DNA from: Phycisphaerae bacterium | Lineage (GTDB): Bacteria; Planctomycetota; Phycisphaerae; UBA1845 | Direction: 5' to 3' | Length of the DNA: 64,000 nucleotides | Assembly: GCA_028289375.1 (NCBI GenBank) | Contig: JANQQK010000023.1 | Span: 1-64,000, forward strand | In this document: positions 1-64,000 of the stretch, piece after piece | How the letters are laid out: each line of letters starts with the position of its first letter | How positions within the stretch are numbered: the first letter of the stretch is position 1 | Translations under genes and position numbers: made by a program | The notes under the pieces: generated by a model | Database searches by the model: none | What the model was told of the DNA's origin: nothing | The model's input: the letters and a program-made list of their open reading frames with translations, nothing else

Positions 1-213
1 GCCGGCACACGGTTCCGAACCTGCTACGCACACGCCGTCGACGCAGCGTTCGTCGCCATTGCAATACACACCATCATCGCACGCCACGTCAGATGTGCAC
101 TCCACAGGCGGCGGCATCTCGACACAACCCTGCAACAGGACGCAAAGAACCGTGACGGTCCGGACACAGTGTACATGTCGCAAAAACCCGTAACAGCCAT
201 TTCGGCCATGCAT
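1..213 (-). CDS. Cys-rich secreted lipoprotein, N-terminal part (cut by left edge)
   Basis: The N-terminal ~71 residues of an exported lipoprotein; the rest lies beyond the left edge. Three in-frame ATGs lie at 219-211. The third is preferred because it sits 7 nt after a GGAG. A hydrophobic stretch ends in LLQGC, a usable lipobox although Gln at -2 is unusual. A short Pro linker (PPPVEC) and a Cys-rich unit, [19 protein letters not shown], follow. The next gene (279-1511) has the same order of lipobox, PPPVEC and Cys unit, so the two are probably tandem paralogues. Such Cys units are common in planctomycete and myxobacterial surface proteins and have no assigned function. The most N-terminal residues are basic and polar but atypical for a signal peptide. 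Confidence 0.7.
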
Positions 214-278
214 CATCATGCTCCGCATTCATCACTTTCGCGCTTACCCGCAAGTCCAAACGTTCATTGAACGCTACG

Positions 279-1511
279 CTACGGTCCCGCTGGACCCAGC
301 ACTTCGAATTTCGGAATCAACGTGTGTGAAACCTCATCCTGGAAAACGTCGCCGCACAATTCATCAGTCAACGAAACGCGAAACGTGTACGTTCCAGGAA
401 CGACCGTGTTTGACACGTGGATCAGTTGCCCCGCTCTCGTGATGGCTGGGACGCGATTCGAGAGCGACGGAATGATCAGATACTGGGCCACGGAGGCGTC
501 ACGGTTCAGAATGACCACATCCACGATGTCGGCAGCGCCGGGCACGTTGACAACCTCCCATCGAAAGGTGAAGCGGTTGGACTGCCCTCGATTCGCGACA
601 GCAATGAGTGAAGGCACTGACCCGCCCGATGTCCCCGACGTCAGTTGCGCCCCAATCGAAAATGGCTCGTTCCCACCAAAGTCAATGCTCGACGGGGCAA
701 GGATGCGGTCCGCACCGGCGTTAATCGGGATCGTCGACTCAAGGACCAGCAATGGTTCAACATCACCTTGGTCGGTGAACAAAGCACCGAAAAGGGGAAT
801 GGGTATGGACAGCGAACATTCATCACGCCCCGGCGGTTGCGGGGGAGTTGGTTCCTGATTCGCGTCCTCCATGTAGCGATCGTCGGTTGCGACCACCGTA
901 ACGATGGCTGACCCGATCGCATCGCCCGCCAGCGTCAGCATGGGCGAGCCGGAGGCAATGTTATCGAAAGTGCCTTGGGAAGCTGTCCATGAGAACGATA
1001 CGTCGCCGACATGATTGTTGACAGCTGCGAACAACTGCACAATCGAACCGGCGCCAATGGGTTCACAAATGTCGTTGGGCTCGAATGAACACGTCAATTC
1101 GAGCGGTGCAGGCCTGCAAACGTCATTGCCCTCGTCACACACTTCGTCCAATCCGCAGGGCGTGGGCTCTCGGAGGCATGCACAGTCAAGACAACGCTCA
1201 ACTCCATTACAGTACATGCCATCATCGCAGTCAGAATCGTCGGCACACTCGCTGACGACGCACCCATCCGTAAGTTCATCGCAACCCGCACAGGGCGGCT
1301 CGCCCGCGCATGGCTCCTGTCCCGCGACGCACATGCCGTCGCTGCACCGTTCGGTACCGTTGCAGAACAGACCGTCATTACACGCCGCGTCGGAAGTGCA
1401 TTCCACCGGCGGCGGGAGCTCCACACATCCCGGCAACGTCAAGCTCATGATCGGCAGGAGAACACAGACTGGGGGTCTCAACAACGCCGAAATGCTGTGG
1501 CCGCTGTGCAT
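279..1511 (-). CDS. Cys-rich secreted lipoprotein with Ig/PKD-like body
   Basis: A 410-residue predicted lipoprotein of unknown function. The ATG at 1511 is chosen over one 18 codons upstream because AAAGG lies about 8 nt before it and the signal peptide then has normal length. The signal ends in LTLPGC, a recognisable lipobox at residue 29. Two Cys-rich units of the CxxDxDCxDGxxCNGxExC kind follow (about residues 37-120). The remaining ~290 residues are Cys-poor and rich in Val, Thr and Ser, with segments such as VSFSWTASQGTF and FTFRWEVV that look like Ig or PKD-type beta-sandwiches (inference). It is a tandem paralogue of the gene at the left edge. A role in the outer envelope is likely; the ligand is unknown. 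Confidence 0.8.
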   Translation of the reverse strand: MHSGHSISALLRPPVCVLLPIMSLTLPGCVELPPPVECTSDAACNDGLFCNGTERCSDGMCVAGQEPCAGEPPCAGCDELTDGCVVSECADDSDCDDGMYCNGVERCLDCACLREPTPCGLDEVCDEGNDVCRPAPLELTCSFEPNDICEPIGAGSIVQLFAAVNNHVGDVSFSWTASQGTFDNIASGSPMLTLAGDAIGSAIVTVVATDDRYMEDANQEPTPPQPPGRDECSLSIPIPLFGALFTDQGDVEPLLVLESTIPINAGADRILAPSSIDFGGNEPFSIGAQLTSGTSGGSVPSLIAVANRGQSNRFTFRWEVVNVPGAADIVDVVILNRDASVAQYLIIPSLSNRVPAITRAGQLIHVSNTVVPGTYTFRVSLTDELCGDVFQDEVSHTLIPKFEVLGPAGP

Positions 1512-1693
1512 CGTCGCATCCTTTCCGCGCAGGACCTCGCGCATCGCTTGTCGCGACGCCCGCATCCCAGCCCATCGAAGTCAACAACATAAACGCGCCG
1601 ACCGCATTCTATCCATAACCGAGTGTCCACGAGCGATCCAAAGGAAGGAAAACCCGCAAATTCGACACCCCCGGCGATAGCAGCATATTGACG

Positions 1694-2443
1694 TCAGACG
1701 TGGGTTGCTGATTCACAGCCACAAGGAAAGTCCGAAACAACATGCCACCGATGTGGAATCTCTTGCATCAGAAGTGCGTGATCAAACTCAACCGTGCCAT
1801 GCGGAAAGTTTGATGTGTTTTCAAAGTAGCTTGAATGCACTCTTAGAACACGCAGCGGCGACACGGACCAATCGTCGCACGCGAGTTCGATCCCCTCATA
1901 GGAATGTTCACCCAGTCCCGGCGAGAATCCGACTCGTCCCTGTTCGAAAAACGTAGAAGCTTCCCGCAAACCACCAAACGCAGATGTGTCAGTAAATGCC
2001 CCAGCCCGCTCAGCCACGATCGATACCGATTCGCTTCCGTCGTCACTGCGCATCGCGATGCTCAACTGCGTTGCGGATTCGTGAACATCGAACGATGCAT
2101 GGTGGTGGACGCCGGGGAAGAGCCTACCACCACTACAGGTCACAAGTCGTGAATTCGTATCCCGCCGAGGAATGTAAACGCCGCGCCGCACGCCATCAGC
2201 CGTCGACCATTCCACGGCGAACCGATGCGCCGCATTTTCCGTGGCCGGCATCAGTGAAAATGGCAACCACGAGGGCCTGAGGTGTTTCAACCGAATCAAA
2301 CATATGCCGGCGATGCCCCATCCATTGACAAGCTGCGGACGCAGGCCCTCCGGCAGGAGTGCTTCGAGCACTTCGGGCCTGACGCGATAATTTGCCAAGA
2401 CCCGGCGATCGATCACACCCTGAATGGTCGGCAACTCGAACAT
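1694..2443 (-). CDS. DUF2071 family protein (acetoacetate decarboxylase-like fold)
   Basis: A 249-residue cytoplasmic protein of the DUF2071/YqjF family. The start MFELPTIQGVIDRRVLANYR is preferred because AAGGGGG precedes it by about 6 nt; an upstream ATG would make it overlap the aldolase gene. Family hallmarks seen are the opening 'ANYRVRPEVLEALLPEGLRP', the 'GICLIRLKHLRPSWLP' segment and a beta-rich core. Members resemble acetoacetate decarboxylase in fold, but no reaction has been assigned. It lies 22 nt after the class I aldolase gene on the same strand, so the two may be cotranscribed. Nothing in the sequence shows its substrate. Confidence 0.75.
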   Translation of the reverse strand: MFELPTIQGVIDRRVLANYRVRPEVLEALLPEGLRPQLVNGWGIAGICLIRLKHLRPSWLPFSLMPATENAAHRFAVEWSTADGVRRGVYIPRRDTNSRLVTCSGGRLFPGVHHHASFDVHESATQLSIAMRSDDGSESVSIVAERAGAFTDTSAFGGLREASTFFEQGRVGFSPGLGEHSYEGIELACDDWSVSPLRVLRVHSSYFENTSNFPHGTVEFDHALLMQEIPHRWHVVSDFPCGCESATHV

Positions 2444-2465
2444 GCAATCCCCCTTGCGAGGATTG

Positions 2466-3515
<1,050 letters not shown>

Positions 3516-3799
3516 CGATTCGTTCCTTCATCTCAGACCGTCGTTTGTCAACCGCGTCGCCCGCCAACACGCACTGGAGATTCAGGCCCGCGGCTGTCGA
3601 TGTTCATGTGTTCATCGGCCAACGGCGAACAGTCTCGAAGTCCGCCGCGCCACCACCAACTAGAATACCGCCGGGAGGGGTCGGGTCAACGCAACACAAG
3701 TTGCCAGATACACCCCCCTGGTGTACGTTTCAGGGTTGATATCGCGGGTCTGTTGTGTGATTCCCCCGCATCTTTGGCTTCGCACCAGGAGAGGATTCC

Positions 3800-5359
3800 A
3801 TGGCTGAGGAGAAAACCGGGCTTCAAGAGGAAACAGCCGTCGATGAGATGCCGGAGGACGGCGACGAGGCAGCCAATGAGCAGGAGAAGCTCAAGGAAGC
3901 CATCAACGTGGACGTCGAGGAGGTCGGCACACTCCGCAAGAAGCTGACCATCACCGTCCCAGCCGACACGCTCGGTGAGCGACGGTCCGAGCAATACTCA
4001 GAACTGAAACGCGACGCGGTTGTGCCCGGATTTCGCAAGGGTCACGCGCCGCTCAAGCTCATCGAAAAACGCTTCGGCGATGAAGTCGGTGGACAGCTCC
4101 TGTCGCAATTGCTTGGCAGCAGCTTTATGGCCGCCATCGACAAGGTCGAACTCAAGACCGTCGGCGACCCGCTGATCTGGGTCAACACGCCGCCGGAGAA
4201 TGACAAGGACGGCGAGCCGATCGATCGGCTTGTCAGCGTCGACAAAGCCATCGACATCATCGAGATGCCCGAAGACGGAGAACTCACCTACGCCTGCGAG
4301 GTCGAGGTGCGTCCCGAGTTCGAGTTGCCCAAGCTCGATGGTATCGCCGTTGAGAAGCCCAAGATTGAGATCGGCGACGAAGATGTGCAGAAGCAGATTG
4401 ACCGCCTCCGCAGCATGCGTGGCCAGTACGTCCCGGTATCTGACGCGGTCAAGGAAGATGACATGATCGTCGCCGACGTCACCATCAAGGTGGGCGATGA
4501 CACGCTGGCTGAGCACAAGAATTCCGAGTTGCACGCGAGGCCTCAATTCCTCTCGGGCATCATGATGGAAGATCTCGGCGAGAAGGTCACCGGCAAGAAA
4601 GCCGGCGACAGTGTCAACCTGACCGCCCCGATCCGCGACGACCACGAGAACCTGGACTACCGCGGAAAGACAGCGGACATCGCCGTCACCATCCACGATG
4701 TGAAACGCCTCGAGTTGCCACCGGTGGATCAGGAGTTCCTTGAGTCCATCGGCATGGACAGCGAAGACGAACTGCGCGGCGAGATCCGGCAGAACCTCGA
4801 AGCAGAACTCGACTCGGTCATCAAACGCGGCATGCGAGGCCAAATCGGCAAGTACCTCCTGGAGGAAACCAAACTCGACATTCCCGAGGGGCTGTCACGC
4901 CGTCAGACCGAGCGGCTCGTGGCTCGCCGGATGGTGGAGATGTTCCAGCAGGGCATGTCCGAGCAGGAGGTTTCCAAGCAGGTCGACGAGCTTCGTGCCC
5001 GCGCCGGTGAAGACGCAGTCCAAGAACTCAAGCTCTTCTTCATCATGGAGAAGGTCGCCGAGGAAATGGAAACGGACGTTTCCGACGACGAGATGAATGG
5101 CGCCATCGCCATGATGGCCCAGCAGCAGCGTCGCCGATTTGACCGAGTTCGTGACGATCTCGCCAAGGGCGACGGGCTGACCGCATTGTATCTTCAACTG
5201 AGGGACGACAAGATTCTCGACGAGTTGCTCGAGAAGGCGACCATCACCGAGGTGGATGGTCCGAAAAAATCTTCAAAGTCCGGCGGTGCCAAGAAAAAGA
5301 AAGCCGCCGGCAGCGCAAAAAAGAAGAAGGCTGCAAAAAGCAAGGACGCCGACGAATAA
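3800..5359 (+). CDS. tig: Trigger factor (ribosome-associated chaperone, peptidyl-prolyl isomerase)
   Basis: A 519-residue trigger factor that binds the ribosomal exit site and helps nascent chains fold. The N-terminal ribosome-binding domain carries the signature VPGFRKGHAPLKLIEKRFGD near residues 73-92. A central FKBP-like domain (about 200-300) and a helical C-terminal domain follow. It is longer than the usual 430-450 residues: an acidic N-terminal extension (residues 1-35) and a Lys/Ala-rich tail with repeated KKKKA runs are added. The tail may interact with RNA or ribosomes (inference). GGAGAGG precedes the ATG. It heads a tig-clpP-clpP cluster, a common bacterial arrangement, here without clpX. 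Confidence 0.93.
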   Translation: MAEEKTGLQEETAVDEMPEDGDEAANEQEKLKEAINVDVEEVGTLRKKLTITVPADTLGERRSEQYSELKRDAVVPGFRKGHAPLKLIEKRFGDEVGGQLLSQLLGSSFMAAIDKVELKTVGDPLIWVNTPPENDKDGEPIDRLVSVDKAIDIIEMPEDGELTYACEVEVRPEFELPKLDGIAVEKPKIEIGDEDVQKQIDRLRSMRGQYVPVSDAVKEDDMIVADVTIKVGDDTLAEHKNSELHARPQFLSGIMMEDLGEKVTGKKAGDSVNLTAPIRDDHENLDYRGKTADIAVTIHDVKRLELPPVDQEFLESIGMDSEDELRGEIRQNLEAELDSVIKRGMRGQIGKYLLEETKLDIPEGLSRRQTERLVARRMVEMFQQGMSEQEVSKQVDELRARAGEDAVQELKLFFIMEKVAEEMETDVSDDEMNGAIAMMAQQQRRRFDRVRDDLAKGDGLTALYLQLRDDKILDELLEKATITEVDGPKKSSKSGGAKKKKAAGSAKKKKAAKSKDADE

Positions 5360-5454
5360 GCCGACAACACCAGCAGCGACGTTCGGTACCGATGTTCAGC
5401 GTCCGATAACGGCTGGGATGTTACTGGAGTCTCCATTGCACGGAAGGCATACGC

Positions 5455-6102
5455 ATGGATCCATTTGATTTGCGGATTCCATCCACGATTCAGCAGTACG
5501 GTTCGATCGCCCGCACACGGGAGATGACGATCGACCAGCTTCTGCTGGAGAACCGGATCATTTTTCTCGGCGAGCCGATCGTTCCGGTCGTCGCCAAGAA
5601 CGTCATTCAGGAACTGCTCTATCTGCAGTCCTCCAAACGGGACCAGGAAGTCAGTATCTACATCAATTCGCCCGGCGGATACGTCGACCAGACGCTCGCC
5701 ATCTACGACACCATGCAGTCGATGGGCAGCCCCATTGCGACCTACTGCATCGGTCAGGCAGCCAGCGGCGGTGCCGTGCTGCTGATGGCGGGCACGAAGG
5801 GTCGGCGATTCATCCTGCCCAACGCGAAGGTCATGATGCATCAGCCATCCGGCGGCGTCGGTGGCCAGGCTGAGGACATCCGCATTCAAGCGGAGGAGAT
5901 CCTCAAGGACAAGAAACGACTGGCCAGCATCATCGCGCATCACACGGGTCGAGACCTCGAGACCATCATGTCCGACACCGAGCGTGATCGATTCCTCACG
6001 GCTGAGGAAGCTGTCGAGTACGGCATCGTGGACGAGGTGCTGATGCCGCAGAAGCCCGAAGGCGACACGGACGACAAGAGCAACGGCAAGAAGAAGGGGT
6101 AA
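5455..6102 (+). CDS. clpP: ATP-dependent Clp protease proteolytic subunit ClpP (first copy)
   Basis: A 215-residue serine peptidase subunit that forms the barrel chamber fed by ClpX or ClpA-type unfoldases. The catalytic triad is readable as Ser104 (GQAASGG), His129 (VMMHQPSGG) and Asp178 (TERDRF). The substrate-binding 'INSPGGYV' strand is present. One oddity is Gly after the nucleophile, where most ClpPs have Met (AASMG). The C-terminus ends in a Lys-rich tail. Only 4 nt separate it from the second clpP, so both are certainly cotranscribed. The two copies may form a mixed ClpP1P2 complex, as in some other bacteria (inference). Confidence 0.94.
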
Positions 6103-6106
6103 TCAG

Positions 6107-6721
6107 ATGAGCGCCAAGAATCAGAGCATTCCCTTCGTCGTTGAATCCACCGGTCGTGGCGAGCGCGCCTATGACATCTACTCGCGTTTGCTCAAGGACC
6201 GCATCATCTTCTTGGGCGGACCGGTCCACGACGACGTGGCCAACCTGGTCGTGGCCCAGATGCTGTTCCTCTCAAACGAGGATCCCAATGCCGATATTTC
6301 CTTCTACATCAACTCGCCGGGCGGGTCCGTATCCGCTGGCCTTGCGATGTACGATACCATGCAGTTCCTCCGGTGCGACGTTGCGACGTACTGCATCGGC
6401 ATGGCCGCCAGCATGGGCGCCGTCCTGATGTGCGGCGGAGCGAAGGGCAAGCGATACCTGCTGCCCAACTCACGCATGCTGCTGCATCAGCCGTTGATCG
6501 GCGGAAGCATGTCGGGACCGGCCACCGATCTCGCCATCGAAGCCGAGGAAATGCTCCGGATCCGCGAGCGTCTTTATTCGATTCTGTCGCAGCGCAGCGG
6601 CAAGGACATGAAGACGATCGAGAAGGATTGCGATCGCAACAAGTGGCTGGATTCGAAGGAAGCCCTCGACTACGGGTTGGCGGATCACATTCTGGAACGC
6701 ATGCCCGACTCATCCAAGTAA
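6107..6721 (+). CDS. clpP: ATP-dependent Clp protease proteolytic subunit ClpP (second copy)
   Basis: A 204-residue ClpP paralogue with a complete triad: Ser102 in GMAASMGAV, His127 in [10 protein letters not shown] and Asp176 in the DCDRNKWL segment. It keeps the canonical AASMG nucleophile elbow that the first copy lacks, so the two subunits are not interchangeable by sequence. The axial-loop region near the N-terminus ([26 protein letters not shown]) is typical. It is the last gene of the tig-clpP-clpP unit, which ends in the strong intrinsic terminator at 6754-6788. No unfoldase gene is nearby. Confidence 0.94.
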
Positions 6722-6753
6722 TGAATGGGTCGAACGATTGACACCATCGCGAG

Positions 6754-6788
6754 GGGCGACGTTGCCAGGACGTCGCCCTTCTCTTTTT
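6754..6788 (+). terminator. Intrinsic terminator of the tig-clpP-clpP operon
   Basis: A perfect 9-bp stem, GGGCGACGT / ACGTCGCCC, with a 7-nt loop is followed by TTCTCTTTTT. It starts 33 nt after the clpP stop codon and is the clearest rho-independent terminator in the window. Confidence 0.9.
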
Positions 6789-6837
6789 GTAACATCCGTC
6801 AATGCATAATCGGCGCTGCCCACGCCGCGTGACTGGT

Positions 6838-6845
6838 GCTAAGAT
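6838..6845 (+). promoter_or_regulatory. Possible extended -10 promoter of the GAF/PP2C gene
   Basis: TGCTAAGAT, an extended -10 like element, lies about 50 nt before the ATG at 6894. No good -35 hexamer is seen. The same TGNTAAGATG string recurs before kptA at 33891. Confidence 0.3.
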
Positions 6846-6893
6846 GCCAAGCATGTTCGCTTCGCCGCTGGACTTTTCACTGTGCCCGCAACC

Positions 6894-8147
6894 ATGACCG
6901 CTCAGGAACAGCACATTCATCACCTTACCGAGTTGCTCGACGTCTCCCGCGAGTTGGGCGCCACCACCGCCCTGCTGCCCCTGCTCGAACGCGTCGAACG
7001 GGCTGTCCTGCTGGTTCTGGGCTGCGAACGCAGCACGGTGTTTCTGCACGACCCTTCGCGGAACGAACTCTTCAGCCTCGTTGCCACCGGTGCCGAGTCC
7101 ATCCGTTTCGACGCCCGCAAAGGCATCGCCGGCGAGGCGCTTCAAACCGAAACGGTGATCAATGTCGCCGACGCCTACGAGGATCCCCGATTCAACCCCG
7201 AGATCGACAAGCAGACGGGATTCCGCACGCGAAACATCCTCACGTTCCCGATGCACGGACACGATGGCAAGATCGTCGGCGTCCTGCAGGCGCTCAACAA
7301 ACGCGACGACGCATTCGACCATGTCGACGAGGAACGGGCCGACACGCTCGCCAAGATCGCCGGCGTCGCCATCCAGCGACAGATGCTCCTCGACGAGTAC
7401 GCCACCAAACAACGCCTCGAACGCGATCTTGCCCTGGCCCGCGACATTCAGCAGGGCCTGCTCCCCACGAGCGACCCCGTCGTCGCGGGTTACGAAGTCG
7501 CCGGCTGGAACCGCCCTGCCGACGAGACTGGTGGCGACTGCTTCGATTACGTGGACTTTGAGAATGGTCGCACCGGACTGCTTCTCGCCGACGCCACGGG
7601 GCACGGGATCGGACCGGCGCTGATCGTGTCGCAATGTCGTGCCATGATCCACGCGCTGTCGATGACCTCTGACGACCCTGGCGTCATCCTGTCACAGTCC
7701 AACGTCTTCCTGGAGCGATTTCTGTCCGGCGGACGATTTGTGGCCACCTTCTTTGGCGTCCTCGACCCGGTCGACCACGTCGTTCGTTACCTGAGTTGTG
7801 GGCAGGGACCGCTGCTGCACTATCGCCGCGCAACCGGCGAGTGCGTTGGAATTTCTGCCACGACCTACCCGCTGGGCATTCTCCCCGAGATCGGCGAGAC
7901 GCAAAGCGCGACGCTGCCGCTCGAACCTGGCGACATGTTCGTCCTGCTGACCGATGGCTACTACGAATGGGCCGACCCGAGCAGCGATCAATTTGGCGAA
8001 GAGCGCGTCGTGGACCTAATCCACGCCCACCGCGACGACTCGCCGCGCGAGATCATCAACCACCTCAACGACGCCGTCCTCGCCTTCAGCCAGGGCACGC
8101 CTCAGGCGGACGACCTGACCGCTGTGATTGTCAAGCGCTCCTGCTAA
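6894..8147 (+). CDS. GAF-domain PP2C (SpoIIE/RsbU-type) protein phosphatase
   Basis: A 417-residue cytoplasmic signalling phosphatase. A GAF sensor domain (about residues 20-165) is joined by a short helix containing ERDLALARDIQQGLLP, the characteristic RsbU linker, to a PP2C/SpoIIE phosphatase domain (about 185-415). The metal-binding acidic motifs are visible: ADETGGDCFDYVDF, LLADATGHGIGPALI and VLLTDGYYEWADP. RsbU-type enzymes dephosphorylate anti-sigma antagonists to start partner-switching cascades. No anti-sigma or STAS partner lies nearby, so the target is unknown. A GTG 12 nt upstream is an alternative start. Its 3' end overlaps the convergent folK end by 4 nt. Confidence 0.88.
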   Translation: MTAQEQHIHHLTELLDVSRELGATTALLPLLERVERAVLLVLGCERSTVFLHDPSRNELFSLVATGAESIRFDARKGIAGEALQTETVINVADAYEDPRFNPEIDKQTGFRTRNILTFPMHGHDGKIVGVLQALNKRDDAFDHVDEERADTLAKIAGVAIQRQMLLDEYATKQRLERDLALARDIQQGLLPTSDPVVAGYEVAGWNRPADETGGDCFDYVDFENGRTGLLLADATGHGIGPALIVSQCRAMIHALSMTSDDPGVILSQSNVFLERFLSGGRFVATFFGVLDPVDHVVRYLSCGQGPLLHYRRATGECVGISATTYPLGILPEIGETQSATLPLEPGDMFVLLTDGYYEWADPSSDQFGEERVVDLIHAHRDDSPREIINHLNDAVLAFSQGTPQADDLTAVIVKRSC

Positions 8148-8620
8148 ACGCAACAACAGAAGTCGGCGCGGAGATCCAATCCACCAGCCGAAGAATGGTC
8201 ACGCAGTTCCTCGATCTGACGCGATGCACCAATGTCGATCAACGGTATACGAATATGATCTGCGGAAATCAGTTCGACTGATGGAAGGGTCAATTCCGCC
8301 CTGTTCATCGTGATGTTGGTGTAGTAGACGATATCGAGATCGATCGTCCGCGGTGCAAACTTGTCAGCCGAGCGTACTCGCCCAAGATCAGCCTCAATCG
8401 TCCGCAATCGCAATCGCAGGTCCAGCGGCGGAATGTCCGTCTCAATGGCAACAGCGGCATTACAGTATTGAGGTTGGCCGGGAGGACCGACTGGCTCGGT
8501 GCGATAGACATGCGACACGGCCACCACCTGTCCGACGTCCCGCAACCGCTCGACGGCTTTGGGGATATATTCCTCCGGCTGGATGTTGGACCCGATCGCA
8601 ATGAACGCCGTTTCAGGCAA
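8144..8620 (-). CDS. folK: 2-amino-4-hydroxy-6-hydroxymethyldihydropteridine pyrophosphokinase
   Basis: A 158-residue HPPK that transfers pyrophosphate from ATP to 6-hydroxymethyl-7,8-dihydropterin in folate synthesis. The N-terminus FIAIGSNIQPEEY, the central VYRTEPVG, and the ATP/metal segment GRVRSADKFAPRTIDLDIVY with its DLD motif are diagnostic. The start is taken as a TTG at 8620 that gives MPETAFIAIGSN. GGAAGG lies about 9 nt before it, and it overlaps the folB stop by 8 nt. A TTG 15 codons upstream would add a basic extension not expected in the family. It is translationally coupled to folB, the preceding enzyme of the pathway. Confidence 0.93.
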   Translation of the reverse strand: MPETAFIAIGSNIQPEEYIPKAVERLRDVGQVVAVSHVYRTEPVGPPGQPQYCNAAVAIETDIPPLDLRLRLRTIEADLGRVRSADKFAPRTIDLDIVYYTNITMNRAELTLPSVELISADHIRIPLIDIGASRQIEELRDHSSAGGLDLRADFCCCV

Positions 8621-8981
8621 AGTCGCTCGCCTTCCGCTCGATCTCGACCCCGACAGACTCGGCAAATCGCACCGCGCCAGGTTTCTCGACGCGGACGCGA
8701 CACCGGGTGACCCCTGGCTGATCGAGACAGATCCGCGCGATGTCGGTGGCCAACGCTTCGACCGTAAACCGATCTGCCGTCTCCACGTGGGAAATCACCG
8801 CCTTGGAAACGGTCCGATAGTTGACCGACTGCTCCAGATCGTCCGCCGCACCCGCCGCCCGCACATCGGTGTATAGGCTGATGTTCACGCGGATGTCCTG
8901 CTCGATCTTCCGTTCCCACTCGTGGACGCCGATGACGCCGCGAACCAGCAGATTGGTAATGTCCACGCGATCTTCTGACAT
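8613..8981 (-). CDS. folB: Dihydroneopterin aldolase
   Basis: A 122-residue FolB, the usual size, which converts 7,8-dihydroneopterin to 6-hydroxymethyl-7,8-dihydropterin and glycolaldehyde. Family features are the opening DRVDITNLLVRGVIGVHEWE, with its substrate-binding Glu, the SVNYRTVSKAVI segment and FTVEALATDIARICL with the second conserved Glu. The ATG at 8981 is chosen; GGTGAG precedes it by a few nt. A TTG 24 nt upstream is less likely. It overlaps folK and diverges from pheS-pheT across a ~130-nt promoter region. Confidence 0.92.
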   Translation of the reverse strand: MSEDRVDITNLLVRGVIGVHEWERKIEQDIRVNISLYTDVRAAGAADDLEQSVNYRTVSKAVISHVETADRFTVEALATDIARICLDQPGVTRCRVRVEKPGAVRFAESVGVEIERKASDFA

Positions 8982-9050
8982 GATCTCACCACCAGATTCG
9001 ACCAATGGTAGTTACCCGGCGTTCCGGTGTCGATAAGTTCTCCGGTGGCC

Positions 9051-9079
9051 TTGAGTTACCCTCGGTTGGTTCCTAAAGT
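9051..9079 (+). promoter_or_regulatory. Candidate sigma70-type promoter for pheS-pheT
   Basis: TTGAGT, a 17-nt spacer and TAAAGT lie about 35 nt before the pheS start in the folB/pheS divergent region. Each hexamer matches consensus at four of six positions. Confidence 0.4.
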
Positions 9080-9113
9080 ATCCGCTCAACGCCAAAATGG
9101 GTAAGGAGTGACG

Positions 9114-10202
9114 GTGGACATCGATCAACTGCAACAAACGCTGGCGGACCTCGAAGCCGAGACGACCGCCAAAATCGCCGGTATCACGGCGATCGACGAA
9201 CTGCGCCATGTGGAATCGCAGACAACCGGCAAGAGCGGCACCCTCGGCCAAATGCTCGGCACGATCAAGGACTACCCCGCCGATCAGCGGGGCCAGGTCG
9301 GCAAGATTCTCAACCAGGCCAAGGGCAAGCTGACCGGCATCTTCAAACAGGCCGGCGACCGCATTCGCCAGGCGGAGACCTCGGCTGAAGCGAGCAAAGC
9401 CTCCACTTTCGATCCGACCTTGCCGGGCGTTCGGCCACCGCTTGGCACTGCCCATCCGGTCACGCTCGTTCAGTGGCAGGTCGAAGATGTGTTTCAGCGG
9501 CTCGGCTTCATGATCGAGACCGGTCCGGAAATGGAGACGGAGTACTATAACTTCGAAGCGCTGAACATTCCGGCGTTGCACCCGGCCCGCGACATGCAGG
9601 ATACGTTCTGGATGACGAACAACATGCTCCTGCGGACGCACACGTCGCCGGTTCAAGTGCGGGCGATGGAGCGTCACGGACCCCCGCTCCGCGTCATCGC
9701 TCCGGGTCGTTGCTTCCGGTACGAAACCATCGACGCGTCGCACGAGAACACGTTCCATCAGGTTGAAGGCTTGATGATCGACAAGAATATCTCGATCGCC
9801 AACCTGATCGCGATGATGCGATTGCTGCTCCGCGAGGTTTTTGGCCGCGATGTGAAGGCCCGCCTGCGACCGGGGTACTTTCCGTTCGTTGAACCGGGCT
9901 TCGAGCTCGACATGAGCTGCCTGATCTGCGACGGCAAGGGTTGTCCAACGTGCAAGCATACCGGCTGGATCGAGATCCTACCTTGCGGGATGGTTCATCC
10001 GAACGTGTTGCGGTACGGCAAAATTGACCCGCACGAGTACACAGGATTTGCATTCGGACTGGGCCTGACACGGTTGGCCATGATGAAGTACGGCATCGGC
10101 GACATCCGCGTGCTAACCGGCGGGGACTTGCGGGCGATTGTCCCCACTCCGCGACTCACCGGCCCGACCATCAAGCCGGAAAGTGCAGGTGCGGCATGCT
10201 GA
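9114..10202 (+). CDS. pheS: Phenylalanine--tRNA ligase alpha subunit
   Basis: A 362-residue alpha subunit of the heterotetrameric PheRS, carrying the catalytic class II core. An N-terminal coiled coil (residues ~1-95) precedes the core. Motif 2 is in the PGRCFRYETIDASHENTFHQ region, and motif 3 is GFAFGLGLTRLAMMKYGI. An extra Cys-knuckle, CxxCxGxGCxxC (about 9919-9957), sits just before 'HTGWIEILPCGMVHPNV'. Comparable Cys4 insertions occur in some bacterial PheS proteins and may bind zinc. The GTG at 9114 is preferred over the GTG at 9108 because AAGGAG lies 5-6 nt before it. The stop overlaps the pheT start by 7 nt. Confidence 0.95.
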   Translation: MDIDQLQQTLADLEAETTAKIAGITAIDELRHVESQTTGKSGTLGQMLGTIKDYPADQRGQVGKILNQAKGKLTGIFKQAGDRIRQAETSAEASKASTFDPTLPGVRPPLGTAHPVTLVQWQVEDVFQRLGFMIETGPEMETEYYNFEALNIPALHPARDMQDTFWMTNNMLLRTHTSPVQVRAMERHGPPLRVIAPGRCFRYETIDASHENTFHQVEGLMIDKNISIANLIAMMRLLLREVFGRDVKARLRPGYFPFVEPGFELDMSCLICDGKGCPTCKHTGWIEILPCGMVHPNVLRYGKIDPHEYTGFAFGLGLTRLAMMKYGIGDIRVLTGGDLRAIVPTPRLTGPTIKPESAGAAC

Positions 10203-12595
10203 TTTCTCTCAACTGGATTCGCGAATTCGTCGACCTGCCCGCCGATTTGTCAGCGGATGCATTGGCTGAGCAGTTCACGCTGATTGCCGCCGAAGTTGAA
10301 GGCGTTGAGAAGATCGAGGTCGGCGCCAAGGGATTGGTCTGCGCCGAAATCACGTCGCTCAAGCCGGTCTCCGGCACCGACAGCACGCACGCCGCAGAGT
10401 TGAACCTCGGCGACAAGACCGTCCAGACCTGCACCAACGCCCCGGACCTGAGCGTCGGCGACCGCGTCGTCTACGCCACGACCGGCGCACACGTCAACGC
10501 CCTCGGCACCATCAACGACACAACCGTCGGCGGACTGCCCAGCGCCGGCATGATCCTGCCCGGCGACGCGCTCGGTGTCGAACCCGCTGCCCGCGAAGCC
10601 ATCTTCCTGTCGCCCAACGTCGCACCCGGCACGGAACTGCCCGGCGAACTGTTCGACGACTGGGTCATCGAAGTCGACAACCACTCGATCAACCATCGGC
10701 CTGACCTGTGGGGACACTACGGCATCGCCCGCGAGTTCGCCGCCATCTTCAAAACGAAGCTGAAACCCTATCCGGTTGTCTCTGAAGCCGAGCTGACCAG
10801 CGTCGATCTGCCCGAGATTCCGATCACCATCGACGACGGCGATGCATGCCCGCGCTACTCCGGTCTGCGCATGACCGGCGTCACCGGCCAACCCGCACCA
10901 CTCTGGATGCAGCTTCGCCTGGGTCACGTCGGCATCCGCCCGATCAGTTGCCTCGTCGATCTGACCAACTACATCATGCTCGAGCTGGGCCAACCAATGC
11001 ACGCCTTCGACGGCGACACCGTGACCGGCATCGAGGTCGGCTTCCTCAAACCCGGCGCGAAGTTCACGACGCTCGACAACATCGAACGGACACTGCCCGA
11101 TCAGGCATTGATGATCCTCAGTGATCGCAAGCCTGTCGCGCTTGCCGGCGTCATGGGCGGCGCGGACACGGAGATTTCCGACGAAACCAGGACCATCCTG
11201 CTCGAATCCGCCAACTTCCACCCGCACATCATCCGCAAGTGCGCCGCCGCCCTGTCACACCGCACCGACGCCAGCGCACGATTCGAAAAGTCACTCGATC
11301 CTGCCCACACCACGCTCGCCATCCAGCGTTTCGTCACCCTCGCCCGCGACGAATTCGCCGAATTCGCGCTGGCCAGCAAACTGAGCGATGCTTATCCCAA
11401 ACCGCTCGAATCCGTCACCGTCACGGTCGACCCGGCATTCGTCGCGCGCTTCATGGGCCATCCGGTGACACGCGAGCAGGTCACCGACATTCTCACCGCC
11501 CTGGAATTCAAGGTGCGACGTGACGGCGACAACCTCATCGTCGACGTTCCCAGTTTCCGCGCCACACGCGACATCGAAATCGAAGCAGACATCATCGAAG
11601 AGGTCGCCCGTTACGTCGGCTACAACAACATCGAACCCGACTTCCCCGAGGTCACCATCCGCGCCCTCGACCCGAACCTCCAGCAGCGCATCGAAAAACG
11701 CGCGCTGCAACTGCTCACCCAGTCATTCGGCTGCTGCGAAATCTTCCGCTATCTCTGGTACGACACCGAATTCCTCAACCGCATCAAGCACGATCCAGGC
11801 CCCTGCATCACGCTGCGCAACCCCGCCGCCGCGGGTCTCGAACGCTTCCGCCAATCGCTCATCCCCGGCCTGCTCAGCGCCGCGGAATTGAATCGCCACC
11901 ATCTCGACGCCTTCCGTCTCTGCGAGCTCGGCACCGCGTTCCCGCGTGTCAACAACGACCACGACCAGCGTCGCCACATCGGCATGATTACCGCACTGAA
12001 ATCCAAGAAGGCAGAGGACCAACTGCTCGCCGAACTCAAGGGCCTCGTCGACGCGTGGAGCTGGCAACTCGTCAATCGCCCTGCCACCTTCACCCCGGCA
12101 GACATCGCCGAATCGCGGCAGTGGGAGAACTCCCCCAAAACCGCCGCCATCTACATCGCCGGTCAAGACGTCGGCCGCATCGGCATCATCCCGCTCGAAC
12201 TGCGTCGCAACCTCGACGAACACCTCGCCGCATGGTCGATGGCGTGGGCGGAGATCCATATCAACCCGCTGGCGACCCTCGACGAGCCACCGAGCAAGCT
12301 CGACGCCATCCCGCAGTTCCCCGAAGTCGAACTCGATTTCTCCGCCCTCGTCGACGCGACCGGCCATTACGACGGCGTCAGGAAACAGATCGCTGCGTTT
12401 GGTGACGACCTGCTCCGACGCATCACGTTCGTCGACAGCTACGAGGGCAAGTCAATCCCCGACGGGAAGCGCGCCCTCACGTTCCGTGCCCGCATCGGTG
12501 ATCCATCGCGCACGCTCACCGAGGAAGACCTCACACGGTTCCGCGCCGCCTTTGAGAAACACCTCACCGCCAACGGCATGGAGTTGCGTCAGTGA
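10196..12595 (+). CDS. pheT: Phenylalanine--tRNA ligase beta subunit
   Basis: A 799-residue beta subunit. Domain order fits the family: an N-terminal B1 segment (MLISLNWIREFVDLP), an OB-fold tRNA-binding domain (~40-150), the B3/B4 editing domain (~205-380; GIRPISCLVDLTNYIMLELG), the B5 domain (~400-475), the catalytic-like B6/B7 region, and a C-terminal FDX-ACB anticodon-binding domain (last ~95 residues, starting PQFPEVELDFSALVD). The editing domain hydrolyses mischarged Tyr-tRNAPhe. The coding sequence is markedly C-rich. The stop codon TGA shares a base with the next gene's ATG (TGATG), so the lipoprotein downstream is translationally coupled. Confidence 0.95.
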   Translation: MLISLNWIREFVDLPADLSADALAEQFTLIAAEVEGVEKIEVGAKGLVCAEITSLKPVSGTDSTHAAELNLGDKTVQTCTNAPDLSVGDRVVYATTGAHVNALGTINDTTVGGLPSAGMILPGDALGVEPAAREAIFLSPNVAPGTELPGELFDDWVIEVDNHSINHRPDLWGHYGIAREFAAIFKTKLKPYPVVSEAELTSVDLPEIPITIDDGDACPRYSGLRMTGVTGQPAPLWMQLRLGHVGIRPISCLVDLTNYIMLELGQPMHAFDGDTVTGIEVGFLKPGAKFTTLDNIERTLPDQALMILSDRKPVALAGVMGGADTEISDETRTILLESANFHPHIIRKCAAALSHRTDASARFEKSLDPAHTTLAIQRFVTLARDEFAEFALASKLSDAYPKPLESVTVTVDPAFVARFMGHPVTREQVTDILTALEFKVRRDGDNLIVDVPSFRATRDIEIEADIIEEVARYVGYNNIEPDFPEVTIRALDPNLQQRIEKRALQLLTQSFGCCEIFRYLWYDTEFLNRIKHDPGPCITLRNPAAAGLERFRQSLIPGLLSAAELNRHHLDAFRLCELGTAFPRVNNDHDQRRHIGMITALKSKKAEDQLLAELKGLVDAWSWQLVNRPATFTPADIAESRQWENSPKTAAIYIAGQDVGRIGIIPLELRRNLDEHLAAWSMAWAEIHINPLATLDEPPSKLDAIPQFPEVELDFSALVDATGHYDGVRKQIAAFGDDLLRRITFVDSYEGKSIPDGKRALTFRARIGDPSRTLTEEDLTRFRAAFEKHLTANGMELRQ

Positions 12596-13611
12596 TGCTC
12601 AAGCGATTGCTCACCACCGTCGCCGCCGTGGCCATGACAATCCTCTGCACCGGCTGCCCGCAATATCGCGACGCCAGCGTCCCCAACGAGATCCGGAAGG
12701 TCGAAATCAGCGACGAGAAGGAGTACCTGCTCTACGTCCCCTCAACCTACGATCGACGATACAAGTGGCCGCTCATCATGCTCTGCCACGGCACCAAACC
12801 ATTCGACAATGAGCGCCGCCAGATGCTCGACTGGGTCAAGCTGGCCGAAGAACGCCGCTTCATCGTGGCCGCCCCCATCCTCGTCGGCACAACGTCATTC
12901 CGCACCGATCACGCATCGCAACTCAAACGGCAGCGCGAAGACGAACAACGCATCCTGGCCGTCACCAAGCACCTGCGCGCGGCCTACAACATCTCAAGCG
13001 ATCGCATTTTCATGACCGGCTGGTCGGCGGGTAACTATGCCGTTCTCTACACCGGTCTCAAGCACCCGGAGACTTTCCGTGCCCTCGGCGTCCAACAGGG
13101 CAACTTCGACGTCGCCTTCATGAGCGAACTTGTCCAGAAGGTCGATCCGCACCAACCCGTCGCCGTCATCTACAGCCACACCGATGTCTTCGCCGGCTCG
13201 GGACCACGCGAGACCATCGAATGGCTTGATCAGAACCAGGCCGACATCCACGAACTCGAAGTCTCCGGCGGACATCGAGGCCACCCCAAGGAGACGCAGC
13301 AATTCTTCGAACGTGTCATCCGCGAAATGCCGTGGCTGCGGATCCGCACGCTGGCGGTCGATGATGCTGACGCACTCACTGTCCAGTTCAAGACCATCGG
13401 TTCCTTCACGCCGGTCGCGTTTTCGTGGGATTTCGGTGACGGCGGTGACTCACCCGTGGCGGCTCCGGTCCACCATTTCGACCAACCGGGCACGTACACC
13501 GTCACGCTTCAAGCCGCCATCAACAAAGACAGGATCGTATCCCGCAGCGTGGAAATCTCCGTCCCCCAGATTGACGCCATCAAGGCCATCCGCACCACCT
13601 GGGACGATTGA
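12595..13611 (+). CDS. Lipoprotein alpha/beta hydrolase with C-terminal PKD domain
   Basis: A 338-residue predicted lipoprotein. A short signal peptide ends in ILCTGC. An esterase/PHB-depolymerase-like alpha/beta-hydrolase domain follows (~residues 30-250). The nucleophile elbow is readable as GWSAG near residue 143, an oxyanion-side strand is WPLIMLCHGT, and the likely acid and His lie in 'VIYSHTDVFAG' and 'SGGHRGHP'. A PKD domain (~255-335) is shown by VAFSWDFGDGG and FDQPGTYTVTL. PKD domains often bind polysaccharide or other polymers, so a surface esterase is a reasonable guess. The gene is coupled to pheT by a TGATG overlap, an odd partnership with no evident functional link. Confidence 0.8.
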   Translation: MLKRLLTTVAAVAMTILCTGCPQYRDASVPNEIRKVEISDEKEYLLYVPSTYDRRYKWPLIMLCHGTKPFDNERRQMLDWVKLAEERRFIVAAPILVGTTSFRTDHASQLKRQREDEQRILAVTKHLRAAYNISSDRIFMTGWSAGNYAVLYTGLKHPETFRALGVQQGNFDVAFMSELVQKVDPHQPVAVIYSHTDVFAGSGPRETIEWLDQNQADIHELEVSGGHRGHPKETQQFFERVIREMPWLRIRTLAVDDADALTVQFKTIGSFTPVAFSWDFGDGGDSPVAAPVHHFDQPGTYTVTLQAAINKDRIVSRSVEISVPQIDAIKAIRTTWDD

Positions 13612-13617
13612 CCGATA

Positions 13618-15816
13618 TCAGTCGTTGACACGCCCGAACAGCTTGAACGTCAGCACCAACGCCGGCAGAAGCACCAAATTCGCCGACAACGCGCACACCA
13701 TCGTAAAGGCCAACAATCCCCCGAAGTAGGCGGTCGGCAAGAACCGCGACAACGTCAGAATCCAGAACCCGCCCGCAATCACGACCGTCGTGAACACACA
13801 CGCCCGCCCCACGCTTCCATGCGCATCGCGCAGCGCCGTCTCGTAACGTCCCGTTTCCCGCAGCCGCCGTCGAAACCGCCATAGATAATGCAACGCGTCA
13901 TCCACAGCGATCCCGGTCGTCACCGACAGCATCATCGCCGTCGTCATGTTCACCGCGATGCCCGTCCACGCCATCGCCCCCAAGCAGAACGCCATCGGCA
14001 ACACCGTCGGCACCATCGCCGTCAGCCCCACGCGCACCGACCGCAACATCACGATCAGCACAAGCAGCACCGCCGGCACCGTCACGCCCAACGATCGAAA
14101 CTGATCCCGCCACAGCTCGCTCACCAGCGTGGCGTAGAACACATACAATCCCGTCACATTCGTCTCGTACGCATCCCCCATGTCGGCGGCCACCATCGCC
14201 TCCACATCGCGACCAAGCTGCAGCTTTTCCTGCACCGAAATCCCCTCCGCCACACGGAAGTTCAACCGCATCCCCGTCTCATCCGCATTCAGAAAGTTGC
14301 GAATCGCCCCGTCGCCGAACATCCTTCGCGCACCGGCCAATCGCGCCTTCACCCCGAAGTCGGTCGACGGCGTATCCCCTTCCCCAAGTGTCAGCACGTC
14401 CGCCAAGCCCAGCGATTTCCGCACCGGCTCAAAAGACTCCACGACCTTCAAACCCGCCGCCCGCGATCGCCCCACCGACTCCGCCGACACCACCGACCCA
14501 CCGACTCGCTTGCGAATCACCACTTCCATCGACCCTGTCGGCGAGAGATGCGACTCGATGAACTCGTAACTGCGACGCACCTCGCTCTCCGGTCGAAAGT
14601 TCTTGACAAAATCACTTTCAAACCGAAGCCAAGGCAACGCAGCCGCAAACACACCCACCGCCACCACAAAACCGATCGCCGCCCGCCCCCGATGTCGCCC
14701 CACGGCCGAGCCCAGTTGACGCAGTTTGTCGGGCAGGAACGACATGTCCCGCGACGTCGCCGCCGGCTGTCGCGCCCACGCCAACAGCGGCGCACACACC
14801 AGCGACAGGGCCAACGCAAACGTTAGCCCGATCACCATGATATAACCGAACAATCGCACAGGCGTGATTCCGGATACCGACACCGATCCGAATCCCACCA
14901 TCGTTGTGATCATCACAGCCGAGCACGGCGAGATCATCTCCCGCAACACCCGCCGTGCCCGTTCCCGCCAATCCAGAAACGGCGTGCGCGCAAACACCTC
15001 ATCATCCGCCGACCCGATATGCACACAGTTGGCCACAGACAGCACCGTCACCAGGATGAGCACCATCTGCGTCACGAGCGTCGTCGGCCAATCCAACGCA
15101 GACGCCATCCCCAACGCACACGCCGTCGCCGCAAGCGATACCCCCAGACAATAGACCATCGCCGCCAGCCGCCGAAACACGATCCCCAACGTGATCAGAA
15201 TCAGCACGAACGCGGCGATCGAAAAGTAGACCAGATCGCGATCCACGAAGTCGTACATGTCGATCAGCGTCACATACGGACCAGCCAGAAAGACCGTCGC
15301 TTCCGGGTAACGATCCCGCGCGTCAGCCAGAATCCCCTTCAGACGCCCAACCGTTTCCTTCCGTACCGCTCCCGTCGCCCCCTCACCCGACATCTGCATC
15401 ACGACGGCGACCGTCTTGCCATCACGCCCCACCAGCGTGTCCACGAACAGCGGATGCTCCCACAACCAATCCCCCAGCAGATACCGCAACTGCTCCGGCA
15501 CATCCGCGATCGACCCCGTCCGCGCAACAGCCGGCAACGCGCTCACCTGCTCGGTGATCCACGTCACCATCGCCAGCGTTTCGTCCGACGTTGCGTCCGC
15601 CGTCTCCATCGCGAACACCGCGAATTCGTTGCTCGAAAACTCCTCCATCACCGCCCGAAAAGCGACGTACGCCTCACTCTCCGACGCCACGAACGCCTCC
15701 AGCGTGTAGTCCCGCCGCAACCCGCGCGTCAGCAGCACGCCAGCCGCCACCGCCGTCACAACCGCCGCTGCCATCACCAAACGAAAACAATGTCGCTCAA
15801 TCCAACCCGACAACAA
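13618..15816 (-). CDS. MMPL/RND-superfamily exporter
   Basis: A 732-residue polytopic inner-membrane protein of the MMPL branch of the RND superfamily. The architecture is one N-terminal TM, a periplasmic domain, a five-TM cluster, a second periplasmic domain and a final five-TM cluster. Conserved elements in the two repeats are visible as SVANCVHIGSADDEVF in the first and TTGIAVDDALHYLWRFRR in the second, the latter with the proton-relay-type Asp-Asp. Proteins of this branch export lipids, hopanoids or hydrophobic compounds. Nothing here fixes the substrate. The start is TTG, with AAAGGGA a few nt upstream. It is convergent with the pheT-hydrolase unit, with only 6 nt between them. Confidence 0.85.
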   Translation of the reverse strand: MLSGWIERHCFRLVMAAAVVTAVAAGVLLTRGLRRDYTLEAFVASESEAYVAFRAVMEEFSSNEFAVFAMETADATSDETLAMVTWITEQVSALPAVARTGSIADVPEQLRYLLGDWLWEHPLFVDTLVGRDGKTVAVVMQMSGEGATGAVRKETVGRLKGILADARDRYPEATVFLAGPYVTLIDMYDFVDRDLVYFSIAAFVLILITLGIVFRRLAAMVYCLGVSLAATACALGMASALDWPTTLVTQMVLILVTVLSVANCVHIGSADDEVFARTPFLDWRERARRVLREMISPCSAVMITTMVGFGSVSVSGITPVRLFGYIMVIGLTFALALSLVCAPLLAWARQPAATSRDMSFLPDKLRQLGSAVGRHRGRAAIGFVVAVGVFAAALPWLRFESDFVKNFRPESEVRRSYEFIESHLSPTGSMEVVIRKRVGGSVVSAESVGRSRAAGLKVVESFEPVRKSLGLADVLTLGEGDTPSTDFGVKARLAGARRMFGDGAIRNFLNADETGMRLNFRVAEGISVQEKLQLGRDVEAMVAADMGDAYETNVTGLYVFYATLVSELWRDQFRSLGVTVPAVLLVLIVMLRSVRVGLTAMVPTVLPMAFCLGAMAWTGIAVNMTTAMMLSVTTGIAVDDALHYLWRFRRRLRETGRYETALRDAHGSVGRACVFTTVVIAGGFWILTLSRFLPTAYFGGLLAFTMVCALSANLVLLPALVLTFKLFGRVND

Positions 15817-15857
15817 GTATCCCTTTCATGGACAACCGACTTGTCGCCCCACTGTAG

Positions 15858-15878
15858 CGTCACCCCTTGTGGGTGACG
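15858..15878. repeat. Intergenic hairpin of the CACCC-CTYGT-GGGTG family
   Basis: A perfect 8-bp stem, CGTCACCC / GGGTGACG, with loop CTTGT in the divergent gap between the exporter and the crotonase gene. The near-identical core recurs at 31685-31701. Confidence 0.7.
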
Positions 15879-15913
15879 AGAACCACCAGCAACTTCCGAC
15901 GCGTCACCCGCGG

Positions 15914-15941
15914 TTGCAATCCCATCGCCCCCGGGCACAAT
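15914..15941 (+). promoter_or_regulatory. Weak promoter candidate for the first crotonase gene
   Basis: TTGCAA, a 16-nt spacer and CACAAT end 8 nt before the ATG at 15950. No Shine-Dalgarno sequence precedes that ATG, so a leaderless or nearly leaderless transcript is possible. Confidence 0.25.
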
Positions 15942-15949
15942 ACCCCACC

Positions 15950-16720
15950 ATGAACGAACCCATCATCGCATCCATCGAGAACAACGTCGGCATCGTCCGA
16001 CTCAACAGACCCGAGGTCCTCAACGCCCTCTCGCTCGACCTCATGAAAACCCTCGTCGACACCCTCGAAGCCTACGACGACAACCCCGACATCCACGTCA
16101 TCCTCATCGCAGGATCGGAAAAAGTCTGGGCCGCCGGCGCTGACATCAACGACATGGCCAAGGCGTCCGTCTTCGAAATGTACGAACGAAACCAGTTCGC
16201 CCGATGGGAACGCATCCGCAAGATCCGCAAACCCATCATCGCCGCCGTCAGCGGATTCGCACTCGGCGGCGGGTGCGAACTCGCCATGCACTGCGACGTC
16301 ATCATCGCATCCGAGTCCGCCAAGTTCGGTCAACCCGAGATCAACATCGGCATCATCCCCGGCGCAGGCGGCACCCAACGCCTCACCCGCGCCGTCGGCA
16401 AGTTCCGCGCCATGGACATGATCCTCAACAGCCGCTTCATATCAGCCGACGAAGCCTACACCTTCGGCCTCGTCTCACGCGTCGTCCCCAAGGAGAACTT
16501 CTACGAAGCCTCGCTCGCCCTCGCACACGAGATGGCCGGCAAACCACCCATCGCCCTCAAGCTCGCCAAGGAAGCCGTCCTCAAGGCACACGAAACCACC
16601 CTCGGCGAAGGACTCGAATACGAACGCAAACTGTTCTACATGCTGTTCGCGACCGAAGACCAGAAGGAAGGCATGGCCGCATTCATCGAAAAACGTCGCG
16701 CCAAATTCGAAGGCAAGTAA
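15950..16720 (+). CDS. Enoyl-CoA hydratase/isomerase family protein (crotonase)
   Basis: A 256-residue crotonase-fold enzyme, probably hydrating 2-trans-enoyl-CoA thioesters. The oxyanion-hole strands are visible as EKVWAAGADINDM and AVSGFALGGGCELAMHCD. The two catalytic Glu positions fall at GGGCELAM and FGQPEINIGIIPGAGGTQ, both present, which favours a true hydratase. The ATG at 15950 is chosen because family N-termini start close to the 'ASIENNVGIVRLNRP' strand; an in-frame upstream extension is rejected. A second crotonase gene follows 31 nt downstream on the same strand. No thiolase or acyl-CoA dehydrogenase is adjacent, so the pathway is open. Confidence 0.88.
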   Translation: MNEPIIASIENNVGIVRLNRPEVLNALSLDLMKTLVDTLEAYDDNPDIHVILIAGSEKVWAAGADINDMAKASVFEMYERNQFARWERIRKIRKPIIAAVSGFALGGGCELAMHCDVIIASESAKFGQPEINIGIIPGAGGTQRLTRAVGKFRAMDMILNSRFISADEAYTFGLVSRVVPKENFYEASLALAHEMAGKPPIALKLAKEAVLKAHETTLGEGLEYERKLFYMLFATEDQKEGMAAFIEKRRAKFEGK

Positions 16721-16751
16721 GTCCCAACAGAATCAACAACCGGAGTCACCC

Positions 16752-17549
16752 ATGTCCGAACAACCCGCATTGCTCATCGAAAACAACGGCGCCATACGCA
16801 CCCTCAAGCTCAATCGCCCCGACGTGCTCAACGCCTTCAACAACGACCTGCTCGACACGCTCGTCAAGGAAACCAAATCGGCCGCCAAGGACGACTCCGT
16901 CCGCTGTGTCGTCATCGCCGCCGCCGGCCGCGCCTTCTGCTCCGGCCAGGATCTCGACTCCGTCAAACAGATGATCGAAGACCCCGACGCCCCCGAACTC
17001 GGCCAACATCTTCGAAAACGCTACAACCCGATCATCCAGAACCTCCGCACCATGGAGAAACCCGTCATTGCCGCCGTCAACGGCGTCGCCGCGGGTGCCG
17101 GTTGCAGCCTCGCACTCGCAGCAGACCTCCGCATCGCCGCCGAATCCGCGAGCTTCATCGAAGTTTTCGTCAACGTCGGCCTTGTCCCCGACTCCGGCAG
17201 CACCTTCACACTCCCACGACTCGTCGGCATGGGCAAAGCCATGGAAATGGCCTTCACAGGTCAGAAGGTCTCGGCCGCCGACGCACTAAATTTCGGCCTC
17301 GTCAACCAGGTCGTCCCCGACGATCAACTCGAGGAAACCACCAACAAGCTCGCCGCCAAACTCGCATCACTCCCCACCCGCGCGATAGGCCTCACCAAAC
17401 GAGCGTTCAACAAAGCATGGTCCGCCAACCTCGAGGATCAGCTCGAATACGAAGCCTTCCTCCAAACCACCGCCGGTCAAACCGAGGACCACACCGAAGG
17501 CGTCCGCGCCTTCCTCGAGAAACGCAAACCCGAATTCAAGGGCAGGTAG
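16752..17549 (+). CDS. Crotonase-family enoyl-CoA hydratase/isomerase, PaaG-like
   Basis: A 265-residue crotonase paralogue. The oxyanion strands are 'AAAGRAFCSGQDLDS' and 'AVNGVAAGAGCSLALAADL'. The first Glu position of a hydratase is Ser here (GAGCSLAL), and the later position reads 'VFVNVGLVPDSGSTFTLPRL', with Asp in PDSG. This pattern matches the isomerase-type PaaG group (2-(1,2-epoxy-1,2-dihydrophenyl)acetyl-CoA isomerase) better than hydratases. A PaaF-like plus PaaG-like pair hints at aromatic acyl-CoA or unsaturated fatty-acid degradation, but no other paa gene is present, so no symbol is given. Confidence 0.82.
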   Translation: MSEQPALLIENNGAIRTLKLNRPDVLNAFNNDLLDTLVKETKSAAKDDSVRCVVIAAAGRAFCSGQDLDSVKQMIEDPDAPELGQHLRKRYNPIIQNLRTMEKPVIAAVNGVAAGAGCSLALAADLRIAAESASFIEVFVNVGLVPDSGSTFTLPRLVGMGKAMEMAFTGQKVSAADALNFGLVNQVVPDDQLEETTNKLAAKLASLPTRAIGLTKRAFNKAWSANLEDQLEYEAFLQTTAGQTEDHTEGVRAFLEKRKPEFKGR

Positions 17550-17683
17550 TTCGCAACATGCTTCGGCAAGTCTTCCCACACAGACGGCCAATTCGCGAAT
17601 GAACCCGACGCGACGTGGATATCGTCGTCGCATGTCGCCACGCCCGACGATAGTGCGCAATTTCAGCGCCGTACCAACAGAAA

Positions 17684-17717
17684 GGCGGCGACGCGAAATC
17701 CCCTACACGTCACCGCC
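17684..17717. repeat. GGCGGYGACGCGA hairpin repeat, copy 1
   Basis: GGCGGCGACG pairs with CGTCACCGCC with one mismatch. The loop contains AAATCCCC and the element is followed by TTCC. A close copy lies downstream of the gene that follows (20621-20654). Confidence 0.75.
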
Positions 17718-17805
17718 TTCCTCTCTTGTTGTAAGCAGTAATATCCTATGCAACAAACGATTATCCGCTGATGCACACTGACAGCGCTCATGCCGCCATT
17801 TACTT

Positions 17806-17834
17806 TGCAGCCCGGTGCCACGATTGGTACACTC
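17806..17834 (+). promoter_or_regulatory. Weak promoter candidate for the 17906 gene
   Basis: TTGCAG, a 17-nt spacer and TACACT, about 70 nt before the ATG. The match to consensus is modest. TACACT also appears at 24527. Confidence 0.3.
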
Positions 17835-17905
17835 TCTACTGACCCATTGAATACAGGACAACGCCTGTTCCGATCGTACAACCAATTCGGAGAGGGAACT
17901 CTCGA

Positions 17906-20590
17906 ATGAAGGCCAGCCGCAGAATCACATGCGCATGCGCAGCAGTCATCGTGGCCACAACATTCGCCATCGCTCAGCAGGCTGACCAACCTGTGAGTCC
18001 GCTCACGGTCACGCAAGAATCAACGCCGCTCGGCGATAACGCGCTGCTTTCCACCGGCCCCATCATGTGCACAGGCGACGCAGACTGCTACTTCGCGGCC
18101 GTCAATGCCGCCAATGGGTCCGGTGGCTTGGCGTCCGACTTTCTCGACGTCTGCGATTACCACTACTGCAACAACGGCGTGTGCGACAGTTGCGAAAGGC
18201 GATTCGGCAACACAGTACCGGTGTACAACGCACTGGTTCAAGGCGTTGACGTTCTCTGCGGCGCATCTGGTTTCGTGAACTACTGCTTCTGCCCCAGCGC
18301 GGATTCGTGGGATGCTCGATCGGTCGACAACCGCGGCCCAAGCGGCCCACCGCTCGGTGTGGACGACATCTCCGCGCTGGTGAGAGCATTCGGGGGAGCG
18401 GTTTTCTTCGACTGCCCGATTCCGGATCCCATGTCGAACTGCGACCTCGAGGACATCGTTCCACCACTGGACCAGAACATCAGCGAGAACGCGAATTGCG
18501 GTCCCGCCTGTTTCGTGGACGCAGATTGCGCCGACCAGTCATACTGCAACGGCGAGGAGACATGCGTCGAAGGGCGATGCAAGAAAGGGAATAACCCATG
18601 CAGCCCGCTTGCATGCAGCGAGGATACCGACCGATGCGGCGCATGTGTCACGGATGCGGACTGTGGCGATGGACGCTTCTGCAATGGCGAAGAAGTGTGT
18701 GACGTAATGGGACAGTGCACCAAAGGCGATCCACCATGCCCATCCAACATCGCCTGTGATGAGTTGAACAATCTCTGCTCGGGATCAAGACGTCTGTTTC
18801 TCGTCCCCGCGGGCATGAACCCCTTGTTGGCCACGTCCGGACAAGACGTCGCGATCGACCCTGCTCCCGGTGCGGTTGTATCCGTGGAAGCATATCTTGA
18901 GGACCCAGAAACCCGAACCCACGCCTATGAGTTCGCCATGGGGTGTACCTACGCAAGTGCGGCGACAGATGCCGGGGAAATCCAGTTTGTCGATGGAAGC
19001 ATGGCCATCGATGATGAGCGATCAGACTACTATTTTGATGATTTCCCATCGTTCATTGTCCTCGACGAAGGACAATGCATGATGGAACAACCATGTACAG
19101 ACAACAACGATTGCTGGGAAGATTGTGGCAGCCTCTGCCTGCCGAGTGGCTTCTGTTCGATCACCCCGGCGCGCGCCGGCGCCGTGTCGCTGAATCCAGG
19201 CGCACCGGCCCCGCCCGGACGGCGATACATCGCCAATTTTCAATTACAGATACCGATTGAACCCCTGATCGGCCGATACACCATCCGCCCCATCTGCCCC
19301 GAAACAGAAGCGTGCACCGCCACGCTCACACGTACAATCGATAGCGTTCCAATCGAGCAGCTCCCCGTCCTCGTCAACGGACTCGAGATTGACCGCCGCA
19401 CCGTGTGCTGCGACGGAACCGCCATGACCTGCCAGCAGGACGTGTTTCAGTCCGACTGTCCATCACCTGCCGTTTGGCTCGAACAACAGGACTGCGACGC
19501 TGACTGCAACGACAACGGCTTGGCTGACATCTGCGACATCGTCATCGGCAACAGCAACGACTGCAATGCCAACGACATCCCCGATGAATGCGAAACCCAA
19601 ACCTGCACCCGCGATTGCGACTGCTACCTCAACGCCACGGCAGGCGGACCGGACATCTGCGATCCCACCAGCCTCATCGACATCTGCGATTACACCTACT
19701 GCGACATTCCGCAAGGCCAAATCGAAGGCAACTGCACATCCTGCAGACGACGATACGGCAATACATGTGATTCCTTCGCTGGGTTCGTACAGACGAATGA
19801 CATCCTTTGCGCAGTAGCCGGATTCGGAAACTACTGCGCATGTCCCAACGCGGACCTTGTCAACGCGAAGGCGCCCGGATGCCAGTCCGGGATTTTCAAT
19901 GCAAACTGCAAGGGGCCAAGTGGCTCACCACTCGGGACCGATGACATCATCGCCGTCGTGGGCTCATTTGGCGGAGCAAACCCATACCCTTGCTCAACAC
20001 CCAACGATGACACGTGCGACGACAATCCACCGCCGTCAGCGGGCGGTTGTGGTCCCGCATCCTTGGCAGTTGATGGTCCATCAGCGGCCGCATCATCACA
20101 CGCAGTCCACGACGTTGTCGTACGCAGATCGTCCTCCGCGACTCTGCAGATCGTTCCACGCGAGCGTTCGATCCGCGCAGATGGCCAACTCGCGGTGGAC
20201 ATCTTCGTCACCGACGTAGAAGGACTCATCGGATACGAATTCGGCCTATCGACCATCGGCGGCAAACAGGGAGCGCTGTCGCTGCACGCGGTGAACGTCG
20301 ACACCGATCGCAACGATTACGTCTTCGACGGCTTGGCCAACTTCCCAGCCATCGACGAGGAACTGGGTCGCATCGGCGGCGTCGCCATGGACGCTGGTGT
20401 CACGGTGAGTCAAGGCAAACGCGCCTACCTCGGTACGTTCACATTCACCGTCCCCGACGACGCCCGCGGCGCGTTCAGTCTTCAACCTTCCACCGAATTC
20501 GTCGCCCTGTTCACCAGCGGCGGTCAGCAATCGGTCGGCACGGTCGACGATGCCATCGTGTTCGTTACAGGTGGATCAAGTCGAAGGTAA
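17906..20590 (+). CDS. Large secreted Cys-rich multidomain protein with cohesin-like C-terminus
   Basis: An 894-residue exported protein with about 70 Cys. Order: signal peptide (1-24, cut near AIAQQ); an unrecognised Cys-rich module (55-178); two CNGEExC units (202-296); a beta-rich domain starting RRLFLVPAGMNP (296-497) that is shared with the protein at 34532-35455; a DCNDNG/DCNAND calcium-type repeat (528-562); a second, better conserved copy of the module (567-700); and a C-terminal domain (743-890) of the 'ADGQLAVDIFVTDVEGLIGYEFGL' kind that resembles cohesin or choice-of-anchor domains. It ends SSRR with no membrane anchor. GGAGAGGGA precedes the ATG. The domains suggest an extracellular, disulfide-rich adhesion or scaffold protein; the function is unknown. 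Its closest relative in the window is 22280-24400. Confidence 0.85.
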   Translation: MKASRRITCACAAVIVATTFAIAQQADQPVSPLTVTQESTPLGDNALLSTGPIMCTGDADCYFAAVNAANGSGGLASDFLDVCDYHYCNNGVCDSCERRFGNTVPVYNALVQGVDVLCGASGFVNYCFCPSADSWDARSVDNRGPSGPPLGVDDISALVRAFGGAVFFDCPIPDPMSNCDLEDIVPPLDQNISENANCGPACFVDADCADQSYCNGEETCVEGRCKKGNNPCSPLACSEDTDRCGACVTDADCGDGRFCNGEEVCDVMGQCTKGDPPCPSNIACDELNNLCSGSRRLFLVPAGMNPLLATSGQDVAIDPAPGAVVSVEAYLEDPETRTHAYEFAMGCTYASAATDAGEIQFVDGSMAIDDERSDYYFDDFPSFIVLDEGQCMMEQPCTDNNDCWEDCGSLCLPSGFCSITPARAGAVSLNPGAPAPPGRRYIANFQLQIPIEPLIGRYTIRPICPETEACTATLTRTIDSVPIEQLPVLVNGLEIDRRTVCCDGTAMTCQQDVFQSDCPSPAVWLEQQDCDADCNDNGLADICDIVIGNSNDCNANDIPDECETQTCTRDCDCYLNATAGGPDICDPTSLIDICDYTYCDIPQGQIEGNCTSCRRRYGNTCDSFAGFVQTNDILCAVAGFGNYCACPNADLVNAKAPGCQSGIFNANCKGPSGSPLGTDDIIAVVGSFGGANPYPCSTPNDDTCDDNPPPSAGGCGPASLAVDGPSAAASSHAVHDVVVRRSSSATLQIVPRERSIRADGQLAVDIFVTDVEGLIGYEFGLSTIGGKQGALSLHAVNVDTDRNDYVFDGLANFPAIDEELGRIGGVAMDAGVTVSQGKRAYLGTFTFTVPDDARGAFSLQPSTEFVALFTSGGQQSVGTVDDAIVFVTGGSSRR
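18068..18439 (+). repeat. Coding copy 1 of the RYGNTC Cys-rich module
   Basis: Residues 55-178 of the 17906 protein. Recognised by DCYFAAVN, VCDYHYC, CDSCERRFGNT, a Cys-Gly loop, and GPSGPPLGVDDISALVRAFGG. It is the most diverged copy and lacks the Cys after GNT and part of the DCDCY start. Confidence 0.7.
19604..20005 (+). repeat. Coding copy 2 of the RYGNTC Cys-rich module
   Basis: Residues 567-700 of the 17906 protein. Recognised by CTRDCDCYLNA, DICDYTYC, SCRRRYGNTC, GFVQTNDILCAVAGFGNYC and GPSGSPLGTDDIIAVVGSF. It is closer to the copy at 23489-23839 than to copy 1 in its own protein. Confidence 0.8.
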
Positions 20591-20620
20591 CTCAGGAGAG
20601 GGAATTCCCAACTGCGGAAT

Positions 20621-20654
20621 GGCGGTGACGCGACATCCCCATCGCGCCACCGCC
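20621..20654. repeat. GGCGGYGACGCGA hairpin repeat, copy 2
   Basis: GGCGGTGACGCGA pairs with TCGCGCCACCGCC (13 positions, one mismatch) around a CATCCCCA loop, 30 nt after the stop codon at 20590. It may act as a terminator although no T-run follows. It matches 17684-17717 at most positions. Confidence 0.75.
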
Positions 20655-20683
20655 TTCCACATGCGCTCCCCATTCCACGGCAG

Positions 20684-20713
20684 TTGCCATCACACCATTG
20701 CACACACTACGAT
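20684..20713 (+). promoter_or_regulatory. Weak promoter candidate for the aminotransferase
   Basis: TTGCCA, an 18-nt spacer and TACGAT, 33 nt before the ATG at 20746. Each hexamer matches consensus at four positions. Confidence 0.3.
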
Positions 20714-20745
20714 ACCCAATCGAATCAACCACGGGGAATCGCATC

Positions 20746-22050
20746 ATGCGCCGACAGATCGTCCACGCCGGAGCCGGAAGCCTCAAATACGAAATCCGCG
20801 AGATCATCGGCTTCGCACACGCCGTCGAAAACCTCGGCTGCGATCTCATCTGGGAGAACATCGGCGACCCTGTGCAAAAGGGCGAAATGCCCCCCGATTG
20901 GATCCGCGACATCGTGCACCAGCACGTGGACCAATCCGAATCGTGGGCCTACTGCCACTCCGCCGGCGTGCCCACCACTCGCGACTTTCTCGCCCAATCC
21001 GCCAACGAAAGACCCGACAGCGTCCAACTCACCGCCGATGACATCATCTTCTTCAACGGCGTCGGCGACGCCGTCTCCAAGGTGTACAACTACCTCCCCC
21101 GCGAAGCGCGAATCCTCGGCCCATCACCCGCCTACAGCACGCACTCCTCCGCGGAAGCGGCCCACTCCGGGTACCAGCACCTCACCTACCATCTTGATCC
21201 CAACAACGGCTGGCTGCCCGACGTCGACGAAATTCGCAACAAGTGTAAGTACAACGATTCCATCGCCGGCATCCTCCTGCTCTCACCGGACAATCCTACC
21301 GGCGCCGTCTATCCACGCCCCCTTCTTGAAGACATCGCCGAAATTGCCCGACAATATGGCCTCTTCCTCATCTCCGACGAAATCTACGCACACATCGTCT
21401 ACAGCGGCCAACCCCATCTCCACATGAGCGAGTGGATCGGGGATGTTCCCGGCATCGCCATGCGCGGCATCAGCAAGGAATATCCCTGGCCCGGTTCGCG
21501 CTGCGGCTGGATCGAAGTCCTCAACCGCAAGTCCGACCCGCTCTTCGACGAATACGTCGAGAGTCTCATCGCCGCCAAACGCCTCGAAGTCTCATCCACC
21601 ACCCTGCCCCAACTCTCCATCCCGACGGTCTATTCAGACCCGCGCTACCCCACCCACCTCGCCAACCGCGAAGCAATGTTCGAAGCCCGCGCAACAGAAG
21701 CAGTGAACATCCTCTCAGAATCTGACGCCATCGTTGTCAACAAACCCGGCGGCGCGTTCTATCTTACCGTCACGTTCAAGCCTGACGCCCTCAACGACCG
21801 GCAGGTCCTGCCCACCAACAACCCCGAACTCGACCGCTTCATCGCCGATCAGGTCGACGGCGTCTCCCTCGACAAACGCTTCGTCTATTACCTCATCGCC
21901 GCCACAGGCATCGTCGTCGTCCCCCTCACCGGCTTCCATTCCAAGCTCCTCGGCTTCCGCGCCACCATCCTCGAACACAACGACGCCAAACGAAAGCGAA
22001 TCTACGAAACCATCCGCGACGCCATCAACATCTACACCAACATGGCATGA
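20746..22050 (+). CDS. Pyridoxal-phosphate-dependent class I/II aminotransferase
   Basis: A 434-residue fold-type I aminotransferase. The PLP-binding Lys is Lys244 in RGISKEYPWPGSRCGW. The cofactor phosphate and substrate loops are SPDNPTGAVYP (~180) and the Asp-bearing 'LFLISDEIYAHIVYS'. The 'SKEYPWPGSRCGW' pattern belongs to a subgroup of about 430-450 residues whose members are mostly uncharacterised; the amino-acid substrate cannot be read from the sequence. The ATG at 20746 is preceded by GGGGA at 8 nt; an in-frame ATG 48 nt upstream has no such site. It lies between the two large Cys-rich proteins on the same strand, but with its own leader and no overlap, so a functional link is not shown. 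Confidence 0.88.
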   Translation: MRRQIVHAGAGSLKYEIREIIGFAHAVENLGCDLIWENIGDPVQKGEMPPDWIRDIVHQHVDQSESWAYCHSAGVPTTRDFLAQSANERPDSVQLTADDIIFFNGVGDAVSKVYNYLPREARILGPSPAYSTHSSAEAAHSGYQHLTYHLDPNNGWLPDVDEIRNKCKYNDSIAGILLLSPDNPTGAVYPRPLLEDIAEIARQYGLFLISDEIYAHIVYSGQPHLHMSEWIGDVPGIAMRGISKEYPWPGSRCGWIEVLNRKSDPLFDEYVESLIAAKRLEVSSTTLPQLSIPTVYSDPRYPTHLANREAMFEARATEAVNILSESDAIVVNKPGGAFYLTVTFKPDALNDRQVLPTNNPELDRFIADQVDGVSLDKRFVYYLIAATGIVVVPLTGFHSKLLGFRATILEHNDAKRKRIYETIRDAINIYTNMA

Positions 22051-22279
22051 ACACCGTACGTCACCGACGCAACATCGCGCTCGGTTTCATGACACCCTGA
22101 CCCCCAAAAACAAAAAACCCTTAGTCCCGCCTGCGGGCAACAGGTACCATGGGATCTCAGTTCGTTCGGGTGCACGACCACCAAGACCTGCCGGACAGGC
22201 CGATTCACACCAGCGTGGCCGGTGCACCAAACAAGAGTCCGTCGGCGATCCGACCGACATCACGAGAAAGGGACACATC

Positions 22280-24400
22280 ATGCGCGCATCAAACCGCACC
22301 CTCATGACGCTGATACTCGCCCCGTGCACCGTCGCCATCGCACAAGAAACGACTGTCCAGAACGACACGCTAATCGGCGGATCAGGCGGCAACATTCAAG
22401 CTGGTTTCGTGGCGGGCGAAAGTGCAGCCGCATGGCTGACGTCACCATGCGATGGAAACATCGTGGCTGTTCAGGTCTTCTGGAGATCCTTCCTTGGCGG
22501 TGCACCCCAGTCGATCGAAGACTCGATCACAATCTTCGACGCTGGGAGTTTTCCAACACCAGGCGGTGTGCTCTTGACAGAGTTCGGGCAACTGGCCGAG
22601 ATCATTGGACCCGTCATGACCGACGGTGTCATCAACGAGTTTCGGTTCCTCGACGAAAACATGACACAGCCACTCAGCGTGCCCATCCTCACGAACGACG
22701 CCTTCGTCGTGTCCTTCAAGTTCCTCAATTCACCGACCGCGTTCACCCCCAGCGTCGTCACCGATACCAACGGCTGCCAGTCCGGACGCAACGGCGTATT
22801 CGCAGTGCCGGGCGGTTGGTTCGACGCGTGTCTGCTCGGCGTGACCGGAGATTTCGTGATCCGCGCCGTCGTCGACTGCAATCCCACCCAGGCCTGCTGC
22901 TTCGATGCCGATAGCTGCGTGGACCTCACAGAAGACGACTGCATGACGGCCAGCGGTTTTCCTCAAGGGGCCGGGACGGATTGCGATACCGTCGACTGTT
23001 TCCCGGAGGGAGCATGCTGCATGGCGGACGGCACATGCGCTGACCTCAGCCCTGAAGACTGCGCCTCAATGAGCGGATCCTACCAGGGAAACGGAACCGA
23101 ATGTGCCCTTGTCAAATGCGTCCAACCCAGCGGCGCCTGCTGCCTGAGCAATGGCAACTGTCTGTTCCTTCCCGAAGCAGATTGCACCGCCATTCCCAAC
23201 GCCAACTGGGCCGGTTTCGGAACCGATTGCTCCGATGGCGACATGAACATGACCGCCGATGCGTGCGAAACCGGATTCTGCGGCGATGGCACCATCGACG
23301 CAGGCGCGGGTGAGGAATGCGACGACGGTTCGGCCAATTCGGACACCACGCCCGACGCCTGCCGAACCGATTGTACACTTCCGATATGCGGTGACGGCGT
23401 GACCGACACCAGCGAAGACTGTGACGACGGCAACACAAAGGACTTTGACGGTTGTTCATCCATTTGTATTCATGAAACAATTTTTGAAACGTCCTGCACT
23501 CGGGACTGCGACTGTTACTTCAATGCGGTCGACAACGGCGATCCTTTTGACGTATGCGATTACCATTACTGTGATCGGGAAATCTGCACGTCGTGCACCC
23601 GTCGATACGGCAACACATGCGCCTCCTTCGGCGGATTCGTGCAGACCTCCGACATCCTTTGCGCTGTTACCGGTTTCGGAAACTACTGCGCTTGCCCCAA
23701 CGCCGATTTCATTGCACCAGGAGGAACGAAGGGACCAAGCGGCTCACCGATTGGTACGGACGACGTCCTCGCCATCGTCGGCGCTTTCGGCGGTGAAAAT
23801 CCGTTCGACTGTCCCGTTCCGGATCCCGCAACCTGCGACGATACCCCGCCGCTGACGGCAATGGGTTGCGGCCCGACCGCTGCCAACGAGTGGGACGAAA
23901 ACGCGATGCTCGACGGGATCATGAGCGAACCCGTCGCGCCTTTCACAACAGCCACGCTCACCATTCAACCCAGAACCCGAACGGTTTATCCCGGGGGCGC
24001 CATGGAAGTCGACATTTTCGTCACCAACGTCTCCGGTCTCGCCGGCTACGAGTTTGGACTCGCCGCCATCGACAGTGACAACCGTGCCATTCAGAACCCT
24101 TATGTGTATGTCCAGACACAACGCCGCGATTATGTCTTCAGCGGATTGCCCGCTTTCCCGGCATTCGATACGGAACTGCTACGGATCGGCGGCGTTGTCA
24201 TGGACGCCGGCGTCACAACCGCGATGGGTGAACACGCCTACCTCGGCACCTTCATTTTCCAGGTCCCGGATGAAACCCGTGGCACCATCACCATCAAGTC
24301 GGTAGCGGAATTCACCGCGCTCTACAGCCACCTCGGCCAACAGCGCATACACCCCGTCGCCGAAGCCACGGTCATCATCGCAGCTCCATCCCGGCGATAG
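22280..24400 (+). CDS. Large secreted Cys-rich multidomain protein, paralogue of 17906
   Basis: A 706-residue exported protein. A signal peptide ends near AIAQE. Residues 25-200 form a beta-rich domain (SPCDGNIVAVQVFWRS ... GVTGDFVIRAVVDC). Three GACC-type Cys units follow (204-240, 244-280, 286-318), then two CGDG...CDDG units of the DUF4215 kind (334-397). One copy of the RYGNTC module (404-520) and the cohesin-like C-terminal domain (555-705) complete it. The last two are shared with the 17906 protein, and both proteins end in SRR. An in-frame open stretch continues upstream to 21734 but lies antiframe to the aminotransferase. The ATG at 22280 with GAAAGGGA before it is the real start. Likely extracellular; ligand unknown. 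Confidence 0.85.
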   Translation: MRASNRTLMTLILAPCTVAIAQETTVQNDTLIGGSGGNIQAGFVAGESAAAWLTSPCDGNIVAVQVFWRSFLGGAPQSIEDSITIFDAGSFPTPGGVLLTEFGQLAEIIGPVMTDGVINEFRFLDENMTQPLSVPILTNDAFVVSFKFLNSPTAFTPSVVTDTNGCQSGRNGVFAVPGGWFDACLLGVTGDFVIRAVVDCNPTQACCFDADSCVDLTEDDCMTASGFPQGAGTDCDTVDCFPEGACCMADGTCADLSPEDCASMSGSYQGNGTECALVKCVQPSGACCLSNGNCLFLPEADCTAIPNANWAGFGTDCSDGDMNMTADACETGFCGDGTIDAGAGEECDDGSANSDTTPDACRTDCTLPICGDGVTDTSEDCDDGNTKDFDGCSSICIHETIFETSCTRDCDCYFNAVDNGDPFDVCDYHYCDREICTSCTRRYGNTCASFGGFVQTSDILCAVTGFGNYCACPNADFIAPGGTKGPSGSPIGTDDVLAIVGAFGGENPFDCPVPDPATCDDTPPLTAMGCGPTAANEWDENAMLDGIMSEPVAPFTTATLTIQPRTRTVYPGGAMEVDIFVTNVSGLAGYEFGLAAIDSDNRAIQNPYVYVQTQRRDYVFSGLPAFPAFDTELLRIGGVVMDAGVTTAMGEHAYLGTFIFQVPDETRGTITIKSVAEFTALYSHLGQQRIHPVAEATVIIAAPSRR
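23489..23839 (+). repeat. Coding copy 3 of the RYGNTC Cys-rich module
   Basis: Residues 404-520 of the 22280 protein, with about twelve Cys. Recognised by CTRDCDCYFNA, VCDYHYC, CTSCTRRYGNTC, SFGGFVQTSDILCAV, FGNYCACPNAD and GPSGSPIGTDDVLAIVGAF. Confidence 0.8.
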
Positions 24401-24423
24401 GCCAACACGTTCCCGCAATCCAT

Positions 24424-24461
24424 CCGGCGGCAGCGAGGTCGGGAAACCTCACTGCCGCCGG
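24424..24461. terminator. Strong hairpin after the 22280 gene
   Basis: CCGGCGGCAG and GAGGT pair with ACCTC and CTGCCGCCGG: a 15-bp stem with one internal mismatch and a 6-nt loop, 23 nt after the stop codon. There is no long T-run, so termination is inferred from position and stability. Confidence 0.65.
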
Positions 24462-24503
24462 ACTCATTTGATCCAATTGCGTTCCCCGGCGGCTCCGATC
24501 CGG

Positions 24504-24532
24504 TTGAGTACCCTGCGCCCCCCCGCTACACT
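24504..24532 (+). promoter_or_regulatory. Promoter candidate giving a leaderless start at 24540
   Basis: TTGAGT, a 17-nt spacer and TACACT. The -10 ends 7 nt before the ATG at 24540, so the transcript would begin at or next to the start codon. No Shine-Dalgarno sequence is visible. Confidence 0.35.
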
Positions 24533-24539
24533 TCTATCC

Positions 24540-24929
24540 ATGTCAAACACACCCAATCGCCCCAACCCCGCCCAGTGGCTCATCGCGATCAGTCTCGCCG
24601 CCATCGCACTGACGCTGCTCATCAGAACCGACAACCCCATCCTCCCCGAAGCCGACGCACAGGTAACCCGTTCCGGCGGCGCACGCGGCATCTTTGCCTT
24701 CAGCACCCAGTTCTGCGAAAACTCGAATGGAATCTGCATGGTCGATGTCGACACCATGACCCTTTGGTGCTACGAATACGTCTGCGGCACCAAGAAGCTC
24801 CGCCTTCTCGGGAACCGGTCTTGGATGTACGACCGCTACCTCGAGAATTTCAACATCGACGGGCCGACCCCACAGGAGGTCCAACGCCTTGTCGATCAGG
24901 AGCGGGAAGCCAAGTTGCGCAACCGCTAA
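24540..24929 (+). CDS. Small membrane-anchored or secreted protein of unknown function
   Basis: A 129-residue protein with no family I can name. After a short polar start, one hydrophobic segment (residues ~13-27, WLIAISLAAIALTLL) acts as a signal anchor. A secreted part of about 95 residues follows, with four Cys spaced FCENSNGICM and LWCYEYVCGTKK, enough for two disulfides. A charged C-terminal helix (PQEVQRLVDQEREAKL) ends it. The protein ends 112 nt before the HTH membrane protein and may be functionally tied to it, but the candidate promoter between them suggests separate transcription. Confidence 0.65.
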   Translation: MSNTPNRPNPAQWLIAISLAAIALTLLIRTDNPILPEADAQVTRSGGARGIFAFSTQFCENSNGICMVDVDTMTLWCYEYVCGTKKLRLLGNRSWMYDRYLENFNIDGPTPQEVQRLVDQEREAKLRNR

Positions 24930-24943
24930 CGCCCGAATTCCGC

Positions 24944-24972
24944 GTGCAATCGCGGTTTCCCACGCGTACAAT
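24944..24972 (+). promoter_or_regulatory. Promoter candidate for the HTH membrane protein
   Basis: GTGCAA, a 17-nt spacer and TACAAT (five of six for the -10), about 70 nt before the ATG at 25042. Confidence 0.35.
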
Positions 24973-25041
24973 GAATACAGGGGTAGCCCTAAACGCCCCG
25001 CCGCAAAGAACTTGCAATCAAAGCGTAAGGGAAGTGCAAGA

Positions 25042-26256
25042 ATGGCCAAGATGTTCTACTCGCTCGAAGAAGCCCTCGAAAAGCTAGGCTGCGACGAGTC
25101 CACCCTCAAAGCCGCGGTCCGTGACGGCAAGCTCCGTGAATTCCGTGACGCCGGCAAGGTCAACTACAAGTCCGACGAGATCGACAAGCTTGCCGCAGAT
25201 TCCGGCGGCGGTGCGGGCACACCGCCTCCGCCACCACCCGCTGATGACGCCGCCTCCGACACAGGCCCCCTCAAGCTCGGCGATGAATTGGAACTTTCCG
25301 CGAGCCTTGGCCCCATCGGTCTTGCCGATACTGGCGCCGATACAGGCGCTGACAACCCCTTCCCCGATCTGACATCCGCAGGCAGCGGCGCCGGCGCTGA
25401 ATCAGGCGGGAGCATCGGCCTGGGCGACAGTTTGGGCGACAGTCTGGGCGAGATTGGTCTTGCCGACACCGGCGTCAATCTTGGCGGTTCCGGTTCTGCA
25501 CCGGGTCCTCCCGGCCTTGCCGAAACCGACATCGCCGCGGAAACAACGTTCAACCTTGCCGATACCGGCGACATGGGCGATCAGGTCAGCATCGAGGAAC
25601 CCGACAACGCCTCCTCCGGCAACAAGAAGGACGACACCGTCGTAAGTTCCGTCGGCGTCAGCGTTTTCGACGAAGAAGAAGTCTCGGACGACGACCCGAT
25701 GGCCAAGACGGTCCTGACCGGCACGGCTGGTGGGACTGGTCTTGAAGGCGTCGGCAGCGGCTCGGGGCTGCTCGACCTCACGCGCGAAAGTGATGACACC
25801 TCGCTCGGCGCGGAGTTGCTCGACGAAATTTACCCCGGCGGTGATGAAGGCGCCACCGTCGAAATGGGCGAAGCCACCCGCGCCGGTCTCGAATCCGCCA
25901 TCCCCGACGAAACCCCTGCCGGCGGCGAACCCGTGACCGAGGATGCATTCCAGCCGGCAGACCCTGGCCCTGCGTCCGTGGCAGCGACCGCGGCCGCCCC
26001 GTCGCGCACGGTCGTGACACAGACGATCGAATACGCGCCCGATGCCTTCGCCAACGGCGCGACGGGCATGCTCGCCGTCGCCCTGCTCATTATGGTTTTC
26101 ACCGGCTTGCCCATCGCGGCTGCGCTTGGCAATACGTGGCCCTCGATTCTTGATTTTGTTTATGGTAAGCTCTGGATGTTTGGTGCGGGCGCGTTGGTTC
26201 TGTCCGGCGCCGCCTTGGGACTTGGCATCTTCCTCGGAAAACGCTCCGGGGGCTGA
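25042..26256 (+). CDS. MerR/excisionase-type HTH protein with disordered linker and C-terminal membrane segments
   Basis: A 404-residue protein. Residues 1-52 match the small winged-helix DNA-binding fold of MerR/excisionase proteins: MFYSLEEALEKLGCDESTLK, then VRDGKLREFRDAGKVNYK. A long acidic, Gly/Ser/Thr-rich and probably disordered linker follows (~55-310), with imperfect repeats of 'GLADTGxxxG' and 'GDSLG'. Two hydrophobic segments near the C-terminus (~338-360 and ~370-395) should place it in the inner membrane. The layout resembles a membrane-tethered DNA-binding protein; whether the HTH truly binds DNA is unknown. AAGGGAAG precedes the ATG. An OmpA-like lipoprotein gene follows after 142 nt. 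Confidence 0.75.
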   Translation: MAKMFYSLEEALEKLGCDESTLKAAVRDGKLREFRDAGKVNYKSDEIDKLAADSGGGAGTPPPPPPADDAASDTGPLKLGDELELSASLGPIGLADTGADTGADNPFPDLTSAGSGAGAESGGSIGLGDSLGDSLGEIGLADTGVNLGGSGSAPGPPGLAETDIAAETTFNLADTGDMGDQVSIEEPDNASSGNKKDDTVVSSVGVSVFDEEEVSDDDPMAKTVLTGTAGGTGLEGVGSGSGLLDLTRESDDTSLGAELLDEIYPGGDEGATVEMGEATRAGLESAIPDETPAGGEPVTEDAFQPADPGPASVAATAAAPSRTVVTQTIEYAPDAFANGATGMLAVALLIMVFTGLPIAAALGNTWPSILDFVYGKLWMFGAGALVLSGAALGLGIFLGKRSGG

Positions 26257-26322
26257 TCCCCATTCCGGTGCGTTCATCGCTCAAGCAGTCGTCGAGTCGC
26301 CGCCCGTCCCCGCCACGAATCC

Positions 26323-26350
26323 GCCTTGGCATTTGGCGTCACGCCAAGGC
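26323..26350 (+). promoter_or_regulatory. Hairpin in the leader of the OmpA-like gene
   Basis: GCCTTGGC / GCCAAGGC, a perfect 8-bp stem with a 12-nt loop, 49 nt before the GTG start. A shorter alternative hairpin, TGGCG-TCA-CGCCA, overlaps the 3' arm, so the two are mutually exclusive. No T-run follows. Confidence 0.45.
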
Positions 26351-26398
26351 ACGATAGCTTTGGATTTACTCGTCCATCTCGACATTAAGGAGGACACC

Positions 26399-27265
26399 GT
26401 GCGTTTGGCTCCGTCGTTTCTGACCATCGTTGCGTCTGCCATGATCTTCACCACCACCGGATGCGTCAGCCTCCAGGTGCATGAACATGTCAAAATGGAC
26501 AACCGCAAACTCAAAGCCGAAAAAGAGCAACTCCAGCAGGAACTTTTTGACGCCCGCGCCGTCGCCGGCTCGCTGCGTGATCGTTCCGACTCGCTCGAGC
26601 AGCAGCTCGGCACCAAGGATCAGATTGTTGCCAACTTGAAGCGTGAGAATGACGGTCTCGAACAGAAGTTCAATCGCTGCCAGGAAATCGCGAAAGGCAT
26701 CGCCGAAATGCCCATCCCAGCGGTCACCCTCTCCGCACAACTGCCCGAGGAACTGGACAGCGCCTTCCAGACGTTCGCCGCCCAACACCCTAACCTCGTG
26801 GTCTACGACCGCGAGCATGGCAGTATCAAATGGACATCAGACCTGCTCTTCGCGTTGGGCAGCGACGTGGTCAAGAAGACAGCCGCCAATTCCATGATCG
26901 AATTCACCGAGATCATGCGTTCCCCCGCGGCCGCCAACTTTGATGTCTTCGTCGTCGGCCACACCGACAACGTTCCAATTCGCCGCGAAGCCACGCGTAA
27001 GCTCCACCCGACCAATTGGCACCTGTCGACCCACCGTTCGATCGCCGTCGCCAAGCTGCTGCAGAAGAATGGTCTCAACGCCTCGCGTGTCGGCGTGGTC
27101 GGCTTTGGTGAGCATCGCCCACTCGTCACCAACGACACCAAGGAGCACCAGGCCCGCAACCGCCGCGTCGAAATGTACATCATGCCCACCGGCGCGTTCG
27201 CCGTTGGCGCCAAGCCGGGCATCCAGGCGATGGCGATTACCGGACAGGAAAAGTCCGACAACTAA
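26399..27265 (+). CDS. OmpA/MotB-domain lipoprotein with coiled coil
   Basis: A 288-residue envelope protein that probably bridges outer membrane and peptidoglycan. The GTG at 26399 has a near-perfect AAGGAGG 5 nt before it. The signal peptide ends in the lipobox TTTGC. Residues ~35-110 form a heptad-rich coiled coil (LKAEKEQLQQELFDAR ... LKRENDGLEQKFNRC). The OmpA_C domain (~150-265) shows the peptidoglycan-binding core: FVVGHTDNVPIRREA, the LSTHRSIAVAKLL helix, and GFGEHRPLVTNDT followed by RNRRVEMYI. The combination of coiled coil and OmpA domain is seen in planctomycete and MotB-like proteins. Confidence 0.88.
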   Translation: MRLAPSFLTIVASAMIFTTTGCVSLQVHEHVKMDNRKLKAEKEQLQQELFDARAVAGSLRDRSDSLEQQLGTKDQIVANLKRENDGLEQKFNRCQEIAKGIAEMPIPAVTLSAQLPEELDSAFQTFAAQHPNLVVYDREHGSIKWTSDLLFALGSDVVKKTAANSMIEFTEIMRSPAAANFDVFVVGHTDNVPIRREATRKLHPTNWHLSTHRSIAVAKLLQKNGLNASRVGVVGFGEHRPLVTNDTKEHQARNRRVEMYIMPTGAFAVGAKPGIQAMAITGQEKSDN

Positions 27266-27328
27266 GCGGCAGTCTGTCTCTTTTCCGTCCGTCCGTTAAG
27301 TGGACGTGACCAAGCTCAAGCCCACACT

Positions 27329-27365
27329 GAATCCGCCTCGCGATATCTCGTCGCACGGCGGATTC
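27329..27365. promoter_or_regulatory. Inverted repeat just upstream of the resB -10 box
   Basis: GAATCCGCC and GGCGGATTC form a perfect 9-bp inverted repeat separated by 19 nt, ending 5 nt before a consensus TATAAT. It could be an operator over the -35 region or the end hairpin of the OmpA-like gene. Confidence 0.45.
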
Positions 27366-27369
27366 CTTC

Positions 27370-27375
27370 TATAAT
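27370..27375 (+). promoter_or_regulatory. Consensus -10 box for resB-ccsA
   Basis: A perfect TATAAT about 95 nt before the resB ATG. No -35 hexamer is visible at 16-18 nt, so an activator or repressor acting at the adjacent inverted repeat is plausible. Confidence 0.45.
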
Positions 27376-27468
27376 CCGATGTCATCAGACGACGCGGTCA
27401 AAAGATGGGCACGACGACGACCTCGTCCGATAAAGACGGAAGCGAAATCGATCAACGACAGGAACGCC

Positions 27469-29793
27469 ATGAGCAACGCCCCATCGGCCAAGAAGTCCAA
27501 GGGTCTCATCGACTACCTTTTCTACAGCTGGGCGAACAACGTCTGGTTCGGCATCGCTGTCCTGATCGCCATCTTCGTCTACAGCTCCGTCGGGAGTGCC
27601 ATCCCTTCCCTTCGCCAGCATCCCTTCTTCGACCTGACCGAAATGGGCTGGTTTCACTGGTGGCCTTTCGATCTGATGATCGCCCTGCTGGTGATCAACA
27701 TGACCACCGTGACCCTGAAACAAATCCCGTTCAAGCTCATCAACGCCGGCGTCTGGACCATACACACCGGCATCATCATTCTCTGCTTTGGCAGCGTCTA
27801 CTACTTCGGCACCAAGCTCGAGGGCGACGTGCCGATCTTTCGCCGCAGTGTCGAGATCAGCGTCCCTGGAAAGACCGAACCGGTCTCCCTTGTCGTTCGT
27901 CCCGGCAACATCGTCTCCACGGAAGGCGCCGACGGTGAATACACCTTCGCCGTCTCACAGACATTCCCCGAGTGGGTCATCGCGTCGGGCGACGACGCGG
28001 GCAAGAAGGCGTACATGGCGTGGATCGACGTCAAGCCCCCCGGACGCATCAACTACACCCGACAACTTCTGGACGGCTATCCCGAGTACACCGAGGACAT
28101 TCTCCCCGATCGAACGCGGGCCAAGAAGACGCTCGGACGCCAACTCGTCGACGACTCGGTTTCGATGAAACTCGCCTACGAGCCTCAGACCGAGTTCTTC
28201 CTGATGCATTCCGCGTCCATCTTCGTCCGCGAGACGGAGAGTGATCGGTGGGACGAACGCCCCGTCTATGACATGCCCCACTACAACGACCACATCGGCG
28301 ACCACGACGACGTCATCATCTCGCCGGAGCAACGCGAGCCGATTCCACTCCGACCCATCAACCTCGAAGCACCGCCGAAGGATGGCGGCACTGATGCACT
28401 CTCCGACTACGACGTCCGCGTCACCGCCTACCTTCGCTACGCCAGCCTGATCCCGAAGTGGTCCGACGGCGGCGACACGCTGAATCCGATCATCGGTATT
28501 TCGCTCACGGCCGGGACTGCCCGAAACACGTTTGAATTGATGGCCCTCGACGACCGGCGAAACACCACAGCCAACGGACTGGTCACGTTCAAGTGGGTCG
28601 AGTCGCGCGACGCCGTTGACCGACTCGCCGCATCACCTGTGGATTTGCTTACTTTCAAGGTTCCAGGTACCGACATCGTCCTCGAAGTGCCGATCACCGG
28701 CCCCAACGATGAGTACGTCCCCATTGCGGGTACCGAATTCGCGTACAAGATCAAATACGTCGTGCACGACCTCGCCATCCCCAGCGGGCCCAACACCGGC
28801 AATGCGATGTCGGTCGCCATCGTCGACATCCGCACGCCCGACGGCGAAATCTCACGCTTCGTCGCCAGCGAGCCAACAGCCACACGCGATGTCGTCGGGC
28901 AAGGCGAGATGGGCGACCCGTCACCCGCCATCGACGTCCAATTCATCCCTGGCAACACCGCACGCATTACCCTGATCGCCGGCCCCGAAGGCGTTGGCAA
29001 CTGGGTCCTCTTCAACGAAGGGAGCGTCATCGACAAGCATGAAATCACGGTTGGTGACGCCATGCCCGTCACGCCACAGATCAACCTGACCATCGACTAC
29101 CTGCACAGCCACGGCGTCGACGCGAGCAAGCCGATGATCGTCCCCAAGCACCAACGTCAGAGCAGTGCCAAGGAGTTTTTCTCCATGGTCCGTCTCGAAA
29201 TCAGCAAGGACGACTGGACGGAGTCTGTGTGGCTTCCGTTCAATCGCTATGCGCTGCCAAGCAACCAATATGTCGTGCCCCGTCGCATCATCTTCCGCCC
29301 AACCGATTTGAGGCTGCCGGATGGGAAGACCGTGCAGGTCTGCTACTCGCGCAACCGCCATCCCCTGCCCGCACCGATCGCCCTTGAGACCTTCGATCTC
29401 GCCACGCACCCGGGCGGATACACCGGCTCGACCATCACCGTGAGCGATTTCATCAGCAAGCTCCGCTTTGGAACCGACGACGGTTGGTCGGACGAAATGC
29501 AGATGAGCTCCAACAAGCCCGCAACCCATGGCGGCTTCTGGTATTTCCAGTCGCAATGGGATCCGCCCGGTGAAGGGTCTGCCGGGATGAACTACACCGG
29601 CGTCGGCGTCGGTAACCGCAACGGCGTCTACATCCAGCTCTTCGGAACCGCCGTTGCTGTCGCGGGCATGATCTTCGCGTTCTATTTCAAGCCGATCATC
29701 CGGCAAAAGGCCCAGCAGAAGGGCCGCCAGCGTAAGGAAGCAGTGACCGAGTCAAGCATCGCCCAGCAGGCCGAGCCTGTCGGCGTTGCGTAG
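27469..29793 (+). CDS. resB: ResB-like cytochrome c biogenesis protein
   Basis: A 774-residue inner-membrane protein of the ResB/CcsB family, part of the system II machine that delivers heme and attaches it to apocytochrome c outside the membrane. Three hydrophobic segments lie in the first ~115 residues (IDYLFYSWANNVWFGIAVLI, FDLMIALLVINMTTV, VWTIHTGIIILCFGSVYYFG). The large external domain (~120-730) is longer than in typical ResB proteins of about 450-550 residues. A final TM precedes the Lys/Gln-rich tail. The ATG at 27469 follows AGGAACGCC; an upstream ATG adds a basic, unlikely extension. The gene is 24 nt upstream of ccsA, its known partner. Confidence 0.85.
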   Translation: MSNAPSAKKSKGLIDYLFYSWANNVWFGIAVLIAIFVYSSVGSAIPSLRQHPFFDLTEMGWFHWWPFDLMIALLVINMTTVTLKQIPFKLINAGVWTIHTGIIILCFGSVYYFGTKLEGDVPIFRRSVEISVPGKTEPVSLVVRPGNIVSTEGADGEYTFAVSQTFPEWVIASGDDAGKKAYMAWIDVKPPGRINYTRQLLDGYPEYTEDILPDRTRAKKTLGRQLVDDSVSMKLAYEPQTEFFLMHSASIFVRETESDRWDERPVYDMPHYNDHIGDHDDVIISPEQREPIPLRPINLEAPPKDGGTDALSDYDVRVTAYLRYASLIPKWSDGGDTLNPIIGISLTAGTARNTFELMALDDRRNTTANGLVTFKWVESRDAVDRLAASPVDLLTFKVPGTDIVLEVPITGPNDEYVPIAGTEFAYKIKYVVHDLAIPSGPNTGNAMSVAIVDIRTPDGEISRFVASEPTATRDVVGQGEMGDPSPAIDVQFIPGNTARITLIAGPEGVGNWVLFNEGSVIDKHEITVGDAMPVTPQINLTIDYLHSHGVDASKPMIVPKHQRQSSAKEFFSMVRLEISKDDWTESVWLPFNRYALPSNQYVVPRRIIFRPTDLRLPDGKTVQVCYSRNRHPLPAPIALETFDLATHPGGYTGSTITVSDFISKLRFGTDDGWSDEMQMSSNKPATHGGFWYFQSQWDPPGEGSAGMNYTGVGVGNRNGVYIQLFGTAVAVAGMIFAFYFKPIIRQKAQQKGRQRKEAVTESSIAQQAEPVGVA

Positions 29794-29817
29794 GACACAG
29801 AATCAAGGCATTTGACG

Positions 29818-31647
29818 ATGACCGAATACCTTCCACAGATCCTCGCAGCCCTGTTCGGCACAATCGCGTTTGGGTTCCTTCTCGCCATGTTCCCGGCACG
29901 CGCACGCAAGATCACCGTCGATGTGCTCGTCGTCGGACTCATCGGCTACATCATCTACAGCAACACCGTCAACCGCGCCCCCGCCCCCGAGCCGACCCCC
30001 TTTGCCCAAGCCGTCGACATCGAAGCCCTCAACAACCTCGCCGTGCAGAACGATGGGCGCCTGAAGTCCTTCAGTTCGTTCTCGCGCAAGATGATGCGCT
30101 TCGTCAGCGGAAGACACTCGATCGCCGGTCAGCCACACGCATTTACGTACATGGACATGATGTTCCGCCCGAAGGCGTACGAGGATGCTGACGTCATCTA
30201 CGTCAAGCACAAGGACCTTCGCGGCATGATCACCGACACGCTCCTGGCCGAAAACGCCGCGGAACACAGCGTGCTCGAATCGTTTATGGAGTCGGGACTT
30301 ATCGCGCCATCGCTGCTAAAGCGACCATCCGTAACCGATCTTCTTGATCGGCTTGAACGCGACCTCATTACCACCAACAAGCAGGTCGGATTCGTCCGCT
30401 CCGCGCTGACCGTTTCCGATGCGCGGACGCTCGCGAACAACTTGCGCGTCGTTCCACCGCCGTCCGGCGACGACCATGCTGCGTGGTTCCTTATCGGTGA
30501 TGCACTCCCAGCCTCTGCCGCGCCCCATGACCACACGCACTCCGGCGTTCAACGATCGTCCGGCATCCCGGGGATGCCCGCCGACACCACAGCCAACATC
30601 AACACGAACTGGAACAAACTTGGTTCCGCCTGGCAGGCGCAGGACGCAGACGCTGCCAACGCCGCACTGGCATCGCTGGCCGGCGCGCTCCGCTCGGTCG
30701 CACCGACTCTGTATCCGCCCGACGACAAGCTTGAACTCGAAAGCTGGTATTTCCGCAACTACAGCATGACGTGGATCTGGGTCGTCTACCTGGCCGCGAT
30801 GATCCCACTGCTTATCGGGTTCGTGTACAAATGGCGGGGCGCGAACATGATCGGCATCGCGTTCTTCCTGGTCGCATTCGCCCTGCACACGACATCGCTC
30901 GGCATTCGATGGCACCTTTCAGGACGCATCCCCAACTCGAACATGTTCGAAGCCATTGCCGCCGCAACCTGGTTTGGCGGCGTCATCGCCTTCGTTCTCG
31001 AGTTCATCGTCCGCAAGACCACGATGCGCAATCTCTTCTTCCTTGGATCAGCCGCCGCATCCATGACGGCCTCCATGTGCAGCAGTTTCATGCCCGTCAC
31101 GCTCGCCAGCGACATCGACAACATCATGCCGATCCTGCTGCACAACGTCTGGCTGTACATTCACACGAACATGATCATTGCCAGTTATTGCACCATCGCG
31201 ATCGCGGCCGTCACCGCCCTGCTCTACCTGCGCGACCGTATCGGTGGTTCCAGACCCGACCACGCCGTCCTCGGCGGCGCGGGTTCGCTTGTCATGAGCA
31301 ATCACCCCAGCGCCAAATTCGTTCGCGGCGACAACGCCTCCACCGCCGCCGTGCTCGACGGAGCGACCATGGTCATGATGGAATTCTCCTTCGTCACCCT
31401 CTGGGCCGGCCTCGTCATGGGCGCCATCTGGGCGGACCAATCCTGGGGCCGTCCGTGGGGTTGGGACCCGAAGGAAGTGTTCGCCCTCAACACGTTCATC
31501 ATCTTCCTGCTGCTCGTGCACGTGCGTTTCAAGGTCAAGGACAAGGGTCTCTGGACCGCCATCCTTGCCGTCATCGGTTGCGGGGTCATGCTCTTCAACT
31601 GGATTGTCATCAACTTTGTCATCACCGGGCTGCACAGCTACGCGTAG
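29818..31647 (+). CDS. ccsA: Cytochrome c biogenesis protein CcsA/ResC
   Basis: A 609-residue polytopic protein that exports and presents heme for cytochrome c assembly with ResB. The diagnostic tryptophan-rich WWD motif is present as QSWGRPWGWDPKEVFAL near residue 540, and conserved His residues lie in flanking helices (HNVWLYIHTNMI). The C-terminal half carries the usual eight or so TM helices. The N-terminal ~300 residues add two TMs and a soluble region with a His-rich patch (PHDHTHSGVQ) that is not part of the core family. The ATG at 29818 is preferred over the TTG two codons upstream. Confidence 0.92.
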   Translation: MTEYLPQILAALFGTIAFGFLLAMFPARARKITVDVLVVGLIGYIIYSNTVNRAPAPEPTPFAQAVDIEALNNLAVQNDGRLKSFSSFSRKMMRFVSGRHSIAGQPHAFTYMDMMFRPKAYEDADVIYVKHKDLRGMITDTLLAENAAEHSVLESFMESGLIAPSLLKRPSVTDLLDRLERDLITTNKQVGFVRSALTVSDARTLANNLRVVPPPSGDDHAAWFLIGDALPASAAPHDHTHSGVQRSSGIPGMPADTTANINTNWNKLGSAWQAQDADAANAALASLAGALRSVAPTLYPPDDKLELESWYFRNYSMTWIWVVYLAAMIPLLIGFVYKWRGANMIGIAFFLVAFALHTTSLGIRWHLSGRIPNSNMFEAIAAATWFGGVIAFVLEFIVRKTTMRNLFFLGSAAASMTASMCSSFMPVTLASDIDNIMPILLHNVWLYIHTNMIIASYCTIAIAAVTALLYLRDRIGGSRPDHAVLGGAGSLVMSNHPSAKFVRGDNASTAAVLDGATMVMMEFSFVTLWAGLVMGAIWADQSWGRPWGWDPKEVFALNTFIIFLLLVHVRFKVKDKGLWTAILAVIGCGVMLFNWIVINFVITGLHSYA

Positions 31648-31684
31648 ACATTGCGAGAATGGTGGTGTCTGACGGTCTGCAGCG

Positions 31685-31701
31685 CCACCCCTCGTGGGTG
31701 G
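31685..31701. repeat. Intergenic hairpin of the CACCC-CTYGT-GGGTG family
   Basis: CCACCC-CTCGT-GGGTGG, 38 nt after the ccsA stop. Same core as 15858-15878. Probably a dispersed intergenic hairpin; terminator action is possible but no T-run follows. Confidence 0.6.
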
Positions 31702-31887
31702 TGGGCAGGCAGGTGAACGTCTCGGACGCAAGGGGCAGCTTCCACCCCGATAACCACGCCATGCAACTTCCCACAAATATCCCCGCCAAATTCCACAATC
31801 CCCTTACAGCCAAACAACGCTTGACGCACAAGGACCACGACCGATAACCTCCAGCCATTCGCAGCGAACCAACCTGGAACCAACCCT

Positions 31888-33648
31888 ATGCCCAAACCAC
31901 AATCCAAACGACGCACGACCGACACGACCGCCGACACGAAATCTCTCGCCGAGGCTGTCGCACCCGAAGGCGTCAAGGACACGACCGAATCCATCGTCGT
32001 CGCCTTCATCCTTGCTTTCGTCTTTCGGGCGTTTGTGATCGAGGCATTCGTCATCCCCACCGGCTCCATGGCCGCCACCCTCTACGGACGACACGGCACC
32101 CTGGTCTGCAGCGACTGTGGATGGGAGAACGCCTACGGCCTCACCGAGCCCACCCAACGTCAGGCCCAATACACGCCGCAACACACCGTCATCTGCCAGA
32201 ACTGCAACCACCCCAACACGAATCTCACCTACCACGACGGCATCGTTCAAAGCGGCGGCAAGTACCTCAAGACCAGACCCAACTCCGAGGCAGGCGACCG
32301 CATTCTCGTGTTCAAATGGCCGTTCGATCTCGCCTTCAGCTCACTCGGCCCACAGCGATGGGACGTTACAGTCTTCAAGAACCCGGCCAACGGCGATGAG
32401 AATTTCATCAAGCGACTCGTCGGCCTCCCCGGTGAGGTCCTCGAAGTCATCGACGGCGACGTCTACACGGTTCCGTTCACCGACCTCTCCGAAGCATCGC
32501 GAAACGCCCTCGAACGCCATCGCCACATCAAACACGAATGGGTCCGATCAGGCTTCTCAAGTTATCAGCATCAGGAGTTGCTCAAGAAAGGCCCGCCCGA
32601 ATCGGTGCTCGACGAACTCGCCGACAAACTCACCGTCCGCCGGAAAACCGAAAAGGCATCAGAGTCTCTCTGGATCCCCGTCTACGACCACGACTTCCCG
32701 CCCATGTCCACCGATCGAGGCCAACCCCACTGGAAAGCGGTCGCCGCGATCGTAGACGGACCCAACTTCATCACCGACGACCGCAAGCTCACCTTCAACG
32801 GCGCCAATGGCGGCCGCTCGACCGCGGTTTTTTCCGGCAAGTCCATCTACGATCAGAACGCCTACAACATCAACGTTCCCGAACGCCTGCAGGTGCCGGT
32901 ATCCGACCTTCGTCTCGACGCCGTTGTCTGCCCCAGTGCCGGAGATGGCAAGCTTCAGATTTCCCTTTTCAAAGGCCAATTCGAGTTCGCCGCGCTGCTC
33001 AAGCCCAACGGCGATATTGCACTGATTCAATACAAGCCCGGCTACCCCAATCCCGTCACACTCGCGTCGGGCGTGATCCATCCGTGGTCCGCGAATCGCC
33101 CGTTTGAGGTCTCGCTCCGAAACGCCGATTACCGCGTTTCGCTTCATATTGATGGCCAAGAACTCCTCGCCACCACCAGAGAGCAATACGCGCCCAACAT
33201 TCGTCGCCTCCGCGCGACGCGCAATATCATGCCGACTCCCGCCCCGCAGATCACCGCCGAAAACCTTGACGTCACCCTCCGGCACGTCGCCCTCTATCGC
33301 GATGAATACTACATCAGCGACAACATCGTCGGCGAACGCAACGCACCACCGTCGAAGACCATCAGTGGCTGGGGCACGCAATCCAACCCGATCCTCCTCC
33401 GCGACCACGAATACTACATGCTTGGCGACAACAGCATCGCCAGCAAAGACTCACGCCTTTGGGACCGCGTTGGAGGCCACCTCGTCGATCGCGGCGATGC
33501 GTTTCAACTCGGAACCGTCCCCGAAGACCAACTCATCGGAAAGGCGTTCTTCGTCTACTGGCCCAGCGGGCTGCGCCCCCAGTGGATCCCCGTGCTTGAA
33601 AACATGGGCGTCATCCCCAATGTTGGCCGCATGCGCTGGATCAAATAA
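31888..33648 (+). CDS. lepB: Signal peptidase I, enlarged form with Cys4 knuckle
   Basis: A 586-residue type I leader peptidase, about twice the usual length. One TM (~35-52) precedes the catalytic Ser60 in FVIPTGSMAATL. The general-base Lys175 is in ENFIKRLVGLPGE, and box E is the YYMLGDNSIASKDSR segment near residue 510. Between Ser60 and Lys175 lie two CxxC pairs (Cys74/77 and 103/106), which should form a zinc ribbon. Between ~190 and ~495 an insertion of about 300 residues has the look of a lectin-like beta-sandwich (LDAVVCPSAGDGKLQISL ... VTLRHVALYRDEYYIS). Similar large peptidases occur in planctomycetes. It would release Sec and Tat substrates such as the secreted proteins here. Confidence 0.9.
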   Translation: MPKPQSKRRTTDTTADTKSLAEAVAPEGVKDTTESIVVAFILAFVFRAFVIEAFVIPTGSMAATLYGRHGTLVCSDCGWENAYGLTEPTQRQAQYTPQHTVICQNCNHPNTNLTYHDGIVQSGGKYLKTRPNSEAGDRILVFKWPFDLAFSSLGPQRWDVTVFKNPANGDENFIKRLVGLPGEVLEVIDGDVYTVPFTDLSEASRNALERHRHIKHEWVRSGFSSYQHQELLKKGPPESVLDELADKLTVRRKTEKASESLWIPVYDHDFPPMSTDRGQPHWKAVAAIVDGPNFITDDRKLTFNGANGGRSTAVFSGKSIYDQNAYNINVPERLQVPVSDLRLDAVVCPSAGDGKLQISLFKGQFEFAALLKPNGDIALIQYKPGYPNPVTLASGVIHPWSANRPFEVSLRNADYRVSLHIDGQELLATTREQYAPNIRRLRATRNIMPTPAPQITAENLDVTLRHVALYRDEYYISDNIVGERNAPPSKTISGWGTQSNPILLRDHEYYMLGDNSIASKDSRLWDRVGGHLVDRGDAFQLGTVPEDQLIGKAFFVYWPSGLRPQWIPVLENMGVIPNVGRMRWIK

Positions 33649-33914
33649 CGGCCGCCCTGTTGCTCACCATCGATGGCGCGCATACCGCTTCCGCGCCTCG
33701 TTGCATTTCACCAATCAATCGGCTTAGCATATCCTCTTACCAACGCGGCTGCCCGTCTTTGAGACATTGTTCTTCTTGCCGGAAAGGAACGGCCAGAACG
33801 TAGGCCGCTGTCTTGGCGGAGCGCCGTCGGTACACCGGTTCGTGCAGGTTTGTTCTTTACAACGGTCCAAGCTCTTCTACGGATGTCGACTGATAAGATG
33901 TTAGTGACGTTTCA
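33649..33914. other. Gap holding the GC-skew switch (origin-like polarity)
   Basis: 266 nt between lepB and kptA. Counting lines of 60 nt, the plus strand has 10 G / 23 C at 33661-33720, 12 / 19 at 33721-33780, 23 / 16 at 33781-33840 and 25 / 10 at 33961-34020, so the switch from C-rich to G-rich falls near 33.77 kb. No sequence close to TTATCCACA was found. It also holds a possible extended -10 for kptA. Confidence 0.5.
33891..33899 (+). promoter_or_regulatory. Possible extended -10 promoter of kptA
   Basis: TGATAAGAT, 15 nt before the ATG. If used, the leader to the ATG is only ~9 nt, which would favour the GTG codons at 33936 or 33942 with GGGGA before them. Confidence 0.3.
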
Positions 33915-34490
33915 ATGATTTCGCGTGGGGAACAAGTGCGGGTGAGCAAACGGCTGAGCTATGTGCTTCGACATCGGCCTGATTCGGTTGGTCTCGAGTT
34001 GGGGGAAGGTGGCTGGGTGACGGTGGATGCGTTGCTTCACGCTTTGGCCTCAGGCGGGGTTGTGTCGCGGGATGTGCTGGAAACCGTTGTGCGGGAGAAC
34101 GACAAGCAACGGTTTGAGATGAGCGCGGATGGGTTGCAGATTCGGGCGCGACAGGGACATTCGGTGGCGGTCGATCTGGGTTATGAACCGGCGACGCCTC
34201 CGGAATCTCTGCTGCATGGGACGGCAGAGCGCTTTCTGGACTCGATTTTTGCGAAAGGTCTGGTCAAGGGGAAGCGACACCATGTGCACATGGGGACGGA
34301 CCGCGCGTTGATGGTGTCGGTGGGTGGTCGGCATGGCAAGCCCGTCGTTCTCGAAGTAGCGGCAGGTCGGATGCATGCGGATGGTCATGCATTCTTCGTG
34401 ACGGGGAACGGCGTGTGGCTGACTGAGCACGTACCGGCGAAGTATCTCACATTGGATGCATCATCCCGGAGTCAGGCTGCGGCGCGTTGA
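33915..34490 (+). CDS. kptA: RNA 2'-phosphotransferase Tpt1/KptA
   Basis: A 191-residue KptA. In fungi and animals Tpt1 moves the 2'-phosphate left by tRNA splicing to NAD+, making ADP-ribose 1'',2''-cyclic phosphate. Bacterial homologues have the activity, but their natural substrate is unknown. The conserved first block is SKRLSYVLRHRPDSVGLELG; the GGWVTVDALL helix, the HGT of 'LLHGTAERFLDSI' and 'HHVHMGTDRALMVSVGGRHG' follow. The ATG at 33915 has no Shine-Dalgarno; GTG codons at 33936 and 33942 follow GGGGA and would still keep all conserved residues. It is the first gene right of the skew switch and uses G-rich codons, in sharp contrast to lepB. Confidence 0.92.
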   Translation: MISRGEQVRVSKRLSYVLRHRPDSVGLELGEGGWVTVDALLHALASGGVVSRDVLETVVRENDKQRFEMSADGLQIRARQGHSVAVDLGYEPATPPESLLHGTAERFLDSIFAKGLVKGKRHHVHMGTDRALMVSVGGRHGKPVVLEVAAGRMHADGHAFFVTGNGVWLTEHVPAKYLTLDASSRSQAAAR

Positions 34491-34531
34491 CGTCGGATGC
34501 GCCACGGCAGGTGCGAAGCGTCTGCGCTACT

Positions 34532-35455
34532 TCACCAAGTTCGTTGCCGTCGGGCGTTGATGGTCAATGCAGCAGTCAAAAGGATGGCTGCGAATAGAAT
34601 CGATGCTGTGGTTGAGCTTGTCGGGACGGCGTCGGGGCAGGTGGTGTTGGGGTGGAATGTGCCGCCAAGGTCTTCCTCGCATTCGATGCGCGTGAGACCG
34701 TCGCTGCATGCATGTCCAGTCGTGCAGCTACCAGCGCGAATCCTGATGACGAGCGGATCGATGAGTTCCGGAGAGCGCTGTCCCACGGTGGTGGCGATGT
34801 AAGTCTTGAAGTTCATGCACCCTGCGTCCTGCATCGTGTCGCAATTGGCGTCGCCGGGGCAGCAGGAAGGGCGAAGTGTGTAAGTCCCTTCCGCATCGAA
34901 GGGGATCGTGAATGAAAATTGCCCCAGATAACGAGGGTTATTGGGGACAACGGGATCTCCAAGGACGATCACGCTGATGATTGGAGTGAAAATCCTGCAA
35001 ACGCCGGCGTTTTGGCAATGATGGGCAGATCGACATACGTTCGGGTCGTCCGTGCAATCGATGATCTCGCATTGTCCGTGGTCCATAGCCAAGAGTCCCG
35101 GTGTCTCGATAATCAGGCTGTAGGGGTTGCGTTCGTCGAACGAAGCTGATGCTGCGATGTAGTGAAGTGGTGGCCGATCGGGGAGCGAGCTTGCAACATC
35201 ACATTCAATTCCAAGCGACGTCAGAGTGACCTCCCATCCTGGGTGAGTGAGATAGGCCTGGGCGATGATGGTCGTATCGCCGTCGGCTTCGATGACAAAA
35301 GGCTGACCCGGGGTGGTGGTGTTGGGGTCGACGCCTGGCGGGAGGAAAAATAGGCGGCCTTGCGACTGGTCGCCGGCGAGGGCAGGCGCGTTCATCGCGG
35401 CAAGATGAATACACGACCAAACGGACAGCTTGAGAAGGCAGGAAATCGATTTCAT
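34532..35455 (-). CDS. Secreted Cys-rich protein with C-terminal membrane anchor
   Basis: A 307-residue exported protein related to the middle domain (296-497) of the 17906 protein. A signal peptide (MKSISCLLKLSVWSCIHLAA) is cut near ALAGD. The shared domain (~33-240) begins GRLFFLPPGVDPN and includes LAMDHGQCEI, CQNAGVCRI, GQFSFTIPFDAEGTYTLRP and the C-terminal 'PLVIRIRAG'. A GACC-type Cys unit (GSCTTGHACSDG ... TTC, ~242-273) follows. A 17-residue hydrophobic segment and RRQR end the protein, a tripartite end that looks like a sorting or anchoring signal but lacks PEP. The ATG at 35455 gives a normal signal peptide. No operon partner is evident. Confidence 0.75.
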   Translation of the reverse strand: MKSISCLLKLSVWSCIHLAAMNAPALAGDQSQGRLFFLPPGVDPNTTTPGQPFVIEADGDTTIIAQAYLTHPGWEVTLTSLGIECDVASSLPDRPPLHYIAASASFDERNPYSLIIETPGLLAMDHGQCEIIDCTDDPNVCRSAHHCQNAGVCRIFTPIISVIVLGDPVVPNNPRYLGQFSFTIPFDAEGTYTLRPSCCPGDANCDTMQDAGCMNFKTYIATTVGQRSPELIDPLVIRIRAGSCTTGHACSDGLTRIECEEDLGGTFHPNTTCPDAVPTSSTTASILFAAILLTAALTINARRQRTW

Positions 35456-35634
35456 CCCTTTGCTCGCAACCTTTGAGGTATGAAGCATAGCACACTGTTG
35501 CCATCCACTCAATCGGGGGTGAAGGGGATCATGTTCGCCGATGGGCCTCGGGTCGCGTAGACTGCCCCACCGGTGGCTGCGGCGGGTCGGTAGCGCGGTC
35601 GAATCGTGTCTGGGCTGAGTGATGTGAGACACAT

Positions 35635-36879
35635 GTGATTGGTGATTATCTGCGGTTGCCGCGGGCGGTGCACATTCTTTCGCTGGGGATGTTCATCAAT
35701 CGGGCGGGCGCGTTTCTGATCATGTTTCTGACGCTCTATCTCCAGGATGAGCTGGAGCTGGGGACGACGTTTGCGACGCGGGCGATGGGCGTGTTCGGAG
35801 CCGGGTCGGTGACGGGGACGCTCGTGGGCGGGCAACTGGCTGATCGGATCGGGCGTAAGCCTGTGCTGTTGCTCGCATTGTGCGGGGCTGCATCAGTCTT
35901 GTTTGTATTTCCGTATCTGCGGACGCGTTGGTCGATTCTGACTGGCGTGTTCTTGTTGGCTGCAGTGGCGGATATGTATCGGCCAGCGGTGCATGCGATG
36001 ATTGCGGACATGACGGAGGGCGAGGAGCGGTCGCTGGCATTTGGATTGAACTTTCTGGCGATCAACCTGGGATTTGCGGTGGCGGGTCCATTGGGCGGCG
36101 AGTTGGCGGACATCTCGTTTCCGATGTTGTTCGGGGTGGACGCAGCCACGGCGTTGGTGTTCGCGGGGATCATCGCATGGAAGATACCGGAGACGTTGCC
36201 GGCCAAGCTTGCCGATCACGCTGACGGAGATGATTCGAAGGTGCCGCTGGGCGTCGCGGTTGAACGCATTGTTCGCGATCGCGTGTTTATGTTGCTTTGC
36301 CTGGCCACGTTGTTCCTGTCTCTCTGTTACATGCAGATGAACTCAACGCTGCCGTTGTATATCAAAGGCTTGGGCTACGAGAAGAACATCGTCGGTCGAA
36401 TCATCGGGGTGAACGGCTTACTGATCGTGCTGTTTCAGATTCCGGTGACACAGGTGGTGACGCGGTACCATCGGGGCTGGATGATCACGTTGGCGGCGGC
36501 GCTGGTTGGGTTTGGGTTTGCGCTGACGTCGTTGGCGACGGTGCACGTGGCGATCGTTGGGACGATCTGCGTGTGGACGCTCGGAGAGATGATGCACGCG
36601 CCGCTGATTTCGGCCACGGTCGGCGATTTGGCACCGGCGAGCATGCGGGCGCGATACATGGGGGCGTTTACGATGAGTTGGTCGGTGGCGAACATGATCG
36701 GGGCCCCGCTGGGCGGCGAGGTTTTGGAGAATCATGGGGCGGAGCGGTTGTGGGTCCTTGCGGGTTTGGTGGGGCTGTTGGCGTCGATTGGGTTCTGGAC
36801 GATTCGGCGGCAGATGGCCGTCAAGAAGGCGGACCGGCGAGCGGCTTCCGGATCGCCGGGAGACCAAGACCTGATCTGA
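35635..36879 (+). CDS. Major facilitator superfamily transporter (MdtH-like)
   Basis: A 414-residue MFS protein with the usual 12 TM helices. The signature loop between TM2 and TM3 is GGQLADRIGRKPVLL, and a matching half-motif in the second repeat is weaker. The layout resembles MdtH/YceL-type multidrug exporters, but the substrate cannot be told. The central loop between TM6 and TM7 (ADHADGDDSKVPLG) is acidic. The start is GTG at 35635; no good ribosome-binding site is visible, so the true start is uncertain. The 3' end overlaps the small minus-strand gene by 59 nt. The plus strand is G-rich throughout. Confidence 0.88.
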   Translation: MIGDYLRLPRAVHILSLGMFINRAGAFLIMFLTLYLQDELELGTTFATRAMGVFGAGSVTGTLVGGQLADRIGRKPVLLLALCGAASVLFVFPYLRTRWSILTGVFLLAAVADMYRPAVHAMIADMTEGEERSLAFGLNFLAINLGFAVAGPLGGELADISFPMLFGVDAATALVFAGIIAWKIPETLPAKLADHADGDDSKVPLGVAVERIVRDRVFMLLCLATLFLSLCYMQMNSTLPLYIKGLGYEKNIVGRIIGVNGLLIVLFQIPVTQVVTRYHRGWMITLAAALVGFGFALTSLATVHVAIVGTICVWTLGEMMHAPLISATVGDLAPASMRARYMGAFTMSWSVANMIGAPLGGEVLENHGAERLWVLAGLVGLLASIGFWTIRRQMAVKKADRRAASGSPGDQDLI

Positions 36880-37111
36880 CAATGGTCCACAGCGTGATGG
36901 GGATGGCAACGGGGGCGAACAAGCCCATCATTCGCGCGAATATTGCCAGCCATGTCATGTCGCCTGAGTCGGGTGAATCGGCGTGGCCTGTGGGCGGCAT
37001 GCTGATTCCGAAGCACAACATGAAGGGAATGATGAGGCGACGGAAGAGTTTCGTGGCGAGGGATACGTTGGTGATGGTGGTTGCGTCGGACTCTGGTGTC
37101 GGAACTGGCAT
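36821..37111 (-). CDS. Possible small membrane protein
   Basis: A 96-residue candidate. The first ~45 residues hold a basic, then hydrophobic stretch (LFRRLIIPFMLCFGISMPPTGHA) that reads as a signal peptide ending at GHA-DSP. One further TM (WLAIFARMMGLFAPVAIPITLW) and a short tail follow. The ATG at 37111 is preferred because the in-frame region upstream lies in a dispersed intergenic repeat. It overlaps the 3' end of the convergent MFS gene by 59 nt. No family is recognised. It is kept because signal-like and TM segments appear in order and the MFS gene covers little of it. Confidence 0.4.
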   Translation of the reverse strand: MPVPTPESDATTITNVSLATKLFRRLIIPFMLCFGISMPPTGHADSPDSGDMTWLAIFARMMGLFAPVAIPITLWTIVRSGLGLPAIRKPLAGPPS

Positions 37112-37192
37112 ACAGAGGTTATCGACGCTCCGACCGCCCGGTGTTGAGAACGCATTGGCGCGAATCTGCACCATCGCCGACCGGGAACGCTC

Positions 37193-37230
37193 GATTCGAC
37201 CCCCCACCGCTGAAGCGATGCGCCACCCGA
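37193..37230. repeat. 38-nt intergenic repeat, copy 1
   Basis: GATTCGACCCCCCACCGCTG then AAGCGATGCGCCACCCGAC. Matches 39081-39120 except for a few positions. CCCACCGC-TGAA-GCGATG forms an imperfect hairpin. Confidence 0.75.
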
Positions 37231-37272
37231 CTGATGCGTCAGGACCGCTATGGGCCTCCTTATCTGCCTTGA

Positions 37273-37728
37273 TCAGCCTTCGCCGCCGGTGTCGCGGTTG
37301 AAGGTATCCTGGATGACCTTGAGTTCACGTTCGTTGTGGGCTTCATACTCGGTGAGGATCTCGCGGACAGACGCGATCAGTTCGGCGATGGTGGCATGGT
37401 CCTTGTCGGAGATGTGTTCGAATCTGGAGCAGACCTGGCCGATGCGCTTGCGGATGGACTCGTGTCCTTTCTTGAGTTCCTCGACGGCGTGCGTCGTCTC
37501 GGGCGCGTGTGCGACGACGAAGGTCATGTATCCGTCGTACTCATGGATGGCCCAGAGGCGATGGCTGTGTCGCTGCAGGGTCTCAAGCAGGAACCGGACG
37601 GTTGAGAGTTTGCGTGCCGTCCCGGCGTCGGCTGCGGACCAGTCGAGGGCCGCGCGAAGCGCGTCCGCGATGTGGCGTAGGAGGTCCTGTTCGATCTTGA
37701 GTTGCTGGTGGATGGATTCGCGGTCCAT
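37273..37728 (-). CDS. Hemerythrin-like HHE-domain protein
   Basis: A 151-residue all-helical protein of the hemerythrin/HHE type. Metal-ligand candidates are spaced as in the family: His in QRHSHRLWAIHEYDGY (~53-66), Glu and His in AVEELKKGHESIRKRI (~81-97), and His/Glu in TEYEAHNERELKVI (~126-139). Such domains bind a di-iron centre and sense or carry oxygen or NO; several also act in iron or stress responses. The set of ligands is not perfectly canonical, so metal binding is inferred. AGGAG sits 8 nt before the ATG. It and the DegT-type gene lie between copies of a 38-nt intergenic repeat. Confidence 0.65.
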   Translation of the reverse strand: MDRESIHQQLKIEQDLLRHIADALRAALDWSAADAGTARKLSTVRFLLETLQRHSHRLWAIHEYDGYMTFVVAHAPETTHAVEELKKGHESIRKRIGQVCSRFEHISDKDHATIAELIASVREILTEYEAHNERELKVIQDTFNRDTGGEG

Positions 37729-37874
37729 GGAGCGGCTCCTGTTGGCAGACGATCGGAACTTGGCCCTTTGAATCTATCGGAAAGTGTTGGGTGCGGGAAG
37801 GCATTGTGTACGGGTTGAGCTTCACGTGCTTGGGCGACCGGACGTCTTGCGCCAGACGAACGACGCACGCCCCA

Positions 37875-37903
37875 GGTCGACTCCCCCAACCCCAGAGCGA
37901 TCA
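37875..37903. repeat. Degenerate copy of the 38-nt intergenic repeat
   Basis: GGTCGACTCCCCCAACCCCAG then AGCGAT, in the gap between the hemerythrin-like and DegT-type genes. It keeps TCGACTCCCCCA and GAGCGAT but has lost the hairpin. Confidence 0.4.
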
Positions 37904-37912
37904 TGCTCCCGA

Positions 37913-39028
37913 TCAGAAAAAGCTGCGGACGGCGTCGATGACGTGGGTGACCTGGTCGGAGGTGAGTTCGGGATAGCAGGGAAGCGTGACACAGTTGGCG
38001 CAGACGGATTCGGTGACGGGCATCGGCATGGCGCGGTGGGCGATGGTCTGGACGGCTGGCTGAACGTGCACCGGGTTCTTGTAATGAATACCGGTGCCGA
38101 TGTTGTGTTTGCCCAGGTGCGCGACGAGGTCGTCGCGGTTCGGTGTCTGGATGACATAGCAGTGGTAGTTCGGGATGTTGTGTTCGGCGACTATGGGGGT
38201 CTTGATGTCGAGGTTGGCGAAGGCGGCGTCGTATTGGGCGGCGATGTCGCGACGCTTGCGGTTGTTGTCGTCGAGGTGCGGGAGTTTGGCGCGGAGAATC
38301 GCGGCCTGCAGTTCGTCGGGGCGAAAGTTGTAACCGATGATGTCGTGGTCGAACTTGCCGGAGTGGCCATGATGTCGGAGCAGTTGCATGCGGTTGAAGA
38401 CGTCGTCCGTGGCGGCGGTGCAGAAGCCGGTTTCGCCAAAGGCACCAAGATTCTTGGTGAAGTAAAAGCTGAAGGCGGCAGCGTCCGCGAGTGAGCCTGC
38501 AGTCTGTCCCTTGTAGAAGGATCCGTGGGCCTGGGCGGCGTCCTCGATGACGTGCAGGTTGTGCTTCTGGGCGATGGTCTTGATGGCGTCCATATCGGCG
38601 CATTGGCCATAGATGTGCACAGGGACGATGACCTTGGTCTTCTCGGAGATGGCGTCTTCGATGCGGTTGGGGTCCATGCAGTATGTATCGGGGTCAATGT
38701 CGATCATGACGGGTGTGCCGCCTGCATGATGCACGGACTCGACGGTGGCGAAGAAGGTGTGGGATGGGACGATGGCTTCGAAGCCGCAGGGAAAATCGAA
38801 GGCCTTGAGGGCGAGGGTGAGTGCGTCGGTCCCGTTGGAGCAGGCGAGACCTGCGTGAGCCTTGCAGTAGTTGGTGAATTCCTGTTCGAAGTTTCGGATG
38901 TTCTCGCCGAGGAAGAGGTGCATCTTGTCGAAGATGTTCTCGAACTCGGTGAGGATTTGCTCTTTGACGGGGAGGTAGGAGGCGCGGAGGTCGACGAGCG
39001 GGACGTTGAGGGTGGTTTGGGTGGTCAT
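37913..39028 (-). CDS. DegT/DnrJ/EryC1/StrS-family sugar aminotransferase
   Basis: A 371-residue PLP-dependent aminotransferase of the family that aminates keto-sugar nucleotides for polysaccharide or secondary-metabolite sugars. PLP Lys192 is in SFYFTKNLGAFGE. The family motifs NGTDALTLALKAF, PSHTFFATVESV, VHIYGQCADMDAI and IEDAAQAHGS are all present. The C-terminal 'GTGIHYKNPVHVQPAV' and 'LPCYPELTSDQV' are typical. Probable role: a step of surface-glycan synthesis, perhaps with the glycosyltransferases at 50-64 kb, but no partner dehydratase is adjacent. The plus strand here is G-rich although the gene is on the minus strand, in line with the general skew of the region. Confidence 0.92.
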   Translation of the reverse strand: MTTQTTLNVPLVDLRASYLPVKEQILTEFENIFDKMHLFLGENIRNFEQEFTNYCKAHAGLACSNGTDALTLALKAFDFPCGFEAIVPSHTFFATVESVHHAGGTPVMIDIDPDTYCMDPNRIEDAISEKTKVIVPVHIYGQCADMDAIKTIAQKHNLHVIEDAAQAHGSFYKGQTAGSLADAAAFSFYFTKNLGAFGETGFCTAATDDVFNRMQLLRHHGHSGKFDHDIIGYNFRPDELQAAILRAKLPHLDDNNRKRRDIAAQYDAAFANLDIKTPIVAEHNIPNYHCYVIQTPNRDDLVAHLGKHNIGTGIHYKNPVHVQPAVQTIAHRAMPMPVTESVCANCVTLPCYPELTSDQVTHVIDAVRSFF

Positions 39029-39080
39029 GGGTTATCCTTCGGAACGCGCATCTCTTCGTTCGGCGTCGTGAGTGGTCCGG

Positions 39081-39120
39081 GAATCGACTCCCCCACCGCT
39101 GAAGCGATGGGCCACCCGGA
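39081..39120. repeat. 38-nt intergenic repeat, copy 2
   Basis: GAATCGACTCCCCCACCGCT then GAAGCGATGGGCCACCCGGAC. CCCACCGC-TGAA-GCGATGGG forms a hairpin with one mismatch. Same orientation as 37193-37230. Confidence 0.75.
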
Positions 39121-39174
39121 CGAGTGGTCAATTGGAGTGTAGATCGCGCGGCCGGGGCGTCAAGGAGAATGGCG

Positions 39175-39202
39175 TTGACTGTCGGGGGGTTGTGACTACC
39201 CT
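39175..39202 (+). promoter_or_regulatory. Weak promoter candidate before the sugar isomerase gene
   Basis: TTGACT (five of six), a 16-nt spacer and TACCCT (three of six), 69 nt before the ATG. Confidence 0.3.
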
Positions 39203-39270
39203 TTGTTGACGTAGCGGCGGCTTTTCGGGTCGGCGGGTGGCATCGTGCACGAATTTTGCGAGCGACTTCG

Positions 39271-40158
39271 ATGAAAATTGGATTCAGTACGTTGGCGTGT
39301 CCGGGTTGGGATCTGAAAACGATCATCGCCAAGGCGGCAGAGTATGGATACTCGGGTGTCGAGATTCGCGGGCTTGGGGGGAAGCTGGATCTGAGCGGAT
39401 TGCCGGAGTTGGCGGCCAATCCGGAGTCGACGCGTCACATGTTCGCGGCGGCCGAGGTCGACCTTGTCTGCCTGTCGACGAGTCTGACCTTTGATTCCAA
39501 GGACAAGAAGACCGTTGCGCGGAATCGCGAAGAGCTTTGTGCGTACATCGACCTGGCATCGCGTCTTGGGTGCCCCTTTGTGCGGATGTTCCCCGGTGAG
39601 AAGCAGCGTGGTGACACGCGTGAATCGGCGCTGGCTCGGATCGGGATGGAGCTGGCGAAGATCGCACCGTATGCCGGTGAGAAGCGTGTGACGGTGCTGG
39701 TCCAGAATGCGGGGGATTTCGCCAACAGCGCGGACCTTTGGTATCTGTGCGATTACGTCTCGCATCCGGGCGTGAAGGCGTGCTGGAATCTGGCGACGGC
39801 GATGCTGCAACTTGACCGCCCCACCGTTGCGTTGCCGCGACTGGGCCACAAGATCGGCATGGTGCACGTGTGCGATGCGGAATTCGATGAGCATGGTTTC
39901 ATGCGCGGCGGATACCGGATGCTGGGCGAGGGCACGACGGAGGTTGCGCGGGCGATTGAGTTGCTGCGCGGGCTTGCGTACTCCGGGTATCTGATTTTCG
40001 AATGGCCTCGTTTGTGGGACGCAACCTTGGCGGATGCGGATTCGGTGTTGCCGCAGGCGGCCGCGTATCTGAACGAGCGCCTGGCAGAGAAGCAGGCGAT
40101 TCTGACGGCGTACAAGGGCGACAAGAAGAAGCCGATCTTCAAGGCTTTTCCCGGATAG
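39271..40158 (+). CDS. Sugar phosphate isomerase/epimerase (xylose isomerase-like TIM barrel)
   Basis: A 295-residue AP_endonuc_2-type TIM barrel. It opens MKIGFSTLACPGWDLKTIIA, shows the strand GYSGVEIRGLGG, and carries metal-ligand candidates in 'VLVQNAGDF', 'MVHVCDAEFDEHG' and the C-terminal 'YLIFEWPRLW' Glu. In family members these bind a divalent metal; the usual Glu in the 'ENH' loop is replaced by QNAG, so the chemistry may differ. Substrate unknown; many planctomycetes have dozens of such genes. It starts a plus-strand run of five genes (39271-44780) with short gaps that may form one transcript. Confidence 0.8.
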   Translation: MKIGFSTLACPGWDLKTIIAKAAEYGYSGVEIRGLGGKLDLSGLPELAANPESTRHMFAAAEVDLVCLSTSLTFDSKDKKTVARNREELCAYIDLASRLGCPFVRMFPGEKQRGDTRESALARIGMELAKIAPYAGEKRVTVLVQNAGDFANSADLWYLCDYVSHPGVKACWNLATAMLQLDRPTVALPRLGHKIGMVHVCDAEFDEHGFMRGGYRMLGEGTTEVARAIELLRGLAYSGYLIFEWPRLWDATLADADSVLPQAAAYLNERLAEKQAILTAYKGDKKKPIFKAFPG

Positions 40159-40206
40159 ATCACCGCCGGATCGACCCGTTCTCCTTTCGCGTGAAACTGA
40201 AGGCGT

Positions 40207-41697
40207 ATGACTGAATCGATGACATCGTCGGGCGTGGTGATGTCGCTGTCGATCGGTATGCCTGCCGGGATGTTGCTGATTGGGGCGTTTGTTCCGCTTC
40301 TTCTGCGTCGCTGGGTTTCGGAAGCGAAAGCGTGGGTCGGGTTCGGAGTGTTGGCGAACGCTGGGCTGGCGTTGGTCGGGGTGGCGGTTTATTCGGATGG
40401 GATGGACACGTTGTCTCTGATGGGACTCGTGTGTTCGGGGGTGGCCGCGATGTGGGCCGTTGTGCGCGGCGGGATGCGACTTGCGGGCGGTGCTGGTCTT
40501 GCATCGCGTTGGGGGCACTTTGATCAGACGGCGTGGATTTCGTCGCTGACGATGAGCGTTCTTGGCGGCGCCGTGCTCGCGGTGATGGTGGGTGGCGCGT
40601 CGGTGACGGCGGTGATGGAGACGCTGGCTCGGGTGCCTGCGGCTGATGGTGTCGGGAGACCGCTTGGTGCGTTGGCGCACGTGATGGCGTTGCTGCTGGC
40701 GGTTGGTTGTACGGTGCGTGTGCTGGTAATGGGCGAGGTGGGTCAGGTGGCGTGGATATACGGGTTGGCGGTGGCGTTGGTGTTTTGGCGTGCGGTGGGT
40801 GGTGGTGTGCTGACGCCGGCGGAGGGTGGCGGGTATCGACTGACCGACTGGTCGATGCGGCTGCTGATTGAGCTGACAGTTGTGCACATCGGGTTTGTGG
40901 CAACGTTCTGGGGGTATCGAATCAACCGTCGATGGCGGGCGGCGCAGGTGGATCCCATGACGCTGGTTGGGGCAAAGGTCGATTGGCCCGGAATGGGTTC
41001 GGCTGCGTGCGTGGTGGGTGCACTGTTGATGCTGATCGTGACGGTGCAATTGACTGCGCCATTTGATGCGACAACTTGGGGGATTCGCCGACAGGCTATC
41101 GTGGCGACGGTATGTGCCGTGGGAACGGGGATGTCGATGTTTGCCCTGATCGGACATCGCTGGCATGCGGGGGTGGCTGAAGTCGGACTGGGATTGGTCA
41201 CGTTGTCGGCGGCTGCGGGATGTGTGGTGGTATCGCCATTGTCAGACACCTCGCTCAGAGAGCAGTTCCCGGTGGTGTTCAATGCCATGATGTTCGGCTT
41301 TGCATTCATGGCTGCATTCTGGGTCTGGTTGGGTCGAGTTTGGGACCAGCAGTTGGACGAGGGACGGGCGTGGACCAATGGGGGTCGATTGATTCCGTTG
41401 ACGCAGCGTTATGCATTTTTCTCTGCTTGTCTGGCTGTGGGGCTGGGCGGGTTGATGGCGATGTGGCCCGTGTTGCGATCGGTGGCGGTGGAGGATGATA
41501 CGCTGGGGCGGATGTCGGCGGCGGTGGCGGTCCATCTGTTGCTGCTGCTGGTATTGTTGTGGGGTCGGCGGACAATCGGCCGGTCGAGTTTCGGGGGGCT
41601 GACGCTGCTGACCATTGGGTCAATGCTGGGATTCGTGATCGTGCGGTCGCAGCCTCATGTATCGACAACAGTGCAGGGGATGATACTGCCATGGTGA
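40207..41697 (+). CDS. Polytopic membrane protein of unknown function
   Basis: A 496-residue integral membrane protein with about 12-13 hydrophobic segments and short loops; I do not recognise its family. Charged loops are few. Notable stretches are 'GHFDQTAWISSLTMSVLGG', an internal 'INRRWRAAQVDPMTLVGAKVDWP' loop, and 'LTAPFDATTWGIRRQ' between helices. The opening and the end 'LGFVIVRSQPHVSTTVQGMILPW' are also hydrophobic. No ABC, MFS or transferase motif is visible. AAGG lies only 3 nt before the ATG. It lies 15 nt before the WYL regulator, with which it is probably cotranscribed. Confidence 0.75.
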   Translation: MTESMTSSGVVMSLSIGMPAGMLLIGAFVPLLLRRWVSEAKAWVGFGVLANAGLALVGVAVYSDGMDTLSLMGLVCSGVAAMWAVVRGGMRLAGGAGLASRWGHFDQTAWISSLTMSVLGGAVLAVMVGGASVTAVMETLARVPAADGVGRPLGALAHVMALLLAVGCTVRVLVMGEVGQVAWIYGLAVALVFWRAVGGGVLTPAEGGGYRLTDWSMRLLIELTVVHIGFVATFWGYRINRRWRAAQVDPMTLVGAKVDWPGMGSAACVVGALLMLIVTVQLTAPFDATTWGIRRQAIVATVCAVGTGMSMFALIGHRWHAGVAEVGLGLVTLSAAAGCVVVSPLSDTSLREQFPVVFNAMMFGFAFMAAFWVWLGRVWDQQLDEGRAWTNGGRLIPLTQRYAFFSACLAVGLGGLMAMWPVLRSVAVEDDTLGRMSAAVAVHLLLLLVLLWGRRTIGRSSFGGLTLLTIGSMLGFVIVRSQPHVSTTVQGMILPW

Positions 41698-41712
41698 TGG
41701 TGGGCGTGTGAG

Positions 41713-42702
41713 ATGAAGCTGACACGGACACAGCGGCTGATACGAATCGTGGAGATTCTGCATGCGGGCCGCAAGTGCGGGGTGGGGATGCTGGCGGATG
41801 AGTTCGGGGTGAGTCGCCGGTCAATTCTGCGCGATATGAATGTGTTGCGCGATGCCGGTCTGGACTGCCATTACGATGCCGATTCCGAATCGTACATGCT
41901 GGAGAAGTCGTTTCACCTTCGGCCGGTCGATTTGTCGTTGGACGAAGGCTTGGCGCTGCTGATGTTGACACGGAAAGTGGTCAGTGACCGCGTGTTGCCG
42001 GCGTATAAGTCGATGGTGTCGGCCGCGTTGAAGGTGGAAGCATCGGTGCCGGACGAAGTCCGGGAGCACTGCGGGCCGATGCTGGAGCACATCGACTTTC
42101 AGTGGTCTCAGATTTCCGATGTGGATCCGGTGTCGGATCTTATCGTTCGTATCGAACGGGCCATTGTCGCGCGGCGTAAGGTTCACCTGCGATACGACTC
42201 CTACTATGACAAGAAAGAGATCGCACTGGTGCTGCGGCCTTTCCGGGTATTCTTCCGTCGGCGTGGTTGGTACGTGGTGGGCCATTCGGAGCGACATCGC
42301 GAAGTTCGGCTGTTCAAGCTCGAACGTATCGTCGACATGGAAGAGACGGATCGTGCGTTCCGAATGGACAACAACTTCACGTTGCGGGGCTATTTTGGAA
42401 ACGCGTGGAACATGATTCGCGGGGATGAGCGTCATCATGTGGAGGTGGTGTTCGGGGCGCAGGTGGCAGGAAATATCGAGGAAGTGATGTGGCATCCGAC
42501 GCAGCGAACGCGGCGACGTTCGGATGGGACGCTGGTATTTGAGGCAGACGTCGATGGCGTGGATGAAATCGCCTGGTGGATTCTGGGATACGGGGACCAG
42601 GCGGTCGTCGTGGAGCCGGAATGTCTGCGGGCGAAAGTGGCGAAGCACGCGGAGCGGATGGTGAAGCATTACAAGCGCAATGCGACGTCGCCGGCGGGTT
42701 GA
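41713..42702 (+). CDS. WYL-domain transcriptional regulator
   Basis: A 329-residue DNA-binding regulator. The N-terminal HTH_11 winged helix (1-60) reads RIVEILHAGRKCGVGMLADE ... SRRSILRDMNVLRDAG. The WYL domain (~140-215) shows LVLRPFRVFFRRRGWYVVGH with its W-Y and the Arg-rich pocket, and the WCX C-terminal extension (~235-320) follows. WYL proteins bind nucleic acid or nucleotide ligands and respond to DNA damage or defence cues. The gene is 3 nt upstream of dtd, so it is surely cotranscribed; no defence genes lie next to it. Confidence 0.88.
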   Translation: MKLTRTQRLIRIVEILHAGRKCGVGMLADEFGVSRRSILRDMNVLRDAGLDCHYDADSESYMLEKSFHLRPVDLSLDEGLALLMLTRKVVSDRVLPAYKSMVSAALKVEASVPDEVREHCGPMLEHIDFQWSQISDVDPVSDLIVRIERAIVARRKVHLRYDSYYDKKEIALVLRPFRVFFRRRGWYVVGHSERHREVRLFKLERIVDMEETDRAFRMDNNFTLRGYFGNAWNMIRGDERHHVEVVFGAQVAGNIEEVMWHPTQRTRRRSDGTLVFEADVDGVDEIAWWILGYGDQAVVVEPECLRAKVAKHAERMVKHYKRNATSPAG

Positions 42703-42705
42703 ACA

Positions 42706-43155
42706 ATGCGAGCGGTGGTGCAGCGGGTTCATGAGGCGTCGGTTGTGGTGGACGCGGAGACCGTCGGGAAGATCGACGCGGGGTTGCTCGTGTATCTTGG
42801 CGTTGAGCCGGATGATGGTGACGATGAGGTTCGGTACTTGGCCGAGAAAGTGCGGAATTTGCGCATTTTTCCAGACGATCACAAGCCCCTGAACCGCGAC
42901 GTCGGTGAGACGAATGGATCGGTGCTCGTGGTGAGTGCGTTTTCGACGGTCGGTGACGCGCGTAAGGGCCGTCGGCCATCATTTGACAAAGCAGCCGGGC
43001 CTGACTTGGCGGAACAGCTGTACGAGCGCTTTTGTGACACGCTGGCCGGATTGGGGGTTGGCGTTGAGCGGGGGCGTTTTCGACAGCACATGGACGTGCG
43101 GAGTGTGAACGATGGGCCGATCTGCATGCTGCTGGATTCGCGGAAGGTGTTTTGA
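42706..43155 (+). CDS. dtd: D-aminoacyl-tRNA deacylase with altered signature motifs
   Basis: A 149-residue Dtd homologue by length and global pattern (MRAVVQRVHEASVVVD, the VRNLRIFPD strand, 'GDARKGRRPSF'). Dtd hydrolyses D-amino acids from tRNA. The hallmark SQFTL(Y) is SAFST here (residues 77-81), with Gln78 lost and the active-site Thr80 replaced by Ser. The second hallmark NxGPVT reads NDGPIC (135-140), keeping Gly-Pro but with Cys for Thr. Activity is therefore uncertain, although the Gly-cisPro element that excludes L-amino acids appears intact. TGATG overlap couples it to the next gene. Confidence 0.8.
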   Translation: MRAVVQRVHEASVVVDAETVGKIDAGLLVYLGVEPDDGDDEVRYLAEKVRNLRIFPDDHKPLNRDVGETNGSVLVVSAFSTVGDARKGRRPSFDKAAGPDLAEQLYERFCDTLAGLGVGVERGRFRQHMDVRSVNDGPICMLLDSRKVF

Positions 43156-44780
43156 TGATGTGTCGGCCAATCCTCGCTGTATCGATCCTGATGACCGCAG
43201 GTATGCAGACAGCGTTCGCAGAACTGACGGCTGTTGAGTGTGCGATTCTGTACAACAAGAACAGCGACGCATCTGAGAAGATTGCCCGCCACTACGCGCG
43301 GGTACGGGGAGTGCCTGAGGATCAACTGCTCGGGCTGGGAATCCCGTATCGGGAGCAAATTTCGCGGGATCGCTACGAGCGGCAGGTGGCGAACAAGGTC
43401 CGGACCTGGCTGCGCGGGCACAAGCATGGCGACCGCATCCGCTGTCTGGTGACCTGTTACGACCTGCCGCTGAAGGTGGCGTCGAAGCGGGCGACGGATG
43501 CGGAGAAGGCTGCGGCTGCCGGGCTGGAGAAGAAGTTTGCTGAGACAAGGGTGCGGATTGTTGATCTGATTCGGCGGGTTCGCGCCAAGGGGGACGAACT
43601 GGATGATCGACGGCGTGTCTGGCGGGACATCGAAAAGGACGCGTCGATTCCCGAGTTGTACGAGCTGTTCCTGGATGGCCAGAAGGTGGTTGTGTCGGGT
43701 GGGGACGATGCGGGTCAAGACGAACTGGTGACTCGGCGGCGTGCGGCGTTGGGGTTCATTTTCGCGGCGGAGGGACGCACGGGGATTGTGGCGCGTGGAT
43801 CGGGTGCGGCTGAGCAGTTGGGGTATGCAACGACACAGGGGATGCAGGATGTTCAGGATCGGGCCGTCGCGTTGGAGCAGCGTATCGGTCCAGCCATCGC
43901 GTATGGTTCGGCGACCGAGGCGTTTGATGCGGCGTTGACCGACGTTCGCGAGAGTCGCGGGCTTTTCGGACTGGCGCGGGTGCTGCGGGATCGGATGCTG
44001 GGATTGACGGGGAGAGACTCTCGGTCGGCGTTGGACAGTGAATTGGCCCTTGTGATGTGGGAGCCATACTCACCGGCGGGCTGGACGTTGAACCCGTTGC
44101 AGGGTCGGCTTGGGGATGCGATGAAGGCTGGTCCATTCGAGCGTGTGCTGATGGTGTCACGGCTTGACGCTCCGACCCCGGAACTGGTGCATCGGATGAT
44201 TGACACGTCGGTCGCGGTGGAGGCGAAAGGACTGCGCGGCAACGTCTACCTCGACGCTCGCGGTCTGCGACGCAATGATGGGTACGTGGATTACGACCGC
44301 AATTTGATCACACTGGCGGACATGCTTCGCAAAGAGACCGAACTTTCTGTGACGCTGGATCGACGCAGCAAGGTGTTTCAGGCGGGCGATTGCCCGGAAA
44401 CGGCGTTGTATTGCGGCTGGTACAACGTGAAAAGTTATGTGGATGCGTTTGATTTTGTGCCGGGCGCCGTCGCCGTGCACATCGCGAGTTTCGAACTAGT
44501 CAGCCTGCGCGAAAAGGGCAAGAAATACTGGTGTAAGGAATTGTTGAAAGATGGGGTCGCTGCAACGTTCGGCGCGGTCAATGAGCCATATCTTGAGGCG
44601 TTTCCGAAGCCAACGGCGTTTTTCGGATTGCTGATCTCGGGCGAATTCACGCTGGCAGAGGCGTTTTTTGCGACGCAGCCGTTCATCTCGTGGCAGATGG
44701 CGTTGATCGGGGACCCGCTGTACAGGCCATTCAAAATGAATCCGCAGGCGTCGGTTCGGCTGAATACTTCACGGAACTAG
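43155..44780 (+). CDS. TIGR03790-family secreted protein (compact form)
   Basis: A 541-residue exported protein of the TIGR03790 family, so far found mainly in planctomycetes, acidobacteria and similar groups and without assigned function. A signal peptide ends near TAFAE. The typical opening is 'CAILYNKNSDASEKIARHYA' followed by the VP..QLLGLGIPYREQISR segment; later come 'IRCLVTCYDLPLKV' and the C-terminal 'GDPLYRPF'. Residues ~115-190 form a charged helical insertion. No Ig, dockerin or anchor is added, unlike the long paralogue at 52939-55629. It overlaps dtd by 1 nt; the ATG at 43155 is chosen over a TTG and a second ATG beside it. Confidence 0.85.
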   Translation: MMCRPILAVSILMTAGMQTAFAELTAVECAILYNKNSDASEKIARHYARVRGVPEDQLLGLGIPYREQISRDRYERQVANKVRTWLRGHKHGDRIRCLVTCYDLPLKVASKRATDAEKAAAAGLEKKFAETRVRIVDLIRRVRAKGDELDDRRRVWRDIEKDASIPELYELFLDGQKVVVSGGDDAGQDELVTRRRAALGFIFAAEGRTGIVARGSGAAEQLGYATTQGMQDVQDRAVALEQRIGPAIAYGSATEAFDAALTDVRESRGLFGLARVLRDRMLGLTGRDSRSALDSELALVMWEPYSPAGWTLNPLQGRLGDAMKAGPFERVLMVSRLDAPTPELVHRMIDTSVAVEAKGLRGNVYLDARGLRRNDGYVDYDRNLITLADMLRKETELSVTLDRRSKVFQAGDCPETALYCGWYNVKSYVDAFDFVPGAVAVHIASFELVSLREKGKKYWCKELLKDGVAATFGAVNEPYLEAFPKPTAFFGLLISGEFTLAEAFFATQPFISWQMALIGDPLYRPFKMNPQASVRLNTSRN

Positions 44781-44813
44781 CGTTTGGCCGGATTTGTCGC
44801 GGGCGGCTTTATC

Positions 44814-44842
44814 TTGCCGGTGATTCACGCAAAATCTACAAT
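44814..44842 (+). promoter_or_regulatory. Candidate sigma70-type promoter for the NfeD-FloA operon
   Basis: TTGCCG, a 17-nt spacer and TACAAT (five of six), about 100 nt before the nfeD start codon, just after the previous gene's stop. Confidence 0.5.
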
Positions 44843-44942
44843 CGCTTGTGACGATACATGTTCATGTCGCATTCATCGCCGACGCGTCCCCAGGCTGTCC
44901 GGCAGTGCTGAACAGACGCGTTTTGTACGGAAAGGGCTGCCG

Positions 44943-46571
44943 ATGAAACCCGCGAACCGAAGCCATAATCGGTGGTGCAGAATGGTCCACATGCTCGCAG
45001 CAATGCTGGTGTTCACCGGTGCAGCGACTGCGCAGGAGAACGAGAGAGACGGATCTCCGGCCGCTGGCCAGGGTGTGATTGTCACGATCACCGATGAAAT
45101 TTCCGACGTCACAACAGAAAGCATCAAACGACGCGTGGATGACGCGATCGCGGATGGTGCGACGACGGTGGTCTTCGAGATCGATACGCCGGGCGGATAT
45201 GTGACGAGCGCACTGGACATCTGCAACTACATCAAGAACCTGGAAGACGTGAAGACCGTCGCGTGGGTGAACAACGAGGCCTACTCCGCAGGTTCGATGA
45301 TCGCGACGGCGTGCGATGAGATTGTCATGTCGAAAGGCTCCACGATTGGGGACTGCGGCGTGATTCTCGGCGGGCCGACCGGTCCGCAGGAAGTGCCGGA
45401 AGGAATCAAGGCAAAGGCCGAAAGCCCGGTGCTGGAGCAGTTCCGCGATTCGGCCGCACGCAATGGTTATGACACTCTGCTGTGCGAGTCCATGGTGCGG
45501 CAGAAGATGGAGATCTGGTGGATCGAGAACACGGCCACCGGTGAGAAGCGATTCGTCGAAACGGAGGAAAAGGAGAAACTCGTCGACGGGTCGACCGAGA
45601 AGCGATCGGTGCTGGGGCTGGAATTGCCCGACCTGAGCGGTGAGACCGACGCGTGGAAACTGGTGGAGTCATACACCGATCCCGACACCGGCGCCGACAT
45701 GAAGGTCGATCAACCGGTCGTGAACACCAGTGAATATCTGACCATGTCACAGAGTCGCGCGTACGCCTTCGGTTTTTCGAAGGGAATTGTTCGCGGCGAG
45801 GCCGATCTGCGTGAGCGATATGGATTGGCGGCACCGATCAAGCGGCTGGAATTCACCGGTCTTGAGGTGTTCACGCGGTGGATGACGTCGATGGGGGTGC
45901 GGTCGTTTCTGCTGATCATCGTGCTGCTCGGGGCGTACGTGGAATTCAACACGCCGGGCGTCGGCGTGGCTGGCCTGGTGTCGGTGATCGCGTTGGCCGT
46001 TTTCCTTGGGGCGCCATTTCTGACGGGACTGGCGAATGTGTGGGAAGTCTTGCTGATCGTTGCAGGCTTTGCACTGCTGGCGGTGGAGATCTTCGTGATT
46101 CCGGGATTCGGAATTGCCGGCATCAGCGGTTTGGTGCTGCTGTTTGTGGGGCTGGTGTTCACCTTTGTTCCGGAAGAACCAGGGCAGTGGCCGCTCTATT
46201 GGCCTCGATTGGCACCGTCGGTTGATGGGTTGAAGAGCGGGGTTCAGGCAGTGGGGTCGTCAATGGTCTTGTCGCTGGTGGGCATGGTGCTGCTGGCAAA
46301 GTACTTGCCGACGATGCCCTACTTCAAACGGATCGTGCCGGCGAACCCCACGCCTTCGGATGTCATGGTGGCCGATCCGTATCGTGGTGCGGCCCGTGTT
46401 GGTGATGTGGGTGTGGTGATCAGCGGATTGCGTCCCTCGGGCAAGGTTCGATTCGGTTCGACGCTGGTGGACGTGGTCAGCGAATGTGAGATGATCGACG
46501 CTCAGGAACAGGTTGAAGTCGTAGAGCGTCATGGGAACCGTGTTGTGGTTCGCCGGGCGAGCCATGCTTAG
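44943..46571 (+). CDS. NfeD family membrane serine protease (long, ClpP-like form)
   Basis: A 542-residue NfeD1b-type protein. A signal peptide ends near ATAQE. The ClpP-like domain (~45-280) shows IDTPGGYVTSALDI and the nucleophile candidate Ser115 in NEAYSAGSMIATACD, then VMSKGSTIGDCG. Four to five TM helices follow (~305-450), and the C-terminal NfeD OB-fold (~470-540) ends 'VEVVERHGNRVVVRR'. Proteins of this group cleave stomatin/flotillin partners in archaea; here a flotillin gene is two genes downstream, which supports a link. GGAAAGGG precedes the ATG by 6 nt. First gene of a four-gene operon. Confidence 0.9.
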   Translation: MKPANRSHNRWCRMVHMLAAMLVFTGAATAQENERDGSPAAGQGVIVTITDEISDVTTESIKRRVDDAIADGATTVVFEIDTPGGYVTSALDICNYIKNLEDVKTVAWVNNEAYSAGSMIATACDEIVMSKGSTIGDCGVILGGPTGPQEVPEGIKAKAESPVLEQFRDSAARNGYDTLLCESMVRQKMEIWWIENTATGEKRFVETEEKEKLVDGSTEKRSVLGLELPDLSGETDAWKLVESYTDPDTGADMKVDQPVVNTSEYLTMSQSRAYAFGFSKGIVRGEADLRERYGLAAPIKRLEFTGLEVFTRWMTSMGVRSFLLIIVLLGAYVEFNTPGVGVAGLVSVIALAVFLGAPFLTGLANVWEVLLIVAGFALLAVEIFVIPGFGIAGISGLVLLFVGLVFTFVPEEPGQWPLYWPRLAPSVDGLKSGVQAVGSSMVLSLVGMVLLAKYLPTMPYFKRIVPANPTPSDVMVADPYRGAARVGDVGVVISGLRPSGKVRFGSTLVDVVSECEMIDAQEQVEVVERHGNRVVVRRASHA

Positions 46572-46583
46572 GAACATTCGTCG

Positions 46584-47087
46584 ATGAGTGATGTCGTCCT
46601 GATGACACTGCTGTTCGTGGGCGCGATGGTCGTGCTGACGCTTGAGGTGTTTCTACCATCTCACGGCGTGCTGACGGTGGTCGGAATCGGCATTCTCGTT
46701 GCGGCCATTTACCGCGCGTTCGTCTACAGTGAAGCGGCGGGCGTGGTGTCGATTGTGGCCACCATGATCCTGTTGCCGACATTCGTGGTCGTGACGGTGA
46801 AGATTTGGCCTCATACGTGGATCGGCAGACGCGTGATACCACCGAATCCGACCTACACGTCGGGCGATTTCGGAACAGACGTCGAAAATCTGCAACACAT
46901 GATCGGCGCGACGGGCAAGGCTGTGACCGTGCTGAAACCGACGGGCAAATGCGAGATCAATGGCGAACGCATGACATGCGTGTGCGAATCGGGCATGTTG
47001 GCGTCGGGTTCTGCGGTCAAAGTGGTCGGCGTTCGCGGCAAGGATCTTGAAGTGACACCGTTGGATGAAGGACAAACGTCGGCGTAA
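46584..47087 (+). CDS. NfeD family protein, short form
   Basis: A 167-residue NfeD1a-like protein: two or three TM helices (residues ~5-75) and a C-terminal OB-fold (~95-160; MIGATGKAVTVLKPTGKCEI ... VVGVRGKDLEVTPLD). It lacks the protease domain. Short NfeD proteins usually lie next to a flotillin or stomatin gene, as here (24 nt upstream of floA). The TM part is strongly hydrophobic and ends in an 'HTWIGRRVIPPNP' loop. The ATG is 12 nt after the upstream stop, clear operon spacing. Confidence 0.9.
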   Translation: MSDVVLMTLLFVGAMVVLTLEVFLPSHGVLTVVGIGILVAAIYRAFVYSEAAGVVSIVATMILLPTFVVVTVKIWPHTWIGRRVIPPNPTYTSGDFGTDVENLQHMIGATGKAVTVLKPTGKCEINGERMTCVCESGMLASGSAVKVVGVRGKDLEVTPLDEGQTSA

Positions 47088-47110
47088 ACACGTCGAGAGA
47101 GGATTGAACG

Positions 47111-48175
47111 ATGGATAACGGTTTGACAATGTTGGCGGCGATACCGTGGGGCTGGATTTTCGGCGCGGTTGTGGCGATCGTGCTGCTCCTCATCTTCGCG
47201 GTGGTTTTTCAGTTCATCGGGCTTTGGATTCAGGCCTACTTCAGTGGCGCCGGCGTCAGCTTGTTGGATCTGATCGGAATGCGGATGCGAAAGGTGCATC
47301 TGCCGACGATCGTGACGTCGAAGATTCAGCTGGTCAAAGCCGGCATCCACGACATCGGCACGAGCGATCTGGAGAGTCACTACCTGGCTGGTGGTCGCGT
47401 GCCGGCGGTCGTGGGTGCGATCATTCGGTCGAACCGGGCTGCGATCGACATCGACTGGCGGCATGCGTGTGCGATCGACCTGGCCGGTCGTGACATCATC
47501 GATGCGGTAAACACGTCGGTGAATCCGAAGGTGATCAACTGCCCATCGCCGGATACGACAGGACGCAGCAGTTCCGACAAATTGGATGCGGTGGCGAAGG
47601 ATGGTATTCGGTTGCTGGTGAAGGCCCGTGTGACGGTGCGTACGAACATCCGGCAGCTGATCGGTGGTGCAACCGAGGAAACGGTCATCGCGCGTGTCGG
47701 TCAGGCCATCGTCAGTGCGATCGGTTCAGCCGAGACCTATGCAGCCGTTCTCGAGAATCCGGATCACATTGCACAGCGGGCGTTGGCGTCGGGACTGGAT
47801 TCGGCGACTGCGTTCGAAATCCTATCGGTGGACATTGCGGACGTGAGCGTGGCAGGCGTTGATGCAGCGGCCAATGTGGGTGCCAAGTTGCAGGCAGAGC
47901 AGGCCGAGGCGGACAAGCGTCGGTTCCAGGCAGAAGCCGAGAAGCGGCGAGCGCTCGCGGTCGCGCGCGAGGCGGAGATGGTCGCAGCTGTTCAGGAGAA
48001 CCGGGCAAAAGTGGTCGAAGCGGAGGTTCAGGTTCCGCTGGCGATTTCCGAGGCATTTCGCACGGGTAACCTCGGCATCATGGATTACTACCGGATGAAG
48101 AACATCATGGCCGACACGTCGATGCGAGAGTCGATCGGCGGCGAGGATGATGCGAAGCCGAAGGGTGAGGTCTAG
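47111..48175 (+). CDS. floA: Flotillin-like protein FloA
   Basis: A 354-residue SPFH-domain protein that organises membrane microdomains. It opens with an in-plane hydrophobic hairpin ([21 protein letters not shown]), then the FloA-specific block '[12 protein letters not shown]' and the SPFH core ('[30 protein letters not shown]'). The coiled-coil tail (~260-310) is rich in Ala and Glu ([23 protein letters not shown]). Only ~45 residues lie after the coil. GAGAGG precedes the ATG. The nfeD-nfeD-floA order matches the yqeZ-yqfA pair of Bacillus subtilis, where the sigma factor SigW drives it; no SigW-type promoter is evident here. Confidence 0.94.
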
Positions 48176-48178
48176 TCC

Positions 48179-48820
48179 GTGGACATTTTCTGGACGACCG
48201 CATTGATTGCACAACGCGGGGAAGGGAGTTGGGAACAACTCCTTTACCTGCTGATTTTCCTCGTTTTTCCGCTGCTGAGTCAGTTCGGCCAGTGGATTCG
48301 CGAGAAGGCCGGCGCCAAGAAGCAGACGGACGCCAACGCGGCTGATGCGGACGCGTCAGCAGATCCCAAACCGATGACGACGGTGGCACCGCCGGAACGT
48401 CCCAAGCGTGCGCGGCGTGCAAAAAAGGTTGATCGCGGCCAAGCGCCGCCAAGTGCCCCACAGGGATTCCCGCCGTTCGTGGTTGTCGAGGAGCCGCCGC
48501 GCTCGCTGGTGCCGCCACCGGTCGCTCGACCCGCTCCACCACCGCCGAGGGTCGCCCCCCCACCGCGTGAGGATCAGCGCGCCGCCGAGGAGCGGGCGAT
48601 CAGGCAGGCGGCGATCCAAGCCATCGTCGAAAAGAGCAAACAGGAAGAGCCAGTCGACGCCATCGTTCTCGAGCCCCACGCGACGGATCGCAGGCGACGG
48701 AACATCTCACGGCGTGATCTGAAACGCCGCGAACTAAGGCGGGCGATTGTGATCAATGAGATTCTGCAACCACCGGTTGCGCTACGCGGGGAACAGGCAG
48801 GTCTGGGATCAGACCTCTGA
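48179..48820 (+). CDS. Pro-rich single-pass membrane protein downstream of floA
   Basis: A 213-residue protein with a GTG start 3 nt after floA. One TM (~18-37, EQLLYLLIFLVFPLLSQFGQ) is followed by a Lys/Ala-rich then Pro-rich, probably disordered region (~45-140: 'RPAPPPPRVAPPPREDQR'). The C-terminus is a charged helix and a short conserved-looking motif, LRRAIVINEILQPPVALRG. Similar 'AIV..EIL.PP.ALR' ends occur on several planctomycete membrane proteins next to or near flotillins (from memory; not checked). Function unknown. Its 3' end overlaps the convergent maf gene by 12 nt. Codon use is less G-rich than in floA. Confidence 0.7.
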   Translation: MDIFWTTALIAQRGEGSWEQLLYLLIFLVFPLLSQFGQWIREKAGAKKQTDANAADADASADPKPMTTVAPPERPKRARRAKKVDRGQAPPSAPQGFPPFVVVEEPPRSLVPPPVARPAPPPPRVAPPPREDQRAAEERAIRQAAIQAIVEKSKQEEPVDAIVLEPHATDRRRRNISRRDLKRRELRRAIVINEILQPPVALRGEQAGLGSDL

Positions 48821-49429
48821 ACCTCGGTGCTGCCCGATGGCTTGGAAGAGGTCGGGCAGGCGTTCGATTGGCAGGCCAACGACATTTGAGAAGCTGCCGC
48901 TAATCGATTCCACAAATGGATCATCCTCGTCCTGAATGCCGTACGCCCCTGCCTTGCCTTCCCACGCCCTGCTCTCGAGGTATGCGTCCAGTTCCGCATC
49001 TGAGAGCGTTCGCATGCGGACGGCTGTCACTTCGTGGGAGATGACGCGTTTGTTCGTCGACGCATCGATAAGGGTGATGCCCGTGATGACGTCATGCTCC
49101 GTGCCAGCGAGGGTGGACAGGATGCGCCGGGCGTCGTTGATGTCGTCGGCCTTACCAAAGACAACGCCATTGTTTGCGGCGATCGTGTCTGCCCCGAGAA
49201 CGATCCCGGATTCGAGCGAATTGGCGACGCTGCGGGCTTTGAAGTAGCTCAACGCCTCGGCCTGTGCGACGGGCTGGACGGACGGGCCGAATTCGGATGG
49301 TTCGCACAGGGTCGGCTCGATCACCGAGAATGCGTACCCCGCGTCGGTGAGCAGTTGATGTCGCCTGGGACTAGACGACGCCAGAATCAGCGACGCCGCT
49401 GCCAATGACTGTTCGTTGCATATGACCAC
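48809..49429 (-). CDS. maf: Maf family nucleotide pyrophosphatase
   Basis: A 206-residue Maf/YhdE-type house-cleaning pyrophosphatase that hydrolyses non-canonical or certain canonical NTPs (for example dTTP, UTP). The catalytic N-terminal SSSPRRHQLL loop, the 'VLGADTIAANNGVVFGKADD' segment with its acidic residues, and 'WEGKAGAYGIQDEDDPFVESISGSFSNVVGLP' are all family hallmarks; the last is split here by the usual GxYGIQ. The start is taken as the GTG at 49429, with GGGGG 8 nt upstream. A TTG 12 codons further up is the alternative. Confidence 0.93.
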   Translation of the reverse strand: MVICNEQSLAAASLILASSSPRRHQLLTDAGYAFSVIEPTLCEPSEFGPSVQPVAQAEALSYFKARSVANSLESGIVLGADTIAANNGVVFGKADDINDARRILSTLAGTEHDVITGITLIDASTNKRVISHEVTAVRMRTLSDAELDAYLESRAWEGKAGAYGIQDEDDPFVESISGSFSNVVGLPIERLPDLFQAIGQHRGSEV

Positions 49430-49515
49430 GTGAGACAACCCCCAGCCCGGACCACTCCGAGTCAACGTATCATACCGTCAATGGTGTGGCGTGTCTTTGG
49501 AAATGTGGGGCGGAC

Positions 49516-50109
49516 TCAGGCCGATGTGCCGCGTGCGGGGACGGCCTTGGCGAATCGGCGTGTGGTGCGTCGTTGAGCGCGGCGCTCGAGGCGGATCTGG
49601 CGACGACGACGGTGGTTGACCACCGCGCGCTTGGCAATCACGTACATCAAAACACCCGCGACGGTCGCCACGCACAGGCAACCAACCCACAACTCAGCCC
49701 CAAACTGCATGAACGTCTTGCCCAGGTTCACCCAGAAAGACCATTCCAATAGCGACGCCCAACCACCGGTGTTGCTGGCGGCCTGAATGGAGCTGAACAG
49801 GGTCTCGGTTTGCCCATCGGATGACCGCGTACCCAGGATCATCGCGCCAAGTCCGTAACAGGTCGCGTAGATCGGCACAATGGTGACGGGGTTGGTGATC
49901 CAGACCATGGGAACGCAGACGACCTTGTTGGCCTTGAAGGCGGCTGCCAGTGCCAAGGCGATGATCATCTGGATGCCGACGGTGGGTGTGAAAGCGAGGA
50001 ACGTGCCGATCGCCAGCCCCAGCGCGATGCGGTGGGGAGTATCATCCGCGTGCAGCACATTGTGCATCACGAATCGCCGGGTTTTTCGCCAGACTGCGGT
50101 CACGTTCAT
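49516..50109 (-). CDS. DUF2062 membrane protein
   Basis: A 197-residue DUF2062 protein: the family block 'DDTPHRIALGLAIGTFLAFTPTVGIQMI' and 'VVCVPMVWITNPVTIVPIY' define it, with four TM segments. A basic tail (NHRRRRQIRLERRAQRRTTRRF) should face the cytoplasm. DUF2062 domains often accompany glycosyltransferases; here a GT9 gene lies 142 nt upstream on the same strand. The ATG at 50109 is preferred because a TATAAT lies ~32 nt upstream (complement of 50141-50146) and GAAGAG precedes it. A GTG at 50136 would fall at or before the predicted transcript start. Confidence 0.85.
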   Translation of the reverse strand: MNVTAVWRKTRRFVMHNVLHADDTPHRIALGLAIGTFLAFTPTVGIQMIIALALAAAFKANKVVCVPMVWITNPVTIVPIYATCYGLGAMILGTRSSDGQTETLFSSIQAASNTGGWASLLEWSFWVNLGKTFMQFGAELWVGCLCVATVAGVLMYVIAKRAVVNHRRRRQIRLERRAQRRTTRRFAKAVPARGTSA

Positions 50110-50251
50110 TCTCTTCGGCGGACGGTCGACGTCCACCCAGATTATATGGGCTGGGTAGTTTATCGGCGTCCTGATGCGGGGTCTGCCTGTGGAAACGGAA
50201 AAACCGTTTCTTCATCCCGATTTTACAATCCGCGAGGATCGATTTCGACGC

Positions 50252-51310
50252 TTACCCCGGTTTCATGGCCCGCGTCATCGCCGCGGTCAGGCTCCCAGCG
50301 ACCAATTCAACGGTGACGGCGGTCATACACTCTTGATCATATCGGCACTGATGAAGGTGTTTCAAGTAACAGGGGACGCAGGGAAGATCGGCCTGAATGA
50401 CGCCGGAACGCTGGCGGTATGGTCCGGTACGGCTCGGGTTGGTAGGTCCGCATATGGCCACGAGGGGCGTGTCGACGGCGTCGGCGATATGCATGGGGCC
50501 TGAATCGTGGGTCAGAACAACGGCGGCGCGGTCGAGGACGGCGGTGAGCTGGCGGAGCGAGGTCTTGCCGGCAAGGCTGGGTGGGGAGGCGGTGCACGAT
50601 TCGGCGATGGCGCGGCAGAGGTCTGTTTCGTCTGGGGCGCCAAGAAGGATGCAGCGATGGCCGTCGGCGTGCAGGCGATCGATCAGCTGGCTGAATCGGG
50701 CAGGTGGCCAGCGCTTGGTCTCCCATCGGGCGCCGGGCATGACGGCGATGAACGGTTCGCCGGGGTCAATTCCTGCGTCGGTGAGGAGTTTGTCGGCATG
50801 GCTGTGTTCGTCCTCGGTGAGGGCGAGGTCGAATTGGATCGCGTCGACGGGGTCGACGACGGCTGCGGCGATCAGCATGTTGCGATCGACGGCGTGGGCG
50901 TCCGGATCGGGAACGGCGACGCGCTGATTGTAGAACAGCCAGGCGCCTTCGCGGGCGTTGGTAAATCCGATGCGCTTCGGAGCACGCGTCGCGTAGGTCA
51001 ACAGACCACTGCGGAACAGGCCCTGAAGATCGACCGCAACGTCATATCGTCGTCTGCGGAGATCGCCGGCGAAGCGGAAGAAGTCGCGTGTGGCTGAGGC
51101 GCTCTTTCCAAAACTGCGGAAGCGGTTGCGCTCAAACAGGATGACGTCGTTGAGTTGCGGCAGGTCGCGGATCATGGCTGCGAAGCTGTCGTTGACGAGC
51201 CAGTCGATCACGGCGTCGGGGTCGTGCTGTCTCAGCGCGTGCAGCACGGGCAGTGCGTGAATAATGTCCCCGAGTGAGCTTGGCTTGATGATGAGGATGC
51301 GCCGACTCAT
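50252..51310 (-). CDS. Glycosyltransferase family 9 (heptosyltransferase-like)
   Basis: A 352-residue GT9 enzyme (GT-B fold) of the WaaC/WaaF/WaaQ kind that adds heptose or related sugars to lipopolysaccharide core. The N-terminal ILIIKPSSLGDIIHALPVL loop, 'DVAVDLQGLFRSGLL' and the C-terminal nucleotide-sugar block 'THDSGPMHIADAVDTPLVAICGPTNPSRTGP' are diagnostic. 'VMPGARWETKRWP' is the usual hinge strand. Acceptor and donor cannot be told. The start ATG overlaps the bpt stop by 4 nt (ATGA), making a three-gene overlap chain DUF554-bpt-GT9. Confidence 0.9.
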   Translation of the reverse strand: MSRRILIIKPSSLGDIIHALPVLHALRQHDPDAVIDWLVNDSFAAMIRDLPQLNDVILFERNRFRSFGKSASATRDFFRFAGDLRRRRYDVAVDLQGLFRSGLLTYATRAPKRIGFTNAREGAWLFYNQRVAVPDPDAHAVDRNMLIAAAVVDPVDAIQFDLALTEDEHSHADKLLTDAGIDPGEPFIAVMPGARWETKRWPPARFSQLIDRLHADGHRCILLGAPDETDLCRAIAESCTASPPSLAGKTSLRQLTAVLDRAAVVLTHDSGPMHIADAVDTPLVAICGPTNPSRTGPYRQRSGVIQADLPCVPCYLKHLHQCRYDQECMTAVTVELVAGSLTAAMTRAMKPG

Positions 51311-52074
51311 GCCGATGATACACCGTCAGCATTCAACCACGTTGCGCGATTGGTGAGCAGTTCACACGGTCGGTAACGGGATTTGTACGCCATCTTCGGC
51401 GCGTCCTCGATGTGGTAGCCAAGGTAGTAGTGGTCGTAGTTCATGCGTTGACAGTAGGCGATCTCCCACAGAGCAGTGAAATGGCCCAGTGACCGGGCGG
51501 GCAGGTCGGGATCAAAGTAGACGTAAACGCTGCTGAGCGCATCGGGGCAACGGTCGACAATACTGACGGCGAGGAGTCGCTCATTGTGGCGATACTCGAA
51601 TTCGATCGTGCGTGTCGGGGAGTCGTAAAGAAAATCCACCATGTCCTCGTGTTCGGTGGACATCGTGTCGTCGTGACGATCGCGCACGTAACGCCGGAAC
51701 AGCGACCACTTCTCATCGGTCACTGTCGGGTGGCGACGCACGCACACCGTCACATCGGCATTGCGACGCCAGACACGACGCTGCGACGAGGACATGCGAA
51801 AGGTGCGAGCCGGTACGCGGATTTGGCGGCAGGCGTCGCACGTCGGGCAATTGGGCCTGTAGAAGGATCGGCCACTGCGTCTGAAGTTGCGATCGAGCAG
51901 TTGGCGGTACAACCATGCGGGCATGTCGGTGCTGGCGAAGCCCTCGTTGACCATGATCTGATCAGAACGATACGGGCAAGGGTGCGGATCGCTGACGGGC
52001 AGCGGATGTCGATCCAAAAATCGGTCGACGACGAGTTGGGCGGATTGGGGATCCGTGTGGTTCATCGGCATCAT
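51307..52074 (-). CDS. bpt: Bacterial aminoacyl-tRNA-protein transferase (Bpt/Ate type)
   Basis: A 255-residue N-end-rule transferase that adds Leu (or Arg) from charged tRNA to N-terminal Asp/Glu, marking proteins for ClpS-ClpAP. N_ATE block: PCPYRSDQIMVNEGFASTDM, then a Cys-rich CPTCDACRQIRVPA. C-terminal ATE block: TRTIEFEYRHNERLLAVSIVD ... LSSVYVYFDPDLPARSLGHF and 'YLGYHIEDAPKMAYKSRY'. The start ATGATG at 52074 overlaps the DUF554 stop; an in-frame start 18 codons upstream would run back through that gene. The window's two ClpP subunits could act in the same route, but no ClpS or ClpA is present. Confidence 0.92.
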   Translation of the reverse strand: MMPMNHTDPQSAQLVVDRFLDRHPLPVSDPHPCPYRSDQIMVNEGFASTDMPAWLYRQLLDRNFRRSGRSFYRPNCPTCDACRQIRVPARTFRMSSSQRRVWRRNADVTVCVRRHPTVTDEKWSLFRRYVRDRHDDTMSTEHEDMVDFLYDSPTRTIEFEYRHNERLLAVSIVDRCPDALSSVYVYFDPDLPARSLGHFTALWEIAYCQRMNYDHYYLGYHIEDAPKMAYKSRYRPCELLTNRATWLNADGVSSA

Positions 52075-52868
52075 CCACCGGCGGAAATCGTGATGAGCGA
52101 TTCCGGATACGAGCGTTCGATAAGCCAAACCACAATCGGCGGAATGAAAATGCCGGGAAGCATGTCGGCGACGGCGATGCGCTTGATCTCGAGCAATCCG
52201 AGCGCAACGGCGAGAAGAACATATCCGCCGACGACATTCATGAGGTTCTGCGACAGATCGGGCAGCCCACCGGCCATGTAGTACGCGGCGATGGAAAGCG
52301 ATCCCTGAAACACGATGAGCGTAACGATGCTGAAGAGGACGCCGATGCCGAGGCTGGCCGCGAGGGCAAGCGAGCAGAACGCGTCGAGCAATGACTTGAT
52401 CATCAGCAGATGCGGGTTGCCGTTCAGCCCATTGTCAATGCAGCCGAGAAGCGTAAGCGGTCCGACGCAGAAGATGACGCTGGCAGTTAGGAATCCTTCG
52501 GCGAATTTGCCCGCATCGCCGGAGCCAAATCGTTTGTGAATGCTCCGGCCGAGCGCTTCGACGCGATCCTGCAGCCGCAACGCCGTCCCGATGAGTGAAC
52601 CGACCAGAAGCGAACCGACGGTGATCATGGCGATCTTCGCGCCATAGGTTCCGCCCGCGTGGCCTTCGGGGCGGTATTTGGTGATGGTGCTCGACATGAT
52701 GAGAACGGCGGCGTCGATGCCGAGGGTGATGGTCACGAGGCCAAGCCCCTGCAGAACGATGCGCTGATAGCGTTCGGGGAGTCGCCCTGAGAGAAGCAGG
52801 CCGAGGACCGATCCGACGGCGACGGTGATGACGTTGAAGATGGTACCGCTGAGGGCCGTCCACAGCAT
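52071..52868 (-). CDS. DUF554 family membrane protein
   Basis: A 265-residue polytopic protein of the DUF554 (YdfK/YqgA) family. The opening 'GTIFNVITVAVGSVLGLLLSGRLPERY', the 'GLGLVTITLGIDAAVLI' helix, and the central 'EGFLTASVIFCVGPLTLLGCIDNGLNGNPHLLMIKSLLD' region, split here as seen, are diagnostic. Seven or so TM helices. Its biochemical role is unknown; the fold suggests a transporter. First gene of the DUF554-bpt-GT9 chain, each overlapping the next by 4 nt. The ATG at 52868 is 10 nt after an AAAGGA. Confidence 0.9.
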   Translation of the reverse strand: MLWTALSGTIFNVITVAVGSVLGLLLSGRLPERYQRIVLQGLGLVTITLGIDAAVLIMSSTITKYRPEGHAGGTYGAKIAMITVGSLLVGSLIGTALRLQDRVEALGRSIHKRFGSGDAGKFAEGFLTASVIFCVGPLTLLGCIDNGLNGNPHLLMIKSLLDAFCSLALAASLGIGVLFSIVTLIVFQGSLSIAAYYMAGGLPDLSQNLMNVVGGYVLLAVALGLLEIKRIAVADMLPGIFIPPIVVWLIERSYPESLITISAGG

Positions 52869-52938
52869 GAGTGGTGTCCTTTCACGCTGGTTTGACGATA
52901 GTTCGCGGGCTGGCGTCGGTCAATGATCGACGTGGCGA

Positions 52939-55629
52939 TCAGGGGCCGGTGACGACATCGACAAAGCGATCATAGTCGTCGAGATCGACGTCGAAATCAG
53001 CATCGAGATCGAACGCGTCGCAACCGGGCGGCAGGCCGGGAGAAGGCTTGGGCGTGCGACAGAGTTGGAATTGGCCGAAGTCGGCGAGGTCGATGTCGCT
53101 GTCGAAGTCACCGTCTCCGCAACCAGTGACAAGCAACTCGGCCGGATCACTCTCCGCAAAACCGCAGGCGTTGATGGCTTGAACGGTGTAACTGCCACCG
53201 TCGGCAATTCCAAGATCAGGCAGGAAAAGGAAGAAGCTGGTTTCGCCCTCGAGTGGCTGTCCGTCTCTAAGCCACTGGAAACTCGTGGCGTTCACCGCAC
53301 TGGCGAAGGTGGTCCAACTTTCGCCGGCGCAGAATTCGGCGTCGCTTGGTCCGGAGGTCACGGCGACGGCCTCGGGTACGATCAGTTGCACCGATTGGCT
53401 TCGGGTGCTGTTCTGAACATCGCCGCAGCGCCGCGTCACCTCGACCGAATACAGATCCTGATCATCATTCGAAACATTACTGATGGTCAGGGATGCATCG
53501 GTCTCGCCCGGGAGTGGTTCGTCGTCGCGGAACCACTGGAAGGTGGCGCCAGTTTCGGCAGCGACGGTGAACGTGACATCCTCGCCGGCGCACGCTTCCT
53601 GATTGGTCGGCTGTCGCGTGATGTCGGGTGCGGTGCAAACGCGAAGCGTGACGGTGGACTGATTGCTGGGAAGAGCGCTCACGGCGGAGTATGTGAAGCT
53701 GCCCTCACCCGTCGCGTCAGAACCGATTTGGACAAGTGTCGCCGCATAGGCCGTCGTGGGAATGGCAAATGGTGGCAGGCCCGTAATGGTGATGGTTGTT
53801 GAGATGCCATCAGGGTCCAATACCGGGAAATCAACGAGGAGGAACTGACCCGGCAGCACGTCCAGCGTATACGAAAATGTCACCGGTGGCTGATCGCCAA
53901 TGACCTGACTGGCTCCGGTGGCCGCCCCTGTCTGAAGCATCAGAGGCGCACTGACAGCGCGTCGACCATCTTCAAAAACAGCCACCGCGAACAGTCGCGA
54001 CGTGCCTTGTCCAAGCACAGAGCCATGCACCGTAAACGAATCGGCATCCTGGTCCGTGGCGGCGAGGACTCGGGCGTTGTGCCGCAGCTGAATCTCATCA
54101 ACGCTCGAACCCGCGGCGCCCACCGTGATCTCGTAGGTTCCGTCAACGGCGCCGTCGCTTATGTTCGACGAAGCGGTTGCGGAAAGACCATTATTGTCGA
54201 CCACAATCTCGCCGACCCATCGGCCCTGCGTTCGGACGTCGGAATCGTCGAAGGCGATGACGCGCAGTTCATGCCAGCCGTCGGCGAACATGGTCGTGTC
54301 GATGGTGAATGTGTTGCCGGGCGACTGAGTATCGACCAATTTGCCGTCGACGTGCAGATCAAGCTGCGCGATCGTGGCCGAGGGTGAGTCGGTCGTGGCG
54401 GACGGCGTGATCGTGATGACACCACTGACATTCTCGCTGGGCGCATCAGGGACCGCGACCTCGGGGAAGTACACAAACGGTTGCGTGAGTGGATCGCCGT
54501 AGAACAGGCATTGGAATGGCGTCCACTCAATGCTGCGGAATAATGCTTCGCCGAGCGAAAGTCCACGGAAATACCAATTGTGCAACTGTGGGTGCGGGAA
54601 CTTGCCGGGAATACCACCGTCGGGCAGGCCGAATACGCACGGTTCCTCGACGGTGCCCATCGTGCCGCTGGCTCCTTTGCGAATCCACTCGGACATCTTG
54701 GTTTGTGCACCGGTATCGAACGTGGCCGCAAAGCTCGTCAGGTGATCGCAGAAGGCGCCAGGCAAGACTTCGAAATCGCCCTCTTCGATCGGCAGGTTGT
54801 CTTCGCCGGTGAGGATGCCAAGGCAGTCTGTCTCACCGATTGGCAGGTCGGCCATGATCTCTTCAGCCTGTGCACCGTCGGCGAGCATGGCGTTGATGGT
54901 GTCTTCGAAGAGCGGATCGCGCGGTGGGCTGCGAAAGTCGTCGTCGGTTTCCATGAAATAAAAAGTGCCGACCGGACGTGTTCCGTCGCTGGCGACGCTG
55001 CGGTCGATCATGTCGATGATCTCGCCGATCGCGTTGCCGCGCGGGCCGCTGTATCCGAGCATGAAGCCGATGAAGTACTGCTTGGCTGAGGAACTGCCGC
55101 TGGGTTGCCCCTGGTTCCAGGCTTCGTTGCTGTCGAAGGATCGCGGGACGTTCCCGGCGTTGTGGTAGCGATTGGGTTCGAAGACCGAAAGGTTGCCGCC
55201 AAGAATATCCTCCGTGACGAACGTGGTCGTGTAAACAGAGGACGCACTGAACCGCCCGATGCCGCCCGGCGTGCAGCCGGCGGCATCAACCAGGTCATCG
55301 CCTGACCTGACAAAGAATTCCTCGACCGGCGGGATGATGATGTAGTCGACATGATCATCAATCCCGCGAAAGCCAAGCGTGCCAAGCAGTGCGTTGCGAT
55401 GAAAGTCGGCAAAGTCCTGAAAATCGAACGGAACAGGATTCAGGTACAGAATATTGCGGTCCGGGATGTTGCGGACGGACTTGTAGTGGTTGGCGACACG
55501 GAGGGCGTCGTCGGACCGAGGATCGACGAGCAGAACAACGTTCTCAGGGCCCCCACCGGCGTTGACAGATCGCGAAATCAAACCGCCCGCGATCAACATC
55601 ATCGTCATCAGAAGAAATGCGTTCCGCAT
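52939..55629 (-). CDS. TIGR03790-family protein with Ig-like domains and C-terminal dockerin-like repeat
   Basis: An 896-residue exported protein. Signal peptide (1-24, ends SVNAG). The TIGR03790 region (~27-375) starts NVVLLVDPRSDDALRVANHY and includes 'SAKQYFIGFMLGYSGPRGN' and 'CLFYGDPLTQPFVYFP'. A carbohydrate-active or adhesive beta-sandwich region follows (~395-640), then two Ig-like domains (~655-835; 'ATFQWFRDDEPLPGETDASL' and 'TSFQWLRDGQPLEGET'). The last ~55 residues form a dockerin-like pair: DGDFDSDIDLADFGQFQLC and DLDADFDVDLDDYDRFVDVV. No cohesin partner is certain, but the cohesin-like domains at 20.1 and 23.9 kb are candidates. Function unknown. Transcribed away from the PEP-CTERM gene. 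Confidence 0.88.
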   Translation of the reverse strand: MRNAFLLMTMMLIAGGLISRSVNAGGGPENVVLLVDPRSDDALRVANHYKSVRNIPDRNILYLNPVPFDFQDFADFHRNALLGTLGFRGIDDHVDYIIIPPVEEFFVRSGDDLVDAAGCTPGGIGRFSASSVYTTTFVTEDILGGNLSVFEPNRYHNAGNVPRSFDSNEAWNQGQPSGSSSAKQYFIGFMLGYSGPRGNAIGEIIDMIDRSVASDGTRPVGTFYFMETDDDFRSPPRDPLFEDTINAMLADGAQAEEIMADLPIGETDCLGILTGEDNLPIEEGDFEVLPGAFCDHLTSFAATFDTGAQTKMSEWIRKGASGTMGTVEEPCVFGLPDGGIPGKFPHPQLHNWYFRGLSLGEALFRSIEWTPFQCLFYGDPLTQPFVYFPEVAVPDAPSENVSGVITITPSATTDSPSATIAQLDLHVDGKLVDTQSPGNTFTIDTTMFADGWHELRVIAFDDSDVRTQGRWVGEIVVDNNGLSATASSNISDGAVDGTYEITVGAAGSSVDEIQLRHNARVLAATDQDADSFTVHGSVLGQGTSRLFAVAVFEDGRRAVSAPLMLQTGAATGASQVIGDQPPVTFSYTLDVLPGQFLLVDFPVLDPDGISTTITITGLPPFAIPTTAYAATLVQIGSDATGEGSFTYSAVSALPSNQSTVTLRVCTAPDITRQPTNQEACAGEDVTFTVAAETGATFQWFRDDEPLPGETDASLTISNVSNDDQDLYSVEVTRRCGDVQNSTRSQSVQLIVPEAVAVTSGPSDAEFCAGESWTTFASAVNATSFQWLRDGQPLEGETSFFLFLPDLGIADGGSYTVQAINACGFAESDPAELLVTGCGDGDFDSDIDLADFGQFQLCRTPKPSPGLPPGCDAFDLDADFDVDLDDYDRFVDVVTGP

Positions 55630-55838
55630 GTGCGACTACCAAACCATCCCTTGAACCCAATTCTGCCCGACTGAACCGATGGCTGATTATACCCAAACCA
55701 CCATCTCAACTCCGCGCCTGCTGTGAAATTTGCCTGGCAAGCTGGGAAAAATTTGCGGGCGGTGGTATCGGCCATTTTCCGGGCAGAATTTCGATCTTAT
55801 CGGCCACCGGCATGTTGTGGCGGCAAATCGCCGGCGTC

Positions 55839-55853
55839 TGGGCAACATTTTGC
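55839..55853 (+). promoter_or_regulatory. Sigma54-like -24/-12 element before the PEP-CTERM gene
   Basis: TGGGCAACATTTTGC has GG at -24 and GC at -12 with the invariant 10-nt distance and TTGC at the -12 end. It lies 345 nt before the ATG. PEP-CTERM genes in other bacteria are often tied to sigma54-type regulation, which makes the match of interest. Confidence 0.35.
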
Positions 55854-55995
55854 TTGAACCCCACGTTTGACCCCGCTATCTTCTGGAAGACAACAACTTA
55901 GGGCATTTTCCTGCACGCAGCTTCGGCTGTGTGGTTGGGGAAGTGCAGCGGGTTTGGTCCGATAATGCGATTCGTGCAAGATGCAGCACAGGTCG

Positions 55996-56024
55996 TTGAC
56001 TTCGGTCAAGTGCCTGTTTAGAGT
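55996..56024 (+). promoter_or_regulatory. Sigma70-like promoter before the PEP-CTERM gene
   Basis: TTGACT (five of six), a 17-nt spacer and TAGAGT (four of six), about 170 nt before the ATG at 56199. Confidence 0.45.
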
Positions 56025-56198
56025 TGTGCTGTAGGGAGGAAGCTCGGGGAAGAGAGAGAGAGTTGTCAACGGGCGGCTGACGGGTCGCCATCACGCCAAC
56101 TTCTTTTCCGAGTAACGACAACTGAAACGCACGGAATCGGCGATCGCGCTCTGGGTGTGTTCGTACGGACCGTGGCATTTGGAAAGAGGGAGAGAGGA

Positions 56199-56849
56199 AT
56201 GGCCTGCGAAAGCAATGCCACTCGACGCTCAGGACTACGTCGACTGTGGCCATGGATGGTTGCGGTGTTGGGCATGATGCCGCTGAGTTCGATGGGCGAG
56301 ACGATCTCGGTCATCGGCCCGGCTGGGGGTGAAGTGATTGCCGGTGATTCGCTGACGGCGCTCGTCATGATCAGTGATTCAACGGAGGCATTGGTCGGTT
56401 ACACGGTGGACGTTCGTGTCGTTCCCCTTGCGGGTGCGACGGGCACGATCACGCGTGATCTGGTCAATTCAAACTTTGGCGATCCACAGAACCTGATTGA
56501 TGCCAGTGGAACGGGCGAGGCGCGTCACAGCCCGCTGAGTTTCATCGGTCCGTCAGCTGGCGGTGGCGTTTTCTTCAACGCCGTAACCGCAAGCCTCGAG
56601 ACGATTCCTGGTGCGGCGGCCGGCGTCAACGACATTCTCGGCGAGGCATGGTTCACCGTATCGGGTGATGCATCCGGTCAGTTCCGAATTGAGCTCGGTC
56701 CATCGACCGCGCTTGCGGGTGAAGGATTCGACCCGATTCCGTTTGAGTCGGTCTCGACGACGGTGACTGTGGTTCCGGAACCTGCTGCTGTTCTGCTGGC
56801 AGGTCTTGGTGCCTTGACACTGTTTCGTGGTCGCCGACGACACGCCTAG
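56199..56849 (+). CDS. PEP-CTERM sorted exported protein
   Basis: A 216-residue secreted protein with a full tripartite C-terminus: VPEPAAVLLAGLGALTLF then RGRRRHA, the substrate signal for an exosortase (EpsH-type). A signal peptide (ends near SSMGE, residue ~34) follows a basic N-terminus. The body (~35-185) is a beta-rich, Cys-free domain of the kind 'GDSLTALVMISDSTEALVGY', similar in style to cohesin-like or choice-of-anchor domains. No exosortase lies in the window, so the sorting enzyme must be elsewhere. The start is ATG 56199, directly after GAGAGAGG. An upstream in-frame extension lacks such a site. Confidence 0.85.
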   Translation: MACESNATRRSGLRRLWPWMVAVLGMMPLSSMGETISVIGPAGGEVIAGDSLTALVMISDSTEALVGYTVDVRVVPLAGATGTITRDLVNSNFGDPQNLIDASGTGEARHSPLSFIGPSAGGGVFFNAVTASLETIPGAAAGVNDILGEAWFTVSGDASGQFRIELGPSTALAGEGFDPIPFESVSTTVTVVPEPAAVLLAGLGALTLFRGRRRHA

Positions 56850-56991
56850 GGGTGGGTCCGATTCAGGTCTGGGGGGAAAGCAAGCGACGATTGTCACGTC
56901 GCGTTCGTGGATGGTCTCTACGTACATCCGGAGGAGTGGTTGAGAGCGGATTGAGAAATCAACCGCAAGCAGCAGTCCGATTGAGGGAATC

Positions 56992-59700
56992 ATGAGAGAA
57001 AAACGATACATGCAAACACGCAACTGGGCACGGCAGCTTTTGACGGTATTTGCGGTGACCGCGTCTGCGGCACTCGCGGGTGGTTCGGATGTTGCGACGA
57101 TTGTGGATCTGCAGCCGCATCCGAATGATTGGGTGTCTGGCGGCGAATCGCTGAGCAGCATCACGGTGACATTCAGCGAGCCGGTCGCAAATGTCGTCGG
57201 TGCGGTGTCGGCATTCGTTCTGACGACCGATGCCAACGCCTGCGGACTGTCGGCGAATGCGGCGACGGTCAATGTCGTCGATTCCGGCGACATGACGACC
57301 TACACGATCGAGTTTGATCCGCCCATCTCGGCATTCGACGCGGTGGAAGAGGATTTGGCCGACCCGAAGCGAGTACAGGTCATCATCTCGGACGCTGTCA
57401 GCACGGGCAGTGGGCCCCTCAATGGCGAGACCGACAATCCATCGAATCCAACGCTACCGACAGGCAATCAGCGTGGTGACGGCACCCCGCTGGCCGGTGG
57501 TGAGTGTGTGCTTGAATACACCGTCATCGCAGGTGATGCGAATCGTGATGGCGTGGTGAACGTCTTTGACGTTGGTGCTTTGAGCGCCGCCCAGACGGCA
57601 TGCGGCGATTGCACAACCAATGAAGGTGTCTGCCCGAACGCATTGACCGATGAGCAGGCGTTCGCGGACCTTAACGATGACGGATGCGTCGACGTTGCTG
57701 ATCAGGCTGCATTCGTGGCTGGTTCCGGCGGCGTCCTGCCGACCGGCAATGGGAGCGGGCCGAGCGTGACGGATCTGGGTCCGGCGTGCTTTGGTACGGT
57801 GGATGTCACAAGCCTCGATGTAACCTTTGACGAAGACGTGGAGCCGTCGACCGTGACGGTGGACACGTTGATCGCGGTTGATTCCGTGGGCAATGTGCTG
57901 CGTGCCGACTCGGTCAACGTCGTCGGTGACACGGCAACTTACGACTTCAGCGGTTCGCCGTTGCTGGCTACCGAGACGTACAACATCTCGGTAAGCAGTG
58001 GCATTTCGGGCGCATGCCTGGACTTCTCGGCACTTTCGACGTTCGTTCGTGGCGATGACGACGACTGCGACGGAATCGTCAATGATGACGACAATTGCCC
58101 GGCCGACATGAACAACGATCAGGCGGATGCCGATTCGGACGACGTCGGTGACGTTTGCGATCAGTGCGCCGGCGGCGATGACAACGTGGATACGGATGGG
58201 GACGGCGTGGCTGACTTCTGCGACCCGTGTCCGAATGCCAATCCCGATGACAGTGACGCCGATACCGTATGCGACGATGTTGATGCCTGCATCGGATTCG
58301 ACGACGCACTCGATGCTGACGCAGATGGTGTACCGGATGGCTGCGATCAGTGTGCCGGCGGTGATGATACGGTAGACGCCGATGGTGACGGTGTTGCCGA
58401 CTTCTGCGACCCATGCCCTGCGGACAATCCCGACGACAGCGACGCTGATGGTGTCTGCAACTCGGCGGACATCTGCCCGGGCAATGACGACACGGTTGAT
58501 ACCGACACAGACGGCGTCCCGGACGGCTGCGATCAGTGTGCCGGTGGTGACGACGCGGTAGATGGCGACGGCGACGGTGTTGCAGACTTCTGCGATCCGT
58601 GCCCGGTGGACAATCCTGATGATACGGATGGCGACGGCGGCTGCGACGCTGCCGATGGCGACGACGACAACGACGGCGTCCCGGACACGAGTGACCCAGC
58701 TCCGACCAATCCGAACATCTGCGGTGACAGTGATGGCGACACGTGCGACGACTGCTCGATCGGAACCGATGACTTCGGCGTTCAGCCGGACAACGCGGCC
58801 GACAACGACGGTCCCGACGCCGACAACGACGGCCTGTGCGACGCCGGCGATCCCACACCCAACGGTGAGGATGACGGTGGCGGCGGAGGTGGTGGCGGCG
58901 GCGGTGGCGGTGGCGGTGGTGCCGCTCCCCAGCCGGACTTCCCGTTCGTTACCGCTGAGATCGACGGCGACCGTGAAGCGCTGCTCAACCTCAATTCGGA
59001 AGACGATCTCGTCACCGTCATCGTCCAGGTGATCGATGGCACGCCGGGCGAAACAGTCGACGTCACGCTGTATGACAGCGAAGATGGTCCCGGAACGCCG
59101 GGCAATGAGACCTTCGAAGGCTTCGTCGATGACGATGCAATCGACTTCGCGTTCGACGCCACCTCAACCATGGTGGATGAAGCCACGATTCTTCTGCAGA
59201 TGATCATTCCGGCCAGCTTCGTCGATGATCTCGATGTCGATCCTGCTGATCTCGATCTGCACGTGCTGGACGAGGATGCCGAACCTGAGACGTGGGTGCG
59301 TGCCGGCGAGGTGTTCGTGGGCGAGTCCGCACCAAGCACGACGGTCGGCGAGTATGGCTACGAGGAGTTGATCGACGGTCGCCTGCGTTACTGGGCCGTA
59401 CGTAGTGCATTGAGCGTCTACACGATCGGTGCATCGATCCTTGGCCCGTCGCAGCTGCCAACGACGCCGGATGAGCCTGAAGTGCCCGATTCGGACGAGC
59501 CAACACCGGATCTGCCCGAGCAGCCGGTACCGGACGACATGGACACCGATGAGCCGGTCGACGAAGAGCCGCCGGCACAGGATCCGCCGATGGAGGAGCC
59601 GCAGTGCGGTGCCCCGTGTGGTATGATGGGCACGATGACGATGCCGCTGATGCTGGCGGGCATGATGTCGATGCGACGTCGCCGATGGGCAGGCCTGTAA
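56992..59700 (+). CDS. Acidic surface protein with dockerin-like and TSP3 repeats and Cys-containing C-terminal anchor
   Basis: A 902-residue exported protein. A signal peptide ends near ALAGG. An Ig-like domain (~33-130), a dockerin-like segment (~180-244: DANRDGVVNVFDVGAL, DLNDDGCVDVADQAAF) and a second Ig-like domain (~255-350) lead into a calcium-binding thrombospondin type 3 array (~356-623; units of the DxDGDGVADxCDxCP kind). A 15-residue poly-Gly hinge, a C-terminal domain (~645-820) and a Pro/Glu/Asp-rich stalk (~825-868) follow. The end is unusual: CGAPCG, a Met-rich hydrophobic segment (MMGTMTMPLMLAGMMSM) and RRRR, a tripartite anchor that resembles MYXO-CTERM more than PEP-CTERM. 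GAGGGA precedes the ATG. Confidence 0.88.
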   Translation: MREKRYMQTRNWARQLLTVFAVTASAALAGGSDVATIVDLQPHPNDWVSGGESLSSITVTFSEPVANVVGAVSAFVLTTDANACGLSANAATVNVVDSGDMTTYTIEFDPPISAFDAVEEDLADPKRVQVIISDAVSTGSGPLNGETDNPSNPTLPTGNQRGDGTPLAGGECVLEYTVIAGDANRDGVVNVFDVGALSAAQTACGDCTTNEGVCPNALTDEQAFADLNDDGCVDVADQAAFVAGSGGVLPTGNGSGPSVTDLGPACFGTVDVTSLDVTFDEDVEPSTVTVDTLIAVDSVGNVLRADSVNVVGDTATYDFSGSPLLATETYNISVSSGISGACLDFSALSTFVRGDDDDCDGIVNDDDNCPADMNNDQADADSDDVGDVCDQCAGGDDNVDTDGDGVADFCDPCPNANPDDSDADTVCDDVDACIGFDDALDADADGVPDGCDQCAGGDDTVDADGDGVADFCDPCPADNPDDSDADGVCNSADICPGNDDTVDTDTDGVPDGCDQCAGGDDAVDGDGDGVADFCDPCPVDNPDDTDGDGGCDAADGDDDNDGVPDTSDPAPTNPNICGDSDGDTCDDCSIGTDDFGVQPDNAADNDGPDADNDGLCDAGDPTPNGEDDGGGGGGGGGGGGGGGAAPQPDFPFVTAEIDGDREALLNLNSEDDLVTVIVQVIDGTPGETVDVTLYDSEDGPGTPGNETFEGFVDDDAIDFAFDATSTMVDEATILLQMIIPASFVDDLDVDPADLDLHVLDEDAEPETWVRAGEVFVGESAPSTTVGEYGYEELIDGRLRYWAVRSALSVYTIGASILGPSQLPTTPDEPEVPDSDEPTPDLPEQPVPDDMDTDEPVDEEPPAQDPPMEEPQCGAPCGMMGTMTMPLMLAGMMSMRRRRWAGL
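58876..58920 (+). repeat. Poly-Gly (GGN) codon tract
   Basis: Fifteen consecutive Gly codons (GGT/GGC with one GGA) between the TSP3 array and the next domain of the 56992 protein. Mixed codons limit slippage; probably a flexible hinge. Confidence 0.85.
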
Positions 59701-59745
59701 TATCGGGCCGGACATTGGCGACCCCAACTGGGACGCTGATGAGCC

Positions 59746-59964
59746 ATGTTTGAATTCCTGATCACCATGACCGCGGTCGTATTGGCCGCGGTCTTTCTTT
59801 TGCGCCGGGCGTGGCGATCGCTGAACGCGAGCGAAGGCAGCGCGTGTGGTTCATGTTCGACCCGGAAGTCCGGAGCAACTCAGCCGAAACCTCAGCCATT
59901 TGTTCCGCTGGATGCTCTGACGGTGTCAACCGTGGATGAGTCGGCGGAGCGAGGCGACGGATAG
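59746..59964 (+). CDS. Small Cys-bearing membrane protein
   Basis: A 72-residue candidate: one TM (FLITMTAVVLAAVFLLRRAW, residues 4-23), then a short polar segment with a CGSCS pair and a Lys/Pro tail. The layout (TM, basic residues, CxxC) resembles the FeoB-associated Cys-rich membrane proteins, but no feoA or feoB is present. A perfect terminator-like hairpin (59769-59801) lies inside the TM codons, so the reading frame may be incidental. The 3' end overlaps the convergent HAD gene by 39 nt. No strong ribosome-binding site: GATGAG precedes the ATG by 2 nt. Confidence 0.45.
   Translation: MFEFLITMTAVVLAAVFLLRRAWRSLNASEGSACGSCSTRKSGATQPKPQPFVPLDALTVSTVDESAERGDG
59769..59801 (+). terminator. 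Perfect intrinsic-terminator hairpin after the TSP3 protein gene
   Basis: GACCGCGG / CCGCGGTC, an 8-bp perfect stem with a 9-nt loop, then TTTCTTTT, 68 nt after the stop at 59700. It coincides with codons 9-18 of the small ORF 59746-59964. Confidence 0.7.
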
Positions 59965-60585
59965 TTCTTCGAGTGAATCGACGATCAGGTTCGCGGCGGT
60001 GAGTTTTTCGCGCGGGTGTTCGGTTGTCACGGCGATCGACTTCATGCCGCCGTCGACGGCTGCATTGATGCCTGCGGGCGCGTCTTCGATGACAACGCAG
60101 TGATGCGGTTCCCGCTTTAGTCCTGCTGCGGCTTTGAGGAACACTTCCGGGTGAGGCTTGCCGATGGCGACGTCGTGTCCGGTGACCACGTGCACGATGC
60201 AGTCGGCGATGCCCATGGCGTCGATGGCCAGTTGGATGTTCAGCGGGTGGCCGGATGAGCCAATGGCGCAGGGGATGTCTGCATCGCGACAGGCACGGGC
60301 CAGCTCGACACCGCCGGGCAGAATCATCAGTCGATCGCCCACGATGTCGCGGTAATACTGCTCCTTGCGCTCGCCCAGCTCGTCCATCTCTGCATTGCTG
60401 TAGCCATCCCCGAACAGAATGGGAATGATGTCGCGGTTCTGCCGGCCGAAAGTCTGCTTGAACTGCTCGTCGGTGATGGGTTTGCCGAGTTCATTCGCCA
60501 GTTTCATCCAGCTGTCACGATGTGGGCCGGACGAGTCGATCAACACACCGTCCAGGTCAAAGATGACGCCGATGTTGTCAGTCAT
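59926..60585 (-). CDS. HAD-family phosphatase (beta-phosphoglucomutase-like)
   Basis: A 219-residue HAD hydrolase of the beta-PGM/phosphatase subgroup. Motif I: VIFDLDGVLIDSSGPH with nucleophile and acid Asp. The cap is helical (about 17-90). Motif II Ser is in CAIGSSGHP, motif III Lys in GKPHPEVFLKAA and motif IV Asp-Asp in HCVVIEDAPAGINAA. Substrate is not evident; sugar phosphates are likely. The ATG at 60585 overlaps the DUF2723 stop by 8 nt, so the two are coupled; an in-frame region upstream is antiframe to that gene. The 3' end converges with the small ORF at 59746. Confidence 0.9.
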   Translation of the reverse strand: MTDNIGVIFDLDGVLIDSSGPHRDSWMKLANELGKPITDEQFKQTFGRQNRDIIPILFGDGYSNAEMDELGERKEQYYRDIVGDRLMILPGGVELARACRDADIPCAIGSSGHPLNIQLAIDAMGIADCIVHVVTGHDVAIGKPHPEVFLKAAAGLKREPHHCVVIEDAPAGINAAVDGGMKSIAVTTEHPREKLTAANLIVDSLEELSVASLRRLIHG

Positions 60586-62173
60586 GCGTTGGCTCCGTGG
60601 GCTTGTCAGCGAAGACGACGCGGAAGATACAGCCATCCGGTTCGAATGCGAAGCGGTCGGTCCTGATCCACTTGCTGAGGTATCGCGGAACGTCGGTGAT
60701 GGTGCAGAGTCGGCGTTCGGTGATCCACTTGAGGAGGTTCTCTTCGGTGATGATGACGGGATCTTCGAAGAACGGTTGATAGGGCTTGCCGTTGTAGACA
60801 TGGACATCGCGACGGAGGTTCTCAGCCTGCTGCAGGTAGAGAATCGGCGTCATGACGGTCGTGTCGACGATGAGGATCGCATCTTCCGGCAGTGCGTCGA
60901 GCGTTTCGCGGGCGAAGCGGTCGGCCCCGTCTTCGCCGAAACGCCATGGTTGCAGGAACCAGTCATATGGCTCGCGGTAACGGAGATCACGCTTGGGAAT
61001 GATGGGGACGTCAGGGAAGTGGTTTCTGAGCACGTAGGGAACGAGCAGAAAGACCAGTGGAGCGGTACAGGACATCACCATGATGGTTGCGCGTGACCGG
61101 AGCCAGCCATCGCCCTGCTGCCAACGATTGATGCCGAACCCGAGGACAACCGTAGCGAGCACCTGTGCGTGCAGGAAGAATACGTGCTGGTCGGCGACGT
61201 TGTATCGCACGGCGAACAGGAAGTAGACAGCCAACGCGACCACCAGGAAGTTCGAGAACGTCCTGGTCGTTTCGCGTCGCAAGGCGACCACGCCAACGGG
61301 CAGCAGGAACGTCAGCGGCGAGGGGAAACTGTACATCGAGTAGGCGATCATGCGGGCGAGACGGGACAGGCCGGGGGATGTATGGAAGACGTTTTGCGTA
61401 TAGCGACCTGTGATCATCTCGAAGAGCGCCGTGTGCACGGGCAGGCCGCCGCGGACGGTGTTGAAAAGAATGGCCCAGAGCGGCAGCGTCGCGATGATGC
61501 CCACGCCGAGACAGGCGAACATCAACCGCGCGTTGATGAGATCAGATTGTCTCCGCAGCTGCCAGAAAATGACAACGTACGCGGGCCATGTAAGGACGGC
61601 CATGTTGTGCGTCGACAGACCCAGACCGTTGACGAAGGCTGCGGCGATGAGCCAGCGCGTTGATCGCGTCGTGATCCACCGATGCACGATGATCAGTTCC
61701 AGGGTGAGCAGCGTCGTCGACATGGACATCACCTCCGCTCCGGCGGAAATGTGCCACAACGCATGCGAAAGGGCGAGAATCAGCGAAGCAGACAGAATCG
61801 ACGTACGCGGAAGTCGCAGGATCGCCAGAAACGCAGCCAGATTTGCGACCGTCAAAGCACCACACAGCGCGCTGACCAGATTGGCGGCGCGGGCGGCCGA
61901 GCAGCCGAGACTCCTGACTCCGATAGAGACGAAGTAGTAGAGCGGATGGGAGCGTGACAGCTCCTTGGCATCGGTCCACCAGCCGAGTTCCACGCGAAGC
62001 TGTGCGTCGCCCGTGTCGCCCCACGCAACGCCGGGAATGGAGGAACTGACATACAGTGCGCCGACGACCAGGAACGCGATAAGCCAGCAGGTCCACGGGT
62101 GGATCGCCAACGTGTCGGTCGTCGCAACCTGAACGCCGTCACGCGGTTCGGATGTAGACGCACCCTCATTCAC
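60578..62173 (-). CDS. DUF2723-family membrane glycosyltransferase (PMT-like)
   Basis: A 531-residue polytopic protein of the DUF2723 group, related in layout to protein O-mannosyltransferases. Near the N-terminus the first TM is followed by the external loop 'GVAWGDTGDAQLRVELGWW' with the acidic residue expected of GT-C enzymes, then 'SHPLYYFVSIGVRSLG'. About ten TMs run to residue ~370. The C-terminal ~150 residues are external (AILIVDTTVMTPILYLQQ ...). A lipid-linked sugar would be the donor; the acceptor is unknown. The GTG at 62173 overlaps the upstream GT4 stop by 4 nt (GTGA) and is preferred to two GTGs just upstream. Confidence 0.82.
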   Translation of the reverse strand: MNEGASTSEPRDGVQVATTDTLAIHPWTCWLIAFLVVGALYVSSSIPGVAWGDTGDAQLRVELGWWTDAKELSRSHPLYYFVSIGVRSLGCSAARAANLVSALCGALTVANLAAFLAILRLPRTSILSASLILALSHALWHISAGAEVMSMSTTLLTLELIIVHRWITTRSTRWLIAAAFVNGLGLSTHNMAVLTWPAYVVIFWQLRRQSDLINARLMFACLGVGIIATLPLWAILFNTVRGGLPVHTALFEMITGRYTQNVFHTSPGLSRLARMIAYSMYSFPSPLTFLLPVGVVALRRETTRTFSNFLVVALAVYFLFAVRYNVADQHVFFLHAQVLATVVLGFGINRWQQGDGWLRSRATIMVMSCTAPLVFLLVPYVLRNHFPDVPIIPKRDLRYREPYDWFLQPWRFGEDGADRFARETLDALPEDAILIVDTTVMTPILYLQQAENLRRDVHVYNGKPYQPFFEDPVIITEENLLKWITERRLCTITDVPRYLSKWIRTDRFAFEPDGCIFRVVFADKPTEPTHD

Positions 62174-63408
62174 CACGCACACGGGGCCTTCTTCGGCAGA
62201 TGTTCGTCGAGTTCAGCAGCCGCCGGCGGCGCCTTCCAACCCTTCTGCTTCAGCAGCTTCTCGTAGACGGCCAGCACGCGCTCGCAGACACGGTTCTCGT
62301 CGAACTTATCGATCGCACGCTGACGACCTGCTTCACCCATGCGCTTGCGGAGATCGTCGTCATCCAGCAATTTGGCGAGCGCATCGGCAAGGGCGTCGGC
62401 GCTCTTCGGCGGAATCAGGAATCCATTGACGCCGTCCTCAACCACATCGCGACACCCACGCGTGTTCGTCGTGACGATGGGCAGGCTGGACGCGGCAGCT
62501 TCGATCAGCGACCGCGGCACGCCCTCGCGTCGCCGACTTGGCAGCACCATGATATCGACGGCGGCCATCAACTCTTCCATGTCCCCGCGCGGGGCCATCG
62601 GGATGGTGTGCGACTCGATGCCGTAGGATTTGTAAGCATCGGCTGTGATCGCCCCACCGCGATCGGGTTCTTCCACGCCGATGTAGAGATAACGAAAGTC
62701 GTCGCGCGATTCCGAGAGACGGCGGACTGCTTCGAACATCTCGAGAAATCCCTTGTCCTCGACCAATCGGGCAGCCATCAGAATCAGCTTTTTGTCGGTC
62801 GGCAGCCCGAGTTCCTTGCGCTTCTTCTCGCGAAAGTCGGGACCATAGCGGGCCGGATCAAACCGCATCAGGTCAATGCCGTTTCCGAGAAAGCCGACAC
62901 GCTTCTTCGAGCAGATTTTCAGCCGTACGGCTGCGTCGATGTCGTCTTGATTCTGACTCAGCGTCATGTCCGCACAGCGACTGCCGATCATCGCCATCAG
63001 AATGTAAAAGCCCTTCTTCAACCAGTGCATGTCCTCATCGAAATAGAAACCATGCAGTGTGTTGACGATGACCGGAACGCCCGCGAGCTTGCCGGCCAAT
63101 TGGCCGAGCAGCGCTGCCTTGGCGGTGTGCGTATGCACGATCGCGATTTTCTCGCGACGCATGAAGCGGATGAGCTGCCACAGCGTGCGGAGATCTGCAA
63201 ACGGCGAAATCGCCCGACGAATATCGAAATCGTGATAGCGAATTCCCTGCTCTTCCAGCCATTGACGATTTGGTCCCGGTGTGCTGGCGGTCCACGCTTC
63301 GTACCCGGCGACGCGCATGGCGCGGAGTTGCGCCCACATGAGAATGACGAGCGTGGAATCCACGGCGCACACCGTGAGTATCCTGGGACGATCGGACATC
63401 GTGCTCAT
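62170..63408 (-). CDS. Glycosyltransferase family 4
   Basis: A 412-residue GT-B enzyme. N-terminal half: VDSTLVILMWAQLRAMRVAGYE, the HTHTAKAALLGQLAGKLAG helix and NTLHGFYF acceptor loop. C-terminal half: LILMAARLVEDKGFLEMFEA and the E-x7-E-like motif in 'SRRREGVPRSLIEAAASSLPIVTTN', then 'VEDGVNGFLIPP'. It probably extends a surface polysaccharide or capsule. It is 23 nt after the next upstream gene (also GT4) and overlaps the DUF2723 gene, making a glycan cluster on the minus strand. The ATG at 63408 or one three codons on are both possible. Confidence 0.92.
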   Translation of the reverse strand: MSTMSDRPRILTVCAVDSTLVILMWAQLRAMRVAGYEAWTASTPGPNRQWLEEQGIRYHDFDIRRAISPFADLRTLWQLIRFMRREKIAIVHTHTAKAALLGQLAGKLAGVPVIVNTLHGFYFDEDMHWLKKGFYILMAMIGSRCADMTLSQNQDDIDAAVRLKICSKKRVGFLGNGIDLMRFDPARYGPDFREKKRKELGLPTDKKLILMAARLVEDKGFLEMFEAVRRLSESRDDFRYLYIGVEEPDRGGAITADAYKSYGIESHTIPMAPRGDMEELMAAVDIMVLPSRRREGVPRSLIEAAASSLPIVTTNTRGCRDVVEDGVNGFLIPPKSADALADALAKLLDDDDLRKRMGEAGRQRAIDKFDENRVCERVLAVYEKLLKQKGWKAPPAAAELDEHLPKKAPCAW

Positions 63409-63431
63409 AGGGGTTTCAGCCCTGCCCTTTC

Positions 63432-64000
63432 TTATCGCCGTCCGATGCTGCCATCGAGAACGGAACGGTAAATCTTCTCATAGCGATCGATCATCAGCGT
63501 GAGGCTGAAGTGATCGCGAATTCTGTCGACGGCGGCGACACTCAATCGCGCTCGCAACGCGGCGTCTTTGTACACGCGAACCATCGCGTCGGCCAACCCG
63601 GCTGCGTCGCGCGTCGCAACAACCAGAGCGCTCTTGTCGTTCTCAGCCACCTCCGGCACACCACCAGCGGCCGTCGTCACAACAGGCATGCCCATGGCCA
63701 TCGCTTCCATGACCGATCGCGGCATCCCTTCGCTGTGTGAACTCATGACGTAGGCATCGCAGGCGCGCAGTATGGGGCGGACGTCGGCAGAAACGCCGTG
63801 AAAGACGACGCGATCCCCCAATTCCCGCTGGGCCACCATGGACCGAATCAACGGCTCACGATCACCACCGCCCACGAGAATCAGCTTGGCATCACCCAAC
63901 GCATTTTCAGCGCGCGACCACGCATCAAACAGCGTGGCATGGTCCTTCTCCTCACGGAAACTGGCTACCTTGACGAACAGGAATCCGTCCGGAAGGTTCA
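63432..64000 (-). CDS. Glycosyltransferase family 4, C-terminal part (cut by right edge)
   Basis: The C-terminal ~188 residues of a second GT4 enzyme; the N-terminal part lies beyond the right edge. The frame is open from position 64000 to the stop. It enters with NLPDGFLFVKVASFREEKDH and ATLFDAWSRAE, the usual start of the second Rossmann domain, then LILVGGGDREPLI, 'VVFHGVSADVRPIL' and the donor-binding SSHSEGMPRSVMEAMAMGMPV with both conserved Glu. The ending 'HFSLTLMIDRYEKIYRSVL' is typical. It is upstream of the other GT4 gene in one operon. Confidence 0.9.
   Translation of the reverse strand, partial: NLPDGFLFVKVASFREEKDHATLFDAWSRAENALGDAKLILVGGGDREPLIRSMVAQRELGDRVVFHGVSADVRPILRACDAYVMSSHSEGMPRSVMEAMAMGMPVVTTAAGGVPEVAENDKSALVVATRDAAGLADAMVRVYKDAALRARLSVAAVDRIRDHFSLTLMIDRYEKIYRSVLDGSIGRR

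Follow-up and report, generated by a model that had tools for sequence, protein, structure and literature searches.

RodZ is a one-chain membrane protein with a cytoplasmic helix-turn-helix (HTH) domain and a role in the envelope; its HTH binds MreB, and a periplasmic domain follows its membrane helix. RacA and RocS join a DNA-binding head to a membrane-binding C-terminus through a coiled-coil middle and an amphipathic helix (RocS as outlined in PMC11500499). Other HTH proteins are reported to bind protein. According to PMC7968930, actinobacterial SepH, a soluble protein with an HTH of the DUF3071 family followed by an unstructured part, uses its HTH to bind FtsZ and not DNA. CbpM, which is small, soluble and dimeric, contains a coiled coil and has a J-domain as its partner; PMC4063869 describes its MerR-like fold as adapted to bind protein, with an interface that is acidic and without DNA-binding residues. 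FimV/HubP are reported to be membrane proteins whose cytoplasmic region is long and acidic, to have a peptidoglycan-binding partner function and to be linked to envelope machines (PMC12918733). Their LysM and TPR domains lie in one chain. Planctomycetota have unusual envelopes, reportedly divide in the absence of FtsZ (PMC12283558) and keep a large share of essential genes functionally blank, about 20% in the report on P. limnophila (PMC10632474).

Here, we report a membrane-tethered HTH protein of 404 amino acids (25042..26256, + strand) from a Phycisphaerae bacterium, found in a 64,000-nucleotide stretch of DNA (the window) and read from an ATG at 25042 to a stop codon at 26254-26256. Fold, charge, motif conservation, membrane segments and gene linkage were determined computationally. 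The best reading is that of an inner-membrane scaffold (hub or adaptor) in an envelope module, to which we give an even chance. The protein differs from RodZ in the class of its HTH, from RacA and RocS in its acidic linker and true membrane helices, and from SepH in HTH family and in its membrane anchor; the likeness to CbpM is one of fold only. Unlike FimV/HubP, it has an HTH head, a C-terminal anchor and a separate OmpA protein that would supply peptidoglycan binding, and LysM and TPR are absent, HTH_17 being the sole Pfam match in the entire protein up to E 1. No sequence relation to FimV/HubP was found or is claimed; we propose only that the protein may work like them.

The chain consists of an acidic winged HTH (residues 1-52; 25042..25197, + strand), an acidic disordered linker (residues 57-334; 25210..26043) and two membrane helices (residues 335-363, 26044..26130, and 377-403, 26170..26250). 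AlphaFold2 modelled the two membrane helices and a short helix between them (368-375) with high confidence, left about residues 57-334 without structure, and gave structured parts only for the HTH and the membrane helices, with no far-side sensor domain. Hydropathy placed hydrophobic segments at 344-362 and 380-398 and scored two membrane segments in 44 of 45 class members (three in the remaining one). The first-pass annotation had described a MerR/excisionase-type HTH at the N-terminus, two C-terminal membrane segments and membrane tethering, all of which agree with the HTH_17 match (residues 5-51), the winged-HTH model, the hydropathy and the modelled membrane helices. It had also described the linker as acidic and of low complexity; the acidity stands (54 D+E against 7 K+R in residues 57-334), and the low complexity does not hold for residues 238-263, where conservation in the family is highest. 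All parts of the 404-residue protein are conserved across the class, which excludes chance. Some class orthologues (6 of 45 members; for example L019, L032, L039 and L040) have a histone-tail-like, K/R/P/A-rich C-terminus beyond membrane helix 2.

The gene is a core gene of the class: a profile (A1) matched all 148 class genomes with completeness of at least 90%, part of these matches spanning the profile only partially in one piece. The whole protein was matched in 57 of 60 relatives (own genome counted), and the named relatives are mostly Phycisphaerae MAGs. The gene is single copy in its own genome; no paralogue there was convincing, the HTH profile hitting one place only up to E 10. Across the phylum (Planctomycetota), 198 of 246 genomes matched, a count uncertain in both directions, as the gene-bearing genome G192 was missed and certain out-of-class matches span little beyond the HTH. 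Among the genomes listed, at least five from a single family (f55), all 99-100% complete, were without a match. The order of HTH, acidic linker and C-terminal membrane segment was found in all 28 out-of-class homologues examined, which were drawn from the better matches. Acidic residues outnumbered basic ones in each of their linkers (28/28), barely so in L187 (20 versus 18), and each had one C-terminal membrane segment, as against two in class members. Larger HTH_17 proteins of the relatives were considered as further members of the scaffold group and dropped, their sequences reading as sigma-factor-like and B12-type MerR-like. This is a deeply conserved planctomycete family for which no description was found; the literature search covered titles and the starts of abstracts.

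Sequence profile and fold both place the head in the HTH_17/MerR-excisionase winged-HTH superfamily. Residues 1-56 alone matched HTH_17 (PF12728) at E 7e-6 with 26.6 bits, just below the cut-off of 27 bits, and 52 of the 53 members of alignment A2 matched PF12728 at E<=0.01. Modelled separately with AlphaFold2, residues 1-56 gave a winged HTH over about residues 1-54 (pLDDT 87). HiNmlR, BldC, Xis, SoxR and CarH headed the list of fold neighbours, the highest Z being 7.8 (53 residues); Z values of 6-8 are tied and could reflect a common arrangement. These neighbours are MerR-type and excisionase domains, mostly DNA-binding, with the protein-binding CbpM among them (3ucs; Z 7.2, 56 residues). 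Foldseek returned no match at E<=0.001 (best E 3.6e-3), and a viral structure library yielded short phage HTH proteins only, none at E<=0.001. The sole strong PDB match of the HTH profile, 8vd6 ("CAP REPEAT"), is a repetitive protein and was judged unrelated; the next plausible match, phage Xis 4j2n, reached only E 0.16.

The first-pass annotation proposed a DNA-binding protein, and the charge of the head speaks against this. Net HTH charge in the 45 class members ranges from -5 to +1, is zero or below in 43, and goes with a median pI of 5.0, whereas the 30 best-scoring HTH_17 domains from related genomes (one identical pair among them) range from +1 to +9 with a pI of 10.0, and 20 lower-scoring ones from 0 to +8 with a pI of 10.6. 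A rank test of class against comparator charge gave p of about 1e-10, on sequences that are non-independent. Position 24 in the recognition helix is basic in 23 of 29 comparators (79%) versus 2 of 45 class members, and position 41 in the wing in 27 of 29 (93%) versus 3 of 45; most class members lack the basic contacts and the positive domain of DNA-binding MerR and excisionase proteins. Outside the class, position 24 is still basic in 23 of 28 homologues and position 41 in all 28, although net HTH charge is zero or below in 26 of 28. Loss of DNA-contacting residues in homologues, which the first-pass annotation had named as the finding that would count against it, is thus evident within the window's class and incomplete in the phylum at large. 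The ancestor of the family may have touched DNA, because the out-of-class homologues retain the two basic positions. Given the acidic charge of the HTH and the loss of both positions in the class, DNA tethering seems the weaker reading and protein binding the stronger.

The best-surviving alternative is a chromosome-membrane tether like RacA or RocS, in which the HTH would bind DNA non-specifically and the hairpin would anchor it. RocS (PMC11500499) and RacA (PMC6593407) are reported to share the order of DNA-binding head followed by membrane anchor; RacA and a Par-protein DNA-binding domain stand among the fold neighbours (5i44, Z 6.4; 8csh, Z 6.5), R24 and K41 are kept outside the class, and the K/R-rich tail past membrane helix 2 could touch DNA. 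That tail is missing from 39 of 45 class members, however, the HTH is acidic and the linker very acidic, and the basic positions are lost within the class. The membrane part of a RacA/RocS-type protein is present, and the charge makes DNA binding unlikely; chromosome tethering by the window protein is weakened, and we regard it as unlikely overall.

The scaffold reading draws on the neighbouring genes. Directly upstream on the same strand lies a gene (24540..24929, + strand) for a small protein of 129 amino acids with an N-terminal membrane segment (residues 10-28 by hydropathy) and a conserved domain of about 90 residues; the protein matches no Pfam entry at E values up to 10. This gene, absent from the first-pass annotation, adjoins the HTH gene on the same strand in 23 of 33 class loci (window counted) and was not found in the other 10. 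The linkage reaches well outside the class: the small gene lies upstream at a constant position in 13 of 28 out-of-class loci (E 1e-12 to 6.5e-4). An insensitive reverse search with the small protein alone matched 7 of 119 genomes. Among its five out-of-class matches, those in G096, G208 and G192 lie directly upstream of the HTH gene, G192 also having an OmpA gene at that locus; those in G165 and G060 do not, and G165 has a secretin-like gene nearby.

Downstream on the same strand (26399..27265, +) lies an OmpA-family gene of the peptidoglycan-binding type (PF00691, E 6e-17, 62.2 bits against a cut-off of 27.2). The gene starts with GTG. Its product has a coiled-coil-like N-terminal half and is probably a lipoprotein: the hydrophobic N-terminus ends in TTGC, a weak lipobox-like site. 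This gene adjoins the HTH gene on the same strand in 20 of 33 class loci (window counted; not adjacent in 13) and in 12 of 28 out-of-class loci, with an OmpA gene 7.7 kb upstream in two further loci. The pairing of the HTH gene with its neighbours is real and not universal. The earlier suggestion that HTH and OmpA proteins link chromosome, membrane and wall is supported in its OmpA pairing and its membrane part, while its chromosome part is weakened by the HTH charge. No promoters were found between the genes in the window, and terminator-like sites between genes showed no excess (5 versus a shuffle mean of 3.6).

Outside the class, the locus sometimes stands near pilus and secretion genes. 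In 10 of 31 out-of-class loci, which represent 9 families, T2SSF precedes it on the same strand at a distance of 2.9-7.9 kb (9 of 28 when three loci fetched via the small gene are dropped), T2SSE ATPases upstream in 8 of 31 and a histidine kinase upstream in 9 of 31. Ten loci (L093, L094, L192, L193, L196, L198, L199, L200, L201 and L242) run, by our reading of the sequences, from T2SSE/T2SSF through a histidine kinase and the small gene to the HTH gene and, often, OmpA; several of them have ksgA-, dnaG- and rpoD-like genes farther downstream. At L200, Pfam confirmed T2SSF, three T2SSE (one with MshEN) and a HisKA/HATPase kinase; the label PilT at this locus is our own reading and not from Pfam. 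Within the class of the window this link breaks down, T2SSF occurring in none of 33 loci within the stretch read. Because of this, the linkage to pilus or type II secretion genes is either ancestral or lineage-limited.

The same kinases bear on a second alternative, a one-component membrane-bound transcription regulator (ToxR/CadC-like) or a regulator under the upstream histidine kinase seen in other families. The HTH_17/MerR-like fold and the HisKA/HATPase kinases at 9 of 31 out-of-class loci are consistent with it. The model of the window protein, however, has no sensor-type domain beyond the membrane such as the extracytoplasmic one of ToxR/CadC, the DNA-binding charge is lost, and 32 of 33 class loci have no such kinase alongside, the one match (L069) lying at +5.1 kb on the opposite strand. 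We consider this alternative quite improbable. The case carries a warning: fold alone is insufficient for annotating HTH proteins as regulators.

In Phycisphaerae, the scaffold would have a docking site of its own in the linker. Conservation was scored on 45 class sequences from whole-protein searches, 29 of which came from the 30 highest-scoring genomes out of 57; one row (L007) was left out because a contig end truncates it. Mean pairwise identity was 0.84 over residues 238-263 (GSGSGLLDLTRESDDTSLGAELLDEI; 25753..25830, + strand), compared with 0.50 for the HTH, 0.49 for a second conserved linker stretch (residues 195-224, ..VGVSVFD..DP.A.T..; 25624..25713, + strand), 0.25 for the remaining C-terminal linker and 0.28 for the membrane part. 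Such slow change in a region modelled without structure, slower than in the folded domain, would point to a short linear binding motif. All 45 class members contain a loose pattern of the motif, T253 and S254 are invariant in all 45, and T223 is invariant in alignment A3. A motif-peptide search found the motif in 38 of 40 relatives; a second carrier per genome was sought and discarded, each genome having one strong place, with three stray matches at E 0.75-0.94. A set of 63 named proteins was retrieved using the motif as search pattern, which biases motif counts from that set. No piece of the motif occurs in any of the 28 out-of-class proteins; it is class-specific. Its core, DDTSLGAELLDEI, loosely resembles the phosphorylated ETTS-motif region of GarA/OdhI. 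That the motif might be phosphorylated and then recognised by an FHA-type domain, with the protein serving as a kinase-signalling scaffold, is the least probable alternative and a very doubtful one: invariant Thr/Ser in an acidic context (T223, T253, S254), the loose likeness to GarA (phosphorylated ETTS motif reported in PMC12321487) and the reported control of the RocS HTH by phosphorylation (PMC11500499) favour it, but the motif has no solved relative, its only PDB match being a designed protein at E 0.014.

For the inner-membrane scaffold, we propose the following arrangement. The winged HTH would lie at the N-terminus on the cytoplasmic side, converted from DNA binding to mainly protein binding; the long acidic linker would give this head reach into the cytoplasm and, in Phycisphaerae, would carry the class-specific binding motif. 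The C-terminal hairpin would anchor the protein in the inner membrane. HTH protein, small membrane protein and OmpA lipoprotein would form one envelope module, as a physical complex in which the OmpA lipoprotein grips peptidoglycan. By analogy with FimV/HubP in gammaproteobacteria, the module may ancestrally have been tied to type IV pilus or type II secretion machinery. A bolder version, which we hold only tentatively and think rather unlikely as a whole, is that the small membrane protein, the HTH scaffold and the peptidoglycan-gripping OmpA lipoprotein make up an ancient, phylum-wide trans-envelope hub that places and assembles this machinery; a transcription-factor fold would have become a protein-docking head, and the 26-residue motif a docking site for a universal Phycisphaerae client. 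A single-copy gene matched in every near-complete class genome examined, with an architecture fixed phylum-wide and two linked envelope genes, offers a handle on envelope organisation.

Cytochrome-c assembly genes were the next most frequent real neighbours (9 of 41 and 8 of 41 loci). Downstream in the window, 27469-31647 holds such a pair, a CcsA-type gene (PF01578, E 7e-29) with a ResB-like partner that matched only weakly (E 0.083). Upstream, 17906-20590 and 21734-24400 encode two large cysteine-rich proteins with, by eye, a similar C-terminal region. At about 34000, GC skew flips sign from about -0.17 to +0.22 between neighbouring 2-kb steps.

Follow-up and report, generated by a model that had tools for sequence, protein, structure and literature searches.

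The stretch of DNA analysed here (the window, 64,000 nt) lies on a 116-kb contig, C87, of a 94-contig draft genome from a genus of the Planctomycetota. This genome is labelled G000; G001 is a sister species of the same genus, and G004 and G034 belong to the same family. In the window, a conserved gene cluster ending in lepB is followed, across a short intergenic gap, by kptA, a hypothetical gene and a transporter gene, and then by a long block that is colinear with G001 (Table 1). The kptA gene has weak partial matches only, in 4 of 60 relatives.

Table 1. Features of the window (pos3, plus-strand GC skew at third codon positions; 4-fold, skew at fourfold-degenerate sites).
Feature	Position	Strand	Remarks
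REP1 element	15843..15888	+	orientation relative to local skew as usual
Conserved gene cluster, last gene lepB (signal peptidase I); left segment	24540..33648	+	plus strand C-rich, pos3 skew -0.30 to -0.50
REP1 element	31674..31724	+	orientation relative to local skew as usual
lepB-kptA intergenic gap (junction)	33649..33914		holds the skew switch; probable lineage-specific rearrangement breakpoint
kptA/Tpt1, RNA 2'-phosphotransferase	33915..34490	+	opens the G-rich side, pos3 +0.51
Hypothetical ORF, G-rich side	34532..35455	-	pos3 +0.40; without Pfam match
MFS transporter	35635..36879	+	G001 orthologue on a separate contig (C60), 4-fold skew of the same sign
REP2 element (REP/RAYT-type repeat)	37174..37243	+	orientation relative to local skew as usual
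Start of block colinear with G001:C107	37273..64000		whole block is 37.3-70.9 kb of contig C87
REP2 element	39061..39123	+	syntenic gap in G001 about 58 bp shorter

The first-pass annotation had placed an abrupt C-to-G switch at about 33.77 kb, and the measurements bear this out. Within the window, cumulative GC skew reaches its minimum at 33,780, and across this point the skew of all bases changes from -0.233 to +0.207 in 2-kb flanks (z=10.9) and from -0.148 to +0.243 in 10-kb flanks (z=21.9). At third codon positions, chosen because protein constraint is least there, the skew goes from -0.50 in lepB (31888-33648, plus strand) to +0.51 in kptA, with the jump confined to about 250 bp. This is the largest upward step (0.73 with 2-kb flanks; the runner-up is 0.57) among the 1.38 Mb that were read, or 28% of the genome. 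The sign had been described as independent of gene strand on both sides. On the right this is correct, with a plus-strand third-position skew of +0.63 in the minus-strand gene at 37913-39028. On the left it applies to the minus-strand exporter at 13618-15774 (-0.56) but not to the aldolase gene at 2466-3515, which reaches merely -0.06; below about 10 kb this side is weakly skewed, with values near zero at 3-7 kb. One of the two line counts given for the switch is exact (25 G and 10 C at 33961-34020), whereas the other, at 33661-33720, is 11 G and 23 C rather than 10 and 23. The G-rich sign extends to about 62 kb, and farther along the same contig it flips repeatedly, at about 76, 87, 96 and 110 kb.

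The switch at 33.78 kb is not the chromosome's oriC. An unusual oriC had been offered there as one explanation; a unique chromosomal origin at this site lacks support, given the intact dnaA-dnaN-gyrB cluster on a different contig (C12:26754-32471), the lack of a DnaA box at the junction and the 40 skew sign changes in 1.35 Mb. The skew transition at the C12 locus is merely gradual. The DnaA box TTATCCACA, allowing at most one mismatch, has no match at the junction and two single matches in the whole window, at 9028 and 13898. Around the junction, GC content over 80 bp falls to a minimum of 0.41, at 33,841, compared with 0.45 (s.d. 0.04) in random 3-kb windows. A second dnaA gene is found at C42:4303-5733; two dnaA genes were rejected as a distinguishing trait, because most relatives have at least two. 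In place of the unique minimum sought, skew in 1.35 Mb of the genome changes sign 21 times upward and 19 times downward, about once per 34 kb. The idea of an origin survives solely in a changed form, that of initiation zones dispersed through the genome.

Alternating domains of this kind are seen on the 100-227 kb contigs that were read, none of which has a single-origin profile. The domains are strong (third-position skew to about ±0.7), independent of gene strand, and have a correlation length of about 10 kb. Neighbouring genes on opposite strands have correlated plus-strand third-position skew (r=0.68, or 0.66 for long, high-scoring genes), and intergenic skew correlates with that of the flanking genes (r=0.70). 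The domains are present in both genomes of the genus, but absent from the three same-family genomes tested and from an order-mate with ordinary two-replichore skew. G009 and G013 are domain-like in appearance in the one 20-kb sample taken from each. Identity between G000 and G001 at fourfold-degenerate sites is 0.44, where composition predicts 0.35, and across 46 orthologues, among them those of a colinear 34-kb block with a sign change in both species, their skew correlates at 0.69. Synonymous sites are nearly randomised between the species, yet skew persists, which points to active maintenance. Within the block at 37.3-70.9 kb of C87, skew declines smoothly from strongly positive to negative in both species.

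Gene order in the relatives points to a rearrangement at the lepB-kptA junction. G004 and G034 retain the left cluster in order up to lepB; in G004 lptB directly follows, and G034 carries its counterpart at the same place. In G001, whose lptB is 71% identical to that of G004, the order is lepB-sulP-CA-lptB-next gene. In G000, sulP, lptB and the next gene map to C11:7966-13713, whereas lepB adjoins kptA. An inversion or assembly join had been named as an alternative to an origin, and a join or rearrangement is supported: in the G000 lineage lepB was parted from its ancestral right-hand neighbour lptB, and from the sulP and CA genes before lptB. Both joined segments have the same sign in the sister species. 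The fourfold-site skew is -0.64 and -0.66 in lepB and +0.67 and +0.31 in the MFS gene (G000 and G001, respectively), and the 37-48 kb block, including the genes at 37.9-44.8 kb, is positive in both. Cut-and-paste would therefore account for the abruptness. Similarly, an inverted C46 block has retained its skew in G001, with a discontinuity where it is joined there.

We therefore consider it probable that the switch marks a rearrangement junction, formed in a genome whose skew domains, strong, smoothly varying and independent of gene strand, were already in place. In this scenario, the DNA immediately downstream of lepB would have been cut and joined to the kptA-MFS segment in the G000 lineage; the plus strand would have stayed C-rich in the left segment and G-rich in the right, leaving a jump within about 250 bp. 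We infer that the abruptness reflects a rearrangement too young for skew to have re-equilibrated since. Judged from gene order and skew, the event may have been an inversion, a translocation or an insertion alike. An inverted repeat or a mobile element at a rearrangement breakpoint is common, though not obligatory; here, a search for either found no second copy of 33000-34600 in the genome (E<=0.001).

It is unlikely, though worth weighing first, that replication initiates at 33.78 kb itself, as at many other sites in the genus, with the abruptness reflecting a well-localised, efficient origin. The polarity is correct, the step lies in a noncoding gap, and up-steps across the genome fall in noncoding gaps more than down-steps do (p mostly 0.001-0.02; not significant at zero strand offset unless only co-oriented flanks are used). 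The orthologous lepB neighbourhood of G001 also has its own sharp up-step, which lies at 84.0 kb between lptB and the gene after it, 3.8 kb downstream of lepB. Given that this lptB-next adjacency is also kept on C11 of G000, sharp steps arise without rearrangement too. However, the junction is a lineage-specific breakpoint, its intergenic sequence has no similarity to that of the G001 step, and searches there turned up neither a DnaA box nor a shared k-mer, nor a clearly unusual AT-rich stretch.

Somewhat less likely still is a chromosome with one ordinary oriC that recent inversions have shuffled into a mosaic of replichores, every switch being a breakpoint. G000 and G001 share only short synteny blocks, moved segments carry their own skew, and upward and downward sign changes are about equal in number. 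The mosaic, however, is at odds with the smooth sign change inside a 34-kb block that is colinear in two species with near-randomised synonymous sites, and with a breakpoint on C6 (about 56.35 kb) that has no step. It also predicts equal up- and down-steps at gene gaps, where enrichment is seen for up-steps only.

We give a little less credence to an assembly chimera, in which two unrelated pieces of the same genome were misjoined at 33.7-33.9 kb. The assembly is a draft, the sample's most abrupt step is located at a synteny breakpoint, and misassemblies have been detected through skew inflections in other cases (PMC7111523). Long perfect repeats are the usual site of such errors, whereas the 1.6 kb around the junction are unmatched elsewhere in the genome, so that no repeat here hints at misassembly; both sides are alike in base composition and in the skew style of the genus, and comparable breakpoints between the two species are common. 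Skew driven by transcription along operon direction (R-loops, coding-strand deamination) is very improbable, and was rejected as the cause of the domains, because opposite-strand neighbours share plus-strand skew and up-steps are as frequent at convergent as at divergent junctions, despite a small sense-strand component (third-position GC skew -0.077, TA skew +0.181) and a skew that follows gene strand in G004 and G034.

The greater surprise lies in the domains themselves. Their best explanation, though unproven and held with less confidence, is that they record the direction of forks that start in many scattered initiation zones and not at a single oriC. Fork direction would then alternate every few tens of kilobases, leaving strong local strand asymmetry. 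We tentatively suggest as a possibility that this genus replicates from about 75 such zones (extrapolated), about one per 65 kb, with a normal dnaA-dnaN-gyrB cluster retained and an order-mate whose skew is of the ordinary single-origin kind. The suggestion is weakened by three observations. Step sizes have an asymmetry trend that is not significant (skewness 0.07-0.29, sign-flip p 0.067-0.26); no common motif or DnaA box was found at up-steps, with DnaA boxes not enriched at them and a search for shared k-mers at 12 narrow up-transitions giving nothing convincing after multiple-testing correction; and dnaA-dnaN-gyrB is intact. Transition widths are 4.2 kb for up-steps versus 4.9 kb for down-steps (p=0.52), and tRNA orientation relative to skew (9 versus 6) is uninformative. 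Origin-independent replication through loss of RNase HI was rejected, since both genomes of the genus, and relatives as well, have RNase HI.

The REP1 and REP2 repeats are of the REP/RAYT type, in which REP hairpins accompany a Y1 transposase gene that has inverted REP copies on either side: REP2 copies in inverted orientation at 154773 and 155465 enclose a Y1_Tnp gene at C7:155087-155383. Another Y1 transposase lies at C85:6122, beside REP1. Accordingly, a 38-bp repeat considered as an origin was rejected as a mobile REP-type element with its own transposase, and the shorter G001 gap at the second REP2 element in Table 1 is as expected of a mobile insert. In 21 of 24 clusters the orientation of the REP elements follows the skew and, because Y1 transposases act on the lagging-strand template (PMC6006769), we count this as support for a link with replication, as we do the preference of up-steps over down-steps for noncoding gaps. 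Rising skew is commoner at REP2 than at control gaps (p=0.0014); for REP1 the difference is not significant.

Like a canonical bidirectional oriC, the switch is a C-to-G change in the plus direction with a keto (G+T) excess on the putative leading strand; unlike one, it lacks dnaA, dnaN, gyrB and DnaA boxes and has some 20 similar transitions in 1.35 Mb. Mammalian replication N-domains have sawtooth skew profiles on a scale of around a megabase. The domains described here share with them a gene-strand-independent skew, repeated up-transitions that favour gene gaps and smooth falls through genes, but an abrupt rise and gradual fall is merely a non-significant trend here, and one cycle takes about 65 kb. 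The junction resembles the skew inflections caused by rearrangement or misassembly (PMC7111523) in being an abrupt local inversion of skew at a synteny breakpoint, and differs in having no flanking repeat and a background that itself alternates genome-wide. This particular switch matters less for the question of replication, since its abrupt jump most likely comes from a join.

To our knowledge, bacterial chromosomes are assumed to be single-origin, a few cyanobacteria being the known exception. If dispersed initiation is true of this genus, such genomes would defeat origin finding and assembly checks that rely on skew, as well as growth estimates from peak-to-trough ratios. In Synechocystis 6803 and Nostoc 7120, multi-origin replication was shown experimentally and is DnaA-independent although dnaA is present (PMC7198777). 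As in those cyanobacteria with irregular skew, a single V-shaped profile is lacking here; unlike them, this genus has strong alternating domains and belongs to another phylum. With dispersed initiation, it would offer a second instance, recent and of independent evolutionary origin, for asking what allows a bacterium to abandon single-origin replication.

The skew landscape of this Phycisphaerae genome (G000), rather than the switch at 33.78 kb in which it came to light, is the main finding, and it is a genuine, unusual genus-level feature that merits replication profiling. The draft comprises 94 contigs (4.99 Mb, 99.3% complete), including C87 (116,151 bp), whose first 64,000 bases form the window. 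Sequence covered amounts to 1.38 Mb (28%) of G000, about 158 kb of G001, the only same-genus genome available, and lesser amounts from further relatives. Searching close relatives with lepB gave one named relative, a Phycisphaerales MAG (Planctomycetota). Genes were called by a simple purpose-written codon-usage caller, and key statements were re-tested on long genes, intergenic DNA and homology-aligned codons. Plus-strand third-position skew is shared by neighbouring genes on opposite strands (r=0.68, n=296; r=0.66 for genes of at least 900 bp), intergenic skew follows that of the flanking genes (r=0.70, n=420), and the correlation length is about 10 kb.

G001 has the same pattern (opposite-strand r=0.51; sd 0.35), which is absent from the same-family genomes G004, G034 and G008 (r about -0.16 to 0; sd 0.13-0.18). 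The order-mate G046, a single contig starting near dnaA, has an ordinary two-replichore skew of modest size. Of 20 further genera of the family, each represented by at most about 20 kb, most have low skew. The domain pattern may extend beyond a single genus, since single 20-kb samples of G009 (L141) and G013 (L148) show strand-independent, domain-like skew. In G014 (L154), and perhaps G015 (L158), skew follows gene strand, and third positions of the coding strand are C-rich (sense about -0.35) to a degree unusual in the family. With samples this small, the observations on these genera are only leads.

The abrupt switch described in the first-pass annotation is real: the cumulative GC-skew minimum of the window lies at 33,780, the 10-kb flanks differ strongly (-0.148 left, +0.243 right; z=21.9), and this is the largest up-step, or rise in plus-strand skew, in the 1.38 Mb. 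Its sign is likewise independent of gene strand at third codon positions (lepB -0.50, kptA +0.51). The most plausible reading of the switch is a REARRANGEMENT junction, at which two skew domains were brought together, and not a chromosomal origin. In G004, lepB is followed by lptB, which has a homologue in the corresponding position in G034 and G001; in G001 the order is lepB-sulP-carbonic anhydrase-lptB-next gene (the names sulP, carbonic anhydrase and lptB rest on sequence reading and homology, without profile search). In G000, kptA directly follows lepB, whereas C11 carries sulP, lptB and the genes after them as a group; the break therefore lies within the lepB-kptA gap and postdates the split from G001. 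The segments on either side keep their skew sign in G001, so their joining gives the jump. An inverted block of about 9 kb on C46 supports this logic, since every gene in it retains its skew, with a discontinuity at the join in G001 and a smooth ramp in G000. The inversion breakpoint falls on a skew zero crossing.

Of the earlier proposal of an inversion or assembly join, the rearrangement is supported. A misassembly would still need to be excluded with reads, but a genome search found no repeat at the junction suggesting one. Two further observations concern this locus. Relatives almost entirely lack kptA/Tpt1, only 4 of 60 genomes giving weak, partial matches, and G001 shows a very sharp C-to-G switch of its own at about 84.04 kb of C61 (L063:4043), directly past lptB and 3.8 kb downstream of lepB, at a gene adjacency conserved on C11 of G000.

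Coordinates of features in G000
Feature	Contig	Position	Sequence read
lepB-kptA gap	C87	33649-33914	
kptA/Tpt1	C87	33915-34490	
REP-type repeat	C87	15843-15888	
REP-type repeat	C87	31674-31724	
REP-type repeat	C87	37174-37243	
REP-type repeat	C87	39061-39123	
Y1 transposase gene	C7	155087	
Y1 transposase gene	C85	6122	
sulP, lptB, next genes	C11	7966-13713	
dnaA-dnaN-gyrB	C12	26.7-32.5 kb	
DnaA	C12	26754-28067	L008
DnaA	C42	4303-5733	L011
Block inverted in G001:C25	C46	about 41.5-50.5 kb	L118 (G001: L161, L162, L166, L167)

The skew domains are actively maintained. Fourfold-site identity between G000 and G001 is 0.44, where composition alone predicts 0.35. Most synonymous sites have therefore been replaced, with a residual site memory of about 0.1-0.2, yet fourfold skew is correlated over 46 orthologues (r=0.69). 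Across the 37.3-70.9 kb block, colinear with G001:C107 (reversed), skew declines smoothly in both species, from about +0.7 to about -0.4 in G000 and -0.7 in G001. With a single origin, forks would cross an intact 34-kb block distant from ori and ter in one direction only; its change of sign therefore argues against a mere mosaic of inversions.

A chromosomal origin at the switch, which the first-pass annotation had also suggested as an unusual oriC, is not supported, given the intact dnaA-dnaN-gyrB cluster on C12, the lack of a DnaA-box match in the junction and, above all, the repeated sign changes (21 upward and 19 downward in 1.35 Mb, with several elsewhere on C87), among which the window minimum is not unique. 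The C12 cluster has the same C-to-G polarity, with a gradual transition and only about 30 kb of G-rich sequence. G000 has two DnaA proteins, at least two DnaA-domain matches being the rule in the order; in the one beside dnaN, the DnaA N-terminal domain was not detected in Pfam.

Replication is the leading candidate for the cause of the domains, although it is not proven. G-richness accompanies T-richness (r=0.57), as is usual for leading strands. The repeats of two REP families, which have their own Y1 transposases, are oriented with skew in 21 of 24 clusters, and the lagging-strand template is the insertion target of such transposases (PMC6006769), but target-composition bias could mimic this. 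The families number about 45 copies in 1.38 Mb, and REP2 copies are located on rising skew. Up-steps are richer in noncoding DNA than down-steps (0.194 vs 0.094 in 2-kb flanks, p=0.0008), an excess that is weaker at strand offset zero, save for co-oriented flanks; up-steps in G001 likewise favour noncoding gaps (p=0.02-0.04). Several results count against replication-driven domains: step-size asymmetry between up- and down-steps was not significant, no common motif was found at up-steps, the dnaA locus is intact, and tRNA orientation relative to skew was uninformative. RNase HI loss, among the routes by which E. coli is reported to replicate independently of its origin (PMC12000880, PMC7045392), is excluded as the cause, the enzyme having been found in G000 and G001 as well as in relatives. 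The nearest precedent is found in cyanobacteria with irregular skew and multiple replication origins despite dnaA (PMC7198777).
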